From: Clostridiales bacterium
GTDB taxonomy: Bacteria > Bacillota > Clostridia > DUOD01
DNA length: 46,698 nt
Direction: 5' to 3'
Assembly (NCBI GenBank): GCA_012838995.1
Contig: DUOD01000045.1
Location: forward strand, 1 to 46,698
The stretch's first letter is position 1; each line of letters begins with the position of its first letter. Under the pieces are notes generated by a model. It saw only the letters and a list, made by a program, of their open reading frames with translations. It was not told the DNA's origin and did not search any database. This document shows positions 1 through 46,698 of this stretch, one piece after another. The translations under genes and the position numbers were made by a program.

Positions 1-28
1 AGGGGCCCACCCTAAAAAGTGCCCCTTT
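1..28. terminator. Hairpin at the window edge, probable terminator
   Basis: AGGGGC at 1-6 pairs with GCCCCT at 21-26, and TTTT follows on the plus strand. It could end a plus-strand gene lying left of the window, or terminate the minus-strand coat-protein genes if a T-run lies beyond position 1. The orientation cannot be settled here. Confidence 0.45.
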
Positions 29-55
29 TACGCAAAATAGACCTTTTAACGTCAG

Positions 56-307
56 TTATGAACCGCTTTGGAACATAGACCGTACTTCCTGGATATCGCT
101 CTGGTCCGCCTGGGGACCGGGCTTGTAAAATCCTTTTTGCTCCGCCAGTCTATATAGATTGTACTGGGAAGCCTCGCAACTGTTTCTAATCTGTTGAATG
201 GTCTGCCTGAACTGCTGGTTTTGAGCCTGGGATATAACATTGGCATAACCGGTCAGACTGCTGTTTAACATGGATAGCACGTCATTTACCATATCCTTAT
301 CCTGCAT
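56..307 (-). CDS. Small CotF-like spore coat protein
   Basis: An 83-residue Gln/Ser-rich helical protein. The order of a helical N-terminus (residues 1-40), an NSCEASQYNLYRLAEQKGFY segment and a short Pro/Asp tail matches the half-length CotF-type coat proteins that clostridia encode in tandem. A good ribosome site (AGGGAGG) lies 7 bases before the ATG. It follows the similar small gene at 320-505 by 12 bp, so the two are probably co-transcribed and made in the mother cell during sporulation. The family assignment rests on sequence character only; no catalytic residue is expected. Confidence 0.7.
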   Translation of the reverse strand: MQDKDMVNDVLSMLNSSLTGYANVISQAQNQQFRQTIQQIRNSCEASQYNLYRLAEQKGFYKPGPQADQSDIQEVRSMFQSGS

Positions 308-319
308 TTTATTACCTCC

Positions 320-505
320 CTATTGCAAAAAACTCATTAATTTTTGTTTGGTATTTTGGGCCTCCTGGGCCGATTGTTGGAATATCTGCTTAATTTGCGG
401 GTCGGAGGCCTGCTGGGCATAGGCCTGCAGCTTTTGATATGCCGTCTCGTGGGACCCGATGAGGTGCCTTAAATTTTGAAGTTCCAGTTGGTTGAGTTGT
501 GCCAT
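320..505 (-). CDS. Small spore coat-associated protein (CotF/ferritin-like helical)
   Basis: The protein is about 61 residues starting at MAQLNQLELQ. The reading frame opens six codons earlier, but AAAGGAGTG lies 7 bases before this internal ATG and the earlier ATG overlaps that ribosome site, so 505 is the better start. The sequence is helical and rich in Gln/Ala, with LRHLIGSHETAYQKLQAYAQ resembling the N-terminal helix of CotF-type and rubrerythrin-like coat proteins. It is the first gene of a two-gene unit with the coat protein at 56-307. A structural role in the spore coat is inferred. Confidence 0.65.
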   Translation of the reverse strand: MAQLNQLELQNLRHLIGSHETAYQKLQAYAQQASDPQIKQIFQQSAQEAQNTKQKLMSFLQ

Positions 506-603
506 ATTTAACACTCCTTTCATAATATATCCTCTATAGTATTATTTTCAAAAGGATGGCACAATATAGATGGTATTTTAAGGGAAGGGGACATAATACC
601 GAA

Positions 604-634
604 ACCATAAAAAATAAAGCACCCATAGGTGCTT
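604..634 (-). terminator. Terminator of the hydFGE operon
   Basis: The 7-bp stem AAGCACC/GGTGCTT (617-623 with 628-634) has a 4-base loop and is followed on the minus strand by TATTTTTTA. It begins 5 bp beyond the hydE stop codon. Confidence 0.85.
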
Positions 635-638
635 ATAT

Positions 639-1670
639 TTATGCCTTTTTTAGGACCCGTTTTCGATTGCCGCAGCCTCGGCCCACTTTCCTTCCGGCTT
701 TCATGATAATCTCCCTTGCCGACTTTAGACGGGCCAAGCCGTCCTCCATGCTGCCTGCTTTACCCGGGTACAGGGCATAAAGCCTTCTGTAATCCGGCCG
801 TCCCATATTAGGCATTATCACATTGGCCCCCGCCTTCAGCCCTTTTTGGTAGCCGTTTTTGTCCATCGTTGCCAGGGCGGTGGTGGCCGGCATGTTTATA
901 TCCGGCATAAGCAGCCTTGCCAGGGCCATCATCTTTAATACCAGGGGCACCTGTCCGCCCTTCTCATTTTCCAGAGGCGTTAAGGGGCAGGGGATAAAGG
1001 GTCCCATGCCCAGCATATCTATATCCAGCCTTTTGAAAAACAAAAGATCCTCCGCCAGCATTTCCACGGTCTGGCCGGGAAGTCCAATAAGACATCCGGT
1101 ACCCACTTCATAGCCCAGCTCTTTTAAGTAATAAAGGCATCTTACTCTGTTTTGGAAACTCATACCCGGGTGAAACCGTTCATAAAGCCTAGGATTGCTC
1201 GTTTCAATGCGCAGCAGATACCTGTTGGCCCCCGCCCTTTTCAGGCAGGCATATTCTTCCTTTGTACGTTCGCCGATGCTTAGGGTAACGGCCACGTCCA
1301 TATCCTTGATATCGCTGACCACCCTGCACAGGTCATCTATCGGGTAGGACCCGTCTTCACCGCTTTGCAGGACAATGGTCTTAAGACCCCAGCCCACGGC
1401 ACGCCTGGCGTATTCCATTATCTCCCGAATATCCATCCTGAACCTTTTTATGCGGTTATTGGGTGCCCTTAGGCCGCAGTAAAAACAGCTGTTACGGCAA
1501 TAATTGCTGAACTCAATTAAACCCCTCAAATGAACTTCTTCGCCCACATACCTTTTCCTCACCCTATCGGCGGCATGGATTAAGGCAGGGCTATCCCATT
1601 CCAAAAGCCTTACCAGACCGGCCTTATCCAGCAAGTGGGTTTCTTCGAGGGTATCCAACAGCCTTTGCAT
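639..1670 (-). CDS. hydE: [FeFe]-hydrogenase H-cluster maturase HydE (radical SAM)
   Basis: HydE is the radical-SAM enzyme that works with HydG and HydF to build the diiron subcluster of [FeFe]-hydrogenase; its substrate chemistry is the sulfur/azadithiolate side of the pathway. The radical-SAM CX3CX2C motif is YCRNSCFYCG near residue 60, in a TIM-barrel protein of about 343 residues, normal for HydE. The frame is open to a GTG at 1682, but that codon abuts the GGGAGG ribosome site, so the ATG at 1670 (12-base spacing) is preferred. It is the last gene of hydF>hydG>hydE, 19 bp after the hydG stop. No hydrogenase structural gene lies in the window. Confidence 0.93.
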   Translation of the reverse strand: MQRLLDTLEETHLLDKAGLVRLLEWDSPALIHAADRVRKRYVGEEVHLRGLIEFSNYCRNSCFYCGLRAPNNRIKRFRMDIREIMEYARRAVGWGLKTIVLQSGEDGSYPIDDLCRVVSDIKDMDVAVTLSIGERTKEEYACLKRAGANRYLLRIETSNPRLYERFHPGMSFQNRVRCLYYLKELGYEVGTGCLIGLPGQTVEMLAEDLLFFKRLDIDMLGMGPFIPCPLTPLENEKGGQVPLVLKMMALARLLMPDINMPATTALATMDKNGYQKGLKAGANVIMPNMGRPDYRRLYALYPGKAGSMEDGLARLKSAREIIMKAGRKVGRGCGNRKRVLKKA

Positions 1671-1688
1671 TTTAACGCACACCCTCCC

Positions 1689-3137
1689 TTAAAGCCTGAT
1701 ATCCCTTTCACCCTTTTCCAGCCTCTTTAATGCCTTTACCATAAAACCCTTAATCTTTTCATTCTTTATACCGTCAACGTGTTTTTTAATGGCCTTCTCC
1801 CCCGCGTCCCTGGTTTGATGGCTTGCATAATCTAGGAGGTATTCCTTTAGGGTAAGAATGGCATTGGGCATACAGAAATTATGCACAAAGCCGGATTTTG
1901 CCGCCTCCATAAACTCCTCTCCCGTCCTGCCCGCCCGGTAACAGGCGGTACAAAAGGAAGGTAGGCTGCCCATTTCGCAGGTTTCCCGGACAACGTCGTC
2001 GAGGGTACGGGTGTCCCCCAGTTGGAATTGTTCCTTATCAGGGAGCATATTTCCCATGGACTTGCTATAGCCCCCCACGCCTATCCGTGTGCCCGCATCG
2101 ATCTGGGAAACGCCCAGGGGTATAACCTCCCGCCTTACCTCAGGCCTTTCACGGGCGGTCAGTATCAAACCGGTATAGGGCACCGACAGCCTTAATATGG
2201 CCACCAATTTTTTAAAGTCCTCATCGCTTACGGCATAATCAGGATTTGACGCATAGGGGGTACCGATGGCCGGTTCTATCCTCGGAAAGGATATGGTATG
2301 GGGCCCTACGCCGTTGTATTTCTCCTCCAGGTGGATGGTATGGTATAATAGCCCCATCACTTCAAACCTCCAGTCGTACAGCCCGAACAGTACACCAATG
2401 GCGACATCGTCAATACCTACGTCCAATGCCCGGTCCTGGGCATAAAGACGCCATCTGTAATTACCCTTTATGGTATCTTCGGGATGCATCTTCCGGTAGG
2501 TTTGATGATGGTATGTTTCCTGGAATACCTGGAATGTACCTATACCCACTTCTTTAAGTTTCTTAAGCTCTTCCCGGGACAGGGGCGCACAGTTTATATT
2601 GGCCCTTCTGATTTCTCCGTTACCGCACTTGGTGGCATAAACCTGCCTGATGCTTTGGCATATAAAATCTATATCGGTTTCCGGCGATTCACCGTAAACC
2701 AGCACCGTCCTTTTTTGTCCCTCGTTGATCATAACCCTTACTTCCCGGGATATCTCCTCCATAGTCAGCGTCCTTCGGTCCACCTTATTATTACTTCTTC
2801 TAAAACCGCAGTACCTGCAATTATTGGCGCATTTATTGCTAATATACAGCGGCGAAAAAAAGACTAAACGGTCCCCGTAAATCTCCTTTTTTAGTTTGCC
2901 GGCCAGGCTAAACATTTCGTTAATGGTTTCCTCGTCCTTGTTTTGTATTAAAATGGCGGCATCTTCGGGGTCCAGCCTTACCTTTTTCTCCGCCTTTGCA
3001 AGCACCCTCCTAACATCTTTTTTGGACGGATTTGCCCATTTGTTAAGTTGGGACCATATTTTATCATCGTCGATAAAATCCCTTTCCATGCGATCGTATT
3101 CTTTGAAATACTCCTGATATTTTTGTAAAAAACCCAT
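1689..3137 (-). CDS. hydG: [FeFe]-hydrogenase maturase HydG (tyrosine lyase, radical SAM)
   Basis: HydG cleaves tyrosine to p-cresol, CO and cyanide and delivers an Fe(CO)2CN synthon for the H-cluster. At 482 residues it is full length. The radical-SAM cluster motif CANNCRYCG (Cys 103, 107, 110) is present, and so is the C-terminal CX2CX22C motif that separates HydG from ThiH (CTAC followed 22 residues later by the Cys of HNFC) and holds the auxiliary cluster where CO and CN are assembled. It lies between hydF (49 bp upstream) and hydE in one operon. Confidence 0.96.
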   Translation of the reverse strand: MGFLQKYQEYFKEYDRMERDFIDDDKIWSQLNKWANPSKKDVRRVLAKAEKKVRLDPEDAAILIQNKDEETINEMFSLAGKLKKEIYGDRLVFFSPLYISNKCANNCRYCGFRRSNNKVDRRTLTMEEISREVRVMINEGQKRTVLVYGESPETDIDFICQSIRQVYATKCGNGEIRRANINCAPLSREELKKLKEVGIGTFQVFQETYHHQTYRKMHPEDTIKGNYRWRLYAQDRALDVGIDDVAIGVLFGLYDWRFEVMGLLYHTIHLEEKYNGVGPHTISFPRIEPAIGTPYASNPDYAVSDEDFKKLVAILRLSVPYTGLILTARERPEVRREVIPLGVSQIDAGTRIGVGGYSKSMGNMLPDKEQFQLGDTRTLDDVVRETCEMGSLPSFCTACYRAGRTGEEFMEAAKSGFVHNFCMPNAILTLKEYLLDYASHQTRDAGEKAIKKHVDGIKNEKIKGFMVKALKRLEKGERDIRL

Positions 3138-3186
3138 GGACCATCCCCCTTTTATATTTTGTTTGATTTTGTTTAATCAAGTCCTG

Positions 3187-4398
3187 TTATTGGTTTAACT
3201 CATCTTTGAAGGGTTCAAGCGCCCGATCCAACATGCCGTGAAGATAGGCCAGTATGATGCCGTAGTTTATCATGGGCACGCCCCTATGTTCTGAAAAAAA
3301 CTGCCTGTATTCCATCTCCCTTTTATTGAGCATGCACCCACCGCAGTGGATTATCATGCTATAGGGCGAAAGATCCTCTTTAAAAAAGCCCCCGGAAACA
3401 TGATGAAAATTAAGCTTCTTCCCGGTCTTTTTTCTAAGAAGAGCGGGAATCTTTACAGTGCCGATATCGTCCTCCTTCCGATGGTGGGTACACCCTTCTG
3501 CCACCAGGATATTATCACCGTCTTTAAGCCCCTGTATCTGCTTAACCGCCCTGTAAAACAACCCAAGGTGTCCCTTATTCCTCGCATAGATAATGGAAAA
3601 GGAAGTAAGGGGTATGTGGGGAGGCAGCAATGTCTTTACCTTGTCAAAGATTTGTGAATCGGTTATAACAACATCGGGCGGCCGGGTTAGTTTGTCTAAG
3701 ACATGTTTCAGCTGAGTTTCTCTGACCATCAGCCCGGCAGCGCCCTTATCCAGGATATCCCGCAGCACCTGTTGCTGGGGCAGTATAATCCTGCCCTTGG
3801 GCGCACCGCTGTCAATGGGTGTGACCAGAATAACCAGGTCGCCGGGTTCAACCAGGCCGTCCACCAAGTGCAGCGAAGCATGGTCCTCTTTTTTAAGGTC
3901 TATCAATCGGCGGATAAGGTCCTCAACCCCCTTCCCGGTTTTGGCGGACATCTTAACAACGGGTATGCCCTCAATGACGGATATGCCTTTTAAAAAATCG
4001 CAGTTTTTTGATATGTCGCTTTTGTTTACCACCATGACAAAGGGTATCCTTTGCTGCTTAAACTGCCCGGCCAGCCATTCCTCCCGATTGCCCCACCCGC
4101 CTTCTTCAGTTATCACAAGGACGGCAATATCGGTTTTTCTAAGTACCTCCCTTGTTTTTTCCACCCTTAACCTGCCCAGCATGCCCTCATCGTCTATGCC
4201 CGGCGTATCGATAAATATAACCGGGCCCAAGGGCACAACTTCCATGCTCTTGTATACCGGATCGGTGGTCGTACCGGGTACGTCGGACACAACGGCTATT
4301 TCCTGGCCCGTCAGCGCATTTATCAGGCTGGACTTGCCGGTGTTCCTCCTGCCAAACAGTGCTATATGCAGCCGGTTACTCCGTGGTGTACTGTTCAT
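3187..4398 (-). CDS. hydF: [FeFe]-hydrogenase maturation GTPase HydF
   Basis: HydF is the GTPase and iron-sulfur scaffold on which the 2Fe subcluster is finished before transfer to the hydrogenase. Visible motifs are Walker A GRRNTGKS at residues 16-23, DTPG near 64, NKSD of the G4 box, and a C-terminal cluster-binding region with a CTHH element followed by HCGGC. The length of 403 residues is usual. It is first in the operon, preceded by GGGGGG ten bases from the ATG and by a long leader with its own terminator-like hairpin (4424-4467), so expression of all three maturases may be set by read-through at that hairpin. Confidence 0.96.
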   Translation of the reverse strand: MNSTPRSNRLHIALFGRRNTGKSSLINALTGQEIAVVSDVPGTTTDPVYKSMEVVPLGPVIFIDTPGIDDEGMLGRLRVEKTREVLRKTDIAVLVITEEGGWGNREEWLAGQFKQQRIPFVMVVNKSDISKNCDFLKGISVIEGIPVVKMSAKTGKGVEDLIRRLIDLKKEDHASLHLVDGLVEPGDLVILVTPIDSGAPKGRIILPQQQVLRDILDKGAAGLMVRETQLKHVLDKLTRPPDVVITDSQIFDKVKTLLPPHIPLTSFSIIYARNKGHLGLFYRAVKQIQGLKDGDNILVAEGCTHHRKEDDIGTVKIPALLRKKTGKKLNFHHVSGGFFKEDLSPYSMIIHCGGCMLNKREMEYRQFFSEHRGVPMINYGIILAYLHGMLDRALEPFKDELNQ

Positions 4399-4420
4399 GT
4401 ACTATTAACCCCCCTTATAA

Positions 4421-4467
4421 ACACAAAAATCCTTTACCAGGAACACAGAAGAATTCCTGATAAAGGA
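4421..4467 (-). terminator. Intrinsic terminator inside the hydF leader (possible attenuator)
   Basis: A 14-bp inverted repeat (4430-4443 with 4454-4467), complete on the minus strand when one G-U pair is allowed, is followed by TTTTTGTG and then, 12-20 bases later, by the hydF ribosome site. It lies about 155 bp downstream of the promoter at 4630-4659, so it would stop the hydFGE transcript unless bypassed. No upstream gene needs a terminator at this place. Confidence 0.7.
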
Positions 4468-4629
4468 CACACTAAGCCTTTTAACCAAATTCTCCTCTGC
4501 CCTGGAACCATCCTCGGCATCAGAATACAAACTTTTTCCCTCTCCCCCTCAAGGAGTTTCCCTCTTAGGGTCAAGTCGGCTGTAAAATATTAACTTTTGC
4601 CAAGCTGTTTGATTAACGTTTCTATAGTA

Positions 4630-4659
4630 ATGATATACCCTTTATTCATCTGCTGTCAA
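4630..4659 (-). promoter_or_regulatory. SigmaA-type promoter of hydFGE
   Basis: TTGACA (4654-4659), an 18-base spacer and TATCAT (4630-4635), read on the minus strand, give a start near 4622 and a leader of about 225 nt. The leader (4399-4622) contains several GC-rich segments plus the terminator at 4421-4467. I do not recognise a T-box, SAM, FMN, TPP or c-di-GMP class I signature in it. Confidence 0.7.
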
Positions 4660-4700
4660 TAGCGGACAAAGGCCATCCGGCCGATTTTTTCTTTTATCCG

Positions 4701-5624
4701 TTAGAAAAATGTAACCTGGTTACCGCCCCGGTCTTTTGACTGGTTCAAATAATCCTTGGCGATTTCATAAAGCCGTTCAAATCCCTGGTGGAAGGATGTA
4801 AGAGACCTGGACGATGCAACGCCGTGGCTTACCGAAAAGGATATGCTGTCCTCATCGGAAGTTGGAACGGTGGTTTTTCTAACCTCGTCGGTGATGCGTC
4901 CGGCAACGACAATGGCATCTTCCAGTTTGGTATTGGGAAGAATAATGGCAAAACGATCTTCGTCCAACCGTCCGAAGGTATCATAAACTCGGATGCAATT
5001 ACTACCCAGAGCGGCAAAGGTCTTCAATACCCGCTGTCCTGTATCGGTGCCGTAATTATAATTTATCAGCTCAAAGTTATCTATATCGGTCATAATTACC
5101 GACAGCGAGCTTTGATCCCCCCGCCAAAGCCTGTCCATTTCTTTCTTTCCCTGTTCCATAAAATAGTTTTTGCTATATATGCCCGTTAACCTATCATATA
5201 TTGAGTTTTTCTCCAGTTCCTGCTCCAGTCGTATATATTCCGTGCTGTCATTAAGAACGACAACCTTGCCCTGCTGCCGACCGCTCTTGTTATATAAAGT
5301 TGAAAGGGTGACATCGAATATCCTGGGCGAGTCGTCGTTTTTTACTCTTAGGCTAACCCGGAACCGTTCTTTGTCACTTTGTATTATTTTACGTATTTTC
5401 CCGGACGCGGATATTTTATCGGTAGCTTTGGAATCGTAGACGGAAATACCCTCTATCCGCGCTGCAGCGGGATTGACATACACGATGGAATCTTTGGCAT
5501 CCAGTATAATTACACCCTGGTCCGTATTGCTGATAACCATATTCCAAGCAGCGGATATCAGCCCGGAGTGTTTGGGTGGCAGTAAACGCCGGGGTGGTGT
5601 AGGACCGGAAACATCGTGTAACAT
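4701..5624 (-). CDS. PAS-GGDEF protein with degenerate GGDEF signature
   Basis: The 307-residue cytoplasmic protein has an N-terminal PAS domain (about 20-130), a short coiled linker and a GGDEF domain (about 140-307; SIYDRLTGIYSK is the usual domain entry). GGDEF proteins make c-di-GMP, but here the signature loop reads DEDRF at 221-225 where GGDEF is expected, and the ND of the metal/substrate helix is replaced (INYNYGT). Catalysis is therefore doubtful, and a sensory or binding role is more likely. The gene starts 107 bp after the HD-GYP gene with GGGAGG 10 bases before the ATG, and has its own promoter-like sequence. Confidence 0.85.
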   Translation of the reverse strand: MLHDVSGPTPPRRLLPPKHSGLISAAWNMVISNTDQGVIILDAKDSIVYVNPAAARIEGISVYDSKATDKISASGKIRKIIQSDKERFRVSLRVKNDDSPRIFDVTLSTLYNKSGRQQGKVVVLNDSTEYIRLEQELEKNSIYDRLTGIYSKNYFMEQGKKEMDRLWRGDQSSLSVIMTDIDNFELINYNYGTDTGQRVLKTFAALGSNCIRVYDTFGRLDEDRFAIILPNTKLEDAIVVAGRITDEVRKTTVPTSDEDSISFSVSHGVASSRSLTSFHQGFERLYEIAKDYLNQSKDRGGNQVTFF

Positions 5625-5644
5625 ATTTTATATGCCTCCCGAAC

Positions 5645-5690
5645 TTTACTATATATGTAAAGTATACAGTAAATGTCCGGCCGGGGTAAA
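5645..5690 (-). promoter_or_regulatory. Probable promoter with inverted repeat upstream of the PAS-GGDEF gene
   Basis: On the minus strand TTTACC (5685-5690), an 18-base spacer and TATACT (5661-5666) resemble a sigmaA promoter. An 11-bp imperfect inverted repeat (5645-5655 with 5663-5673) overlaps the -10 and could be an operator. Both are inferred from sequence form only. Confidence 0.4.
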
Positions 5691-5730
5691 CAAAATCAGG
5701 GAAAATGATAAATATTTCCTACTCCTATAC

Positions 5731-8208
5731 CTAAACGACTTCCAAAAACACCCGTACTATTTCAGGATCAAACTGGGTGCCTGCGTTCTTCTTTATCTCC
5801 TCAAGGGCGGCTTCCTTGGATATGGCCTCTTTGTACACCCTTTGATGGGTCATGGCGTCATAGGCATCAACAACCGCAAGGATACGGGACAGCAAGGGAA
5901 TTTCCTCACTCTTAAGGCTCAGGGGATAGCCCGTACCGTCCCAGCGCTCATGATGGGTTAATATATACCGGGCCACCGGCTCCAGCTCAGGGGATGACAT
6001 GGCGATCCTGTACCCGATCTCGGGGTGTTTTTTCATGATTTCCCACTCTTCATCATTCAGCTTACCCGGTTTGTTTAAAATATCATCCCTTATACCCACC
6101 TTGCCGACATCATGGAGCATAGCCAGAAGTTCCAGCTCGTCAAGGTTTTTCTGGAAAAGGTTAAGCTTTCTGCCTATCTTTTTTGATAAATTGGCAAGCC
6201 GTTCGGCGTGTTCCTCGGTCTCCTCGCTTCTTTCGTACATGGCGGCCATAACGGCTGAAAGGGTTGCGCTATGGGAGCTCTTGCGGTTAAGAAGCTTATT
6301 TTTATACATAAGCTCTTGGGCATCGGTCATTATATGGCCAAAATCCTCATCTGCCCTTTTCTTTGTGCCGTATCCCAGAGAAAGATTGATGCTGTCGATA
6401 TCACTTGTAATGGATTGATTATACAAATTAACGGCATTTTTTATTTTTTCCAGTATTTCCGCCACTGTATCGGCGTCTGTGTAGGGCAGCAATATGCCGA
6501 ACTCATCGTCACCCGTCCTTGCCATAATATCCCATTCCCGACAGCAGCTCTTTAAGATTTTAGCCGTTTTTCTAATTATACTGTCCCCTTTCAAATGACC
6601 AAAGGCGTTATTAACAAGCTTAAGACCATTTATATCTCCGATAATAATAGACAAAGGCAGGGATTCGGGTTTATCAAGCCGTTTAATTTCTTGTTCAAAA
6701 TATTGCCGGTTGTATACACCGGTGAGTAAATCGTGGTTATTAAGATATTGAATCTGCTCTTCTCCTTTTTTCTGGAGGGTTATATCTATAATAATCCCTT
6801 CAAGGGCTTCAACATTCCCCGATTCATCATAAACCCCCTGTCCCAGCTCCAGCACCCATTTATGCTGTCCGTTGGCCGTGGTAATTTGATATTCGTACTG
6901 AAAACCTGATTTCATCTGGATGGCCCGTTCCCATTCATTCCACAGAATTTCTCTGAATTGGGGCCGTATGACATCATTATATGACAGCTCCTTGTTATAC
7001 AGAAGACTTTCCGGATGGTACCCGGTCAGGGCATAGCAGCCTTCAGATACAAACTCCATGGTCCATTCCCGATCATATCTACATCTATAGGCCATACCCG
7101 GCAGGTGGGAAAGCAACAGCGCTTTGCTACGCTCGCTCTCCTTCGAAGCCGCTTCGGCTTCAACCCGTTTTGTTATATCCTGAAGAATACACAAATATTT
7201 GCCCAAATGTTGGTCCGGTAATTGCAAGGGCGCGATCACCATATCCACCCAGACGTGGGAGCCGTCTGGTTTTATATAGCGTTTTTCCATGGAATAACCG
7301 TTAATTTGGCCGGCCTTTAATTTTTTGAAGTTCTCAATATCCCTTTGCACATCATCGGGATGGGTGATATCCGTCCACTTTACAGCCGTCAATTCCTCAA
7401 CTGACCTTCCCAATATCTTTTGAAACGCCGGGTTAATCTCCGAACTGTAGCTGTAATCCCTGCCGATGGCAAGCCCGACGGGGGCCTGTTGGAATATGGT
7501 ACGGAAAAGTTCTTCGCTTTTTTTCAGCTTTTCGCCCATTTTGGTTAGGATTCTGTTTTTTACCACCAACCTATAAATAAGAATAAAGACCAGGCAGGCA
7601 CAAATAACAACAACAAAAGCGTGAACAACATGCTTGTACACCTCTTGGTACCACTGTTTTGCCGAATAATCAATACCCAGCACTGCAATAATATCACCTT
7701 TTAAGTCATCCTTTATTGGAACCAAGATACTTATCCACCTATCGTCCTGGTCTGTTATGATTTCCGATATAAAGGGTTTACCGTCTATGAAGGGACGTTC
7801 GCCGATTTGGGGGGTATATTCCCGGCCAGGAGCAGAATAACGGCGGCTGCCCGGAGTCTCGGAATCCACCATAAAAAGCCTTTTCCCGTTCCTTTGGGTA
7901 AAAAGATAAGCATAACGAATATGCTCATCCCGCTGTTTAAGCCTTTGGAGACTGTCCTTTAGCTGTCGGTATTCGGGTTTATCTATATCATTTGGATGGG
8001 CTTTTAATTCAGCAACCTGTTGGGCCGGTATAAAGGCTTCTGCCGATTGTGCCAACATAGTGTGATGATGGCTCGCTTGGTTTTTATAACTGTTCCACGT
8101 ATCCCTTATATAAAGTCCGCCGACAACCAAAATAACACCCGTCAATACAACCAACAGCCAATGGCGCCTAAAAAAATAAAAGATACGTTTATTGAAAGGC
8201 TTTTTCAT
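5731..8208 (-). CDS. Membrane Cache-PAS-PAS-GGDEF-HD-GYP c-di-GMP protein
   Basis: The protein has about 825 residues from the ATG at 8208, chosen because GAGGGGG lies 7 bases upstream; an in-frame ATG 17 codons earlier lacks a ribosome site. Order: membrane segment 17-34, extracytoplasmic Cache-like sensor 35-193, membrane segment 194-216, PAS 235-350, PAS 365-480, GGDEF 490-645, HD-GYP 650-825. The HD-GYP part has the HD pair at 699-700 and HHERWDGTGYP at 752-762, so hydrolysis of c-di-GMP is expected. The GGDEF loop is GDDEF (566-570), one residue off consensus, so its cyclase activity is uncertain. It probably couples an external signal to c-di-GMP turnover beside riboswitch-controlled surface genes. 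Confidence 0.92.
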   Translation of the reverse strand: MKKPFNKRIFYFFRRHWLLVVLTGVILVVGGLYIRDTWNSYKNQASHHHTMLAQSAEAFIPAQQVAELKAHPNDIDKPEYRQLKDSLQRLKQRDEHIRYAYLFTQRNGKRLFMVDSETPGSRRYSAPGREYTPQIGERPFIDGKPFISEIITDQDDRWISILVPIKDDLKGDIIAVLGIDYSAKQWYQEVYKHVVHAFVVVICACLVFILIYRLVVKNRILTKMGEKLKKSEELFRTIFQQAPVGLAIGRDYSYSSEINPAFQKILGRSVEELTAVKWTDITHPDDVQRDIENFKKLKAGQINGYSMEKRYIKPDGSHVWVDMVIAPLQLPDQHLGKYLCILQDITKRVEAEAASKESERSKALLLSHLPGMAYRCRYDREWTMEFVSEGCYALTGYHPESLLYNKELSYNDVIRPQFREILWNEWERAIQMKSGFQYEYQITTANGQHKWVLELGQGVYDESGNVEALEGIIIDITLQKKGEEQIQYLNNHDLLTGVYNRQYFEQEIKRLDKPESLPLSIIIGDINGLKLVNNAFGHLKGDSIIRKTAKILKSCCREWDIMARTGDDEFGILLPYTDADTVAEILEKIKNAVNLYNQSITSDIDSINLSLGYGTKKRADEDFGHIMTDAQELMYKNKLLNRKSSHSATLSAVMAAMYERSEETEEHAERLANLSKKIGRKLNLFQKNLDELELLAMLHDVGKVGIRDDILNKPGKLNDEEWEIMKKHPEIGYRIAMSSPELEPVARYILTHHERWDGTGYPLSLKSEEIPLLSRILAVVDAYDAMTHQRVYKEAISKEAALEEIKKNAGTQFDPEIVRVFLEVV

Positions 8209-8329
8209 TCCCTTTCCCCCTCTCGGGCAAAAATATAAAGCGATAAACCCGGGAAACAATGTTTCAATATATTATATAACCTTGCACTACCTATTCTAAC
8301 AAAATTATACAATTAATAGGTTTTTTGCA

Positions 8330-8370
8330 TAAAAAATCCTCCTTTATGCCCAAATATGCAAAAGGAGGAT
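8330..8370 (-). terminator. Terminator of the SipW/LPXTG surface operon
   Basis: The 10-bp stem ATCCTCCTTT/AAAGGAGGAT (8336-8345 with 8361-8370) is followed on the minus strand by TTTTTTATG. It lies 120 bp beyond the last gene of the operon. Confidence 0.9.
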
Positions 8371-8411
8371 GACTAACAAATATTGGTGTGCATTTATTTT
8401 TTACAGGCCGT

Positions 8412-8503
8412 ACCTTTTCTAATTTATATACTGTCATGCTCGCTAAATAAACCCTCTGTAAATTCATCATAATTGATAACCTTTCTAATCTATACACTGC
8501 CAT
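8412..8503. repeat. Imperfect direct repeat at the operon 3' end
   Basis: A 25-26 base unit at 8412-8437 recurs at 8479-8503 with a few substitutions (both contain TTTCTAAT and end in CAT). The second copy overlaps the last codons of the LPKTG gene and the first lies in its 3' untranslated region. It may be a relic of a small duplication; no function is evident. Confidence 0.5.
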
Positions 8504-9248
8504 ACCTAGGCTTTATTCCCTTTAGTATAAAACCCATTACAACCATGGCAAAGCCGATGGCCGTAAAATGGCTTGACCCTTCACCGGTTTTGGGCAAAGG
8601 CCCTCCCGGGATCTCTTCATCGGGTATTTTAGGCCCTCCCGGAATTTCCTCGTCAGGTATTTCAATATATTCATCGGACACTTTTACCGTTACCTTTAGT
8701 TCTCCCCTATAACGATCCCCAGGATTTAAGTTCCCCAAATCAAAAAGGATATCTTCCGGCTCAGTGGAAATGGTACAGGGTATCTCCTCGTCCTCTTCAG
8801 TCATACATTTTGCATATACTATAAACTTTGTGACCAGATAGGAACCCTGGAACTCGTTGCCGGTTTCCCTGCCCGGAAGATATACCTCATAATCCATGGA
8901 AAGAGGCTGACCCGGAGTTATAGGCCCTATGAGATCAGTGACATCCACCGGCTCTTCCAAACCGCTCAACTTGCCGTCATAAAGAACGGTATCCCCGGTT
9001 TTTACCGTCAGTTTCAGTTGGTTGAAAAGATCCCCCGGCTGTCCCGGCTCGGGATTGCCGGCCACCCACTGCTGGCCCAGACCAAGGCTGACCGATGCCC
9101 TTTCAACGGCGTAGGTATAACCGAGACCCAGGTAGGTCACCGCCATACTCAACAGGACTAGCAAGACACCCGTAATTATCAACACGGATGGGCCGTTTAT
9201 TCCCTTGTATTTTTGCCCGGTATAGGGCTTTAGTAACTTTTGAAACAT
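8490..9248 (-). CDS. LPXTG cell-wall-anchored surface protein
   Basis: The 252-residue protein has an N-terminal membrane/signal segment (residues 21-48), a beta-rich exported region, and a classic sorting signal: LPKTG near 216, a hydrophobic stretch and a short basic tail (KGIKPR). A sortase should cleave it between Thr and Gly and link it to peptidoglycan; candidates are encoded at 13810-14490 and 28608-29381. Just before the motif the unit IPDEEIPGGP occurs twice, a Pro/Glu spacer typical of wall-spanning regions. It is the last gene of the minus-strand surface operon, set off from its neighbour by a hairpin at 9288-9324. The specific role is unknown; a matrix anchor is a reasonable guess. 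Confidence 0.85.
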   Translation of the reverse strand: MFQKLLKPYTGQKYKGINGPSVLIITGVLLVLLSMAVTYLGLGYTYAVERASVSLGLGQQWVAGNPEPGQPGDLFNQLKLTVKTGDTVLYDGKLSGLEEPVDVTDLIGPITPGQPLSMDYEVYLPGRETGNEFQGSYLVTKFIVYAKCMTEEDEEIPCTISTEPEDILFDLGNLNPGDRYRGELKVTVKVSDEYIEIPDEEIPGGPKIPDEEIPGGPLPKTGEGSSHFTAIGFAMVVMGFILKGIKPRYGSV

Positions 9249-9287
9249 GCATTCACCCCTGAAAGGATCGGCTTATACAGACAGGAA

Positions 9288-9324
9288 AAAACCTATTGGG
9301 AAGGGCCCCCTACCGGCCCTTCCC
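9288..9324 (-). terminator. Intra-operon terminator before the LPXTG gene
   Basis: The 10-bp GC-rich stem GGGAAGGGCC/GGCCCTTCCC (9298-9307 with 9315-9324) is followed on the minus strand by AATAGGTTTTTTCC. It lies in the 211-bp gap between two genes of the same strand and would reduce transcription of the distal wall-anchored gene. The rest of the gap (9325-9459) is AT-rich with a smaller hairpin around 9350-9380. Confidence 0.65.
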
Positions 9325-9459
9325 CGTTACTTACCAATAGCCTTTGGCATAGCATGGTAATCTATGCAATGCATTGTGCACATAGCTTTAATACACAATT
9401 TTAATTATAAACAGTCCTTGTTCCACTCACCACGATGTCGGGAGATATCACTGCTATTC

Positions 9460-10062
9460 TTATTGATTGTGATAAGTATCGAATTCATCCCAATCCCACT
9501 CATCGGAATGAGATGCCTGGATAGCCTGGAATTTAGCCGTTAAAACAAACTTCTTGCCTTGATATTGATTGCCGGCCTTAGGTCCGTCCAGTTTTACCTT
9601 GACCGTTAACTTCGCAGTCCTTGCCGCTTCATCTTCTGTTTCATAGGTGCCGGAAATCCTTTCGTTATAATACCAGATATTGGGGTTTTGTGGATCCTGC
9701 GTCCACATGCCGCCGGCTTCGAAGGTAATCTCCATGGCGTCATCTCCCTGGGGCGTCCATTCTACCCACTGATCACCTACCTTTTCGTACCACTTGGCTT
9801 CAAAGATACCGCGAAGTCTAATACCTTTGGTCCCCTTATTAATGATGGTGAATTCCTTCTCCGCCTCATCGCCGGGGTTCCAGTTGTTTTCGTCGAAGCC
9901 CTTGGTATTAACTTCCTCATCCGCCTCGATTTCCACCGTACCTGCGGTAAATTCGTTGGTGAACTCCTCTGATTCGGCGGTAAACCACGCATAGGTGGCG
10001 CCGGCCAACAGGCCCACAGTGGCAATTACCACAAATACGCTGACAAAAAGTTTTCTTGCCAT
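9460..10062 (-). CDS. SipW-dependent TasA/camelysin-like secreted protein
   Basis: The 200-residue protein has a signal peptide of the SipW type: basic start, hydrophobic core, then GATYAWFTAESEEFTNEFTAGTV, the AWFT-x-F-AGT pattern shared by TasA, TapA and camelysins. The mature part is a compact acidic beta-rich domain with WNPGDEAEKEFTIINKGTKG, the conserved loop of these proteins. In Bacillus such proteins form biofilm fibres after cleavage by SipW. Here a SipW-type peptidase is encoded in the same operon (11237-12523), which supports fibre or matrix formation, though adhesive or protease activity cannot be excluded. GAGGGGGAAG precedes the ATG. Confidence 0.85.
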   Translation of the reverse strand: MARKLFVSVFVVIATVGLLAGATYAWFTAESEEFTNEFTAGTVEIEADEEVNTKGFDENNWNPGDEAEKEFTIINKGTKGIRLRGIFEAKWYEKVGDQWVEWTPQGDDAMEITFEAGGMWTQDPQNPNIWYYNERISGTYETEDEAARTAKLTVKVKLDGPKAGNQYQGKKFVLTAKFQAIQASHSDEWDWDEFDTYHNQ

Positions 10063-10105
10063 TTTTCTTCCCCCTCATATACAAAGTTTTTTATTTAATA
10101 AAGTC

Positions 10106-10150
10106 CTCCCGGCGGTTATATGCCGCCATAACAACCCCCCTTGCCGGGAG
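10106..10150. repeat. Nested hairpin between two SipW-substrate genes
   Basis: CTCCCGGC (10106-10113) pairs with GCCGGGAG (10143-10150) and encloses a second GGCGG/CCGCC hairpin. No T-run follows on the minus strand, so it looks more like an mRNA processing or stability element than a terminator. Confidence 0.45.
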
Positions 10151-10193
10151 TTGTCTTTGGAGTTTACTTTTAAGGCATATTTTGCAGACCGGA

Positions 10194-11174
10194 CTAACTG
10201 CCCCTCCAGGGATTATCCGGCCAGATATAATCTATGGCTCCATGGGTGGTCTGAACGGCCTCCGCCTCCAGGGAAAAATCGATGGTGCCTTTAAAATTTT
10301 GGGACAGACAGAAGGTAAAGGATATGTATATGCATTCTCCTGGTTGTACTATTATAGGCCCTTGGTCAGTGCCATAGTACCACCAGCCGTCATCACCCTT
10401 AACCCAGTACGGCTCTGATACCTCTGCCAGGTCCCATTCCACATAATTATCCTCGCTGTATTCCATGACATACCCCGTAACATGGATAGCGATGCACACC
10501 TTGTCACCATTCTCAATATTTCCAAATTCAACTTTACGCCTGGGGGCCACTAAACTGTCATACACATATGACGTGGTAAAGTTAAATTTGTTTACCATTG
10601 GGTCAAACTCACCTTTAAAATGATACTGCCCCGGCGCATGTGAGGTAGGTGGTTTTTTATCCGTATAAATTTGGTATTCATCGACAAAATAGTCATCGTT
10701 CATATTAATTCTTATATAGAGCTGAGATCCATCATCCCATATATAGGCATGGCCTCTAACATGTTCTTGCGCCCCTTCTATTAATTCTGCCTTACGGGGA
10801 TTGGATTCAGTATACGACCCTTTTTCATACTCTATATATTGACCCTGCCACCCACCTATCCGTATACCCTTGAGCCACGTGGAGTAATCTCTGCCAATTA
10901 TTTTTTCATAATCTATATCAACCTTGGGTTTAACCCGTATGTAGCTTTTCTTGCTGCCGGTATTTTCAACCTTTAACTTAACGGTATTGCATTTCCCCGG
11001 TTTCCATCCGCCGGAGTCGGAGACGACCTCAGGCTGGCTGATTTTGACGGTACCGGCGGTGAATACATTTTCCATAGTTTGGGATTCAGTGGTAAACCAT
11101 GCCGCGGTAGAACCTACAACGGAAAATATCATTACCATAAGAACGAATATACATACCATTATCCTGACTTTCAT
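10194..11174 (-). CDS. SipW-dependent TasA/camelysin-like secreted protein, larger paralogue
   Basis: About 326 residues from the ATG at 11174, which has AGAGGG 7 bases upstream; the longer frame has no such site. The N-terminus carries the SipW-type signal (VGSTAAWFTTESQTMENVFT, then AGTVKISQPEV), followed by a beta-sandwich with the WKPGKCNTVKLKVENTGSKK loop seen in the shorter paralogue at 9460-10062. The extra length lies in the middle (about residues 90-230), which is Tyr/Asp rich. Its position directly after the signal peptidase gene suggests the two products are exported and assembled together. The ending in an amphipathic beta strand gives no sorting motif. Confidence 0.83.
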   Translation of the reverse strand: MKVRIMVCIFVLMVMIFSVVGSTAAWFTTESQTMENVFTAGTVKISQPEVVSDSGGWKPGKCNTVKLKVENTGSKKSYIRVKPKVDIDYEKIIGRDYSTWLKGIRIGGWQGQYIEYEKGSYTESNPRKAELIEGAQEHVRGHAYIWDDGSQLYIRINMNDDYFVDEYQIYTDKKPPTSHAPGQYHFKGEFDPMVNKFNFTTSYVYDSLVAPRRKVEFGNIENGDKVCIAIHVTGYVMEYSEDNYVEWDLAEVSEPYWVKGDDGWWYYGTDQGPIIVQPGECIYISFTFCLSQNFKGTIDFSLEAEAVQTTHGAIDYIWPDNPWRGS

Positions 11175-11236
11175 TGCCAAACCCTCTTCTCTGCTATGCA
11201 ATCCTAATTAATACTTACAAATACCCGGTCAAAAAT

Positions 11237-12523
11237 TTATGCATATCCGGATATCTCATCCTTGGAATGGTAATAACCGCCCTCTTTACCTGCGTCCTGT
11301 TGTTTCTTTTCCGCCTTCTTCCTTCTGGTATAGTTATATATGTTATAAAGTTCGTAGGCGATTAATAACCCACCGGGTATAAATATCATGCACACCAGGC
11401 CTATCCTTGTTTGAGAGAAGGTTATTAAATAGCCTAAATAGGGTATATACGCCCTTACCTTGCCCACAACGTTTTGTGCGGGCACCGGATTGGGATCGTT
11501 AACATTGTTGGCATCCCCGCGGGTTGTAAAGGTCAGTTGTTCACCGTCGTTTATCTTAACCACCCTGTGGGTGGTGAGGGTCTTTGCGTCACCCACTCCT
11601 TTAAAGGTAATAATATCCCCTACGGCAATGGTACGGGGGTCCACCTCCCTGACAAAAACGATACTGCCGGTGTCGAAGGTGGGTCGCATACTGCCGCTTA
11701 TTACTACATACATATGATTGCCCAATATGGAAGGCACCCCACTTCCTAAGCTGCTCTGCAACAGGAAAAAGGCCACAAAGGCAAGGAGTAGTAATAAAAC
11801 AACCAAGAAAAACTTGCCTATTGCCCGGACTATCCTACGGGAACCCTTTTTACCGTTCCTGTACGTCCTGTAGTTCTTTTTACTGCGGCTTCCCGCAACC
11901 AATACCTGGGAAAAGTCAGCGGCTTCAGACGCATCTTCCGAAACATTATCCTTTATCCCTTGGGCCGCCGACAACCCGTTAACGGTGTCGGTTGCGTTAT
12001 TGCCAGTGGGTGCGGTATTAACGGCAGGACCCACGGGCTGCCTGTCCCTTTCAATGTTTGCCACGCCTAAGGCCCCATTACCCCTGTAAACCCCGGCAGC
12101 ATTGCCGTTGTTTGCCCTTTGTCCCCAAAAACCGGCTGCCGTCTCCTTGCGTCCGGTACTTAACAAGGCTTTGGTCATCCTCGCCCTAAGTTCGTTTTTA
12201 TTAAAGGGCAGGGTAATATAATCATCGATATAAACCCCCATCTCAGGATCCAATTTGCCAAAGTCCTCCGGCTTTGCGATTAAAAAGGTGTATATGTTAG
12301 GATTGTTTTTCTTAATAGCCATCAACAGCTTGGCGCCTTCCCCATAAAAGGAAAGATCGATATAGGACATTACCGCATCTATACAACAGTTAGCGGCAAC
12401 ATCCAATGCCATGGCGGCCGACATGCATGAAATAATGTTGTCTTTAGAAATAAATCCTTCATTTATGCTTTCCTGTAAATCCCCCAGGGAGGTCAATTCA
12501 TTGCTAACCAACAGTATTCTCAT
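11237..12523 (-). CDS. SipW-type signal peptidase I fused to a receiver-like domain
   Basis: The 428-residue protein has two parts. Residues 1-125 look like a response-regulator receiver fold (MRILLVSNE start, YIDLS with Asp56, DDYITLPF near 105), but the usual conserved Lys is Leu105, so phosphorylation is doubtful. After a disordered Asn/Gly/Ala linker (126-225) come a membrane segment (238-256), the ER/SipW-type catalytic motifs SGSMRPT (Ser278) and TTHRVV (His319, in place of Lys), and a second membrane segment (374-396). SipW enzymes process TasA-like substrates, three of which are encoded in this operon. Ordinary SipW proteins are about 190 residues, so the N-terminal half is an unusual addition. 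Confidence 0.88.
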   Translation of the reverse strand: MRILLVSNELTSLGDLQESINEGFISKDNIISCMSAAMALDVAANCCIDAVMSYIDLSFYGEGAKLLMAIKKNNPNIYTFLIAKPEDFGKLDPEMGVYIDDYITLPFNKNELRARMTKALLSTGRKETAAGFWGQRANNGNAAGVYRGNGALGVANIERDRQPVGPAVNTAPTGNNATDTVNGLSAAQGIKDNVSEDASEAADFSQVLVAGSRSKKNYRTYRNGKKGSRRIVRAIGKFFLVVLLLLLAFVAFFLLQSSLGSGVPSILGNHMYVVISGSMRPTFDTGSIVFVREVDPRTIAVGDIITFKGVGDAKTLTTHRVVKINDGEQLTFTTRGDANNVNDPNPVPAQNVVGKVRAYIPYLGYLITFSQTRIGLVCMIFIPGGLLIAYELYNIYNYTRRKKAEKKQQDAGKEGGYYHSKDEISGYA

Positions 12524-12610
12524 AGTATTCTCACTTCTCTACTCATGTATTGATAAAGTCCTCTATATTTGTCCTCCTCGCCGTCGTACCGGGTGGCAGG
12601 ACGTCATATT

Positions 12611-13411
12611 TTACTTTGCTTCACTTTGGGCTGCCCCATCATTATTAGTTGCGTCACGTGCCTTATCATCATTGGCTTTGCCGTGGCTTGTCGCATATTC
12701 AGTAGTTCCCCGACCGGCAGCTTCTCCACCGGCGGCTTTACCGGGTATTGCCGTATCATCTGCGGTTTTACTATCGGTTGTGCCATCGCCGGTTTTGGTA
12801 TCTTCCGAAGCTCCTTGACCGGCGGTTTCCCCATCGGCAGTTTTACCGCGGGTTGCATCATTATCGCCTGTTTTGCTACGGGTTGCCACATCTTCCGCAG
12901 TGTCGCGGCGATCGGCTTCCCCACTTGCGGCTTTGTCGCGGGTTGCCGTATCTTCTGCGGTGCTTCTTCTGGCAGCCTCTTCATCGGCGGTTTTGTTATC
13001 TTCCGCCCGGGAACCCTTTTGTTGATTAAGGGCCGATTTCTCACCGGTTGTCCCACCGGTCGGTACCAAATCACTCCGGTCTTTTTGGGAAGTAGTTTTC
13101 GCCGAATCTTCGGTTAAACCACCCCTTACATCAGCTTCCGTTAAATCATCTTCGTCGGGCTGCAAATATTCAACCGAATATTCTTCCCCCACTATTTGAG
13201 CCGCATCCCCTGTTGTATATATAAAACTGCCTGACTGGGATCTATCGGTAAAATAGGCTAAGCTTTCATAAAAGCTTGCTTTGGATATTGCAAAGAACAA
13301 AATGAGAACGGAAACAACTGCAATTTTAACGACGGATAGGATTGGTGCACGGGTTCCTTTCAGCCCTTCAGCTTTATTTTTATTTTCAAGGAAGTCATTA
13401 TGCTCTCCCAT
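12611..13411 (-). CDS. Exported protein with SipW-like signal and long low-complexity tail
   Basis: About 266 residues from ATG 13411 (a GTGGGG ribosome-like site precedes it; the frame stays open upstream). The N-terminus is basic, followed by a hydrophobic segment and SLAYFTDRSQSG, close to the SipW-type cleavage region. The rest, from about residue 95, is an Ala/Thr/Asp/Gly/Lys-rich tail of imperfect repeats in which TAED, ATR, GKT and similar blocks recur; it has no Cys and is almost certainly disordered. It is the first gene behind the c-di-GMP-II-like leader. A surface spacer or matrix polymer component is inferred. The repeats are open in other frames too, and I discount those readings. 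Confidence 0.7.
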   Translation of the reverse strand: MGEHNDFLENKNKAEGLKGTRAPILSVVKIAVVSVLILFFAISKASFYESLAYFTDRSQSGSFIYTTGDAAQIVGEEYSVEYLQPDEDDLTEADVRGGLTEDSAKTTSQKDRSDLVPTGGTTGEKSALNQQKGSRAEDNKTADEEAARRSTAEDTATRDKAASGEADRRDTAEDVATRSKTGDNDATRGKTADGETAGQGASEDTKTGDGTTDSKTADDTAIPGKAAGGEAAGRGTTEYATSHGKANDDKARDATNNDGAAQSEAK

Positions 13412-13495
13412 TGCAACCCCACTTTCCACCCAAAAATGAAACCGTCTTAAGTACAATATTATGAATGGGCAATGTATCTTGGATGATGGATAAAA

Positions 13496-13590
13496 TCAAA
13501 AAAACCGACCATAGTGGTCGGTTACGCCTTAGCTCCGGTCAGGTCATAAGCGTCCAGTAAGACCTGACTTTCATAGCTCCCACGAACTTT
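13496..13590 (-). promoter_or_regulatory. Class II c-di-GMP riboswitch-like leader with terminator
   Basis: Minus-strand RNA between the promoter at 13639-13667 and the first surface gene. It has an 8-bp hairpin (GTCAGGTC/GACCTGAC) whose loop ACGCTTA can pair with downstream TAAGGCGT (a pseudoknot), then AACCGACC (13516-13523). A short P1 joins GTGG (13580-13583) to CCAC (13514-13517). Pseudoknot, ATGAA, TGGACGCTT, GAGCTA and AACCGACC follow the c-di-GMP-II consensus as I know it. The P1 3' strand and AACCGACC also form the 5' arm of an intrinsic terminator (13504-13522, then TTTTTTT). Ligand binding would thus prevent termination, making an ON switch. The class call is by eye. Confidence 0.65.
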
Positions 13591-13638
13591 TTATTCAGTT
13601 TTACTATAACTTTTCCATATAGTTACACTACTAGCAAC

Positions 13639-13667
13639 ATTATATTGTTAGAAAGTGGGTTTGTCAA
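13639..13667 (-). promoter_or_regulatory. Strong sigmaA promoter of the surface operon
   Basis: TTGACA (13662-13667), exactly 17 bases, then TATAAT (13639-13644) on the minus strand: a full consensus promoter. Transcription would begin near 13632 and run through the riboswitch-like leader into five genes. Confidence 0.88.
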
Positions 13668-13809
13668 TACTAATTTTTAGAGAATATTGGTTTTTTAAAA
13701 CATTATTTGCCAAAATATTTCATTTTATTGTAAAATATATATAAAAAAAGCTGTTTTTATGACAAATATTCCTTATTTACCGTACAACTCATTTTTGAGG
13801 AGAGAAAAT

Positions 13810-14490
13810 ATGAATAAACTGTCTCTGGTTTTAATAATCATGGGTATCATAATAATAATTTTTCCAGTCATTGGCGATCTTAGGGAAAAACAAAGGCAGC
13901 AGCAGCTGGTAGATGAGTTTTATATGCAAAATAGTGACCCCTCTGCCCTATTGGAAAGCTATAGGCAGGTTAATGATATTTTAAACACACATACCGAAGA
14001 GAATGCAAGCCTTCATTACAGTATCGAGGAAAATAACGACGCAGATCAATCCAACCGCAGCTCCGATGAAAAAAGCAAAAATCCCCCGGCAAAGCCTCAA
14101 GTCAGGGGGATACTGGTTATAAACAAGATCAACCTTAGACTCCCCATCTTTTACGGTACCTCCCAAAGGGAACTGGCAATGGGGGTAGGACTGGTTAAAG
14201 GAACGGCTAAAATCGGTGAAATGGGGAATATGGTTTTGGCCGGCCACAGGGGAAGAAGCTTTGGCAGATTATTAAACCGCCTTAATGAGTTGGTTTCAGG
14301 GGATGTAATTGTGGTGGATTCGGGCAGTAAAAATTACGTGTACTCGGTCTATGAAAAAGAAGTTGTTTATCCTGAAGATACCCACGTGCTATACGGTCCC
14401 AAGGACCAAAGGACTTTAACCCTCATCACATGCCATCCCCTTCACCAAACAAGCCATCGTTTAGTAATAAAGGCAAGGCTTATTGATTAA
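13810..14490 (+). CDS. Sortase (class D/E-like)
   Basis: About 226 residues from the ATG at 13810, which follows GAGGAGAG; the longer frame lacks a ribosome site. One N-terminal membrane segment (LVLIIMGIIIIIFPVIG), a linker, then the sortase barrel. The catalytic His lies in LAGHRG, the Cys in TLTLITCHP and the Arg in SHRLVIKAR. Sortases cut LPXTG-like signals and join the product to peptidoglycan. The nearby LPKTG protein (8490-9248) is the obvious local substrate. It is convergent with the transglutaminase gene, the two stop codons overlapping. An AT-rich stretch (13668-13800) between it and the divergent surface operon must hold its promoter, which I could not place exactly. Confidence 0.9.
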   Translation: MNKLSLVLIIMGIIIIIFPVIGDLREKQRQQQLVDEFYMQNSDPSALLESYRQVNDILNTHTEENASLHYSIEENNDADQSNRSSDEKSKNPPAKPQVRGILVINKINLRLPIFYGTSQRELAMGVGLVKGTAKIGEMGNMVLAGHRGRSFGRLLNRLNELVSGDVIVVDSGSKNYVYSVYEKEVVYPEDTHVLYGPKDQRTLTLITCHPLHQTSHRLVIKARLID

Positions 14491-15917
14491 TATTCTTTTT
14501 TCTTTGTATAGGCGCTTTTGTCCTTGATCATGGACGTCTTTTTACCAGCCGCCTTCATTTGTGCATCGTATGAAGTGTCTATAACCACCCATTTCCCTTT
14601 ACTTTCTATATATACTTCATTCCAGGCATGGTATCCTTCCACGCCGGCGGCATATCCCTTTACCAGTTTGGTAGGAATGCCTACGCTTCTAAGCATCCCG
14701 GCAAATAATGATGAGAAATCGTAACATATTCCCTTCTTAGTGCTAAAGGTTGTTTTTATACTGGGTACATAATTACTGGGCAATTTCCCCAACTTGCCGG
14801 CATCATACTTGATATTGCTAACCACGTAATTATATATTTTCTTGACTTTATCCATGTCATTGGAAGAATTGGCCGTCAATTTCTTGGCGGTTTTGATGGC
14901 CGCCATGGAATTATCCCACTTTATCATCTTGACAGAAGATAAGTATGCATCGTATTTTCCTGAGGTTTTTACTTCAATTGTCTCAGAATGGATGGTGCGA
15001 TATTGGCTGCCGTCAACATGCTGCATAACCCGGATTTTATATTTACCGTCACCCATCTGGAGGGGGAATTTCTCCAATTTACCGTCGGCGGTAAGGTCAT
15101 AGGCATACCTTTGGCCGTCTTTTTCGATTAAAACCTTATAGCGCTTGTTATCAGGCTTTTTGTATTTTACCCCTACATAACCGGACTTAATGCCGCTGGT
15201 ATCAATGACGGGTGTTGCGGATGTTTGCTGGGTCTGTTTAGTTTGCTCGGTTTTTTGGGTCTGTTGGGTTTGCTTAGTCTCCTGAGTTTGCTTGGTTTGC
15301 TGGGTTTGTTTAGCGTGTTTGACTTGTTGGGTTTGCCCAGACTTGTTGGCCGTGTCCTGGGACTGGGTTTGCTTTGGCTTTTGTGTCGTTTGTTGGGAAC
15401 TCACCTTTTTATTCTTCTGTTCACTCGTTTGGGATGAGCTTTGCTGCGTTGATGCCCGCCGTTCCTGTTGGGGCTGGGATGAAGATTTTTGGGTTATTTG
15501 CCGGGGCGGCTGCTGCTCTGCCTTCTTGGTCTGGGTCTGTAGTTTGCTTATCTTCTGCGTGTCCTGTGACTCTACCTGCCGGGATTGACTTGACTTTTGA
15601 TTTTGGTCCTGCTTAAGGCTTTGATCCTGTTCCCGGACGGGCCTTTGAGCAGGCTTGTCCATTTCCTTTTCGGAAGTACCTATCCTTGAACCGGCATCCT
15701 GACGGGCGGCAGTTTTGGGAAAGCTTTGGTCCCTTGCTCCGGCTGAAACGGTGGACGGTCTATTCAGACTGGATACATTCCTTGCCACTGTCTTAACATC
15801 GGTAGATTGGTCTCCATTATCGCTGTAAGAGAAGACAATATTCGGATTATTCACGAGATAAAGAAAACCTGAAAGCAATACAAAGGCTGCGACGGTGATG
15901 ATTAAAATTTTGCGCAT
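14487..15917 (-). CDS. Secreted transglutaminase-like protein with Gln/Thr/Lys-rich repeats
   Basis: The 476-residue protein has an N-terminal signal or anchor segment (1-24), a very long low-complexity region rich in Gln, Thr, Lys and Ser (about 60-235, with QTQQTKQTQ-type units), a beta-rich region, and a transglutaminase-like core at the C-terminus. The core has Cys in KKGICYDFSS, His in GYHAWNEV and Asp in VVIDTSYD, the usual Cys-His-Asp triad of extracellular bacterial transglutaminase/protease folds. It could crosslink or cleave surface proteins; the Gln- and Lys-rich repeats could themselves be crosslinking targets, which is my inference. The leader is a c-di-GMP-I riboswitch (15935-16015), and AAGGAGGAG lies 8 bases before the ATG. 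Confidence 0.85.
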   Translation of the reverse strand: MRKILIITVAAFVLLSGFLYLVNNPNIVFSYSDNGDQSTDVKTVARNVSSLNRPSTVSAGARDQSFPKTAARQDAGSRIGTSEKEMDKPAQRPVREQDQSLKQDQNQKSSQSRQVESQDTQKISKLQTQTKKAEQQPPRQITQKSSSQPQQERRASTQQSSSQTSEQKNKKVSSQQTTQKPKQTQSQDTANKSGQTQQVKHAKQTQQTKQTQETKQTQQTQKTEQTKQTQQTSATPVIDTSGIKSGYVGVKYKKPDNKRYKVLIEKDGQRYAYDLTADGKLEKFPLQMGDGKYKIRVMQHVDGSQYRTIHSETIEVKTSGKYDAYLSSVKMIKWDNSMAAIKTAKKLTANSSNDMDKVKKIYNYVVSNIKYDAGKLGKLPSNYVPSIKTTFSTKKGICYDFSSLFAGMLRSVGIPTKLVKGYAAGVEGYHAWNEVYIESKGKWVVIDTSYDAQMKAAGKKTSMIKDKSAYTKKKEY

Positions 15918-15934
15918 GAAAAAAACTCCTCCTT

Positions 15935-16015
15935 CGGTAGCTCGGCTGCCATTCTTTCGAAAGGCCCTATGGCTTTGCGTCCTTGCCTTTCGGCAAGTTT
16001 GCCTTTATCGGTTGA
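15935..16015 (-). promoter_or_regulatory. Class I c-di-GMP riboswitch (GEMM-I)
   Basis: On the minus strand the conserved order is present: GGCAAAC (15997-16003), a hairpin closed by a GAAA tetraloop (TTGCC/GGCAA, 15983-15996), GGACGCAAAGCC (15971-15982, the tetraloop-receptor and ligand pocket), GGGCC, a P3 hairpin, and CAGCCGAGCTACC at the 3' side. The 3' end runs straight into GAAGGAGG, the ribosome site of the transglutaminase gene, which can pair with TTTTC before the aptamer. Ligand-stabilised P1 could therefore hide the ribosome site (an OFF switch). The family is certain by motif; the direction of control is inferred. Confidence 0.92.
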
Positions 16016-16059
16016 AAAGTTTCTGCGCACTTTCCAAACGAAAATATTTATTTGTATTT

Positions 16060-16088
16060 ATTGTAACATTATACCAAAAAATTGTCAA
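16060..16088 (-). promoter_or_regulatory. SigmaA promoter of the riboswitch-transglutaminase transcript
   Basis: TTGACA (16083-16088), 17 bases, TACAAT (16060-16065) on the minus strand. Transcription would start near 16052, about 35 nt before the c-di-GMP-I aptamer. Confidence 0.8.
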
Positions 16089-16122
16089 CAATTGTGATAA
16101 AAGAGATTTTTTGTAAAATTTC

Positions 16123-16159
16123 AAAAAAAATGGAGCCTATTAATGCGCTAAAGTGCTCC
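16123..16159 (-). terminator. Terminator after the sirtuin gene
   Basis: GGAGC (16132-16136) and GCTCC (16155-16159) form the base of a hairpin followed on the minus strand by TTTTTTTT. It separates the sirtuin gene from the downstream riboswitch promoter. Confidence 0.7.
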
Positions 16160-16207
16160 TTAACCATATAACAAAATCAACCATGCCCCAAAGGAAAAAA
16201 GGCTATT

Positions 16208-16813
16208 TCATGCATCAAAGTATTCTTTTACAAACCTTGGAACATTGTCCTTGGCATTTTCATTGATGGTTACCACCTCGGCGCCCGCCATCTTTGCTAT
16301 ACCGACAAAATTACCGGCGGTAGATGTATAGAAGGACGTACCCACCACCAAAAGGGTATCAGCCTTAGCAACGGTATCCACCGCATCCTGGTATCGGGCT
16401 ATCAGATCACCGTACAGCACCACATTGGGCTGAAGGATTTCTTTGCATTGGGGACAATAAATGGAATTGTAAATAACCTTAAAATCATATTCCACATTGC
16501 AGGCTTCACATTTTACGGTTTCTAAATTACCGTGGACTTCAATAACGTTTTTGCTGCCCGCCCTTTTATGGAGCCCGTCTATATTCATGGTTACCACATC
16601 CACCCCATACTCGGCCAGGACAAGATGGGCCCTATTGGGTTGTGCCTCCTCCGACACCTTTTTAAACATTTTAAGGTTTTCATAAAACTCCTTGGGATGG
16701 CTGTTAAAGTACCACCGGGTAAGCTTGTCGCGAACACCCTCCATCTCGTTAAAGGTAGGGATACCGCTTTGTTTTGATATCCCTGCCCCGGTAAACGCAA
16801 CCAAAGTCTTCAT
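16208..16813 (-). CDS. Small Sir2-family NAD-dependent protein deacylase
   Basis: The 201-residue sirtuin is short compared with the usual ~240. It has GAGISKQSGIPTF (NAD binding), NIDGLHKRAG, EVHGN with the catalytic His, a four-Cys zinc site (CEAC and CPQC), GTS and NEN near the C-terminus. The TQNID motif reads TMNID, with Gln replaced by Met while the functional Asn and Asp stay. It would remove acyl groups from lysines at the expense of NAD. GGAGG lies 7 bases before the ATG, and the gene begins 63 bp after the ABC permease on the same strand, so it may be co-transcribed. It is followed by a terminator. Confidence 0.88.
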   Translation of the reverse strand: MKTLVAFTGAGISKQSGIPTFNEMEGVRDKLTRWYFNSHPKEFYENLKMFKKVSEEAQPNRAHLVLAEYGVDVVTMNIDGLHKRAGSKNVIEVHGNLETVKCEACNVEYDFKVIYNSIYCPQCKEILQPNVVLYGDLIARYQDAVDTVAKADTLLVVGTSFYTSTAGNFVGIAKMAGAEVVTINENAKDNVPRFVKEYFDA

Positions 16814-16876
16814 TTAATCGCCTCCGTTATATTTTATAATGGGTTTTCTTGCCCATTCCAATATCAAGCCTATTAA

Positions 16877-17620
16877 TTACTCCCATTTAAAAAACTTTAC
16901 TGCAAAACCGCCGGATACTACGGCAATGCTTAGCAGGATAACAATTTCTTTGACATGGTCGGACAAATGCCCGCCCAGCCAAATACCCTTCAGCAGGCTG
17001 ACACCATAACTCATGGGCAGCACCTTAGAAATATTGATGATGCTTTGGGGCATTATTTCAATGGGTATGGTGGCACCGGACAGAAACAACATGGGGAAAT
17101 AGACAATATAGGCTATGGTAGTGCACATTTTCATATTCTTTGAAAGACCCCCTATGAACAGCCCTATGGAGAAAATCCCCAGTAGGATAACGATAAAGGC
17201 AACTATTGCCTCTAAAACATTGCCATAAAAATGGAGATCAAAAACTACTTTGCCCAGGGCGATTAATACCACCAGCCCCAAAACGGTCATCAAGATGTTG
17301 ACAAAAAACTGGGAAAGCAATATCTCTACGGGTTTGACCGGCGTTACCATGAAGCGCCTTAGAATCTTTTTCTCACGGTATTGGGCCAATGTAAGGGGAA
17401 ATGACATTAAACCCGTTACGGCGATAATCATGTTTGTATAACCCGGCGTGGATACATCCACCGTACCATATCCTCCCATTATTTCACTGGGCCGGTTGCC
17501 GTAAATTGTGCCAAAGAGTAACAGCATTAAAACGGGAAAGATGAGTGCAAAAAAGAGTGTAATAAATTCCCTGTTGATAAGTTTCCATTCTACGGCGGTT
17601 ATTTTCCACAGCCTGTTCAT
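16877..17620 (-). CDS. ABC-2 type transporter permease
   Basis: The 247-residue integral membrane protein has about six hydrophobic segments, in the arrangement of ABC-2 permeases (first helix near 20-40, LFGTIYGNRP loop, PLTLAQYREKKILRRFMVTPV on the cytoplasmic side, and FLSGATIPIEIMP before the fifth helix). The RFMVTPV element is the coupling region that meets the ATPase. Its start codon overlaps the stop of the ATPase gene by 4 bp, so the two are translationally coupled. The pair exports an unknown substrate; drug or peptide export is usual for this family. AT-rich spacing of 63 bp separates it from the sirtuin gene. Confidence 0.9.
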   Translation of the reverse strand: MNRLWKITAVEWKLINREFITLFFALIFPVLMLLLFGTIYGNRPSEIMGGYGTVDVSTPGYTNMIIAVTGLMSFPLTLAQYREKKILRRFMVTPVKPVEILLSQFFVNILMTVLGLVVLIALGKVVFDLHFYGNVLEAIVAFIVILLGIFSIGLFIGGLSKNMKMCTTIAYIVYFPMLFLSGATIPIEIMPQSIINISKVLPMSYGVSLLKGIWLGGHLSDHVKEIVILLSIAVVSGGFAVKFFKWE

Positions 17621-18537
17621 AACTCTTCCACCTCCCAGGCCTTTCCCGTCAGTTTAAGAAAGGCCTCTTCCAGCCCGGGCCTTTTAATGTCAATTTTTCT
17701 ATAATAAATCCCTTTGTCTTTTAAAAAAATTACCAAATCCGTCAAAACATCTTCTCTATTGGAATAGACTTTAAGCCTCTTGCCTTCTCTTACCACGCTG
17801 CTAACGCCCTTTATGCTATCTTTTATCATTTGAGTTATATCCCCGTCGGTTTCAAATGAAATAACATAATCAATACCGGCCAGGTCAACAACATCATCCA
17901 CACTGCCCAATGCAACAATCCTGCCTTCGTCGATTATACATATTTTATCACATAAAGCCGACGCTTCTTCCATGTAATGGGTTGTCAAAAAAACCGTTCT
18001 GCCTTCATTTTTTAATTGCTTGACACAGGCCCACATCTCCCTCCTGGATTTGGGATCAAGCCCTGTTGTAAGTTCATCCAAAAAAACAACCTCGGGATTG
18101 GGGATGAGCGCCAGGACTATGGCAATCTTCTGCCTTTGTCCGCCGGACAGCTGGGACATATAACTTCTTTTTTTATCGGCCAGATCAAATCTTTCCAGCA
18201 GCATTTTATAGTCAAGGGGGTCTTCATACATTGATGAAAAGAGTTCGCAAATCTCCCATACCCTTATTCTGTCCTGATAGGCAGTCTCCTGTAATTGTAC
18301 GCCTATCCTGTCGTACAATTTCTTAAAATGGGCCTTAGGATCGTGCCCCAAAACCCTTACCCTTCCACCGTCCCTTTGTTTGAGTCCGATGACGCACTCG
18401 ATTGTGGTTGTCTTACCCGCGCCGTTGGGCCCCAGCATACCGAAAATACTGCCCTCTTCCACCACGAAAGATATATCATCCACAGCAGTTACGGACTTAT
18501 ATTTCTTAACCAGGTTTTCCACCTCAATAACATTCAC
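17617..18537 (-). CDS. ABC transporter ATP-binding protein
   Basis: The 306-residue ATPase has Walker A GPNGAGKTTT near residue 36, signature LSGGQRQK, Walker B VVFLDELTTGLDP and the H-loop TTHYMEEA, in the order of NatA/DrrA-type exporters. The C-terminal 80 residues are the extension typical of ABC-2 partners. GGGGGG lies about 12 bases before the ATG. It is the first gene of the ATPase-permease(-sirtuin) unit. No substrate-binding protein or regulator is beside it, so the cargo stays unknown. Confidence 0.93.
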   Translation of the reverse strand: MNVIEVENLVKKYKSVTAVDDISFVVEEGSIFGMLGPNGAGKTTTIECVIGLKQRDGGRVRVLGHDPKAHFKKLYDRIGVQLQETAYQDRIRVWEICELFSSMYEDPLDYKMLLERFDLADKKRSYMSQLSGGQRQKIAIVLALIPNPEVVFLDELTTGLDPKSRREMWACVKQLKNEGRTVFLTTHYMEEASALCDKICIIDEGRIVALGSVDDVVDLAGIDYVISFETDGDITQMIKDSIKGVSSVVREGKRLKVYSNREDVLTDLVIFLKDKGIYYRKIDIKRPGLEEAFLKLTGKAWEVEEL

Positions 18538-18634
18538 GAACTTGACCCCCCTGCTTTATATTCTCACTTGATCCCCTTGCCCCATATTCTAATTAACCCC
18601 ACTTTTTTATATTTCCAAATAAAAGTTGTCGACT

Positions 18635-18850
18635 TTATTTATTTTTATTCTTCAGTTTATGCAGTAATATGCTAACCTTTTCCCTCTGCTTTATCTCTGC
18701 TTCTTTATCGACGGTAAATTCCACTTTTAGTATATCCCCTTCCTTTATGCCCTCCGGCAAAAGCCTAACCGGGATTTCCACCTTTATTTCCTCGTCCCCA
18801 AACAAAACCACAGCTTGTCCGTTTTCCAACCTATCAATAACAGCCCTCAT
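18635..18850 (-). CDS. DUF3006 family protein
   Basis: A 71-residue protein from the ATG at 18850, chosen because AAGGGGAGG lies 7 bases upstream; an upstream extension of the frame overlaps the preceding gene. The sequence (MRAVIDRLENGQAVVLFGDE, then a Pro-Glu-Gly-rich middle and a Lys-rich helix) is that of DUF3006, a small all-beta domain often encoded next to ComEC-like hydrolases, as here (gap of 40 bp). The function is unknown; the constant pairing suggests it assists the neighbour. Confidence 0.85.
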   Translation of the reverse strand: MRAVIDRLENGQAVVLFGDEEIKVEIPVRLLPEGIKEGDILKVEFTVDKEAEIKQREKVSILLHKLKNKNK

Positions 18851-18890
18851 AATTACCTCCCCTTTTACAAAAATATGACATACTATATTT

Positions 18891-19784
18891 TTATGCGGCC
18901 TTTTGGATTGCTCTTCCTTCCCGGTCAAAGGACACCCATACATCATAGGTTCGTCCGTCGGTGGTTATCACCACGGTACCGTGGACATCGGTCCTGTATA
19001 CCTCAGTCCCTTCTTCAGCCAACCTTTCAAGCACTTCATCATGGGGATGGCCATAATCGTTGTCCTCTCCTACCATTATTACCGCAACCTCCGGTGACAC
19101 CGCCTCCAAAAAGGCGGTGCTGCTACTGGTACTGCTACCGTGATGGCCCACCTTCAAAACTGTGCTGCTTAGGTTATAGTTTTTCCCCAGCACCTGCTCT
19201 TCTGAATACTGCTCGGCATCGCCTGTAAACATAAAGCTTATATCCCCGAAGGTGAGTTTGGCCACTATGGAAGCATCGTTCAAATGCTTTTTAGAAGGTT
19301 TGGTGGGATGGAGAATTTCTATTACAGCCCCGTCACCCAACTCCTTTTTCATACCCGCCCTGCCTTGGGTAAATTTAATGTTTTTCTTATCTATGAGGGT
19401 TAAATAATCCTCAAAGGTTTTGGAAGTGTGAACAACCGCCGGATCCACCACTTCCTTAACCTCTATGCTTTCTATTACGTTGATAAGTCCCCCTATATGA
19501 TCGGAATGGGGATGGGTGGCAATGACCATATCCAACTCATTAACACCTTCGGCCTTTAAATAATCCACCACGGCGTTGCCCCTTTCCCCACCGTCGATTA
19601 AAATGTTTTGGGTGGGCGTCTGGATAAAGATACAATCCCCCTGACCCACATCAATAAAATGTACCTTCAGCTGACCGTCAACTATTCCTTGTTGGGTCTG
19701 ATCACCGCTAATATCTTTAATTAAAGAACAGCCCGTAAATCCTAACAGTGCCGCTATAACAAAAATAATTATAATTTTCCTCAT
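18891..19784 (-). CDS. ComEC/Rec2-like metallo-beta-lactamase-fold lipoprotein
   Basis: About 297 residues from ATG 19784 (AAGGTGG 8 bases upstream). The N-terminus is a lipoprotein signal ending in LLGFTGC, so the enzyme is tethered outside the membrane. The catalytic domain has VGQGDCIFI, the metal motif THPHSDHIGG, GDAE and KVGHHGSSTSS, matching the C-terminal hydrolase domain of ComEC, which degrades one DNA strand during uptake. Free-standing secreted versions are common in Clostridia and may act on extracellular DNA or nucleotides. It pairs with the DUF3006 gene. The 265 bp upstream (19785-20049) is AT-rich with three TATATAATAT-like copies and no gene. Confidence 0.88.
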   Translation of the reverse strand: MRKIIIIFVIAALLGFTGCSLIKDISGDQTQQGIVDGQLKVHFIDVGQGDCIFIQTPTQNILIDGGERGNAVVDYLKAEGVNELDMVIATHPHSDHIGGLINVIESIEVKEVVDPAVVHTSKTFEDYLTLIDKKNIKFTQGRAGMKKELGDGAVIEILHPTKPSKKHLNDASIVAKLTFGDISFMFTGDAEQYSEEQVLGKNYNLSSTVLKVGHHGSSTSSSTAFLEAVSPEVAVIMVGEDNDYGHPHDEVLERLAEEGTEVYRTDVHGTVVITTDGRTYDVWVSFDREGRAIQKAA

Positions 19785-20049
19785 TTTGTCTACCACCTTC
19801 ATATATAATATGGGTTCTTTGGTTGTTCGGGGGATTTAACCACCTTTATATAATATGCATAGATTTTGGGATGTCTTAAATCCAAGGACTACTGAATCTT
19901 ATAACTTTTTTATAAAAATATGTGCCGTATATCTGCCGGGAATAACGTCCGTCGGTGTGGAATCTATACTATCTTTATATAATAATATGATCTGTATCAC
20001 CTTTAGAATAGTGTATTATGTATTAAACAACCAAGGGCAAATACAAAAA

Positions 20050-21111
20050 TTACATGCCCAAAATCTCATCCTTCAATTTGTTTATCTCCTCTCCGCCCTC
20101 CAGGATTTCTACCTCAATTCTAAAGGTTTTTATTTCGCCGGGTTGTATATATTGAATGGTTTTTTCGGTTTTGGCCTGTGCTCTTCCAACTACATAACAG
20201 TTACAGGGTTCAATACCCAGCACATATTCTCCCTCGCCCATCTGTTTCCACTGGGTAAGGTTGCTTAACTGCCCCTTATTAAACCGGATAACAACCCCCA
20301 GCCCAAGCCTTTCATTAATTAAAGCGGCACAGGTATTTCCCTGGGAATCGGTCTTTAAATCGTGATAGAATACCTGTTCTTTATAATCCGGGGTAGGTTT
20401 GTGGAACAGGTTGTAATCCTTAACCCCCTTTTTGGCTTCCTCATTGGCTGGCTTTACTTCCCCGGTGGGTGAAATAAAAACCGCATCTTCGTCCAGCAGC
20501 GGATATCCCAGGTTGAAATGGAACAATATCATAAGGGGTTCTTTTCTAAAACCGTAGTTTTCCACCTTATTTTCAATAATAATTTTATTTTCCCCTACCC
20601 TACAGGTAATTTCCCGGTCCAAAACCAAATTTTCGCTGAAAAACTTTGCCTCCCGCATTCTTCCCCTGACCTTTATTATGGGCTTATCCTTTTCCCATAC
20701 AACGTCCGAGCTCACGTTCTCGGCAGGAGTGTTGGAAATACGCCCGTGCTGGCCAAAGGTTTCTCCGTCATCTATGCAGGGCAGGCCCACGTTCAATAGC
20801 CCGCAGGTCGTAAGAAAGCCTGCAAAAAAGCTCCTTAAGAAGTTGAACCCCGTTTCGTTATAATACTGGGGGGACACGATGCCCGTCTTGCTTATGTAGC
20901 TAATATTATTCCCTTTATAGGACAACCAGGCAATATCCAAACATCTGTCAGGAAGCACTGTAAATTCCAGACCGGCCCCGTTTCTTACATCAACCGCCCT
21001 AACCCCCTGGGCCCTGCCGCCGCTTAAGGTATATTCCTTAACGCCAAACATCTGGGTAAAATCCCCCACGTATTTTAGAATATTCCTTTTTGTAAAATCA
21101 ATCTTACACAT
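20050..21111 (-). CDS. DUF4432 family, aldose-1-epimerase-like protein
   Basis: The 353-residue protein is of the galactose mutarotase-like beta-sandwich superfamily. Early motifs are GRAQGVRAVDVRNG and FTVLPDRCLDI, followed by FAGFLTTCGL and GQHGRISNTPAE with the His typical of mutarotase pockets, and EPCNCYVVGR near residue 310. It most resembles the DUF4432 group, often encoded with sugar-utilisation genes, but no sugar transporter or kinase is next to it here. Ring-opening or epimerisation of a sugar is inferred, with an unknown substrate. AAAAGGAGATGGGAG precedes the ATG. Confidence 0.85.
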   Translation of the reverse strand: MCKIDFTKRNILKYVGDFTQMFGVKEYTLSGGRAQGVRAVDVRNGAGLEFTVLPDRCLDIAWLSYKGNNISYISKTGIVSPQYYNETGFNFLRSFFAGFLTTCGLLNVGLPCIDDGETFGQHGRISNTPAENVSSDVVWEKDKPIIKVRGRMREAKFFSENLVLDREITCRVGENKIIIENKVENYGFRKEPLMILFHFNLGYPLLDEDAVFISPTGEVKPANEEAKKGVKDYNLFHKPTPDYKEQVFYHDLKTDSQGNTCAALINERLGLGVVIRFNKGQLSNLTQWKQMGEGEYVLGIEPCNCYVVGRAQAKTEKTIQYIQPGEIKTFRIEVEILEGGEEINKLKDEILGM

Positions 21112-21230
21112 GCTCCCATCTCCTTTTAATTTAGTATAAGATTTCCCCGTGCCCCGTTTTCGGGAACACCGTTTTAACGTTGGGTATATGCGGTATGGCC
21201 GTTATACAACTTACTATGTATATTCCCTAT

Positions 21231-21405
21231 TCAGTTATAAAATCCTGCTCTTTGCATGAATTTTTCAAGTATGTACCTGCCGCCATGTGCCTGCTGCAGT
21301 GTCTTTATTGGCCCAACCGCCCCCATAATGCTTGTCCGTAATTTCCCAAATAATCCCTTTGAAAAACTCTTTTAAGCTAGGAAATAATCCGTCAGATGGA
21401 GACAT
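21231..21405 (-). pseudogene. Decayed coding remnant (unidentified)
   Basis: In the 447-bp gap between two genes the minus strand still looks like code in pieces: one frame reads MSPSDGLFPSLKEFFKGIIW onward to a stop near 21265, and a shifted frame continues TLQQAHGGRYILEKFMQRAG to a stop at 21231. A single frameshift would join them. No ribosome site at a proper distance is present. I do not recognise the family. The rest of the gap (21406-21495) holds nothing I can name. Confidence 0.25.
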
Positions 21406-21495
21406 CCCTCCACCGCTTATGCATCAGATGGACCTTTATTCCGCTAAAAACACCCCACTTACATAAAACCATCATTTTATATAAAAATGCCACTT

Positions 21496-21534
21496 TAAAA
21501 TAATAATAGGACGGGTATTTTTGCCCGTCCTATT
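21496..21534 (-). terminator. Terminator after the ferritin-like gene
   Basis: The 10-bp stem ATAGGACGGG/CCCGTCCTAT (21506-21515 with 21524-21533) is followed on the minus strand by TATTATTTTAAA. It lies 25 bp beyond the stop of the gene at 21559. Confidence 0.8.
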
Positions 21535-21558
21535 TACAGCCAACCGAAAAACAATACA

Positions 21559-21993
21559 TCAGTGTTTCAGGCTGATAAGTTTGTTGATGGAACTTCTGTC
21601 TTTGTGCAGTATTTCGCCTACCAAATCCCTCGATTTGTCGTCGAGGTTGCCCCTTAAAACCTTCTCAGCCATGTTTACTCCCTTGGTTTCGGCTTCTATC
21701 GCTTTCTCTAAAATTTCCTCCGTATCAGTTTTAAAACCCAGATCCATGTTGGTATGGATATCGGCCATCTTGCCTTTCATACCGAGGTTCTCATGGGGCC
21801 TACCGCCAATGTTCTGGATGTAATTGGCCAAGGTTTTTATATTTTGTCTATGCTGCTCCTGGATTTCTTGAAATACCTTTTTCGCCCTTTCATCCTCCAT
21901 TCTATGGATAAAAGTATTGAATCCTTCAACTGCCATGTATTCACCCTGCAAGAGCTGATTAAGAGACTGGATGACTTCTTTATTATCAGCCAT
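21559..21993 (-). CDS. Ferritin-like DUF2383 protein
   Basis: A 144-residue protein from the ATG at 21993 (GGAGGGTGC upstream). Four helices carry the ferritin-like Glu/His pattern: LLQGEYMAVEGF in helix A, EIQEQHRQNIKTL in helix B, AIEAETKGVNMAEK in helix C and EILHKDRSS in helix D. The family (DUF2383) is common in spore-formers and related to rubrerythrin-like proteins; an oxidative-stress or spore role is suggested by distribution only. It has its own terminator downstream. Upstream is a long hairpin and a truncated multicopper oxidase. Confidence 0.8.
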   Translation of the reverse strand: MADNKEVIQSLNQLLQGEYMAVEGFNTFIHRMEDERAKKVFQEIQEQHRQNIKTLANYIQNIGGRPHENLGMKGKMADIHTNMDLGFKTDTEEILEKAIEAETKGVNMAEKVLRGNLDDKSRDLVGEILHKDRSSINKLISLKH

Positions 21994-22013
21994 TTTGCAC
22001 CCTCCTTCCATAC

Positions 22014-22652
22014 TTATTTTTGCCCTTGCAATACTTTTATTCTTCCATCCATTCTAAATACAAATACAACCCAATATAAGGTTGTAAAATATAAGAGGCT
22101 GATATTCACCAGCCTCTTATATTTTACAACCACCAAGGGCCTCATCATATCATTATCCTCGTGCTCCAGTATATGACAATGCCATACATAATCGCCATAA
22201 TGTTCTTTGAAATGCATAATAATCGATGTTACTTGCCCCGGTTCTGCCCTCACCACATCTTTACGACCCCTTTCATAATCCAAGGGAGGAGTTAAACTGT
22301 CTAAATCGAATTTATAGTTTCCATTCTCATCAAAATCATCCTCAGTAAATACTTTTCTGCCCATTATTTCGAAGTGTACCAAGTGAAGGTGAATGGGATG
22401 GGGGAAATCAAAATGGTTAACTAAATGCCATATTTCAATGGAATCCAATTTGGGCTTTTCAGTGGCAGGATCATCCCACATCATATTGTTAAGCAAATGA
22501 AGTACTCTGCCGTAATGGTCTGTAGTTTCATCTAGGTGCATGGTCCTCTCTCTGGCAGCCAGGGCAGGGTTAATTTTATGAAAAGGCATTAGTTCCTCCG
22601 GGATAGTACTGTTATCCGGACATGTCAGTTCATCATCCACGATGAATTTCAT
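22014..22652 (-). pseudogene. Truncated CotA-like multicopper oxidase (C-terminal domain)
   Basis: The minus-strand frame encodes the last ~170 residues of a CotA/bilirubin-oxidase type multicopper oxidase: the copper motifs HPIHLH and HCHILEHEDNDMMRP are intact. The first ~60% of the enzyme (about 300 residues with the other copper ligands) is absent; upstream sequence does not continue the family. After MMRPL the frame runs into a perfect 22-bp inverted repeat (22080-22131), so the native end may also have changed. Alone this domain cannot form the trinuclear copper site. It is a gene remnant and not a functional laccase. Confidence 0.8.
22080..22131. repeat. Perfect 22-bp inverted repeat, hairpin
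   Basis: Bases 22080-22101 are the exact reverse complement of 22110-22131, with an 8-base loop. Each arm holds TAAAATATAAGAGGCTG. It could be a bidirectional terminator or a small inserted repeat; it interrupts the natural end of the oxidase remnant. No plain T-run follows on either side beyond the arm itself. Confidence 0.85.
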
Positions 22653-22817
22653 TTTAAAGAAATATATAGAAGATATTGGAGGAATAATAGAAATACAACC
22701 ACGGATGCCTTCATAATCAATCCCGACTCGGGATATCAAAATTACCCAGAATTGTTATAAGTTTAAAAATACACTAAAGCCTTTATATTTTTTATTGTAT
22801 AATGCAGAAGAATTACC

Positions 22818-22883
22818 CAAAAAATATGCTCCTCCTTATGGTCGGCATTTATTAATGTCTGCGCCGTAATAAGGGGAGCATAT
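22818..22883 (-). terminator. Terminator after the enoate reductase gene
   Basis: The outer stem ATATGCTCC/GGAGCATAT (22824-22832 with 22875-22883) continues with CCTTAT/ATAAGG and an inner hairpin; TTTTTTGGG follows on the minus strand. It begins 43 bp beyond the stop codon. Confidence 0.85.
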
Positions 22884-22925
22884 CTTATTTGTGAGAAGGT
22901 GCTTTTAAAGTTTATAAACTTTTTT

Positions 22926-24857
22926 CTATAGTTTTATTGCAACACTTGCCCCTTCTTCAATAGCTTCTATTGCTTTTCGGGGTTCCAGGGCATCGCCTAT
23001 TACATAAAGCTCCGGCACTTTCCCGTCCAGTTCTTGTTTTAGGTTATTTACCGATTTTGCTCCTACTGCGATGATAATGGTATCAAAACCCGTAAGGGAT
23101 ATTTCTTTTCCGTCTTTTTCAGCCTTAACACCGTCCGTTAAGAATTCTATAACTTTAGTATTTGTATACACCGTGACCCTTTTTTCCTCCAGCCTTTTAA
23201 ATAGGAAATACCTTACGGCTTCCTGAACGTCCCGGCCTATCTCAGGCAACATTTCTACTATTGTTACCTCATGACCGTGCTCACTTAAAAGATCCGCTGT
23301 TTCGCTTCCGACCATACCGCCTCCGATAATCAAAACCCTGGTACCGGGGTCTTTCAGGCCCAGTAATATCTCGCTGGAAGTTACAACCCTGGGATTGTCC
23401 ACCCCGGGAATATCCAAAATATCAGGCACTGCACCCGTGGCTATAATCACTACATCGGGATTTTCCTCAATTATTTGCTCTGCCTTTGCTTCAACCCCAA
23501 ACCTGTACTCCACCCCGTATTTTTTGCCCATATGTGTATAGAAGCTGATGGCTTTAGCAATGTCCTGCTTTGCAGGCGCAATGGCACCCACCCTGAATTG
23601 GCCCCCGGGGACGCTGTCTTTTTCAAAAAGGATAACCCTATGCCCCCTGGCAGCGGCAATCCATGCCGCTTCAAGGCCACCGGGACCTCCGCCCACGATG
23701 ACAACCTTTTTCTTGCTTGTGGCAGGCTGTATTTTCATTTTACCTTCTCTACCGCAGAATGGGTTAACCAGGCATGTGGCTTTTATTTTATTGGGATTGA
23801 AAATATATCCTATACATCCCTGATTACATGCTATACAAGGAGATATTTCATCGATAAGCCCGGCGGCTACTTTATTGGGAGTTTCGGGATCAGCAAGCGA
23901 CTGCCTGCCCCAGGCGAGGAGATCCGCCTTGCCGGTCAGTATGGCATCCTTGGCCAGTACCGGATCATTTATCCTGCCCACACCGATAACCGGCACCGAC
24001 ACGGCCTTCTTAATTTCCTCCGCATCCGGCAGAATGTATCCCGGGGGAACATCGGCCGGCGCCACAATATACTGCATGCTACCGTAAACTCCAATGGAAA
24101 CATGGAGTGCATCCACCCCTGCATCTTCCATAACCCGGGCCGCAGCCCTTGACTCTCCTACGGTACGTCCGCCCGTTACCTTTTCATCGGCGCTCATCCT
24201 AAAGATTATCGGATACGACCCTCCTACTTTACGCCGTATGTCCTTTATTATTTCAACGGGGAATCTTATCCTGTTATGAAACATCCCTCCGAATTCGTCC
24301 ACACGTTTATTGGAATGGAGAGACATAAACTGGGCTATAAGATAACCGTGGGCACCATGAACCTCCACTGCATCAAAACCGGCCTCCCGGGCGCGCATTG
24401 CAGCGTCCCCGAATTTCCCAATCAGTTCATATACCTCATCCGTTGACAGTTCCCGGGGCATTTCCTTTGATACCAGGCATGGTACCGGTGACGGAGCTAC
24501 CGGCTGTTTGCCCGTGATTTGCGAAGATGTCTGGCGGCCGGCATGATGGAGCTGTACGGCTATTTTAGCTCCATACCGATGAACGGTATCAACCAGTTTT
24601 TTAAATCCCGGAATGAAACTGTCATCCCAAAGACCGGGCTGATAAGGTATGGCTTTACCCAAGGGATCGATCGCCGTTATCTCAACAATCAGCAACCCCC
24701 AACCGCCCTTTGCTCTGGCTACCCAATAATCGATAAACTGCTGACCCACCGTTCCATCAGGATTCGCAAGGTTTGTGCCCATAGGGGGCACCACAAATCT
24801 GTTTGGCACTTCCATGTTACCGATCCTTATGGGTGAAAAAAGCACTTTGAAATCCAT
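22926..24857 (-). CDS. NADH:flavin oxidoreductase / 2,4-dienoyl-CoA reductase-like enoate reductase
   Basis: The 643-residue, three-part enzyme has an FMN-binding old-yellow-enzyme TIM barrel (about 1-340, with VQLHHAGRQ and VEVHGAHGYLIAQF), a 4Fe-4S site (CIACNQGC and a later CLVNPFC) and an FAD/NAD(P) domain (GGGPGGLEAAW near 390; IIGGGMVGSETA near 515). This is the layout of FadH, BaiCD and clostridial enoate reductases, which pass electrons from NAD(P)H to reduce activated C=C bonds. The natural substrate cannot be told. GGAGGTAG lies 7 bases before the ATG, and a strong terminator follows, so it is probably a single-gene unit. Confidence 0.93.
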   Translation of the reverse strand: MDFKVLFSPIRIGNMEVPNRFVVPPMGTNLANPDGTVGQQFIDYWVARAKGGWGLLIVEITAIDPLGKAIPYQPGLWDDSFIPGFKKLVDTVHRYGAKIAVQLHHAGRQTSSQITGKQPVAPSPVPCLVSKEMPRELSTDEVYELIGKFGDAAMRAREAGFDAVEVHGAHGYLIAQFMSLHSNKRVDEFGGMFHNRIRFPVEIIKDIRRKVGGSYPIIFRMSADEKVTGGRTVGESRAAARVMEDAGVDALHVSIGVYGSMQYIVAPADVPPGYILPDAEEIKKAVSVPVIGVGRINDPVLAKDAILTGKADLLAWGRQSLADPETPNKVAAGLIDEISPCIACNQGCIGYIFNPNKIKATCLVNPFCGREGKMKIQPATSKKKVVIVGGGPGGLEAAWIAAARGHRVILFEKDSVPGGQFRVGAIAPAKQDIAKAISFYTHMGKKYGVEYRFGVEAKAEQIIEENPDVVIIATGAVPDILDIPGVDNPRVVTSSEILLGLKDPGTRVLIIGGGMVGSETADLLSEHGHEVTIVEMLPEIGRDVQEAVRYFLFKRLEEKRVTVYTNTKVIEFLTDGVKAEKDGKEISLTGFDTIIIAVGAKSVNNLKQELDGKVPELYVIGDALEPRKAIEAIEEGASVAIKL

Positions 24858-25061
24858 AACATCTACCTCCGTTTAATACTAATTACACCGTTATTGTTTC
24901 CTGGTAGATGTTAAAAAATGCAAAAAAGCTAATAAAGGTAATACGGTTATATGCTTTATATTCATTCAGCCTCAACAAATGTGTGCATTGCCGACCATCC
25001 GCTAAAGCTTTTTTAGGCTCACAAACAAAGAAATGTATAAATAGTGCTTTCATAATACGTT

Positions 25062-25484
25062 TTACATTTCTTTTTCGTACTTGCATCTGTAATAGACACC
25101 ATAAAACACTACGAACAGATAACCGGCTACCAAAAGAAGTAATACCGTTAAACTAACTCTTAATAAACTAAAAGTAAACATCAAAACTCCAAAGACAAAT
25201 ATCATCATATCGTATGCCTTAGCCTTTGCAAGGTTTCTAATCATCACATTCCGTTCGTCATTTTGTGCAATTTTGATTTCTTTCGCAATGTTTGGATCCT
25301 TCTCAGCCGCTTTTTTATTTAATATGGCCCCCATATTATGGCCGAAAATTCCAGCTCCTGCGCCGATGAAAAGATAAGGTACTACAAGCATAACATCTTG
25401 GGGACTGGTGATCATTTTTACTAAAATAAATCCCACACCCATTAATACCAAACCACAAACAGTTAACAATACATTCTTTTTCAT
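25062..25484 (-). CDS. Small membrane protein, partner of the XRE regulator
   Basis: The 140-residue protein has four hydrophobic segments in two pairs (residues 5-45 and 90-130) around a charged middle with NDERNVMIRNLAKAKAYD, a pattern of the DUF2178-like proteins that accompany small XRE repressors in Firmicutes. Its start overlaps the stop of the regulator gene by 4 bp, so the two are coupled. The function is not known; the pairing suggests the membrane protein affects, or is controlled by, the repressor. The 200 bp downstream (24858-25061) has no gene. Confidence 0.75.
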   Translation of the reverse strand: MKKNVLLTVCGLVLMGVGFILVKMITSPQDVMLVVPYLFIGAGAGIFGHNMGAILNKKAAEKDPNIAKEIKIAQNDERNVMIRNLAKAKAYDMMIFVFGVLMFTFSLLRVSLTVLLLLVAGYLFVVFYGVYYRCKYEKEM

Positions 25485-25687
25485 TTCTTGGGTTCCTCCT
25501 CATAAATAAAAATTTCTTCGATACTGAGGTTAAAATATCGGGCAATTTTAAATGCTAATATAATAGATGGGTTATACCTACCGTTTTCTAAAGAACTGAT
25601 GGTCTGCCTGGATACTTCCAAAGCATCCGCCAGTTCCTCCTGACTGACGCCTTTCGCTTTCCTTAATTCTTCCAATCTATTTTTCAT
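25481..25687 (-). CDS. XRE-family transcriptional regulator
   Basis: A 68-residue protein consisting of one helix-turn-helix: RLEELRKAKGVSQEELADAL, then SRQTISSLENGRYNPS. The ATG at 25687 is preferred since GGGAG is 8 bases away; the frame also has an ATG two codons earlier that touches the ribosome site. Two near-identical palindromic operators surround its promoter (25701-25767), so it very likely represses itself and the membrane protein gene that follows. Confidence 0.9.
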   Translation of the reverse strand: MKNRLEELRKAKGVSQEELADALEVSRQTISSLENGRYNPSIILAFKIARYFNLSIEEIFIYEEEPKK

Positions 25688-25700
25688 ATTCATTTCTCCC

Positions 25701-25767
25701 TATGTCAAGTTTGCTTTACATTTTTATTATGCATCAATATTATACGTATGTCAAGTTTACTTTACAT
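25701..25767 (-). promoter_or_regulatory. Promoter with two matching operators for the XRE regulator
   Basis: TATGTCAAGTTTGCTTTACAT at 25701-25721 and its copy with one change at 25747-25767 are imperfect palindromes (ATGTnAAG-N4-CTTnACAT). On the minus strand the distal copy contains the -35 TTGACA (25749-25754); 17 bases later is CATAAT (25726-25731); the proximal copy lies between the -10 and the ribosome site. This is a typical autoregulation layout. Confidence 0.75.
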
Positions 25768-25977
25768 CAATGCCAACAAAAGGTATAAATCTATTCTTGT
25801 ATCGTTTATATCTTCATGTTCATCATATCTAAAAGCATTTGTGCATCTGCCATTGAATGCTAACTTTAAAAAAACAGACAGGATACCCAGTATCATGCTT
25901 TCTTCTTATCTTGTAACAATATATAAAACCCATCATATCATGTACTAAAAACCCTGATTGTTATGAGGTGTTGCAGA

Positions 25978-27330
25978 GTGAAAACAAAACCTTTTATTAT
26001 TTTGTCTATCATCGTTACAGCAATTGTTTTATTCTTCGTGTTTTACAAAGGTCCCATCGTCGTACCCGATGATTATCCGACCATACAGGAAGCTGTAGAT
26101 GCTGCTTTGCCGGGAGATAAAATATTTGTGAAAAAAGGTGTTTATAATGAATCAGTTTTAATTGACAGCACAAAAAACAACATAAAGATTATTGCCAAAG
26201 GAAAAGATGTGGTTATAGACGGAACAGGGATTGGCACCTTTGGATTTTTATTGATTAATAATACAAATGTCAAAATTTCAGGATTTAAAATAACAAACCA
26301 TTCTATCGGTATCTTATTAGAAAATACATTCGGTTGTACAATCAACAATAACAAGATTTCCTCCATGTCCAGTTTTGGAATACTAATGAATGACAGTATT
26401 GAAAATACGATTGTAAAAAACCAATTAAGCGAATCCCTTATAGGAATGGTTTCCGAAGACTGTTTGCATAATAAAATTTACAAAAATGAATTATTTGACA
26501 ATGAAGAAAATGGCATAGTTGTTAATATGAGTCATAACGAGATTATTTCGTCCAACAAAATATATAACAATATGGAAAGCGGTATTTTCAGTGAGCTTTC
26601 CACAAGTATAATAAAGAAAAACTTTATTATAAATAACGAAATAAACGGAATTCTATTAGAACAAGACCAAGGTGCCAAAATAATAAAAAATAAAATACAA
26701 AGCAACAATGGTGATGGAATACGTGTAACAGATAACTCCTCAGGAACATCTATGGTAAATAATGCTATAAAAGGAAATACCCATGGTATTTTCATAGAAT
26801 CTGCAGTCTCGACCTTAATTAGGGATAATAAAATATATAAAAACTCCAGTGATGGAATTAATATTGAAACCCCGATTAACTACATTGCCAATAATAAAAT
26901 TTATAAAAACTGTGGTAATGGTATCTTTGGCGCAACTGATGCGGTAAATACTTCCGTCCATAAAAACAAAATTTACAGTAATGCTCAAAACGGAATCTAT
27001 ATAAATGGAGATACTAATACCATTAATAAAAACAATATTATAAAAAATAGGCGCAATGGGATCTTAATAGGAGAAAACTCAGATTCAAATGCTATCACAA
27101 AGAATAAATTAATAAAAAATCAGGATGACGGTATCCAAGTCGATGGCGATAGGAACACACTGAAAAGAAATAACAGCTTGAAAAATGAAGATGTAGGTAT
27201 CAGCATAAACGGTGATGATAATATAATTACAAATAATAAATCATTAAAAAACGGTATGCTGGATATTCAAGATGCCGGTGCCGGAAACACATTTAAAGAT
27301 AATAAATATAAAACCGGCAACCTACCATAA
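25978..27330 (+). CDS. NosD-like right-handed beta-helix repeat protein, membrane anchored
   Basis: About 450 residues. GTG at 25978 is preferred as start because GAGGTG is 7 bases upstream; an earlier in-frame ATG overlaps that site. A single N-terminal membrane segment (PFIILSIIVTAIVLFFVFYK) is followed by VPDDYPTIQEAVDAALPGD, the entry of pectate-lyase/NosD-type beta-helices, then about 15 coils of the NxIxxN-x-GIxI type (for example NKIYKNSSDGINIE). Such folds bind or cut polysaccharides or act in surface assembly; no catalytic residues can be read from the repeats. Asn and Lys content is high, unlike the neighbours, perhaps from repeat composition. A strong terminator follows. Confidence 0.8.
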   Translation: MKTKPFIILSIIVTAIVLFFVFYKGPIVVPDDYPTIQEAVDAALPGDKIFVKKGVYNESVLIDSTKNNIKIIAKGKDVVIDGTGIGTFGFLLINNTNVKISGFKITNHSIGILLENTFGCTINNNKISSMSSFGILMNDSIENTIVKNQLSESLIGMVSEDCLHNKIYKNELFDNEENGIVVNMSHNEIISSNKIYNNMESGIFSELSTSIIKKNFIINNEINGILLEQDQGAKIIKNKIQSNNGDGIRVTDNSSGTSMVNNAIKGNTHGIFIESAVSTLIRDNKIYKNSSDGINIETPINYIANNKIYKNCGNGIFGATDAVNTSVHKNKIYSNAQNGIYINGDTNTINKNNIIKNRRNGILIGENSDSNAITKNKLIKNQDDGIQVDGDRNTLKRNNSLKNEDVGISINGDDNIITNNKSLKNGMLDIQDAGAGNTFKDNKYKTGNLP

Positions 27331-27367
27331 AAAAACCTAAAACTTTATGTAGGCTAAAAGATATGCT

Positions 27368-27424
27368 CTTTCTTGACAAATTTCTCAATGAATTTGCGGA
27401 AATTTCAAGAAAGGGTTTTTTTAT
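27368..27424 (+). terminator. Terminator after the beta-helix gene
   Basis: CTTTCTTGA (27368-27376) pairs with TCAAGAAAG (27405-27413), with further pairing of AAATT/AATTT inside, and is followed by GGTTTTTTTATG. Confidence 0.8.
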
Positions 27425-27518
27425 GCCCAGGAATATAGATATATCCCCATGGTGACCAGCACCCTTCAATACCAATATGACACTACCATTAAACCATCCG
27501 CCGCAGGATGCCGCGCTT

Positions 27519-28142
27519 TTATAACCTTTTTACCATATACCTTAAAACTGTTTTCAGTTTTGCAGGTTCAACCTTTCTTGGATCAGAAAGATAAATTTCT
27601 CTATGTCTTAAAGTCCTTATTTCAAGATTATTATCTTCTATAAATTTCTTCATCTTTTCAAAACTTAGCGGTTCATCATCGTAAGGACCTATATGAAGTA
27701 TTTGTACGGATAAACCATCCTCAGTGGTATCAAATACCACTTCATCAAGCAATGGATGGGGCTTCTTTTTTCTTGCGACTTCAAATGCTTTATCCGCTAC
27801 TTGTTTTGTTACAAAATCCGGCTGTCTGATCATAATGGTATATAAAAGTTCATCTTTATCCAATGTATTTAACTTTCTACCCTCTTCTGTCAAATCCCAA
27901 AGCCCTTCCAACGGATATACTGTGTATTCAAAGTATCCTTCCGGAGTATACCCCTGCTTTGGCATCATCCTAACGGCATAAGCCAATGAATAAAGTACTG
28001 CAACCTTCTCTTGAAACTCATGGCTGTTGGGATTTCCTTTACCCTCTATCATAAAAAATTTTTGTTCCGGAACAGATACCAGTTGGGGTTTTTGCTTTGG
28101 CATATATAATTCCTTTTCATGTTTTCTCCACTCATGTTTCAT
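27519..28142 (-). CDS. GyrI-like small-molecule-binding domain protein
   Basis: The 207-residue protein has no DNA-binding domain. MPKQKPQLVSVPEQKFFMIE and the later DGLSVQILHIGPYDDEPLSF are the halves of the GyrI-like (SOUL/AraC effector) fold; LHIGPYDDE is a hallmark. Stand-alone members occur throughout Firmicutes and bind hydrophobic ligands or drugs; some are weak hydrolases. AAGGAG lies 9 bases before the ATG. It has no operon partner: it converges with the beta-helix gene and faces the divergent sortase gene across a 465-bp gap. Confidence 0.85.
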   Translation of the reverse strand: MKHEWRKHEKELYMPKQKPQLVSVPEQKFFMIEGKGNPNSHEFQEKVAVLYSLAYAVRMMPKQGYTPEGYFEYTVYPLEGLWDLTEEGRKLNTLDKDELLYTIMIRQPDFVTKQVADKAFEVARKKKPHPLLDEVVFDTTEDGLSVQILHIGPYDDEPLSFEKMKKFIEDNNLEIRTLRHREIYLSDPRKVEPAKLKTVLRYMVKRL

Positions 28143-28185
28143 TTTCCAAACTCCTTACATCATTACTTTAATATTTGTACGTCCC

Positions 28186-28518
28186 GGCCTAATAAGACTA
28201 GGCCTTTTAACTTAAGCATCATTTGTTTTAAAGTCAATTATTAATGATTGACTTTGCTAAATAATTCTTTATTATTCAAACGACTTTGAAATATGCATGA
28301 GTATACATTATATTTAAGACTCCAATTTGTAATTCTATACATACATTCCATATTCCTGCATGAATATGGAAAACCCACCTTAAAACCCATTGGCGATCAT
28401 AGTATCGGAAAATAACATGACACACATACCGATGAGGCACCTATAAACACCTTACCTATATATTTTAGGGGAAAGTAAATATCCTAAACCCTTCAAAAAC
28501 TATAAAATTTAGGATATT
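28186..28518. repeat. Inverted repeats in the gap before the class B sortase
   Basis: The 465-bp gap 28143-28607 holds no gene. It has four hairpins: GGCCTA/TAGGCC (28186-28204), AAGTCAAT/ATTGACTT (28231-28254), CCATATTC/GAATATGG (28348-28369) and AATATCCTAAA/TTTAGGATATT (28478-28518). The second one contains TTGACT on the minus strand and may mark the GyrI-like gene promoter. I tested the plus strand for c-di-GMP class I and II motifs and see none. Confidence 0.45.
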
Positions 28519-28607
28519 ATTTATATTAAAGATAATTTTCAAAATTAGACAAAGATCCATTGACTTATGAAAAAAACAGCCGTGAAATTTATAAAAGGGT
28601 GGAAATA

Positions 28608-29381
28608 ATGAGGCCAAAAAGGATTATACTCATAATTCTAACTGTAATTCTTGCATATTCGGCATACAAAGTCTGGGATCATTACCGTGAAGCCTTTGAC
28701 AATAAAGCAATGTATGATAACCTCCGCCAGGAATACTACGATAATGCACCGCCTGTAGAGGCGCCTGCTAAGCCACCCGCTGAACCGCCTGTTGTGGAAG
28801 AGGAAATTGATAAACCGCCTGCCGTAATGGAAAGATACCTGCCGCTCTTTAAGATTAACTCCGATATTATAGGATGGATTAATATACAGGGAACGGCCAT
28901 TGATTATCCGGTGCTTAAAACCTTTAATAATGAGTACTACCTTACCCACGATATAACCCGTCAGCAATCCAAAAACGGGGCCATATTCATGGATTATCGG
29001 AATAAAGGCGACGGAACCGACAGGCATACGATAATATACGGCCATAACATGAGAAACAACACCATGTTTGAAGATCTTATGAAATATAAGAAAAAGGATT
29101 TTTTTGAACAAAACGGTATAATAAAGTTTGACACACTATTTGAAGAATTTGAATGGGAGATATTTTCGGTATATGTAACCGACACTAACTTCTATTACAT
29201 AGAAACCGATTTTGATTCCGATGAAGAATACGTGGAATTCTTACATACCATTAAGGAAAAATCCATGTTTGACAGGGATGTTAACCTTACAAAAGAAGAT
29301 TATCTCCTCACGCTGTCAACCTGCACTTATGAGTTCAAGGATGCCCGATTTGTGGTTCATGCCAGAAGACTTAACAACTAA
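28608..29381 (+). CDS. Class B sortase
   Basis: About 257 residues from the ATG at 28608 (GGGTGG five bases upstream). One membrane segment (IILIILTVILAYSAYKVW), a Pro/Ala/Glu spacer, then the sortase domain: NSDIIGWINIQGTAIDYPVL is the class B entry, the His is in IIYGHNM, the Cys in LTLSTCTYEF and the Arg in ARRL. Class B enzymes anchor specific substrates or assemble pili; in several clostridia a single SrtB handles all wall-anchored proteins. The IPKTG protein at 31337-32908 and the LPKTG protein at 8490-9248 are possible substrates. A bidirectional terminator lies at 29389-29414. Confidence 0.93.
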   Translation: MRPKRIILIILTVILAYSAYKVWDHYREAFDNKAMYDNLRQEYYDNAPPVEAPAKPPAEPPVVEEEIDKPPAVMERYLPLFKINSDIIGWINIQGTAIDYPVLKTFNNEYYLTHDITRQQSKNGAIFMDYRNKGDGTDRHTIIYGHNMRNNTMFEDLMKYKKKDFFEQNGIIKFDTLFEEFEWEIFSVYVTDTNFYYIETDFDSDEEYVEFLHTIKEKSMFDRDVNLTKEDYLLTLSTCTYEFKDARFVVHARRLNN

Positions 29382-29388
29382 AAATATG

Positions 29389-29414
29389 AGAGGATAGCAA
29401 GAGTGCTATCCTCT
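29389..29414. terminator. Bidirectional terminator between convergent genes
   Basis: AGAGGATAGCA (29389-29399) and TGCTATCCTCT (29404-29414) form an 11-bp stem. Read from the right it is followed by CATATTTTTAG; read from the left by TAACTTCT. It serves the convergent sortase and PRTase-like genes. Confidence 0.7.
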
Positions 29415-29446
29415 TAACTTCTGTTACATGTTAATTAAATGTTTAT

Positions 29447-30088
29447 TTATGTTTCTATATAACCATCATGAACGATAATCGCATCTAATTTACGACCTTT
29501 TTTACACATGGGACACTCATTTGGTTTAAAAGTCTGGTAATTGGGGATGTCCTCATTAGTAAACATAGAATGAATTTCCTGTTCATGTCTCTGGGGACAG
29601 GCATTAAATAAAGTTGATATCCCAACCGGTTTGCCTCCATAATAGGAAAGACATTCCAAAGCGCTGTTGAGGGTTATACCACTGGATATGGTAGATACCA
29701 ACACAATTATATTACGGTCAACAATCAACTGCTGCAGGTTGCCTTTAAACATCAGTTTTCGATGGATATTACTAATTGGTGTTACTACATGAATCTCCCT
29801 GCCGCTGTTTATTATTGACATTCCTTGCTGTGAAAGTTCTTCCGCCATATATGCCCCAATTACCGACGTCCCTTCCATGCACACGATGGTATCCACCAAT
29901 GTGCTTGCTAAGTAAGGCAAAGCCAGCTCCCTTGCCACATCCCTAGCCACCGATGTATTAGTCTTTAAATTGTCCAAGTCAAGGTAATGGGTAGTATGAA
30001 AGTGACTGGTAGTAAAATGACCCGGAATTACCTTTAGGCTAATCGATGGATTTTTATCTAACGAAACAGTAAAAGCTCTGCTTTCCAT
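29447..30088 (-). CDS. Phosphoribosyltransferase-like (orotate PRTase-type) protein
   Basis: About 213 residues from the ATG at 30088 (AAGGAG 8 bases upstream; an ATG two codons earlier is too near). The core looks like a type I PRTase: a first strand and helix around VDTIVCMEGTSVIGAYMAEE, and IIVLVSTISSGITLNSALE in the place of the PRPP loop, though the usual acidic DD pair is replaced by VST, so PRPP binding may be altered. A C-terminal CPMCKKGRK looks like half of a zinc site, not part of standard PyrE. No pyrimidine genes are near. It may be a salvage or regulatory PRTase. Confidence 0.65.
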   Translation of the reverse strand: MESRAFTVSLDKNPSISLKVIPGHFTTSHFHTTHYLDLDNLKTNTSVARDVARELALPYLASTLVDTIVCMEGTSVIGAYMAEELSQQGMSIINSGREIHVVTPISNIHRKLMFKGNLQQLIVDRNIIVLVSTISSGITLNSALECLSYYGGKPVGISTLFNACPQRHEQEIHSMFTNEDIPNYQTFKPNECPMCKKGRKLDAIIVHDGYIET

Positions 30089-30136
30089 AATCATTTCTCC
30101 TTATAATAATGAATACTTTATAATCACTGTAAAAAT

Positions 30137-30232
30137 TCATCCTAAGCAGCAATGTATCTTATGTAGGATAAGGTTGCCCGGTTGCACGCACCGTCTATTA
30201 TCTCTGGGACAATAAATACAACGATGCGGCAT
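30137..30232 (-). CDS. Possible 31-residue Cys-rich peptide
   Basis: In the leader of the PRTase-like gene the minus strand has ATG 30232 to TGA 30137, MPHRCIYCPRDNRRC onward, with five Cys (CX2C, one single, then CC) and three His in 31 residues. AGGATAG precedes the ATG at 4-5 bases. The dense Cys/His content is unusual for random sequence and suggests metal binding or a leader peptide, but the frame is short and nothing else supports it. Confidence 0.25.
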   Translation of the reverse strand: MPHRCIYCPRDNRRCVQPGNLILHKIHCCLG

Positions 30233-31282
30233 TTCTATCCTGTCGCCTAATTAACACCGGTTAGTTTAGTAAAGCTAAGCTTTTTATGCCCACTCTTATT
30301 ATTTGGCTTCACCTCCTAAATTAAACAATAAGTTTTAATTCCTTTGCAGTACATAATATTTTTTAATGGATCGGCGGCGTATTGACCGCCGCTGATATGA
30401 ACCTTTTGGATATGGTTTATACCTCTGAATAAACCTGCAGCAAACAAATCCAGGATATTATCGATAAAGATGTCGTGTTCTAATCTATAATGTACTTACA
30501 TAACCGGTGGATTAACTATGGTTGGATTTTTTGCGCATTTTTGCATACTAAGATTTACTAACCGTTGAAGACTAAGATATTCGACTCTTGGTATGGATGA
30601 TATGATTTCTTTTAAAAATAGAACTCTTTACATTCCGGGGACTGTAGTAGGTTTTCTTTCCGATTTGCAACCACATCGGAGTTTAAGTAATACCGTCTCC
30701 AACAGGTTGCACCCTTCCCCGCCTCACTTGCTTATCCAATAAATTGTGCTTCAAACTCAGGTGTATACGATTTTACAGCATCTAAACTAAACTTATTTTA
30801 ACATACAAGTTGCCCTGTATTCAACCACTTAAGGGAAATACATATTTGGGTATGAAATTTTGATAGAATTTTGAGCCTGCTAAGTAGGATTATCACCTTA
30901 TTTAATAAACCTACAGAGGGGTTATTTTTATCCACAGTTCTATTGAATATAGGTATAAAAAACATAGAGATGCGGAAGAAACCAAATTTGCTTTTACCCA
31001 TAGTTTTTTAGCAAAATATTCCAATTTTTATTATTGGGCATATTTAGACTTAACAAATTAGATTCATTTTCTAAAAAAGACATGCCGCTTATTTTTGGAT
31101 TTTGAATTTAAATGGAATGGATTGGTTAAACTTCTCAAAAAAATATTCCCTACCCCACTTTTGGTAATATAAATCAATATAAATCGTTAAAAGATTATAA
31201 GGCGATATACTACCAATCTGGCATCCGACAGGAACCATAGAGAAGAAGGTTTTTTTAGACCCCTACATAATAACTTGAATTT
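30233..31282. other. Gene-poor 1-kb stretch
   Basis: No convincing gene on either strand. It contains a ribosome-site-like AGGAGGTG near 30304-30311 (minus), a CGGCGG/CCGCCG hairpin near 30372-30391, and otherwise AT-rich sequence. Short open frames lack ribosome sites. It may be a decayed region or carry promoters for the flanking genes. Confidence 0.5.
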
Positions 31283-31283
31283 A

Positions 31284-31320
31284 TTTAAATAAGATGGGGT
31301 AGACCTATTAGTCTACCCCA
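31284..31320 (-). terminator. Terminator after the LRR gene
   Basis: TGGGGTAGAC (31295-31304) pairs with GTCTACCCCA (31311-31320); ATCTTATTT follows on the minus strand. Confidence 0.8.
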
Positions 31321-31336
31321 GTTAAATAATATGTAC

Positions 31337-32908
31337 TTATGACTTTTTCCTATATAATACTATTGATGCACCTGCCGCTATTACAGCGTATATATAAGGT
31401 AACGCACTTGCGCCGCCGGTTTTGGGAATGGGCACTTTTTCCTTTTTGTCATCTTTTTCAGCATTATCTTTTTCAGCATCTTTATCCTTGATGTCTTTAT
31501 CCTTTACGTCTTGCTGTTTACTCGTTTCCTTTTCAGCATCATCTTTTTCTTTTTCATCTTCGTCTATTTTATCTTCTTCCCTTTTTTCTTCGGGAGGAGT
31601 GCCGGTCTTCTGTGATTCATAGTACACCTTTACTCCCCTATTGATAAGTTCCTGTATTATATTCATATCTTCTGATCCTTCACTTAAATCTAGATAATTT
31701 CCATCGATCCATAAATATTCTAAACCGATTAATTTTTTCAGAGATGAAATATTTGTAATGTTATTATTGTCCAGTACTAATTCCTCTAAATTGGTTAAAC
31801 TGCTTAAAATAGATATATCGCTTATTTTATTTTTTTCCAAATATAGATACTCCAGTTTGGTTAAGCCTGCCAAAGGAGATATATCACTTATTTTATTATA
31901 AGATAAACCCAGGCATTCCAGATTTGTTAATCCTGCTAAAGGAGATATATCGGTTATTTCATTTTCTTCCAAATGAAGATCTTCCAGGTTGGTTAATTTA
32001 CCTAAAGAAGATATATCAGTTATCTTGTTATAATCCAAATACAGTCTTTCCAGATCGGTTAACCCTTTTAAAGAAGATATGTCACTTATTGCATTATCAT
32101 ACAAATTTAGGTCCTCCAGTTTGGTTAAACTGCTCAGAGAAGATATATCATTTATTTTATTGGAAGATAGGCCTAGACATTCCAGATTAGTTAAACTGCC
32201 TAAGGAAGATATATTACTTATTTCATTTTTGTCCAAATATAGATCTGTCAGATTGGTTAAACTTCCCAAAGAAGATATGTCACTTATTTTATTGTCGTAC
32301 AAACCTAGCCATCCCAGTTTGGTTAAACTGCTTAAAACAGATATATCGCTTATTTTATTGTAAGATAAATCTAACCATCTCAGATTAATTAACCCTGCCA
32401 AAGAAGATATTTTGGTTATTTCGTTTTCTTCCAAATATAGAGTATCCAGATTGGTTAAACCGCTTAAAGAAGATATGTCGTTTATTCTATTGTAGGATAA
32501 ATCTAAGTATTCCAGATTGGTTAATGCTGCTAAAGGAGATATATCGATGATATTACCATTGCTCAAAGCTAAGTTTTCCAAATTGGTTAAACTCGCTATA
32601 GGGGATATATCACTTATGGAATTGTTTTTCCAAATGTATAAGCTTTTTAAATTAACAGCGTATTCAAGACCGGTGAGATCTGATATGCCTTTTTCTTCGA
32701 TTCCCAATTCATCCAGCGATTTCATATCATCTGCGGTAATATCACCTGAAGATTTATTAAGCGCTTTCCTAATCGCTTTTTCAAGAATTGGATCTTTAAA
32801 CTGTACCACCGTATCCCCATCGTCAGCAAATACCGACATAGGAACCATTAAGACTGAAATAATAACTAACAGTAACAATAATTTTTTTAAGCTTATCTTT
32901 TGTGTCAT
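31337..32908 (-). CDS. Internalin-like leucine-rich-repeat surface protein with IPKTG sorting signal
   Basis: The 523-residue protein has a signal peptide (1-28, ending VFADDGD), an N-terminal helical cap (LEKAIRKALNKSSGDITADD), then about 15 units of the 22-residue InlA-type LRR (LTNLExLxLxxNxISDISSL). A long Lys/Asp/Glu linker (about 430-485, with repeated KDKD and EKDD blocks) leads to the sorting signal IPKTGGASALPYIYAVIAAG and a basic tail. The signal has Ile in the first position, as in some clostridial sortase substrates. It would stand out from the wall and bind proteins or surfaces. GGAGG precedes the ATG, and a promoter lies at 32957-32985. Confidence 0.92.
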   Translation of the reverse strand: MTQKISLKKLLLLLVIISVLMVPMSVFADDGDTVVQFKDPILEKAIRKALNKSSGDITADDMKSLDELGIEEKGISDLTGLEYAVNLKSLYIWKNNSISDISPIASLTNLENLALSNGNIIDISPLAALTNLEYLDLSYNRINDISSLSGLTNLDTLYLEENEITKISSLAGLINLRWLDLSYNKISDISVLSSLTKLGWLGLYDNKISDISSLGSLTNLTDLYLDKNEISNISSLGSLTNLECLGLSSNKINDISSLSSLTKLEDLNLYDNAISDISSLKGLTDLERLYLDYNKITDISSLGKLTNLEDLHLEENEITDISPLAGLTNLECLGLSYNKISDISPLAGLTKLEYLYLEKNKISDISILSSLTNLEELVLDNNNITNISSLKKLIGLEYLWIDGNYLDLSEGSEDMNIIQELINRGVKVYYESQKTGTPPEEKREEDKIDEDEKEKDDAEKETSKQQDVKDKDIKDKDAEKDNAEKDDKKEKVPIPKTGGASALPYIYAVIAAGASIVLYRKKS

Positions 32909-32956
32909 AACGCAAATCCTCCTTGATTTGTTTTATGATAAACACACTATGATAAT

Positions 32957-32985
32957 ATTTTACAGGAAATGCTCCCCATTTACAA
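32957..32985 (-). promoter_or_regulatory. SigmaA-like promoter of the LRR gene
   Basis: TTGTAA (32980-32985), 17 bases, TAAAAT (32957-32962) on the minus strand, about 50 bp before the start codon. The remaining gap up to 33190 has no gene and no riboswitch motif that I recognise. Confidence 0.55.
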
Positions 32986-33191
32986 CAATATTTGACATAA
33001 TTTGCATTGGATAACAAGGCTGAATAGCTATATTGGGATTAGATTGAATCATAAAAAGTTGGTTGGGGGAATTTAAAAATACCTAATAATGACTGTGTTA
33101 CACGGAAAAATTTACAGATAATGTTAGGATAAAAAAAGATAATATAAAAAATGTTATTCCATTAGCAAATTATTAGCAAACAGATATTTTC

Positions 33192-33231
33192 CAATAAAAC
33201 AAGGGTTTCACGTAACACCGTGAAACCCTTG
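33192..33231 (-). terminator. Terminator of the tRNA-tadA unit
   Basis: CAAGGGTTTCACG (33200-33212) pairs with CGTGAAACCCTTG (33219-33231), followed on the minus strand by TTTTATTGG. It begins 5 bp beyond the tRNA-Ser 3' end. Confidence 0.88.
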
Positions 33232-33235
33232 ATAA

Positions 33236-33327
33236 TGGCGGAGAGAGAGGGATTCGAACCCTCGGTACGCTATACGCGTACACACGATTTCCAGTCGTGC
33301 GCCTTAGACCAACTCAGCCATCTCTCC
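33236..33327 (-). tRNA. tRNA-Ser (anticodon GGA)
   Basis: A class II tRNA of 92 nt including an encoded CCA: acceptor GGAGAGA/TCTCTCC, anticodon stem CACGA/TCGTG around the loop with GGA, a long variable arm (GTACGC/GCGTAC) and GGTTCGAATCC in the T arm. Confidence 0.96.
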
Positions 33328-33447
33328 ACATTATACATATTCATGCCCTATATAGGTATACCATATGCTAAACATATCGGGAAGGTGAACGGCATTTCCA
33401 CCGCGCACCTTTGCAAGATTATAATACCGGTTATTATAATTTTCATA

Positions 33448-33537
33448 TGGCGGAGAGAGTGAGATTCGAACTCACGGAGCGGTTGTCCGCCCTCTCGCTT
33501 TCGAGGCGAGTGCCTTCGACCACTCGGCCATCTCTCC
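33448..33537 (-). tRNA. tRNA-Ser (anticodon CGA)
   Basis: A class II tRNA of 90 nt with encoded CCA: acceptor GGAGAGA/TCTCTCC, anticodon stem CTCGC/GCGAG with CGA in the loop, long variable arm and GAGTTCGAATCTC T arm. It lies 24 bp after tadA on the same strand. Confidence 0.96.
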
Positions 33538-33561
33538 CCGGCATCAAATTTTCCCTTTTCG

Positions 33562-34005
33562 CTATCTTCTTTGCTCAAAAAACTTTTTTAAAATATTCCT
33601 GCATTCATCTTCCATAATACCGGATATTATCTCCGTTGTATGGTTGAATTTACCGTCGGACAAAAAGTTGTATATACTTCCGGCACACCCTGCCTTAAAA
33701 TCCATGGCACCGAAAATGAGCCTTACTATCCTTGCCTGAAGTATTGCCCCTGCACACATGGGGCAGGGCTCTATGGTAACATATATACTGCAATCGGACA
33801 ATCTCCAACTGTCAAGCCTTTTGCATGCCTCTCTTATTGCCACCATCTCTGCATGGGCGGTGGCATCCTTTAAGGTTTCCCTTAAATTATGGGCCTTTGA
33901 TACTATCCGACCGTCTTTTACAATAACGGCGCCTATGGGCACCTCGCCTTTATCATAGGCCTTGCGGGCCTCCTTCAAGGCTTCCATCATAAAATCTTTG
34001 TGCAT
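33562..34005 (-). CDS. tadA: tRNA adenosine(34) deaminase TadA
   Basis: TadA deaminates A34 of tRNA-Arg(ACG) to inosine. The 147-residue protein has the zinc/proton-shuttle motif TAHAEMVAI and the second zinc motif PCPMCAGAIL, plus KDGRIVSKAHN; the length is usual. The frame extends to 34035, but that start is only 2 bp from the mature 3' end of the upstream tRNA-Arg; the ATG at 34005 (GGAAG about 10 bases upstream) gives the normal family N-terminus MHKDFMMEALKEA. It sits between tRNA-Arg and two tRNA-Ser genes, so its message would be released by tRNA processing. Confidence 0.95.
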   Translation of the reverse strand: MHKDFMMEALKEARKAYDKGEVPIGAVIVKDGRIVSKAHNLRETLKDATAHAEMVAIREACKRLDSWRLSDCSIYVTIEPCPMCAGAILQARIVRLIFGAMDFKAGCAGSIYNFLSDGKFNHTTEIISGIMEDECRNILKKFFEQRR

Positions 34006-34036
34006 AACTAAAAGCTTCCGAAATAAATCATTCAAA

Positions 34037-34113
34037 TGGTGCGCCCGGAGGGACTCGAACCCCCGGCCTGCGGTTTAGGAAACCGACGCTCTATCCTACT
34101 GAGCTACGGGCGC
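34037..34113 (-). tRNA. tRNA-Arg (anticodon CCU)
   Basis: A 77-nt tRNA with encoded CCA: acceptor GCGCCCG/CGGGCGC, D arm TAGCTCAGTAGGATAGAGC, anticodon loop TTCCTAA and T arm GGGGTTCGAGTCCC. First gene of the tRNA-tadA-tRNA-tRNA unit. Its acceptor stem matches that of the interrupted tRNA-Arg near 40.3 kb. Confidence 0.96.
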
Positions 34114-34274
34114 ATAATATAAGCCCAAATTCCGTCACTATGATATTTTACCGTTAATTGTTGGTGTTGTCAATTGAAATTTGTCCCTTTTTACAAAGCT
34201 GAAATGTATAATTAATGCCTTTTGGGTGAAACAATATACTTTAGTATGATTTTATTATTTATTAAACGTTAAAG

Positions 34275-34730
34275 ATGACGCCTATGATAATAAAGGATAA
34301 AATTAAACAACATTGGCTTTATCAATATATCGTTTACGGTTTTATAGGAGGCATAAACTATGTTATCGACATAGCAACCCTTAATACGTTAATGTACATA
34401 ACCCGACTATACCACGGCAGGATATTTTTTCTGTTTAAACTAATATCCTTTATTCTGTATTCCACAAACGGATATTTCATGAACAAAAAATTTACCTTTC
34501 GCTGCAAGGCAAAAAAATCTTATTTCTCCTATGCCTTTATACTGCTGCTGGCCGCCCTGACCAATGGCTGGATATTATCCCGGTTTACCATGATGAAACC
34601 GCCGTCCCTCTCCCCCAGTTTATGGGTAAACATAGTAAACCTGGGGGCCTCGCTTACAACCGGCACCGCCAGTTTCCTACTCAGCAAATATGTTATCTTT
34701 AAAAAAAAGAAAAAAAGCCCCTTTCATTAG
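34275..34730 (+). CDS. GtrA-family membrane protein
   Basis: The 151-residue protein has four membrane segments. QYIVYGFIGGINYVIDIATL at the first helix, NGYFMNKKFTF between helices two and three, and SFLLSKYVIFKKK at the end are hallmarks of the GtrA family, which flips or assists transfer of polyprenol-linked sugars for cell-envelope glycosylation. The C-terminus is strongly basic. The ribosome site is weak, so the start (34275 or the ATG three codons on) is uncertain. No glycosyltransferase gene is next to it. Confidence 0.85.
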   Translation: MTPMIIKDKIKQHWLYQYIVYGFIGGINYVIDIATLNTLMYITRLYHGRIFFLFKLISFILYSTNGYFMNKKFTFRCKAKKSYFSYAFILLLAALTNGWILSRFTMMKPPSLSPSLWVNIVNLGASLTTGTASFLLSKYVIFKKKKKSPFH

Positions 34731-34734
34731 GGGC
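34705..34734 (-). terminator. GC hairpin with T-run, minus-strand terminator
   Basis: GCCCC (34717-34721) pairs with GGGGC (34730-34734), with TTTTTTTC following on the minus strand; it covers the end of the GtrA gene. Sequence to its right (34735-34940) has a further CCGGGCGG/CCGCCCGG hairpin (around 34760-34791) and the palindrome AGGCCCGGGCCT (around 34807). Confidence 0.5.
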
Positions 34735-34940
34735 AACCCTCCACCGTTATAGACTTTTCCCCGGGCGGATGGTAGCATGCCCTCCCGCCCGGTGTCTATG
34801 TAAATAGGCCCGGGCCTAGTATACCCTCCCCATACACCCTAATAGTATTGCCACAAACCCTTTATTTATTAGTTTAATATGCCAATTGATGGCGAAAAAT
34901 AACTTAAATACCTGCTTTATTTTAGTATTTAATATTTTAT

Positions 34941-35257
34941 CTGCCCGCCGCTTAAAGCAAGCCTAGGGTTCTTTGGCATCTTGGGATGTTCCCGCTTTTA
35001 CATTCCGTCCGTCTTTCGAGTATGCCACCCGGTGGAAACACCCGGCAGGTGCAAAACGGTGGGTAACTGTGCCATTTACAGGTATTGGCTGCACCCCACC
35101 ATCTTAAATGCAGCTGCAGCCTGCCCTTACTCTCAAATATCTTTGATGAATACTGCTTGCTCTCTGTCCATTACCCGGGTAATGACAGGCACAAAGGGGC
35201 AAAACCTTAAAGCTGCAGGGCTTTATAAAGAAAAAACCGCAGTTGACTGCGGTTTTT
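34941..35257 (+). ncRNA. Probable structured non-coding RNA (class not identified)
   Basis: A GC-rich island in an AT-rich gap, with dense pairing and no credible gene. On the plus strand: CCGGTG-GAAA-CACCCGG tetraloop hairpin (around 35029); GGTGC/GCACC closing a domain, with GGTGGG able to pair with CCCACC outside it (a pseudoknot); GGCTGCA/TGCAGCC; CTGTCCATTACC/GGTAATGACAG; TGCCCTT/AAGGGGCA. It ends at a perfect terminator, AAAAACCGCAG/CTGCGGTTTTT (35232-35257). An AT-rich promoter-like zone precedes 34941. It is not tmRNA, RNase P or SRP RNA by their core motifs. The raiA and 6S classes were not excluded. The strand is inferred from the terminator and from compensating pairs. Confidence 0.55.
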
Positions 35258-35285
35258 CCGTGCTTTGTATCCAAGGATTTAATAA

Positions 35286-35777
35286 TTATGTCCCTACTGC
35301 AGTAGGACTTGCACCTATCTTGGGATCTTCATTTCTCATTACAAAAATGAAAATCGGTCCCATGAAGGAGAGTATAATACTAAGTACCAACCACAAAACA
35401 GCCTGTTCAGGCTTGTAGATACTGAACAATTTGTACAGGGTGAAGAAGTACAAAATAGCAAAGATAACGCTGAGGATTATGCCCAGTACCGGAACTTGAC
35501 TGAGAACCAATACTATTATTGAACCAATTAATAATACCATATCCAGCTTTTCTATCTTCCAACCGCCTATATTGACTTCACACCCCACCAACTTTCCTAA
35601 TAAAAATACTTGACCCACAAAGGGAATCCAGGCCAGCCATGGATTTGCAATATTTCTCCTTTTAGCAAGGGTATATAAACCAAGAGCAAGAAGAATATAC
35701 AAAACGATGGCAATAATTGCAAAAAATACGCCGAAAAATGCCATGAAGATCACTAAATCATATAATCTACCTTCCAT
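35286..35777 (-). CDS. DUF5684-like multi-pass membrane protein
   Basis: About 163 residues from the ATG at 35777 (AAGGGG 10 bases upstream). Four to five hydrophobic segments; GLYTLAKRRNIANPWLAWIP followed by FVGQVFLLG is the loop seen in DUF5684-type proteins. No enzymatic motif is visible. It converges with the probable RNA gene and shares its bidirectional terminator. The function is unknown. Confidence 0.7.
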   Translation of the reverse strand: MEGRLYDLVIFMAFFGVFFAIIAIVLYILLALGLYTLAKRRNIANPWLAWIPFVGQVFLLGKLVGCEVNIGGWKIEKLDMVLLIGSIIVLVLSQVPVLGIILSVIFAILYFFTLYKLFSIYKPEQAVLWLVLSIILSFMGPIFIFVMRNEDPKIGASPTAVGT

Positions 35778-36068
35778 AATGGCAAAACCCCTTTTTTTGT
35801 TTTTTGGGACACAAAGCACATTGATTGAAAAACGGAGCCGGAGAATTTTACATCTTATGCCAAAGAGATTTATGGTTTTATTATATCAGACTTTATTTAA
35901 AACAGGAATATAAAAATCTTAAATCGTTAAATTTTTTTTGTAATTTGTGGTTATAAAAGGAAAATTTAATCTACAATACTATTTTTGGTTGACTTTATTA
36001 TAAATGGACATATATCATATATATATAGGGAAATTATATTATAATATTATTCAAATGGAGGGATTAAT

Positions 36069-36302
36069 ATGAAGATAAAGAATATCACCGATATTGATAA
36101 GTTCTTCGAAACCATTGAGCAGTGTAAGGGTAAAGTCGAACTGGTTACATCCGAAGGCGACAGAATAAACCTAAAATCAAAGCTCTGTCAATACATAATG
36201 ATGTCAAAATTATTCTCAGATGCCAAGATCGACGAAGTGGAAATCATCGCATCAGAGCCTGAAGACCTGCATAGAATCCTTGATTATTTGGTAAGGGCAT
36301 AA
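36069..36302 (+). CDS. Conserved small protein of unknown function
   Basis: A 77-residue soluble protein with alternating helices and strands: a first helix ITDIDKFFETIEQC, a strand GKVELVTSEGDRINLKSKL, a helix and a C-terminal ASEPEDLHRILDYLVRA. GGAGGG lies 6 bases before the ATG, and a strong terminator follows, so it is a real single-gene unit. I do not recognise a named domain; similar short proteins occur in clostridia. The fold of two short helices around two strands could be a regulator or binding adaptor, but that is a guess. Confidence 0.7.
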   Translation: MKIKNITDIDKFFETIEQCKGKVELVTSEGDRINLKSKLCQYIMMSKLFSDAKIDEVEIIASEPEDLHRILDYLVRA

Positions 36303-36348
36303 CCTTAAAAATTCCCCATAATCCTGACAACATGGTCCCAACCATATT

Positions 36349-36405
36349 ACCAAGGCCCATATCCCCTCTATCCCGCGGGGCGTGGGCCTTGGTATATTTT
36401 CTCCT
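36349..36405 (+). terminator. Terminator after the small protein gene
   Basis: ACCAAGGCCCA (36349-36359) pairs with TGGGCCTTGGT (36383-36393), with inner CCCC/GGGG, and is followed by ATATTTTCTCC. It faces the convergent TPM gene. Confidence 0.8.
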
Positions 36406-36422
36406 CTTTTTAAGCACTTTTA

Positions 36423-37214
36423 CTACCATCTTCTGGAGCTGCCTCCTCCGCCGGTGCTTCCACCGCCGCCCCCAAAACCGCCTCCTCCGCCGCGGCGACC
36501 GCCATGTCTTCCGCCCCTTGAGAGGGCACTGAGAATGGCCAAGGTTACCACTCCGCCAGATACTTTAAAATCCAAAATAATAAGACCTATTAGGACGGCA
36601 ATAACAATTACAGCACCCGGGGAGGGGAAGGGTGTAACCCCGGGCTCGGCCGGTGCCAATTGCCCCTCATCCACTATGGACCCCTCCAGGCCGTACTCTG
36701 CATATATCTCATTGACGATTACTTTAAACCCTTCACGGATGCCACGGCTGTAATCCCCCTGTGAAAAATAGGGTACCATATATTCATCCTGTATCCTGCC
36801 GGTCTTACCGTCAGGGAGGGCACCTTCCAACCCGTAGCCCACCTCTATACGGGACTGACGGCCCCCTATATCAAGCAGTATGAGCACGCCGTTATTTTTG
36901 GTCTTATCGCCTATGCCCCATTCCCTGAACAGCCCCAGGGAAAATTCCTCCAAGGCCTCATTCCCCAGGTCTTCCATAACCACCACTACCACCTGGGCAG
37001 ATGTGGCCTTTTCCAGGTTCCATGCCACGTCCTGGATATATCTTTCGGTGCTTTCATCCAGCACATTGGCATAATCGTTTACATAAAATCCCCTTTTGGG
37101 GGTAGGGTATTGGGCCGCTAAAGCAACGGTAAAGCTTAACAGTATAAGCAGTATGGCGATGACTACAGGCCTGGCGATATTTGCCGTGGATAATTTAATC
37201 TTCAAATATATCAC
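36423..37214 (-). CDS. TPM-domain (YgcG-type) membrane protein with Gly-rich tail
   Basis: About 263 residues: a signal/anchor segment, the TPM domain (about 38-180, with NDYANVLDEST and FREWGIGDKTKNNGVLILLD), a linker, a second membrane segment (about 205-225) and a Gly/Ser/Arg-rich tail ending GGSSRRW. The family is usually paired with LemA, as here; the roles proposed elsewhere (photosystem repair, phosphatase) do not define one in Firmicutes. The coding start overlaps the lemA end by about 20 bp; GTG at 37214 or the TTG three codons later (behind AGGTGA) may be used. Confidence 0.88.
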   Translation of the reverse strand: MIYLKIKLSTANIARPVVIAILLILLSFTVALAAQYPTPKRGFYVNDYANVLDESTERYIQDVAWNLEKATSAQVVVVVMEDLGNEALEEFSLGLFREWGIGDKTKNNGVLILLDIGGRQSRIEVGYGLEGALPDGKTGRIQDEYMVPYFSQGDYSRGIREGFKVIVNEIYAEYGLEGSIVDEGQLAPAEPGVTPFPSPGAVIVIAVLIGLIILDFKVSGGVVTLAILSALSRGGRHGGRRGGGGGFGGGGGSTGGGGSSRRW

Positions 37215-37770
37215 CTACATCCGGGACCTCCCGGGCTCCTTCCGATGCCTCGAAATAATCCACCCTTTCAAAACCGAATATATTGGCTATTATGTTGGTG
37301 GGAAACCTTCTGATAGACGTATTATACACCCGAGCCGCCTCATTATAATCCCTTCTTGCGGTCGCTATCCGGTTTTCGGTGCCGGCCAGTTCGTCCTGGA
37401 GCTGAATGAAGTTGGTGTTGGCCTTGAGATCAGGATATCTTTCCGCTAAGGCAAGCAATCTCGACAGGGCACCCGTCATTTGGGCATCGGCCTCGGCCGT
37501 CTCGCTGATGGTGGCTGCTCCCGCCAGCTTGGATCTGGCCTCGGCTACATTGGTAAATACCTCCGTCTCGTGCTCGGCATACCGCTTAACCGTCTCCACC
37601 AGGTTGGGAATCAGGTCGTTTCTTCGTTGAAGCTGGTTGTCTATCTGGCTGTAAGCCGTTTTAACCGCCTCGCTTTTATTTACCAGGCTGTTATAGCTGC
37701 CAACCATGCTAAACAACAATATAAGAACAATGACTATTATGACAATCAATACAACGGCGGATTTCTTCAT
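37195..37770 (-). CDS. lemA: LemA family protein
   Basis: The 191-residue protein has an N-terminal membrane anchor (residues 5-25) and a long helical bundle: NSLVNKSEAVKTAYSQIDNQ, LQRRNDLIPNLVETVKRYA, then ENRIATARRDYNEAARVYN and RRFPTNIIANIFGF, all classic LemA segments. LemA proteins face outward on the membrane and accompany TPM/YgcG proteins. First gene of the pair. The 292 bp upstream (37771-38062) are very AT-rich and hold the GDH terminator but no gene. Confidence 0.95.
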   Translation of the reverse strand: MKKSAVVLIVIIVIVLILLFSMVGSYNSLVNKSEAVKTAYSQIDNQLQRRNDLIPNLVETVKRYAEHETEVFTNVAEARSKLAGAATISETAEADAQMTGALSRLLALAERYPDLKANTNFIQLQDELAGTENRIATARRDYNEAARVYNTSIRRFPTNIIANIFGFERVDYFEASEGAREVPDVGDIFED

Positions 37771-37963
37771 AACCCATACCTTCCCTTCTTATTTGAATTT
37801 TTTGTTATTATAACATAAAGTATTACTCTTAGATATTAAAACCATTGCTTTATTTTTATTTATATTAATTTTAAATAAAAATTAAACTATTTTTTTTTAC
37901 TTTTATCCACAAGACAATTTCCGACAATTTTTTCGACGTCATACATGAAGCCGCATAAGAATA

Positions 37964-38003
37964 TAAAAAAGGTTACCTATATATTTTATAATATAGGTAA
38001 CCT
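37964..38003 (-). terminator. Terminator after the glutamate dehydrogenase gene
   Basis: The 13-bp stem AGGTTACCTATAT/ATATAGGTAACCT (37970-37982 with 37991-38003) is followed on the minus strand by TTTTTATATT. Confidence 0.9.
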
Positions 38004-38062
38004 GATGGGTATTTCTTTAAGTAATCCGCCAATGTCATATCTTTATAGATGCTTAACCTTTA

Positions 38063-39325
38063 TCAGGGGAAAATACCTCTTATTTTTTTGGCTTTAATTA
38101 CCCTGTCCAGGGCCACCATATAGGCAGCCATCCTTAAGGTAACCTTTTCCCGTTGATGCATGGACCATACTCCGTCAAAGGCCTCGATCATTACTCTTTC
38201 CAGCATGGAATTTATTTTTTCTTCATCCCACATAAACATCTGGTTGTTTTGTACCCATTCGAAATAAGAAACAACAACCCCACCGGCGTTTGCCAGTATG
38301 TCGGGCACTACCGGTATATTCCTTTCATTTAATATTTTATCTCCTTCCGTAGTAGTCGGCCCGTTTGCCGCTTCTACCACGACCTTGGCCTTAAGTTCCC
38401 GTGCTATTTCAGCATCTATCTGGTTCTCCAGGGCCGAGGGTATTAATACATCAACGTCCATGGTAAGGAGTTGCTTATTGGTAATGGTAGATATGCCCTC
38501 TTCGGTATATCCCTTTATTAAACAATTGGGAGAATCAGCCTTGTATTCCAAAACCCTGTCTATATCTATCCCATCAGGGTTGTACAACCCGCAGGATACG
38601 TCACTTATGGCCACTATCTTACAGCCCTTGTCCTTTAAAAGTTTGGCTGCAACGCTGCCGACGTTGCCAAAGCCCTGCACGGCTATTTTTAAGCCCTTAA
38701 GATCCCAGCCCAGCCTTTTGGCGAGCTCAACAACCGTAAACATTACACCCCGGCCGGTAGCCTCGGGTCTACCCAGAGACCCACCTACCTCCAAAGGTTT
38801 ACCGGTTACAACGCCGGGTACAGCATAACCCTTGAACATACTGTAAGTATCCATTATCCATCCCATAACCTGGGCATTGGTATTAACATCCGGTGCCGGG
38901 ATATCTTTTTCAGGTCCCAGTATCGGAAGGATCATAGAAGTATACCTTCTGGTCAGCCTTTCCAGCTCTCCTAAACTGAGCTGTGTAGGATCTACCTGTA
39001 TACCACCCTTTGCACCGCCATAGGGTATATTCACCACTGCACATTTCCAGGTCATCCAGGCAGCCAAAGCCCTGACCTCATCAAGGTCAACGTCTTGGTG
39101 ATACCTTATACCGCCTTTACAGGGACCTCTAGAACTGGAATGTTGTACCCTATAACCTTTAAAAACCTTTACGGAACCGTCGTCCATTTTAACGGGTACG
39201 GATACGATTAATTCCCTTTCCGGATACCTTAAGGATATATATTCATCCAGTGAATATCCCAGTTTTTGTGCTGCAGCGTCCAAGTTACAAAGCATATTTT
39301 CATAAGGATTGCATTTTTCTGCCAT
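38063..39325 (-). CDS. Glutamate dehydrogenase (Glu/Leu/Phe/Val dehydrogenase family)
   Basis: The 420-residue enzyme interconverts glutamate with 2-oxoglutarate and ammonia, probably NAD-linked and catabolic as in other clostridia (inference). The substrate motif GPCKGGIRYH, the catalytic NIPYGGAKGG with Lys, PAPDVNT, and the Rossmann GFGNVG are all present. GGGGGGG lies 9 bases before the ATG. It forms a single-gene unit with a strong terminator. The family also contains leucine and phenylalanine dehydrogenases, but length and the PAPDVNTN region fit glutamate dehydrogenase. Confidence 0.94.
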   Translation of the reverse strand: MAEKCNPYENMLCNLDAAAQKLGYSLDEYISLRYPERELIVSVPVKMDDGSVKVFKGYRVQHSSSRGPCKGGIRYHQDVDLDEVRALAAWMTWKCAVVNIPYGGAKGGIQVDPTQLSLGELERLTRRYTSMILPILGPEKDIPAPDVNTNAQVMGWIMDTYSMFKGYAVPGVVTGKPLEVGGSLGRPEATGRGVMFTVVELAKRLGWDLKGLKIAVQGFGNVGSVAAKLLKDKGCKIVAISDVSCGLYNPDGIDIDRVLEYKADSPNCLIKGYTEEGISTITNKQLLTMDVDVLIPSALENQIDAEIARELKAKVVVEAANGPTTTEGDKILNERNIPVVPDILANAGGVVVSYFEWVQNNQMFMWDEEKINSMLERVMIEAFDGVWSMHQREKVTLRMAAYMVALDRVIKAKKIRGIFP

Positions 39326-39644
39326 GTAATTAACCCCCCCTAGAACTTTAAAATTTTCAACCTTATTTGATACTTAAATACATCTTATAATATCGCGACT
39401 GTTGGACGTAAAAATATAAGCCAAGCATCTTTGTATTTAGTGTTTTCGGGATATCGGACACACTTTTACATTTACAAGGACTGCACCCATATTTTACTAA
39501 TTATATCAGAAAAAATACCCCCGCTATCATCATTTAGTCGTATTCTAAAATACTCAACCAAATTTGTCAATATACCTGTGCAAGTTTTTTTCAGCAAGTT
39601 TGCAAATTGCTCATATAAAAAAATATCCCTATATACACAAAAAA

Positions 39645-39938
39645 GGACGCTGTCCCTGAGTAAACCTCTCTTTAGCAGCATCCTTTCATTCCAAACCAAC
39701 GACTATACAATGTAAGAAAATGCAAAATCGTATACGCCCGTGCGTCAAATGGACTATTGGATATCATCTTAGATAATCTTATACACAGCCTGTCCAAATC
39801 CAAATACATTGGAAATACAAATTCCCATTGAGTTTGTCCTTCGTCAACGCTGTATGCCAATTCCCTTCTTATTTTCCCACGCCTGTTTACGGCCGAATTG
39901 CTGCCTATTACTATACCATAGTTGTGCCGTATTAACAA
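39645..39938 (-). pseudogene. Doubtful 88-codon frame, possible gene remnant
   Basis: In the 1.1-kb gap between glutamate dehydrogenase and the integrase the minus strand has a frame from a TTG at 39938 to 39672 with protein-like composition (RRGKIRRELAYSVDEGQTQW, MYLDLDRLCIRLSKMISNSP), followed by a short GGAC/GTCC hairpin with TTTTTTG. It has no good ribosome site. I do not recognise the family. The rest of 39326-40247 is AT-rich with no gene I can support. Confidence 0.25.
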
Positions 39939-40247
39939 ACCTTAAATGGGGTTCAAAAGACCCAAGGTTTAAAGCTCTTTACCCACACAAGAAAAAGCTC
40001 AATAGAATAACGAAATTAGACGGTTTTTCTTGTATTTGCTTTAAAATAAAGTTCAAAAAATCTGTTTAAGAGAAATTTATCTTCTCATAAATAATTAAAC
40101 AGAGTGGCTGGGCGATTACTTATATGGAAGTATAACCGCTTTGATATCCAAGAAATAAAATACATAGAAAAAATTTTGGATTAATAACTTTGTTAGTTAT
40201 GTGTTAGTTACGACCAAAAAATCGAGCAAATTCCGATAATATTGCCC

Positions 40248-40284
40248 AAAAAATAAAATCCCGCTAATACTTGGTATTAGTGGG
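40248..40284 (-). terminator. Terminator of the interrupted tRNA-Arg
   Basis: CCCGCTAATAC (40260-40270) and GTATTAGTGGG (40274-40284) form an 11-bp stem followed on the minus strand by ATTTTATTTTTTG. It is the original downstream terminator of the tRNA-Arg whose 3' half lies at 40292-40335. Confidence 0.8.
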
Positions 40285-40291
40285 CTTAAAA

Positions 40292-40335
40292 TGGTGCGCC
40301 CGAAGGGATTCGAACCCCTGGCCTTCTGATTCGAA
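40292..40335 (-). other. Attachment site: 3' half of a tRNA-Arg gene
   Basis: The minus strand reads TTCGAATCAGAAGGCC, GGGGTTCGAATCCC and CGGGCGCACCA: the anticodon loop, variable, T arm and acceptor 3' side of a tRNA-Arg (anticodon probably UCG). The 5' half is missing; sequence at 40336 onward is unrelated, and the integrase gene starts about 125 bp further. This marks the junction of an integrative element that cut the tRNA near the anticodon loop. The intact copy should lie at the other end, outside the window. Confidence 0.85.
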
Positions 40336-40458
40336 TTTTATGATACTGAAATAAACTAAAACCTACTGAAACATAGTAATATCAAGGCTTTTCAATCTAA
40401 AAAATACTAAAAGAAACTGACATAAACTGAAACAATAATGATAAATTAATGATAAAAA

Positions 40459-41604
40459 TTAATTAAACATATCCGCCAATAATTCGGCCTCCTGCTTTCT
40501 GAAATCTTTTGTCACGTGTGCATATATCTCTGTAGTTTTAGTAGTTGTATGCCCCAAGAGTCGAGAAACTGCTACCAAACTTGCTCCTTTTTCCAACAAT
40601 TTAGTAGCGTAAGTATGCCGTAGGCAATGAAAACTCTTATATTCTATACCAGCTTTTTCAAGTGCTTTTTTATATACTCTTCTGAAATTTTTCGGGTTAA
40701 TATAAGTCCCCATAATACTTGGAAACAACAGGTCATTTTTTTGATAAGCCGATCCCATCTTTAGTTGCTGTTCTTTTTTTATCCTTTTTATCATTTTTAG
40801 ATACGGCATAAAAGTTGTTGGAATTGGAACTTCTCTCATAGAGTTCTTGCTTTTTGGAGTTTGTACTCTATTTTCATAATTCCATTCCGTAGGAGATTTG
40901 AATACTTTTACTTCTGCCAGGCTTTTGTTGACGTTTACTACCCCATTTTTTATATCTTCTTCCGTCAAAGCCAGTATTTCACCCAGTCGTAAGCCTGTGG
41001 CCAGAGCAAACAAGATTATATATTTTACCTGGGATTCATCCATTTGTTTTATTTTTTCTATCTCTTCATCGGAGAAAGTTTTGATTTTTCTTTCTTTATC
41101 TTCGCTCTTAATCTTGACTCGATTGCATGGATTTTTTGCTAGATAACCTTCCTGTACTGCATAATTAAAGAATTTTTTTAATAACTTGTTTAAATTCTTA
41201 ATCTGTGATGGGGTTTTTCCGCCTTGAATTAATTTATTATAATAGCGTTGTATAGTAGACATTTTAAAGTCTGAAACTTTTATGTTGCCTATTTCTGAAC
41301 CTTTTACATAATTTCTATATATCTCCTCATATCGTACGAAAGAATTTGTTTTTAGGGAAAGCTTCTCGATCTCCCAAAGCCAAAAGTGCATGGCTGTTTC
41401 TAATATTTGTGTTTTCAAGTCTGGATTAATACCTGCCTCTATATTTTTGATATATTCTTGTTTTTTCTTTTCAGCTTCTGCCTTTGTTTTTCCGTAAAAT
41501 TTTTTTTGTATCTGTTTACCGCTGGCATCTTTACCAATGGTTAGTGTCGTCTGATAGTATTTATATTTTCCTATTGTTACGTTTGTTTTTGGAGTTTTTG
41601 ACAA
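40459..41604 (-). CDS. Tyrosine recombinase (integrase)
   Basis: The 381-residue enzyme follows the Tn916/phage integrase plan: an N-terminal three-stranded arm-binding domain (YYQTTLTIGKDASGKQIQKK), a SAM-like core-binding domain (about 65-165) and the catalytic domain with Arg in ATGLRLGEIL, HCLRHTYAT (His and Arg), LGHTTTKTTEIYAHV (His and nucleophile Tyr). It would insert and remove the element at the tRNA-Arg site. It points toward the attachment site, and AGGAGG precedes its ATG. The 180-bp gap to the divergent Xis-like gene probably holds both promoters. Confidence 0.96.
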   Translation of the reverse strand: MSKTPKTNVTIGKYKYYQTTLTIGKDASGKQIQKKFYGKTKAEAEKKKQEYIKNIEAGINPDLKTQILETAMHFWLWEIEKLSLKTNSFVRYEEIYRNYVKGSEIGNIKVSDFKMSTIQRYYNKLIQGGKTPSQIKNLNKLLKKFFNYAVQEGYLAKNPCNRVKIKSEDKERKIKTFSDEEIEKIKQMDESQVKYIILFALATGLRLGEILALTEEDIKNGVVNVNKSLAEVKVFKSPTEWNYENRVQTPKSKNSMREVPIPTTFMPYLKMIKRIKKEQQLKMGSAYQKNDLLFPSIMGTYINPKNFRRVYKKALEKAGIEYKSFHCLRHTYATKLLEKGASLVAVSRLLGHTTTKTTEIYAHVTKDFRKQEAELLADMFN

Positions 41605-41786
41605 ATAAACACCTCCTTTATATATAAAATGCTATAAATTTACTATAATGAATTTTCTACCAAAATGCAAATTTCACCGAAATTTTTTTTAAAAAAACTT
41701 GATTTTTATAATTATCTTTTTCTAACCTAGTATCCAACAGGATCTAACGGTTTAATTTAGATTAAAAAGGGGGTTTTCAAATCAAT

Positions 41787-41972
41787 ATGAAATTATTGAT
41801 GAGTGTTCGTGAGGCAGCAGAAGCCTTTGGAATAGGCCGAGATAAACTATATCAAATGGTAAATAATGATCCGACCCTTCCAACTATAAAGGTAGGAGAT
41901 CGAATCAAAATAAATACTGACTTGTTTCGAGAATGGCTTAATGAAAAGACAAAAAATAAAGAAGCTATTTGA
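41787..41972 (+). CDS. Excisionase-like helix-turn-helix protein
   Basis: A 61-residue protein with a MerR/Xis-type winged helix: MSVREAAEAFGIGRDKLYQM, then TIKVGDRIKINTDLFREWLN, the arrangement of the excisionase-family DNA-binding domain. It is divergent from the integrase with a GGGGG site about 14 bases before the first ATG (or at better distance for the second ATG at 41799). A role in choosing excision or in repressing the integrase is inferred from position and family. Confidence 0.85.
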   Translation: MKLLMSVREAAEAFGIGRDKLYQMVNNDPTLPTIKVGDRIKINTDLFREWLNEKTKNKEAI

Positions 41973-42056
41973 TGTAAAAAGTGCTACCCAAAAATGTAGG
42001 ATTTTATCCCTTTGAAATATTCAATTCAAGCGATCATTACTCAAGTCTCGCATCAA

Positions 42057-42090
42057 GGAAACAGTTAGCTCAACTGAGCTAACTGTTTCC
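42057..42090. terminator. Perfect 16-bp hairpin after the Xis-like gene
   Basis: GGAAACAGTTAGCTCA (42057-42072) is followed after two bases by its exact complement (42075-42090). A TTTTT run occurs 9 bases later on the plus strand. It may be a terminator, or a double-strand-like origin structure ahead of the Rep gene. The gap 41973-42296 otherwise has no gene. Confidence 0.6.
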
Positions 42091-42296
42091 GTAGTTATCT
42101 TTTTAATTTAATAATCCTTTTAAAAATACTTTTTCGAGTTGTCATCTCCTTACATAGCAAAAAGCAAGGGGTTTTCGAACAGTCTCTTTTTTTCAAGGAG
42201 TCTATTAATTGCCTGTTAATAGGCTAACAAATCTATCTTTATAAAGTCAATTTAAGTTTCAAGGCCCCTGCTCAAGCAATGTAAGGAGTGATAAAC

Positions 42297-42401
42297 ATGA
42301 ACATCTATTTGTTCCTTAACTTGATTATATTACTTAACTCTATTGTCCCGCACGAGCTATCAATAGCATTTTGGATAAAATGTGGTGATAGCCGTGTCTA
42401 A
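42297..42401 (+). CDS. Possible 34-residue leader peptide overlapping rep
   Basis: ATG 42297 has AAGGAG 9 bases upstream, the best ribosome site in this region. The frame encodes MNIYLFLNLIILLNSIVPHE and ends at TAA 42399-42401, overlapping the first codons of the Rep-helicase gene, which lacks a good site of its own. Translational coupling through this hydrophobic peptide is likely, or it may be a small membrane peptide. Confidence 0.45.
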   Translation: MNIYLFLNLIILLNSIVPHELSIAFWIKCGDSRV

Positions 42402-44985
42402 TTGTTTTAAATCAGTTAGAATCTTAAAAAATGAACGTACAGGTACATTTTTTGCTAAAGCTGTTACCTGTGGTAGTTTAGGTTGTCCTTATTGCCGAGA
42501 GCAGATTAAGGATACACTTACTACTAAAATACTTTATGCCGTTAATAAATATAATCTAAAACATTTTTTTACCCTAACTACCTCCATGGGTATTGATGAA
42601 CTTAATGAAGACTTTGAAACTTTGCGTAAAAAAATGGATAACTTCAAAAAGTCCAATTTTATAGCAAAAATGCGGGGTTCCCAGTCAGAGCGAGAAGAAA
42701 AGTATAAAGCAAAGGTTCATGAAATGGTGGAGTTTGAAATTAAAACCATGTTTTATATAGCTTTTATCAAAGAGGAAGCTATTGCTTTGGCACGCAAACA
42801 AGGAGTAATATATATGGATTTAGATAGTGGTGAAAATACCTTTTATACAAGCAAAAATGACTTTATAAGTAAGAATTACAACGAACTAATATCTGCTATC
42901 GAAAAACGGTTGGAATCGTTCAAAAATGGTTCTGTTATACCTTTTACGCCAATTATCAAAGGTAAACAAGTAGTTTTCAGAAGTTATGGAGAGTTGTATA
43001 AATACTGTTATGATAAGGTAACACAAAACGATGATGAAAAATTTAGTTATATCCGTATTTTAGAAGTAGCAGGGAAACCACACTACCATATTTTATGCAA
43101 TAGATATATATGCCATTATATTATAGGAACACTATTCAGAAAGGATAAAAAAACACCCCCAAAAGTTGGACAATCAGATAAAATATATCTAAATGTCGAC
43201 TTGCAGGAATTTACAGATTTTGAAACAGAAATACAAGCCCAGGAAGCAGTAACTAAATATGTGACGATGTATATTACAAAAGAACTCTATGATGGGGTTG
43301 AACAACTTAAATCCACATATAAGGGTAAAAAACGTATAGATATTATAAAATCCAGCCAAAACATAGACGTTGCTCTAAATACAAAGTTTAACTATGGTGA
43401 TGAGGAAAAGGATAAGTACATTTATATCGATACATTTGACAAAGTACCTCGCTGTACATGGGAAGAAATTGTAGGGGCAACAGATTATAGAGGTTATCAA
43501 AAATACCTTGATGGTTTGCAAAACCCCGAGGACTACCAGGAAAATCCCTTTATATTGGCTATTAGGGCAGGTTATAAAGATTATTGTGATAAAGTTGCTG
43601 CCCTCAGGCAGCAACTTCAAATTAACAAGCGTAACTCCAATATAGAGGATTGGCCTTCATTACTCATAAAATACAAAGAAGAAAAAAGAGAGTTAGATGA
43701 TGCGTTTAAACGCCAAAAAAGCTATTTAGAAACGGCTTGTCTAAAAAATGCTTTAAACAAAAAATTAAGCAAACTAGGTATTTCAATTAAGGTAAGCATA
43801 AAATATTTAGCAGAATTAGAAACTTATTTAATTGAAAGAAAGGGTTTTAACGAGACTGAAAAGTCAGAGTATTTAAAAACACAAGAAAATTTTGTGCAAG
43901 ATTTACAGGATCCAAACAAGAAAATAATATTTTTACTCGGGGGTGCTGGCAGTGGAAAAACAACTACGATAGCTAATATTTATACCAATTTAAGTGGGAG
44001 TTACAAAACAGAGTTCTGCGCTTTATCTGCAAAAGCTGCGACTGTTCTTTCTAGCAAGGGTTTGGACGGTAAAACTATCCACAGGCTATGTAAGGCAAGA
44101 TACTCTCTATTGTCGGATTTTATGGCGAATGAGAATAACCCTCTTGATGTCGATATTCTATTTATAGATGAGATAAGTATGGTGACAAAATTTGATTTCG
44201 CTTTATTGTTAAACGCCCTACCAGACCACGCAAAAATAATATGCAGTGGGGACGACAACCAGCTCAATGCTGTTGGTAGCAATAGTATTATCTACGAGTT
44301 TCGACTATTGAAGCATAAAGCTATATCTTTTCATTTCCTAAATCTGAACTTTAGATCCGATGATAGAATAACCCTAATTGCCAACGAAGTGAGGAACGGG
44401 AATCTTACGAGCTTGGACTTTAAAAAATTCGACATGGAAAAAATATACGAGAGAATAAATCAGGGCTATCAGGTTATAACTAATGGACGAAGCATCGCAG
44501 AAAAAATAAATTTATACGCTAGTCGGAATAATACAGATATAGTTTGTACAGCCTTTTATAATTATAGCAGGGCTCAAGAAGTTATGATCCTTCGTAACGA
44601 CCCAAAAAATGGTGTTTTTAACGGGAATATATGCAAAATTATTGGGATCACAGAAACGAAAAAAAGTCCCAGAATTATCCTTGAGAAATCAAATGGAGAG
44701 CAGTTTTTCTACTCTCTTCCCCAAAGTGCTACACATTTTGTTCCGTCTTACGCTTTTACGGTGCATAAAAGTCAAGGGAGCGAATTCGATAAAGTCGTTA
44801 TTGTATTAGATAATAAAAGTATGCTTTTAAATAGAAATATGCTTTATACAGCGATTACAAGAGCCAAATATGATTTTGAAATCTATGTGTGTGATGGGGT
44901 TGATATAAACCTTTTAAAAGAAAAACAAGAAAATGATGATCCATATACATTACTTGATATTATTGAAACTGAATCAAAAAAATAA
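42382..44985 (+). CDS. HUH endonuclease-SF1 helicase fusion (Rep-helicase)
   Basis: The 867-residue single chain begins with a Cys-rich part (CGSLGCPYC, Cys30/35/38), then a rolling-circle HUH nuclease: a first strand HFFTLTTS (61-68), metal motif PHYHIL (His234/His236) and two candidate nucleophile tyrosines in TKYVTMYITK (Tyr293, Tyr297). After a helical linker comes an SF1 RecD/Pif1-like helicase: Walker A GGAGSGKT (520-527), LFIDE (593-597), GDDNQLNA (623-630), TVHKSQGSEF (793-802) and YTAITRAK (822-829). It should nick, attach to and unwind element DNA. GTG 42382 is used here; GTG 42394 is possible. The Y2-HUH plus helicase order is that of eukaryotic Helitrons. Confidence 0.9.
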   Translation: MVIAVSNCFKSVRILKNERTGTFFAKAVTCGSLGCPYCREQIKDTLTTKILYAVNKYNLKHFFTLTTSMGIDELNEDFETLRKKMDNFKKSNFIAKMRGSQSEREEKYKAKVHEMVEFEIKTMFYIAFIKEEAIALARKQGVIYMDLDSGENTFYTSKNDFISKNYNELISAIEKRLESFKNGSVIPFTPIIKGKQVVFRSYGELYKYCYDKVTQNDDEKFSYIRILEVAGKPHYHILCNRYICHYIIGTLFRKDKKTPPKVGQSDKIYLNVDLQEFTDFETEIQAQEAVTKYVTMYITKELYDGVEQLKSTYKGKKRIDIIKSSQNIDVALNTKFNYGDEEKDKYIYIDTFDKVPRCTWEEIVGATDYRGYQKYLDGLQNPEDYQENPFILAIRAGYKDYCDKVAALRQQLQINKRNSNIEDWPSLLIKYKEEKRELDDAFKRQKSYLETACLKNALNKKLSKLGISIKVSIKYLAELETYLIERKGFNETEKSEYLKTQENFVQDLQDPNKKIIFLLGGAGSGKTTTIANIYTNLSGSYKTEFCALSAKAATVLSSKGLDGKTIHRLCKARYSLLSDFMANENNPLDVDILFIDEISMVTKFDFALLLNALPDHAKIICSGDDNQLNAVGSNSIIYEFRLLKHKAISFHFLNLNFRSDDRITLIANEVRNGNLTSLDFKKFDMEKIYERINQGYQVITNGRSIAEKINLYASRNNTDIVCTAFYNYSRAQEVMILRNDPKNGVFNGNICKIIGITETKKSPRIILEKSNGEQFFYSLPQSATHFVPSYAFTVHKSQGSEFDKVVIVLDNKSMLLNRNMLYTAITRAKYDFEIYVCDGVDINLLKEKQENDDPYTLLDIIETESKK

Positions 44986-45097
44986 AGAACCATTTGTTTT
45001 ATCTATGCAAAACAAATAATTTCTGATATAATAATTTTGGCTTTGATAGATAATCCTTAATATGAATTTTTAATTAAATAGCTATAAATTTGTTTTG

Positions 45098-45129
45098 AAG
45101 CGATTTGTGGAATTTTCCACGAATCGCTT
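45098..45129. repeat. Near-perfect 15-bp inverted repeat after rep
   Basis: AAGCGATTTGTGGAA (45098-45112) and TTCCACGAATCGCTT (45115-45129) pair apart from one position. It overlaps the open frame of the next gene upstream of its likely start. It could be a terminator, operator or a ParB-type binding site for the next product. Confidence 0.6.
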
Positions 45130-45200
45130 TCGGCGTTTATATGGGGGTAATTCAAATTTTACCGTGTCATTCAGAAAAGTTTAGTTATTTCATTAGATTA

Positions 45201-46121
45201 ATGAAGGAGGTGATTAATATAAGCAACGAGAAACTAATTGCCTACATAGATGGTTCATATTACAATTGTAAGGGAGGATGGAGTTGTGTTTCTTTTCATA
45301 ACTACGGGTTATTTCCGAAGATAGAGATATTTGGGAGCTGCCAATCTTTTGACAGTGGGCAAATGGAGGTATTGGCATGTATTAAAGCCATTGCAAACAT
45401 GCCAAGATTATATGGTTTATCTTCTATACCATGTCCAATTGAATTTAGGACCGATTATTATTTTCTTGTAAATTTCATTAATGGTTATAATCACGGTGTC
45501 TCTTTTAAAAAGCTATTAAGATTTAGCCCACGAAATCTTAATGCGGAATTTATGGAGTTGTACAAATTATTACAAGTCTCAAAACACAAGATAAAAGCTA
45601 AAAAAGTGAATAGTAAAGATAGTTGGTTAAAGAAAGTGGACAGGCATGCAAAGTATGCACTACATGCACTTTCTGAAGATAATTCATTTGTATTCTGTAT
45701 AAAGGGAGATGGTAGTTTAGAAAAGATACCTGACGCCCACAAAAACATGCCATTAGAGCCCCGGTACAGCTCCAAGCAACACAATAAAGTAAAATGGATT
45801 AAACCATTTATGCTTGAAGAATTAGTACATATTCCTACGGAGCTTATCCAGATTACAGAGGATATACACCTTCATGCAAAACGCATTGATTTTAGGGGTG
45901 GACTTAAACGATATAAACATAAGGGACATATAGATATTCCTATTGTCGTACGTCCATTACCTAATGGTACATACTCTTTGGTGGTAGGGATTAGTAGGCT
46001 ATGTATTGCTAAATTACTTGGTTTTAAAGAGATCCCAGCTTTTATATCAGATATGACGCATAAAGAATTTATGCAGAAATACGGTGAAGACAGTTACTTG
46101 ATAGCTCAAAAAATAACTTGA
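45201..46121 (+). CDS. RNase HI-like / ParB-like domain fusion
   Basis: About 306 residues from the ATG at 45201 (numbers below count from the frame opening at 45105, 338 residues). Residues 42-190 follow RNase HI: AYIDGSY (Asp49), GQMEVLACIKAI (Glu88), RTDYYFLVNFI (Asp117), KVDRHAKYAL (Asp179), so all four catalytic acids are present. Residues 264-314 look like a ParB/Srx domain: IPIVVRPLPNGTYSLVVG, then SRLCIAKLLGFKEIPAFI. The start is odd: AAGGAGG fits best an AUA codon at 45219; the ATG at 45201 abuts it. It sits just after the Rep-helicase, suggesting RNA-DNA hybrid or primer removal in replication, or partition. The function is not known. Confidence 0.75.
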   Translation: MKEVINISNEKLIAYIDGSYYNCKGGWSCVSFHNYGLFPKIEIFGSCQSFDSGQMEVLACIKAIANMPRLYGLSSIPCPIEFRTDYYFLVNFINGYNHGVSFKKLLRFSPRNLNAEFMELYKLLQVSKHKIKAKKVNSKDSWLKKVDRHAKYALHALSEDNSFVFCIKGDGSLEKIPDAHKNMPLEPRYSSKQHNKVKWIKPFMLEELVHIPTELIQITEDIHLHAKRIDFRGGLKRYKHKGHIDIPIVVRPLPNGTYSLVVGISRLCIAKLLGFKEIPAFISDMTHKEFMQKYGEDSYLIAQKIT

Positions 46122-46193
46122 ATTTCGGTTTTATCTCTCTCCATAATCAAATTAAAGCATATTTAAATTTAAGAAAAAGAAGGGGGTTTTGGA

Positions 46194-46523
46194 GTGGAGT
46201 GTGTAATAAAGGACAATAAGGAAATTATAGACAAAGAAGAAGAAATAATTCTTCCGGTTGCGAAGTCAACACCACCAAGCTCATTAAAGGTGGCGGCAGT
46301 GAATTATCTAAAAACTTATAAAGCCGTTCATCTCGATTGCATAGGGGTAGCAGCAAATTATATTGCTACAAAAGCCATAATAATGATCCGGGCTCATTTA
46401 TTTACAACAGGAGATGAACTTATATATGTTCCAATTTATAAAGACTTTAAATTAGAAGGGACGGAAAATAAAATTAAAACTGGCATCAGATGGACATTAA
46501 CACTCTACAAGAGAAGCATTTAA
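46194..46523 (+). CDS. SpoVS-like (Alba-type) protein
   Basis: The 109-residue protein matches stage V sporulation protein S along most of its length: ILPVAKSTPPSSLKVAAVNY (SpoVS has VSAKSSPNSVAGA), CIGVAANYIATKAIIMIRAH and ELIYVPIYKDFKLEGTENKI. The N-terminal 20 residues are an acidic Lys/Glu extension. SpoVS is an Alba-like fold that binds DNA or RNA and acts in spore formation; finding a divergent copy on a mobile element suggests a role in element replication or in host development. A GTG start with GGGGG and GGAG upstream is used. A hairpin terminator overlaps the stop. Confidence 0.8.
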   Translation: MECVIKDNKEIIDKEEEIILPVAKSTPPSSLKVAAVNYLKTYKAVHLDCIGVAANYIATKAIIMIRAHLFTTGDELIYVPIYKDFKLEGTENKIKTGIRWTLTLYKRSI

Positions 46524-46534
46524 ATGCTTCTCTT
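46509..46534 (+). terminator. Hairpin at the end of the SpoVS-like gene
   Basis: A palindromic AAGAGAAGCATTT/AAATGCTTCTCTT spans 46509-46534 and includes the stop codon; CTACA follows, so termination may be weak. Confidence 0.55.
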
Positions 46535-46611
46535 CTACATACCTCCCATATTATCCTTCAAGCATATAAAGGAAAAATTAATTTAAATATAAAAATTAGG
46601 AGAAAACAAAA

Positions 46612-46698
46612 ATGGAATATTCAGAATTTTGCCAAGAAATAGAAACATGTATAGAAAAAATGTCCAACTATCTTGAGAAAGCTTACGATGCTCATAGA
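46612..46698 (+). CDS. Start of a gene cut by the window edge
   Basis: ATG 46612 with AGGAG 10 bases upstream opens a frame that stays open for 29 codons to the end (MEYSEFCQEIETCIEKMSNY and further Leu/Glu/Lys). It looks helical. Nothing can be said of its function. Confidence 0.6.
   Translation, partial: MEYSEFCQEIETCIEKMSNYLEKAYDAHR

Follow-up and report, generated by a model that had tools for sequence, protein, structure and literature searches.

What a protein that joins a nuclease and a helicase in a single chain does for the bacterial element carrying it is the question raised by the window analysed here, the whole 46,698-nucleotide contig (C27) of a Clostridiales genome. Bacterial rolling-circle initiators have been described as borrowing an SF1 helicase from their host, and the long open reading frame near the end of the window, referred to here as RepHel, was likened in a preliminary description to the Helitrons of eukaryotes. 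The evidence points to RepHel being, quite probably, the protein that initiates replication of an element integrated in a tRNA gene, namely a rolling-circle Rep equipped with its own RecD2-like 5′–3′ helicase. On this reading it is a Rep that carries its helicase with it and resembles Helitrons in layout.

The window ends at position 46698, inside the element, of which the following parts were identified, in order from the attachment site.

40292..40333, minus strand: attachment site, whose 42 bp repeat exactly the 3′ end of an intact tRNA-Arg(ACG), C13:13117-13158 (sequence match)
40459..41604, minus strand: tyrosine integrase (domain match)
41787..41972, plus strand: excisionase-like HTH protein (HTH_17, Tn916-Xis; domain match)
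42382..44985, plus strand: RepHel, fused HUH nuclease and SF1B RecD2-like helicase (start at GTG 42382 or GTG 42394)
45105..46121, plus strand: RNase H-like and ParB_N protein, downstream gene of the element (domain match)
46194..46523, plus strand: SpoVS-family protein encoded on the element (domain match)

The 42-bp copy starts within the anticodon of the tRNA and runs through CCA; the intact gene occupies C13:13082-13158. The tyrosine integrase adjoins this duplicated tRNA 3′ end, the arrangement of a tRNA-integrated element; the bacterial integrative element proposed at the outset is thereby confirmed. The orientation of the attachment site and of the tRNA places the rest of the element on contig C13, from 13159 to the contig end, where its far end carries a Bpu10I-type restriction enzyme, two further ORFs, an N6/N4 methyltransferase and a short ORF; the part from the Bpu10I-type enzyme to the methyltransferase corresponds to L036:3617-6946. 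At least 10.6 kb of the element are seen on the two contigs, without its middle, and no relaxase, oriT or conjugation gene was found in them. The protein encoded at 45105-46121 combines an RNase H-like domain, in which an Asp/Glu/Asp pattern is visible, with a ParB N-terminal domain, an unusual pair beside an initiator, and could serve primer removal or partition.

The RepHel frame is intact and encodes 867 residues from a GTG start, the true start possibly being the second GTG at 42394, which would shorten the protein by four residues. Its recognizable parts are as follows.

42403..42498, plus strand: Cys-rich N-terminal segment, Cys8/30/35/38 (Cys8/30/35 invariant in six homologues)
42565..42579, plus strand: HUH motif I, FFTLT, residues 62-66 (motif position, six-homologue alignment)
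43081..43089, plus strand: HUH motif II, His234-Tyr-His236 (alignment; PF23343 match over residues 212-301)
43258..43281, plus strand: HUH motif III, YVTMYITK, with Tyr293, Tyr297 and Lys300 (alignment)
43939..44868, plus strand: SF1 helicase motifs, from Walker A (520) to motif VI (829) (profiles, motif positions)

The computed positions of motifs I (62), II (234) and III (293-300) follow the Rep order, the first two separated by a long insertion, and are succeeded by the helicase motifs GGAGSGKT (Walker A) at 520, DEIS at 596, GDDNQL at 623, FRS at 657, TVHKSQGSE at 793 and YTAITRAK at 822, so that the overall plan is HUH–insertion–helicase. These positions agree with those first read from the sequence (HYH at 234, YVTMYITK at 293, helicase motifs at 520-829), as do the Cys-rich start and the motif order unlike that of MobF proteins, the order being I-II-III with the tyrosine not N-terminal. 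Motif I, which FFTLT fits, went unnamed in the preliminary description. The union of an HUH nuclease and an SF1 helicase in a single chain likewise stands, on motif positions, profiles and conservation in homologues.

At least five relatives besides the window protein, all in Bacillota, are full fusions that keep the HUH–insertion–helicase plan. They include those of Desulfosporosinus acididurans M1 (57% identical to the window protein), of plasmid pA38H1 from Sporosarcina ANT_H38 (WP_149582784.1; 31%, full-length with HUH and helicase), and of the genomes G1250 (25%), G1141 (22%) and G1078 (20%). In the alignment of the six sequences (the window protein and five homologues, 20-57% overall identity), Cys8, Cys30, Cys35, the FxTxT motif, the HxH motif (His234 and His236), Tyr297 and Lys300 are invariant (6/6). 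The fusion is no product of chance, since the five homologues keep the core residues and viral RecD/Dda-like helicases lack an HUH domain: none was detected by profile in 155 ORFs of that kind, 39 of which have at least 200 residues before Walker A. Tyr293 is present in five of the six proteins, being absent from G1250, and its distance from Tyr297 is four residues in the window and Desulfosporosinus proteins and seven in those of Sporosarcina and of a more divergent lineage (lineage B). The two tyrosines reported four apart are therefore real in the window, but such a pair is not a strict property of the family. Spacings of four and seven would both leave the two tyrosines on one face of a helix, and the conservation pattern suggests Tyr297 as the main nucleophile. 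The Cys-rich N-terminal segment is likely to bind zinc, judging from its conserved cysteines.

The only replication-type family in Pfam matched by the nuclease half is REP_ORF2-G2P (PF23343), with 21.9 bits for the window protein, under the curated cut-off of 27.8 bits, 28.4 bits, above it, for the Sporosarcina homologue, and 27.0 and 22.9 bits for the lineage B proteins. Profile–profile comparison with the HUH-only Reps of integrative elements in genomes G469 and G742 gave 92.7% probability over the HUH motif, and that with other PF23343 proteins a weaker match of 62% spanning motifs II-III. The HUH motif followed by a YxxK motif III in the Rep order, a feature of REP_ORF2-G2P, is found in all six RepHel proteins. 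By family profile, motif order and motif III, the RepHel nuclease probably belongs with the REP_ORF2-G2P kind of Rep-type HUH nucleases; the REP_ORF2-G2P proteins examined (frames of 250-480 residues) are without helicase, whereas RepHel adds a RecD2-like helicase and the long insertion between motifs I and II. A PDB profile search of the nuclease half returned CRESS Rep matches only, all non-significant. AlphaFold predictions for residues 1-370 and for the complete chain, with one homologue, were of low confidence (mean pLDDT 45.5 and 37.3) and for this reason the active site was deduced from conservation.

The helicase half scores best with RecD2 among NCBIfam models (185 bits, under the equivalog cut-off of 500 bits of TIGR01448), followed by RecD (154 bits) and TraA (71 bits). 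A three-sequence profile searched against the PDB matched RecD (4e-30), RecD2 (4e-25), Dda (1e-13) and Pif1 (about 2e-12). The Pfam PIF1 model did not match the window protein up to E=1; it matched the Sporosarcina homologue with 35 bits and, in the relatives, returned mostly RecD2 proteins, for which reason the helicase tree holds no Pif1 outgroup. In that tree the helicases of the window, Desulfosporosinus, Sporosarcina and the Acetobacter plasmid record pGR7 form one group (99/97), separate from 19 RecD2 proteins and from TraA/MobF; when lineage B is added, all RepHel helicases fall on one side of a branch, weakly (86/65). Judged from these scores, the PIF1 results and the tree, the RepHel helicase is a RecD2-like SF1B enzyme on a branch of its own and not a Helitron Hel domain; RecD2 and RecD, not Pif1, are its best-matching families. 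RepHel thus shares its helicase core with RecD2, from which it differs in its separate branch and in the replacement of the RecD2 N-terminal part by a nuclease.

The pGR7 record (2446 bp) encodes a helicase 61% identical to that of the Sporosarcina RepHel, without the nuclease; since it nests within the RepHel group, it has probably lost the nuclease or arisen as a deletion derivative, and an orthologous helicase without the HUH part indicates that the halves can separate. Its N-terminus resembles a ribbon-helix-helix fragment, joined where the nuclease would end.

RepHel proteins are rare, occurring in one of 391 genomes of the window's class, two of 399 of the phylum (where two further matches are HUH-only Reps), two of 380 of the class of G412 and one of 72,556 plasmids, and in none of 50,697 phage records; scans of viral contigs gave nothing by pattern with the nuclease half and only RecD/Dda helicases without HUH with the helicase half. 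The single plasmid, pA38H1, is a complete circular 6.1-kb free plasmid, typed non-mobilizable and without a transfer gene, among whose ORFs none but the RepHel homologue is an evident initiator; the protein is labelled 'AAA family ATPase' and is not annotated as an initiator in PLSDB. The homologue differs from the window protein in its residence on a free plasmid and in its tyrosine spacing (seven versus four). The G1141 element has the order of the window, with tRNAs, an integrase (minus strand) and RepHel (plus strand). Two 6.6-kb stretches of this genome (L226 3677-10306 and L227 4182-10811), each carrying tRNA-Lys/Leu/Pro, integrase and a RepHel of lineage B, lie on two contigs and are 99.985% identical. 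On its contig, the Desulfosporosinus RepHel is accompanied by type I restriction genes and a tRNA cluster, and the G742 element comprises an integrase, a repressor, an HTH protein, a Rep with HUH only and a gene resembling type I methyltransferases; such islands thus often bear restriction cargo next to a Rep. A helicase-less counterpart of the window element is found at L030:588-9533, where an integrative element next to tRNA-Arg carries a type I methyltransferase-like gene and, as initiator, an HUH-only REP_ORF2-G2P protein.

The combination of a nuclease with a RecD-like 5′–3′ helicase in one chain is also the plan of the MobF relaxases (TraI, TrwC, TraA), and RepHel could accordingly be thought of mainly as a relaxase that mobilizes the element by nicking at an oriT and unwinding the strand to be transferred, MobF-like in action only. 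FtsK-like and SSB-like genes near the G1078 and G1250 copies would allow a transfer role. However, MobF proteins have permuted nuclease motifs with an N-terminal tyrosine, a separate helicase branch and conjugation genes nearby, whereas RepHel has the Rep motif order, a nuclease matching a replication family rather than a Mob family, and a helicase separated from TraA/MobF (99/97), and transfer genes are absent from the stretches of the element that were sequenced and from the non-mobilizable pA38H1, all of which makes a relaxase unlikely. At L234:7538-14533 and L228:4868-12517, RepHel is followed by an SSB-like and an FtsK-like ORF, which suggests a transfer module in those branches.

It is considerably less probable that RepHel is a RecD-type repair or anti-phage helicase with a degenerate, inactive nuclease part at its N-terminus. 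Restriction genes in this element and in the neighbourhood of other copies, as well as the loss of Tyr293 in G1250, would fit such a role, but the core catalytic residues are all kept in six homologues, one copy resides on a minimal plasmid and the viral RecD2 relatives have no HUH domain. Least credible of all is a role as a bacterial counterpart of the Helitron transposases, moving the element by a rolling circle, for the shared part order, Cys-rich N-terminus, two-tyrosine HUH and SF1 helicase are outweighed by an integration accounted for by the tRNA attachment site, the 42-bp repeats and a tyrosine integrase, by a RecD2-like rather than Pif1 helicase, by the lack of a Helitron HUH match and by the homologue on a free plasmid.

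A kinship with Helitrons was not supported: residues 1-357 had no Helitron match in Pfam or PDB profile searches, the Helitron_like_N model included, and the Helraiser structure (7lcc) was matched only weakly by the helicase profile, at its helicase end (E=0.0026, against 4e-30 for RecD). The Helitron comparison holds for layout only, together with a presumed 5′–3′ unwinding coupled to nicking, while Helitrons have a Pif1-type helicase, move by transposition and are unrelated by profile in the nuclease half. The RepHel fusion is probably independent of Helitrons; it seems very improbable that RepHel proteins are living relatives of the prokaryotic RepHel replicon proposed as the Helitron ancestor, its helicase half having later been swapped for a Pif1 type.

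In a 2018 survey, all known prokaryotic Y2 Reps lacked a helicase, and the understanding of Helitron origins was said to await new groups of rolling-circle elements (Heringer and Kuhn, 2018; PMC6213432). Helitrons have been linked to bacterial plasmid clusters by Kazlauskas et al. (PMC6668415), with no Rep–RecD2 fusion described in the parts of that work concerned, and no published bacterial fusion of this kind was found in the literature covered, which leaves out most subscription journals. If the proposed reading is true, HUH and SF1 domains were joined on three or more occasions (in MobF, in Helitrons and in RepHel); alternatively, the type of prokaryotic RepHel that has been invoked to explain how Helitrons arose does exist, in a different form. 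Combining nicking and unwinding in one chain could widen the host range, the coupling of the two activities becomes directly testable on a 6-kb plasmid, and plasmids and islands in which the protein is labelled just 'AAA family ATPase' gain a named initiator.

RecD2-type helicases move 5′–3′ and PcrA moves 3′–5′. As an initiator, RepHel would act once the tyrosine integrase and the Xis-like protein have excised the element as a circle. It would bind an origin that probably lies immediately 5′ of the RepHel gene, nick one strand through Tyr297 and stay on the 5′ end, with Tyr293 probably helping strand transfer or termination. The helicase part, for which the RecD2/RecD family predicts 5′–3′ polarity, would unwind along the displaced strand while the host polymerase extends the 3′ end, independently of PcrA. 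Given the movement of RecD2-type enzymes, the attached helicase is expected to run along the displaced strand, starting at the 5′ end that the nuclease holds; TraI and Helitrons work in this manner, PcrA does not. Between the two outcomes originally envisaged, plasmid-like replication of the excised element is likely because a homologue sits on pA38H1, and rolling-circle transposition found no support.

The region preceding RepHel holds the following features.

42057..42090, no strand assigned: perfect inverted repeat of 16 bp around a 2-nt loop, lying past the xis-like gene and ahead of the RepHel leader
42135..42320, plus strand: structured leader RNA hiding the Shine-Dalgarno of the leader peptide (folding z = -5.8)
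42297..42401, plus strand: leader peptide ORF, 34 residues, strong Shine-Dalgarno, overlapping the RepHel start (ORF reading)
42317..42336, plus strand: candidate double-strand origin/nick region TAACTTGATTATATTACTTA (19/20 conserved in Desulfosporosinus)

The Desulfosporosinus RepHel is likewise preceded by an overlapping leader ORF, with an equally strong fold (z = -5.2), and the leader structure may provide translational control of RepHel and thereby of copy number. No Rfam family reached the gathering score in 39300-46698. The conservation of 19 of 20 positions of TAACTTGATTATATTACTTA in Desulfosporosinus was reached in none of 2000 shuffles; the Sporosarcina counterpart is CTTAACTTG. The block resembles the CTTGATA nick site of the pC194 type and also the phiX174 site, and is a candidate only. 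CTTGATA has been reported as the nick site for pC194-type Rep_1 proteins (PMC10378824). A three-way origin motif, TAACTTG, was rejected, a 7-mer common to all three homologues arising in 45% of shuffles, and for this reason only the 20-mer shared by the window and Desulfosporosinus was kept. The 16-bp inverted repeat upstream of the leader may be either a terminator or an origin hairpin.
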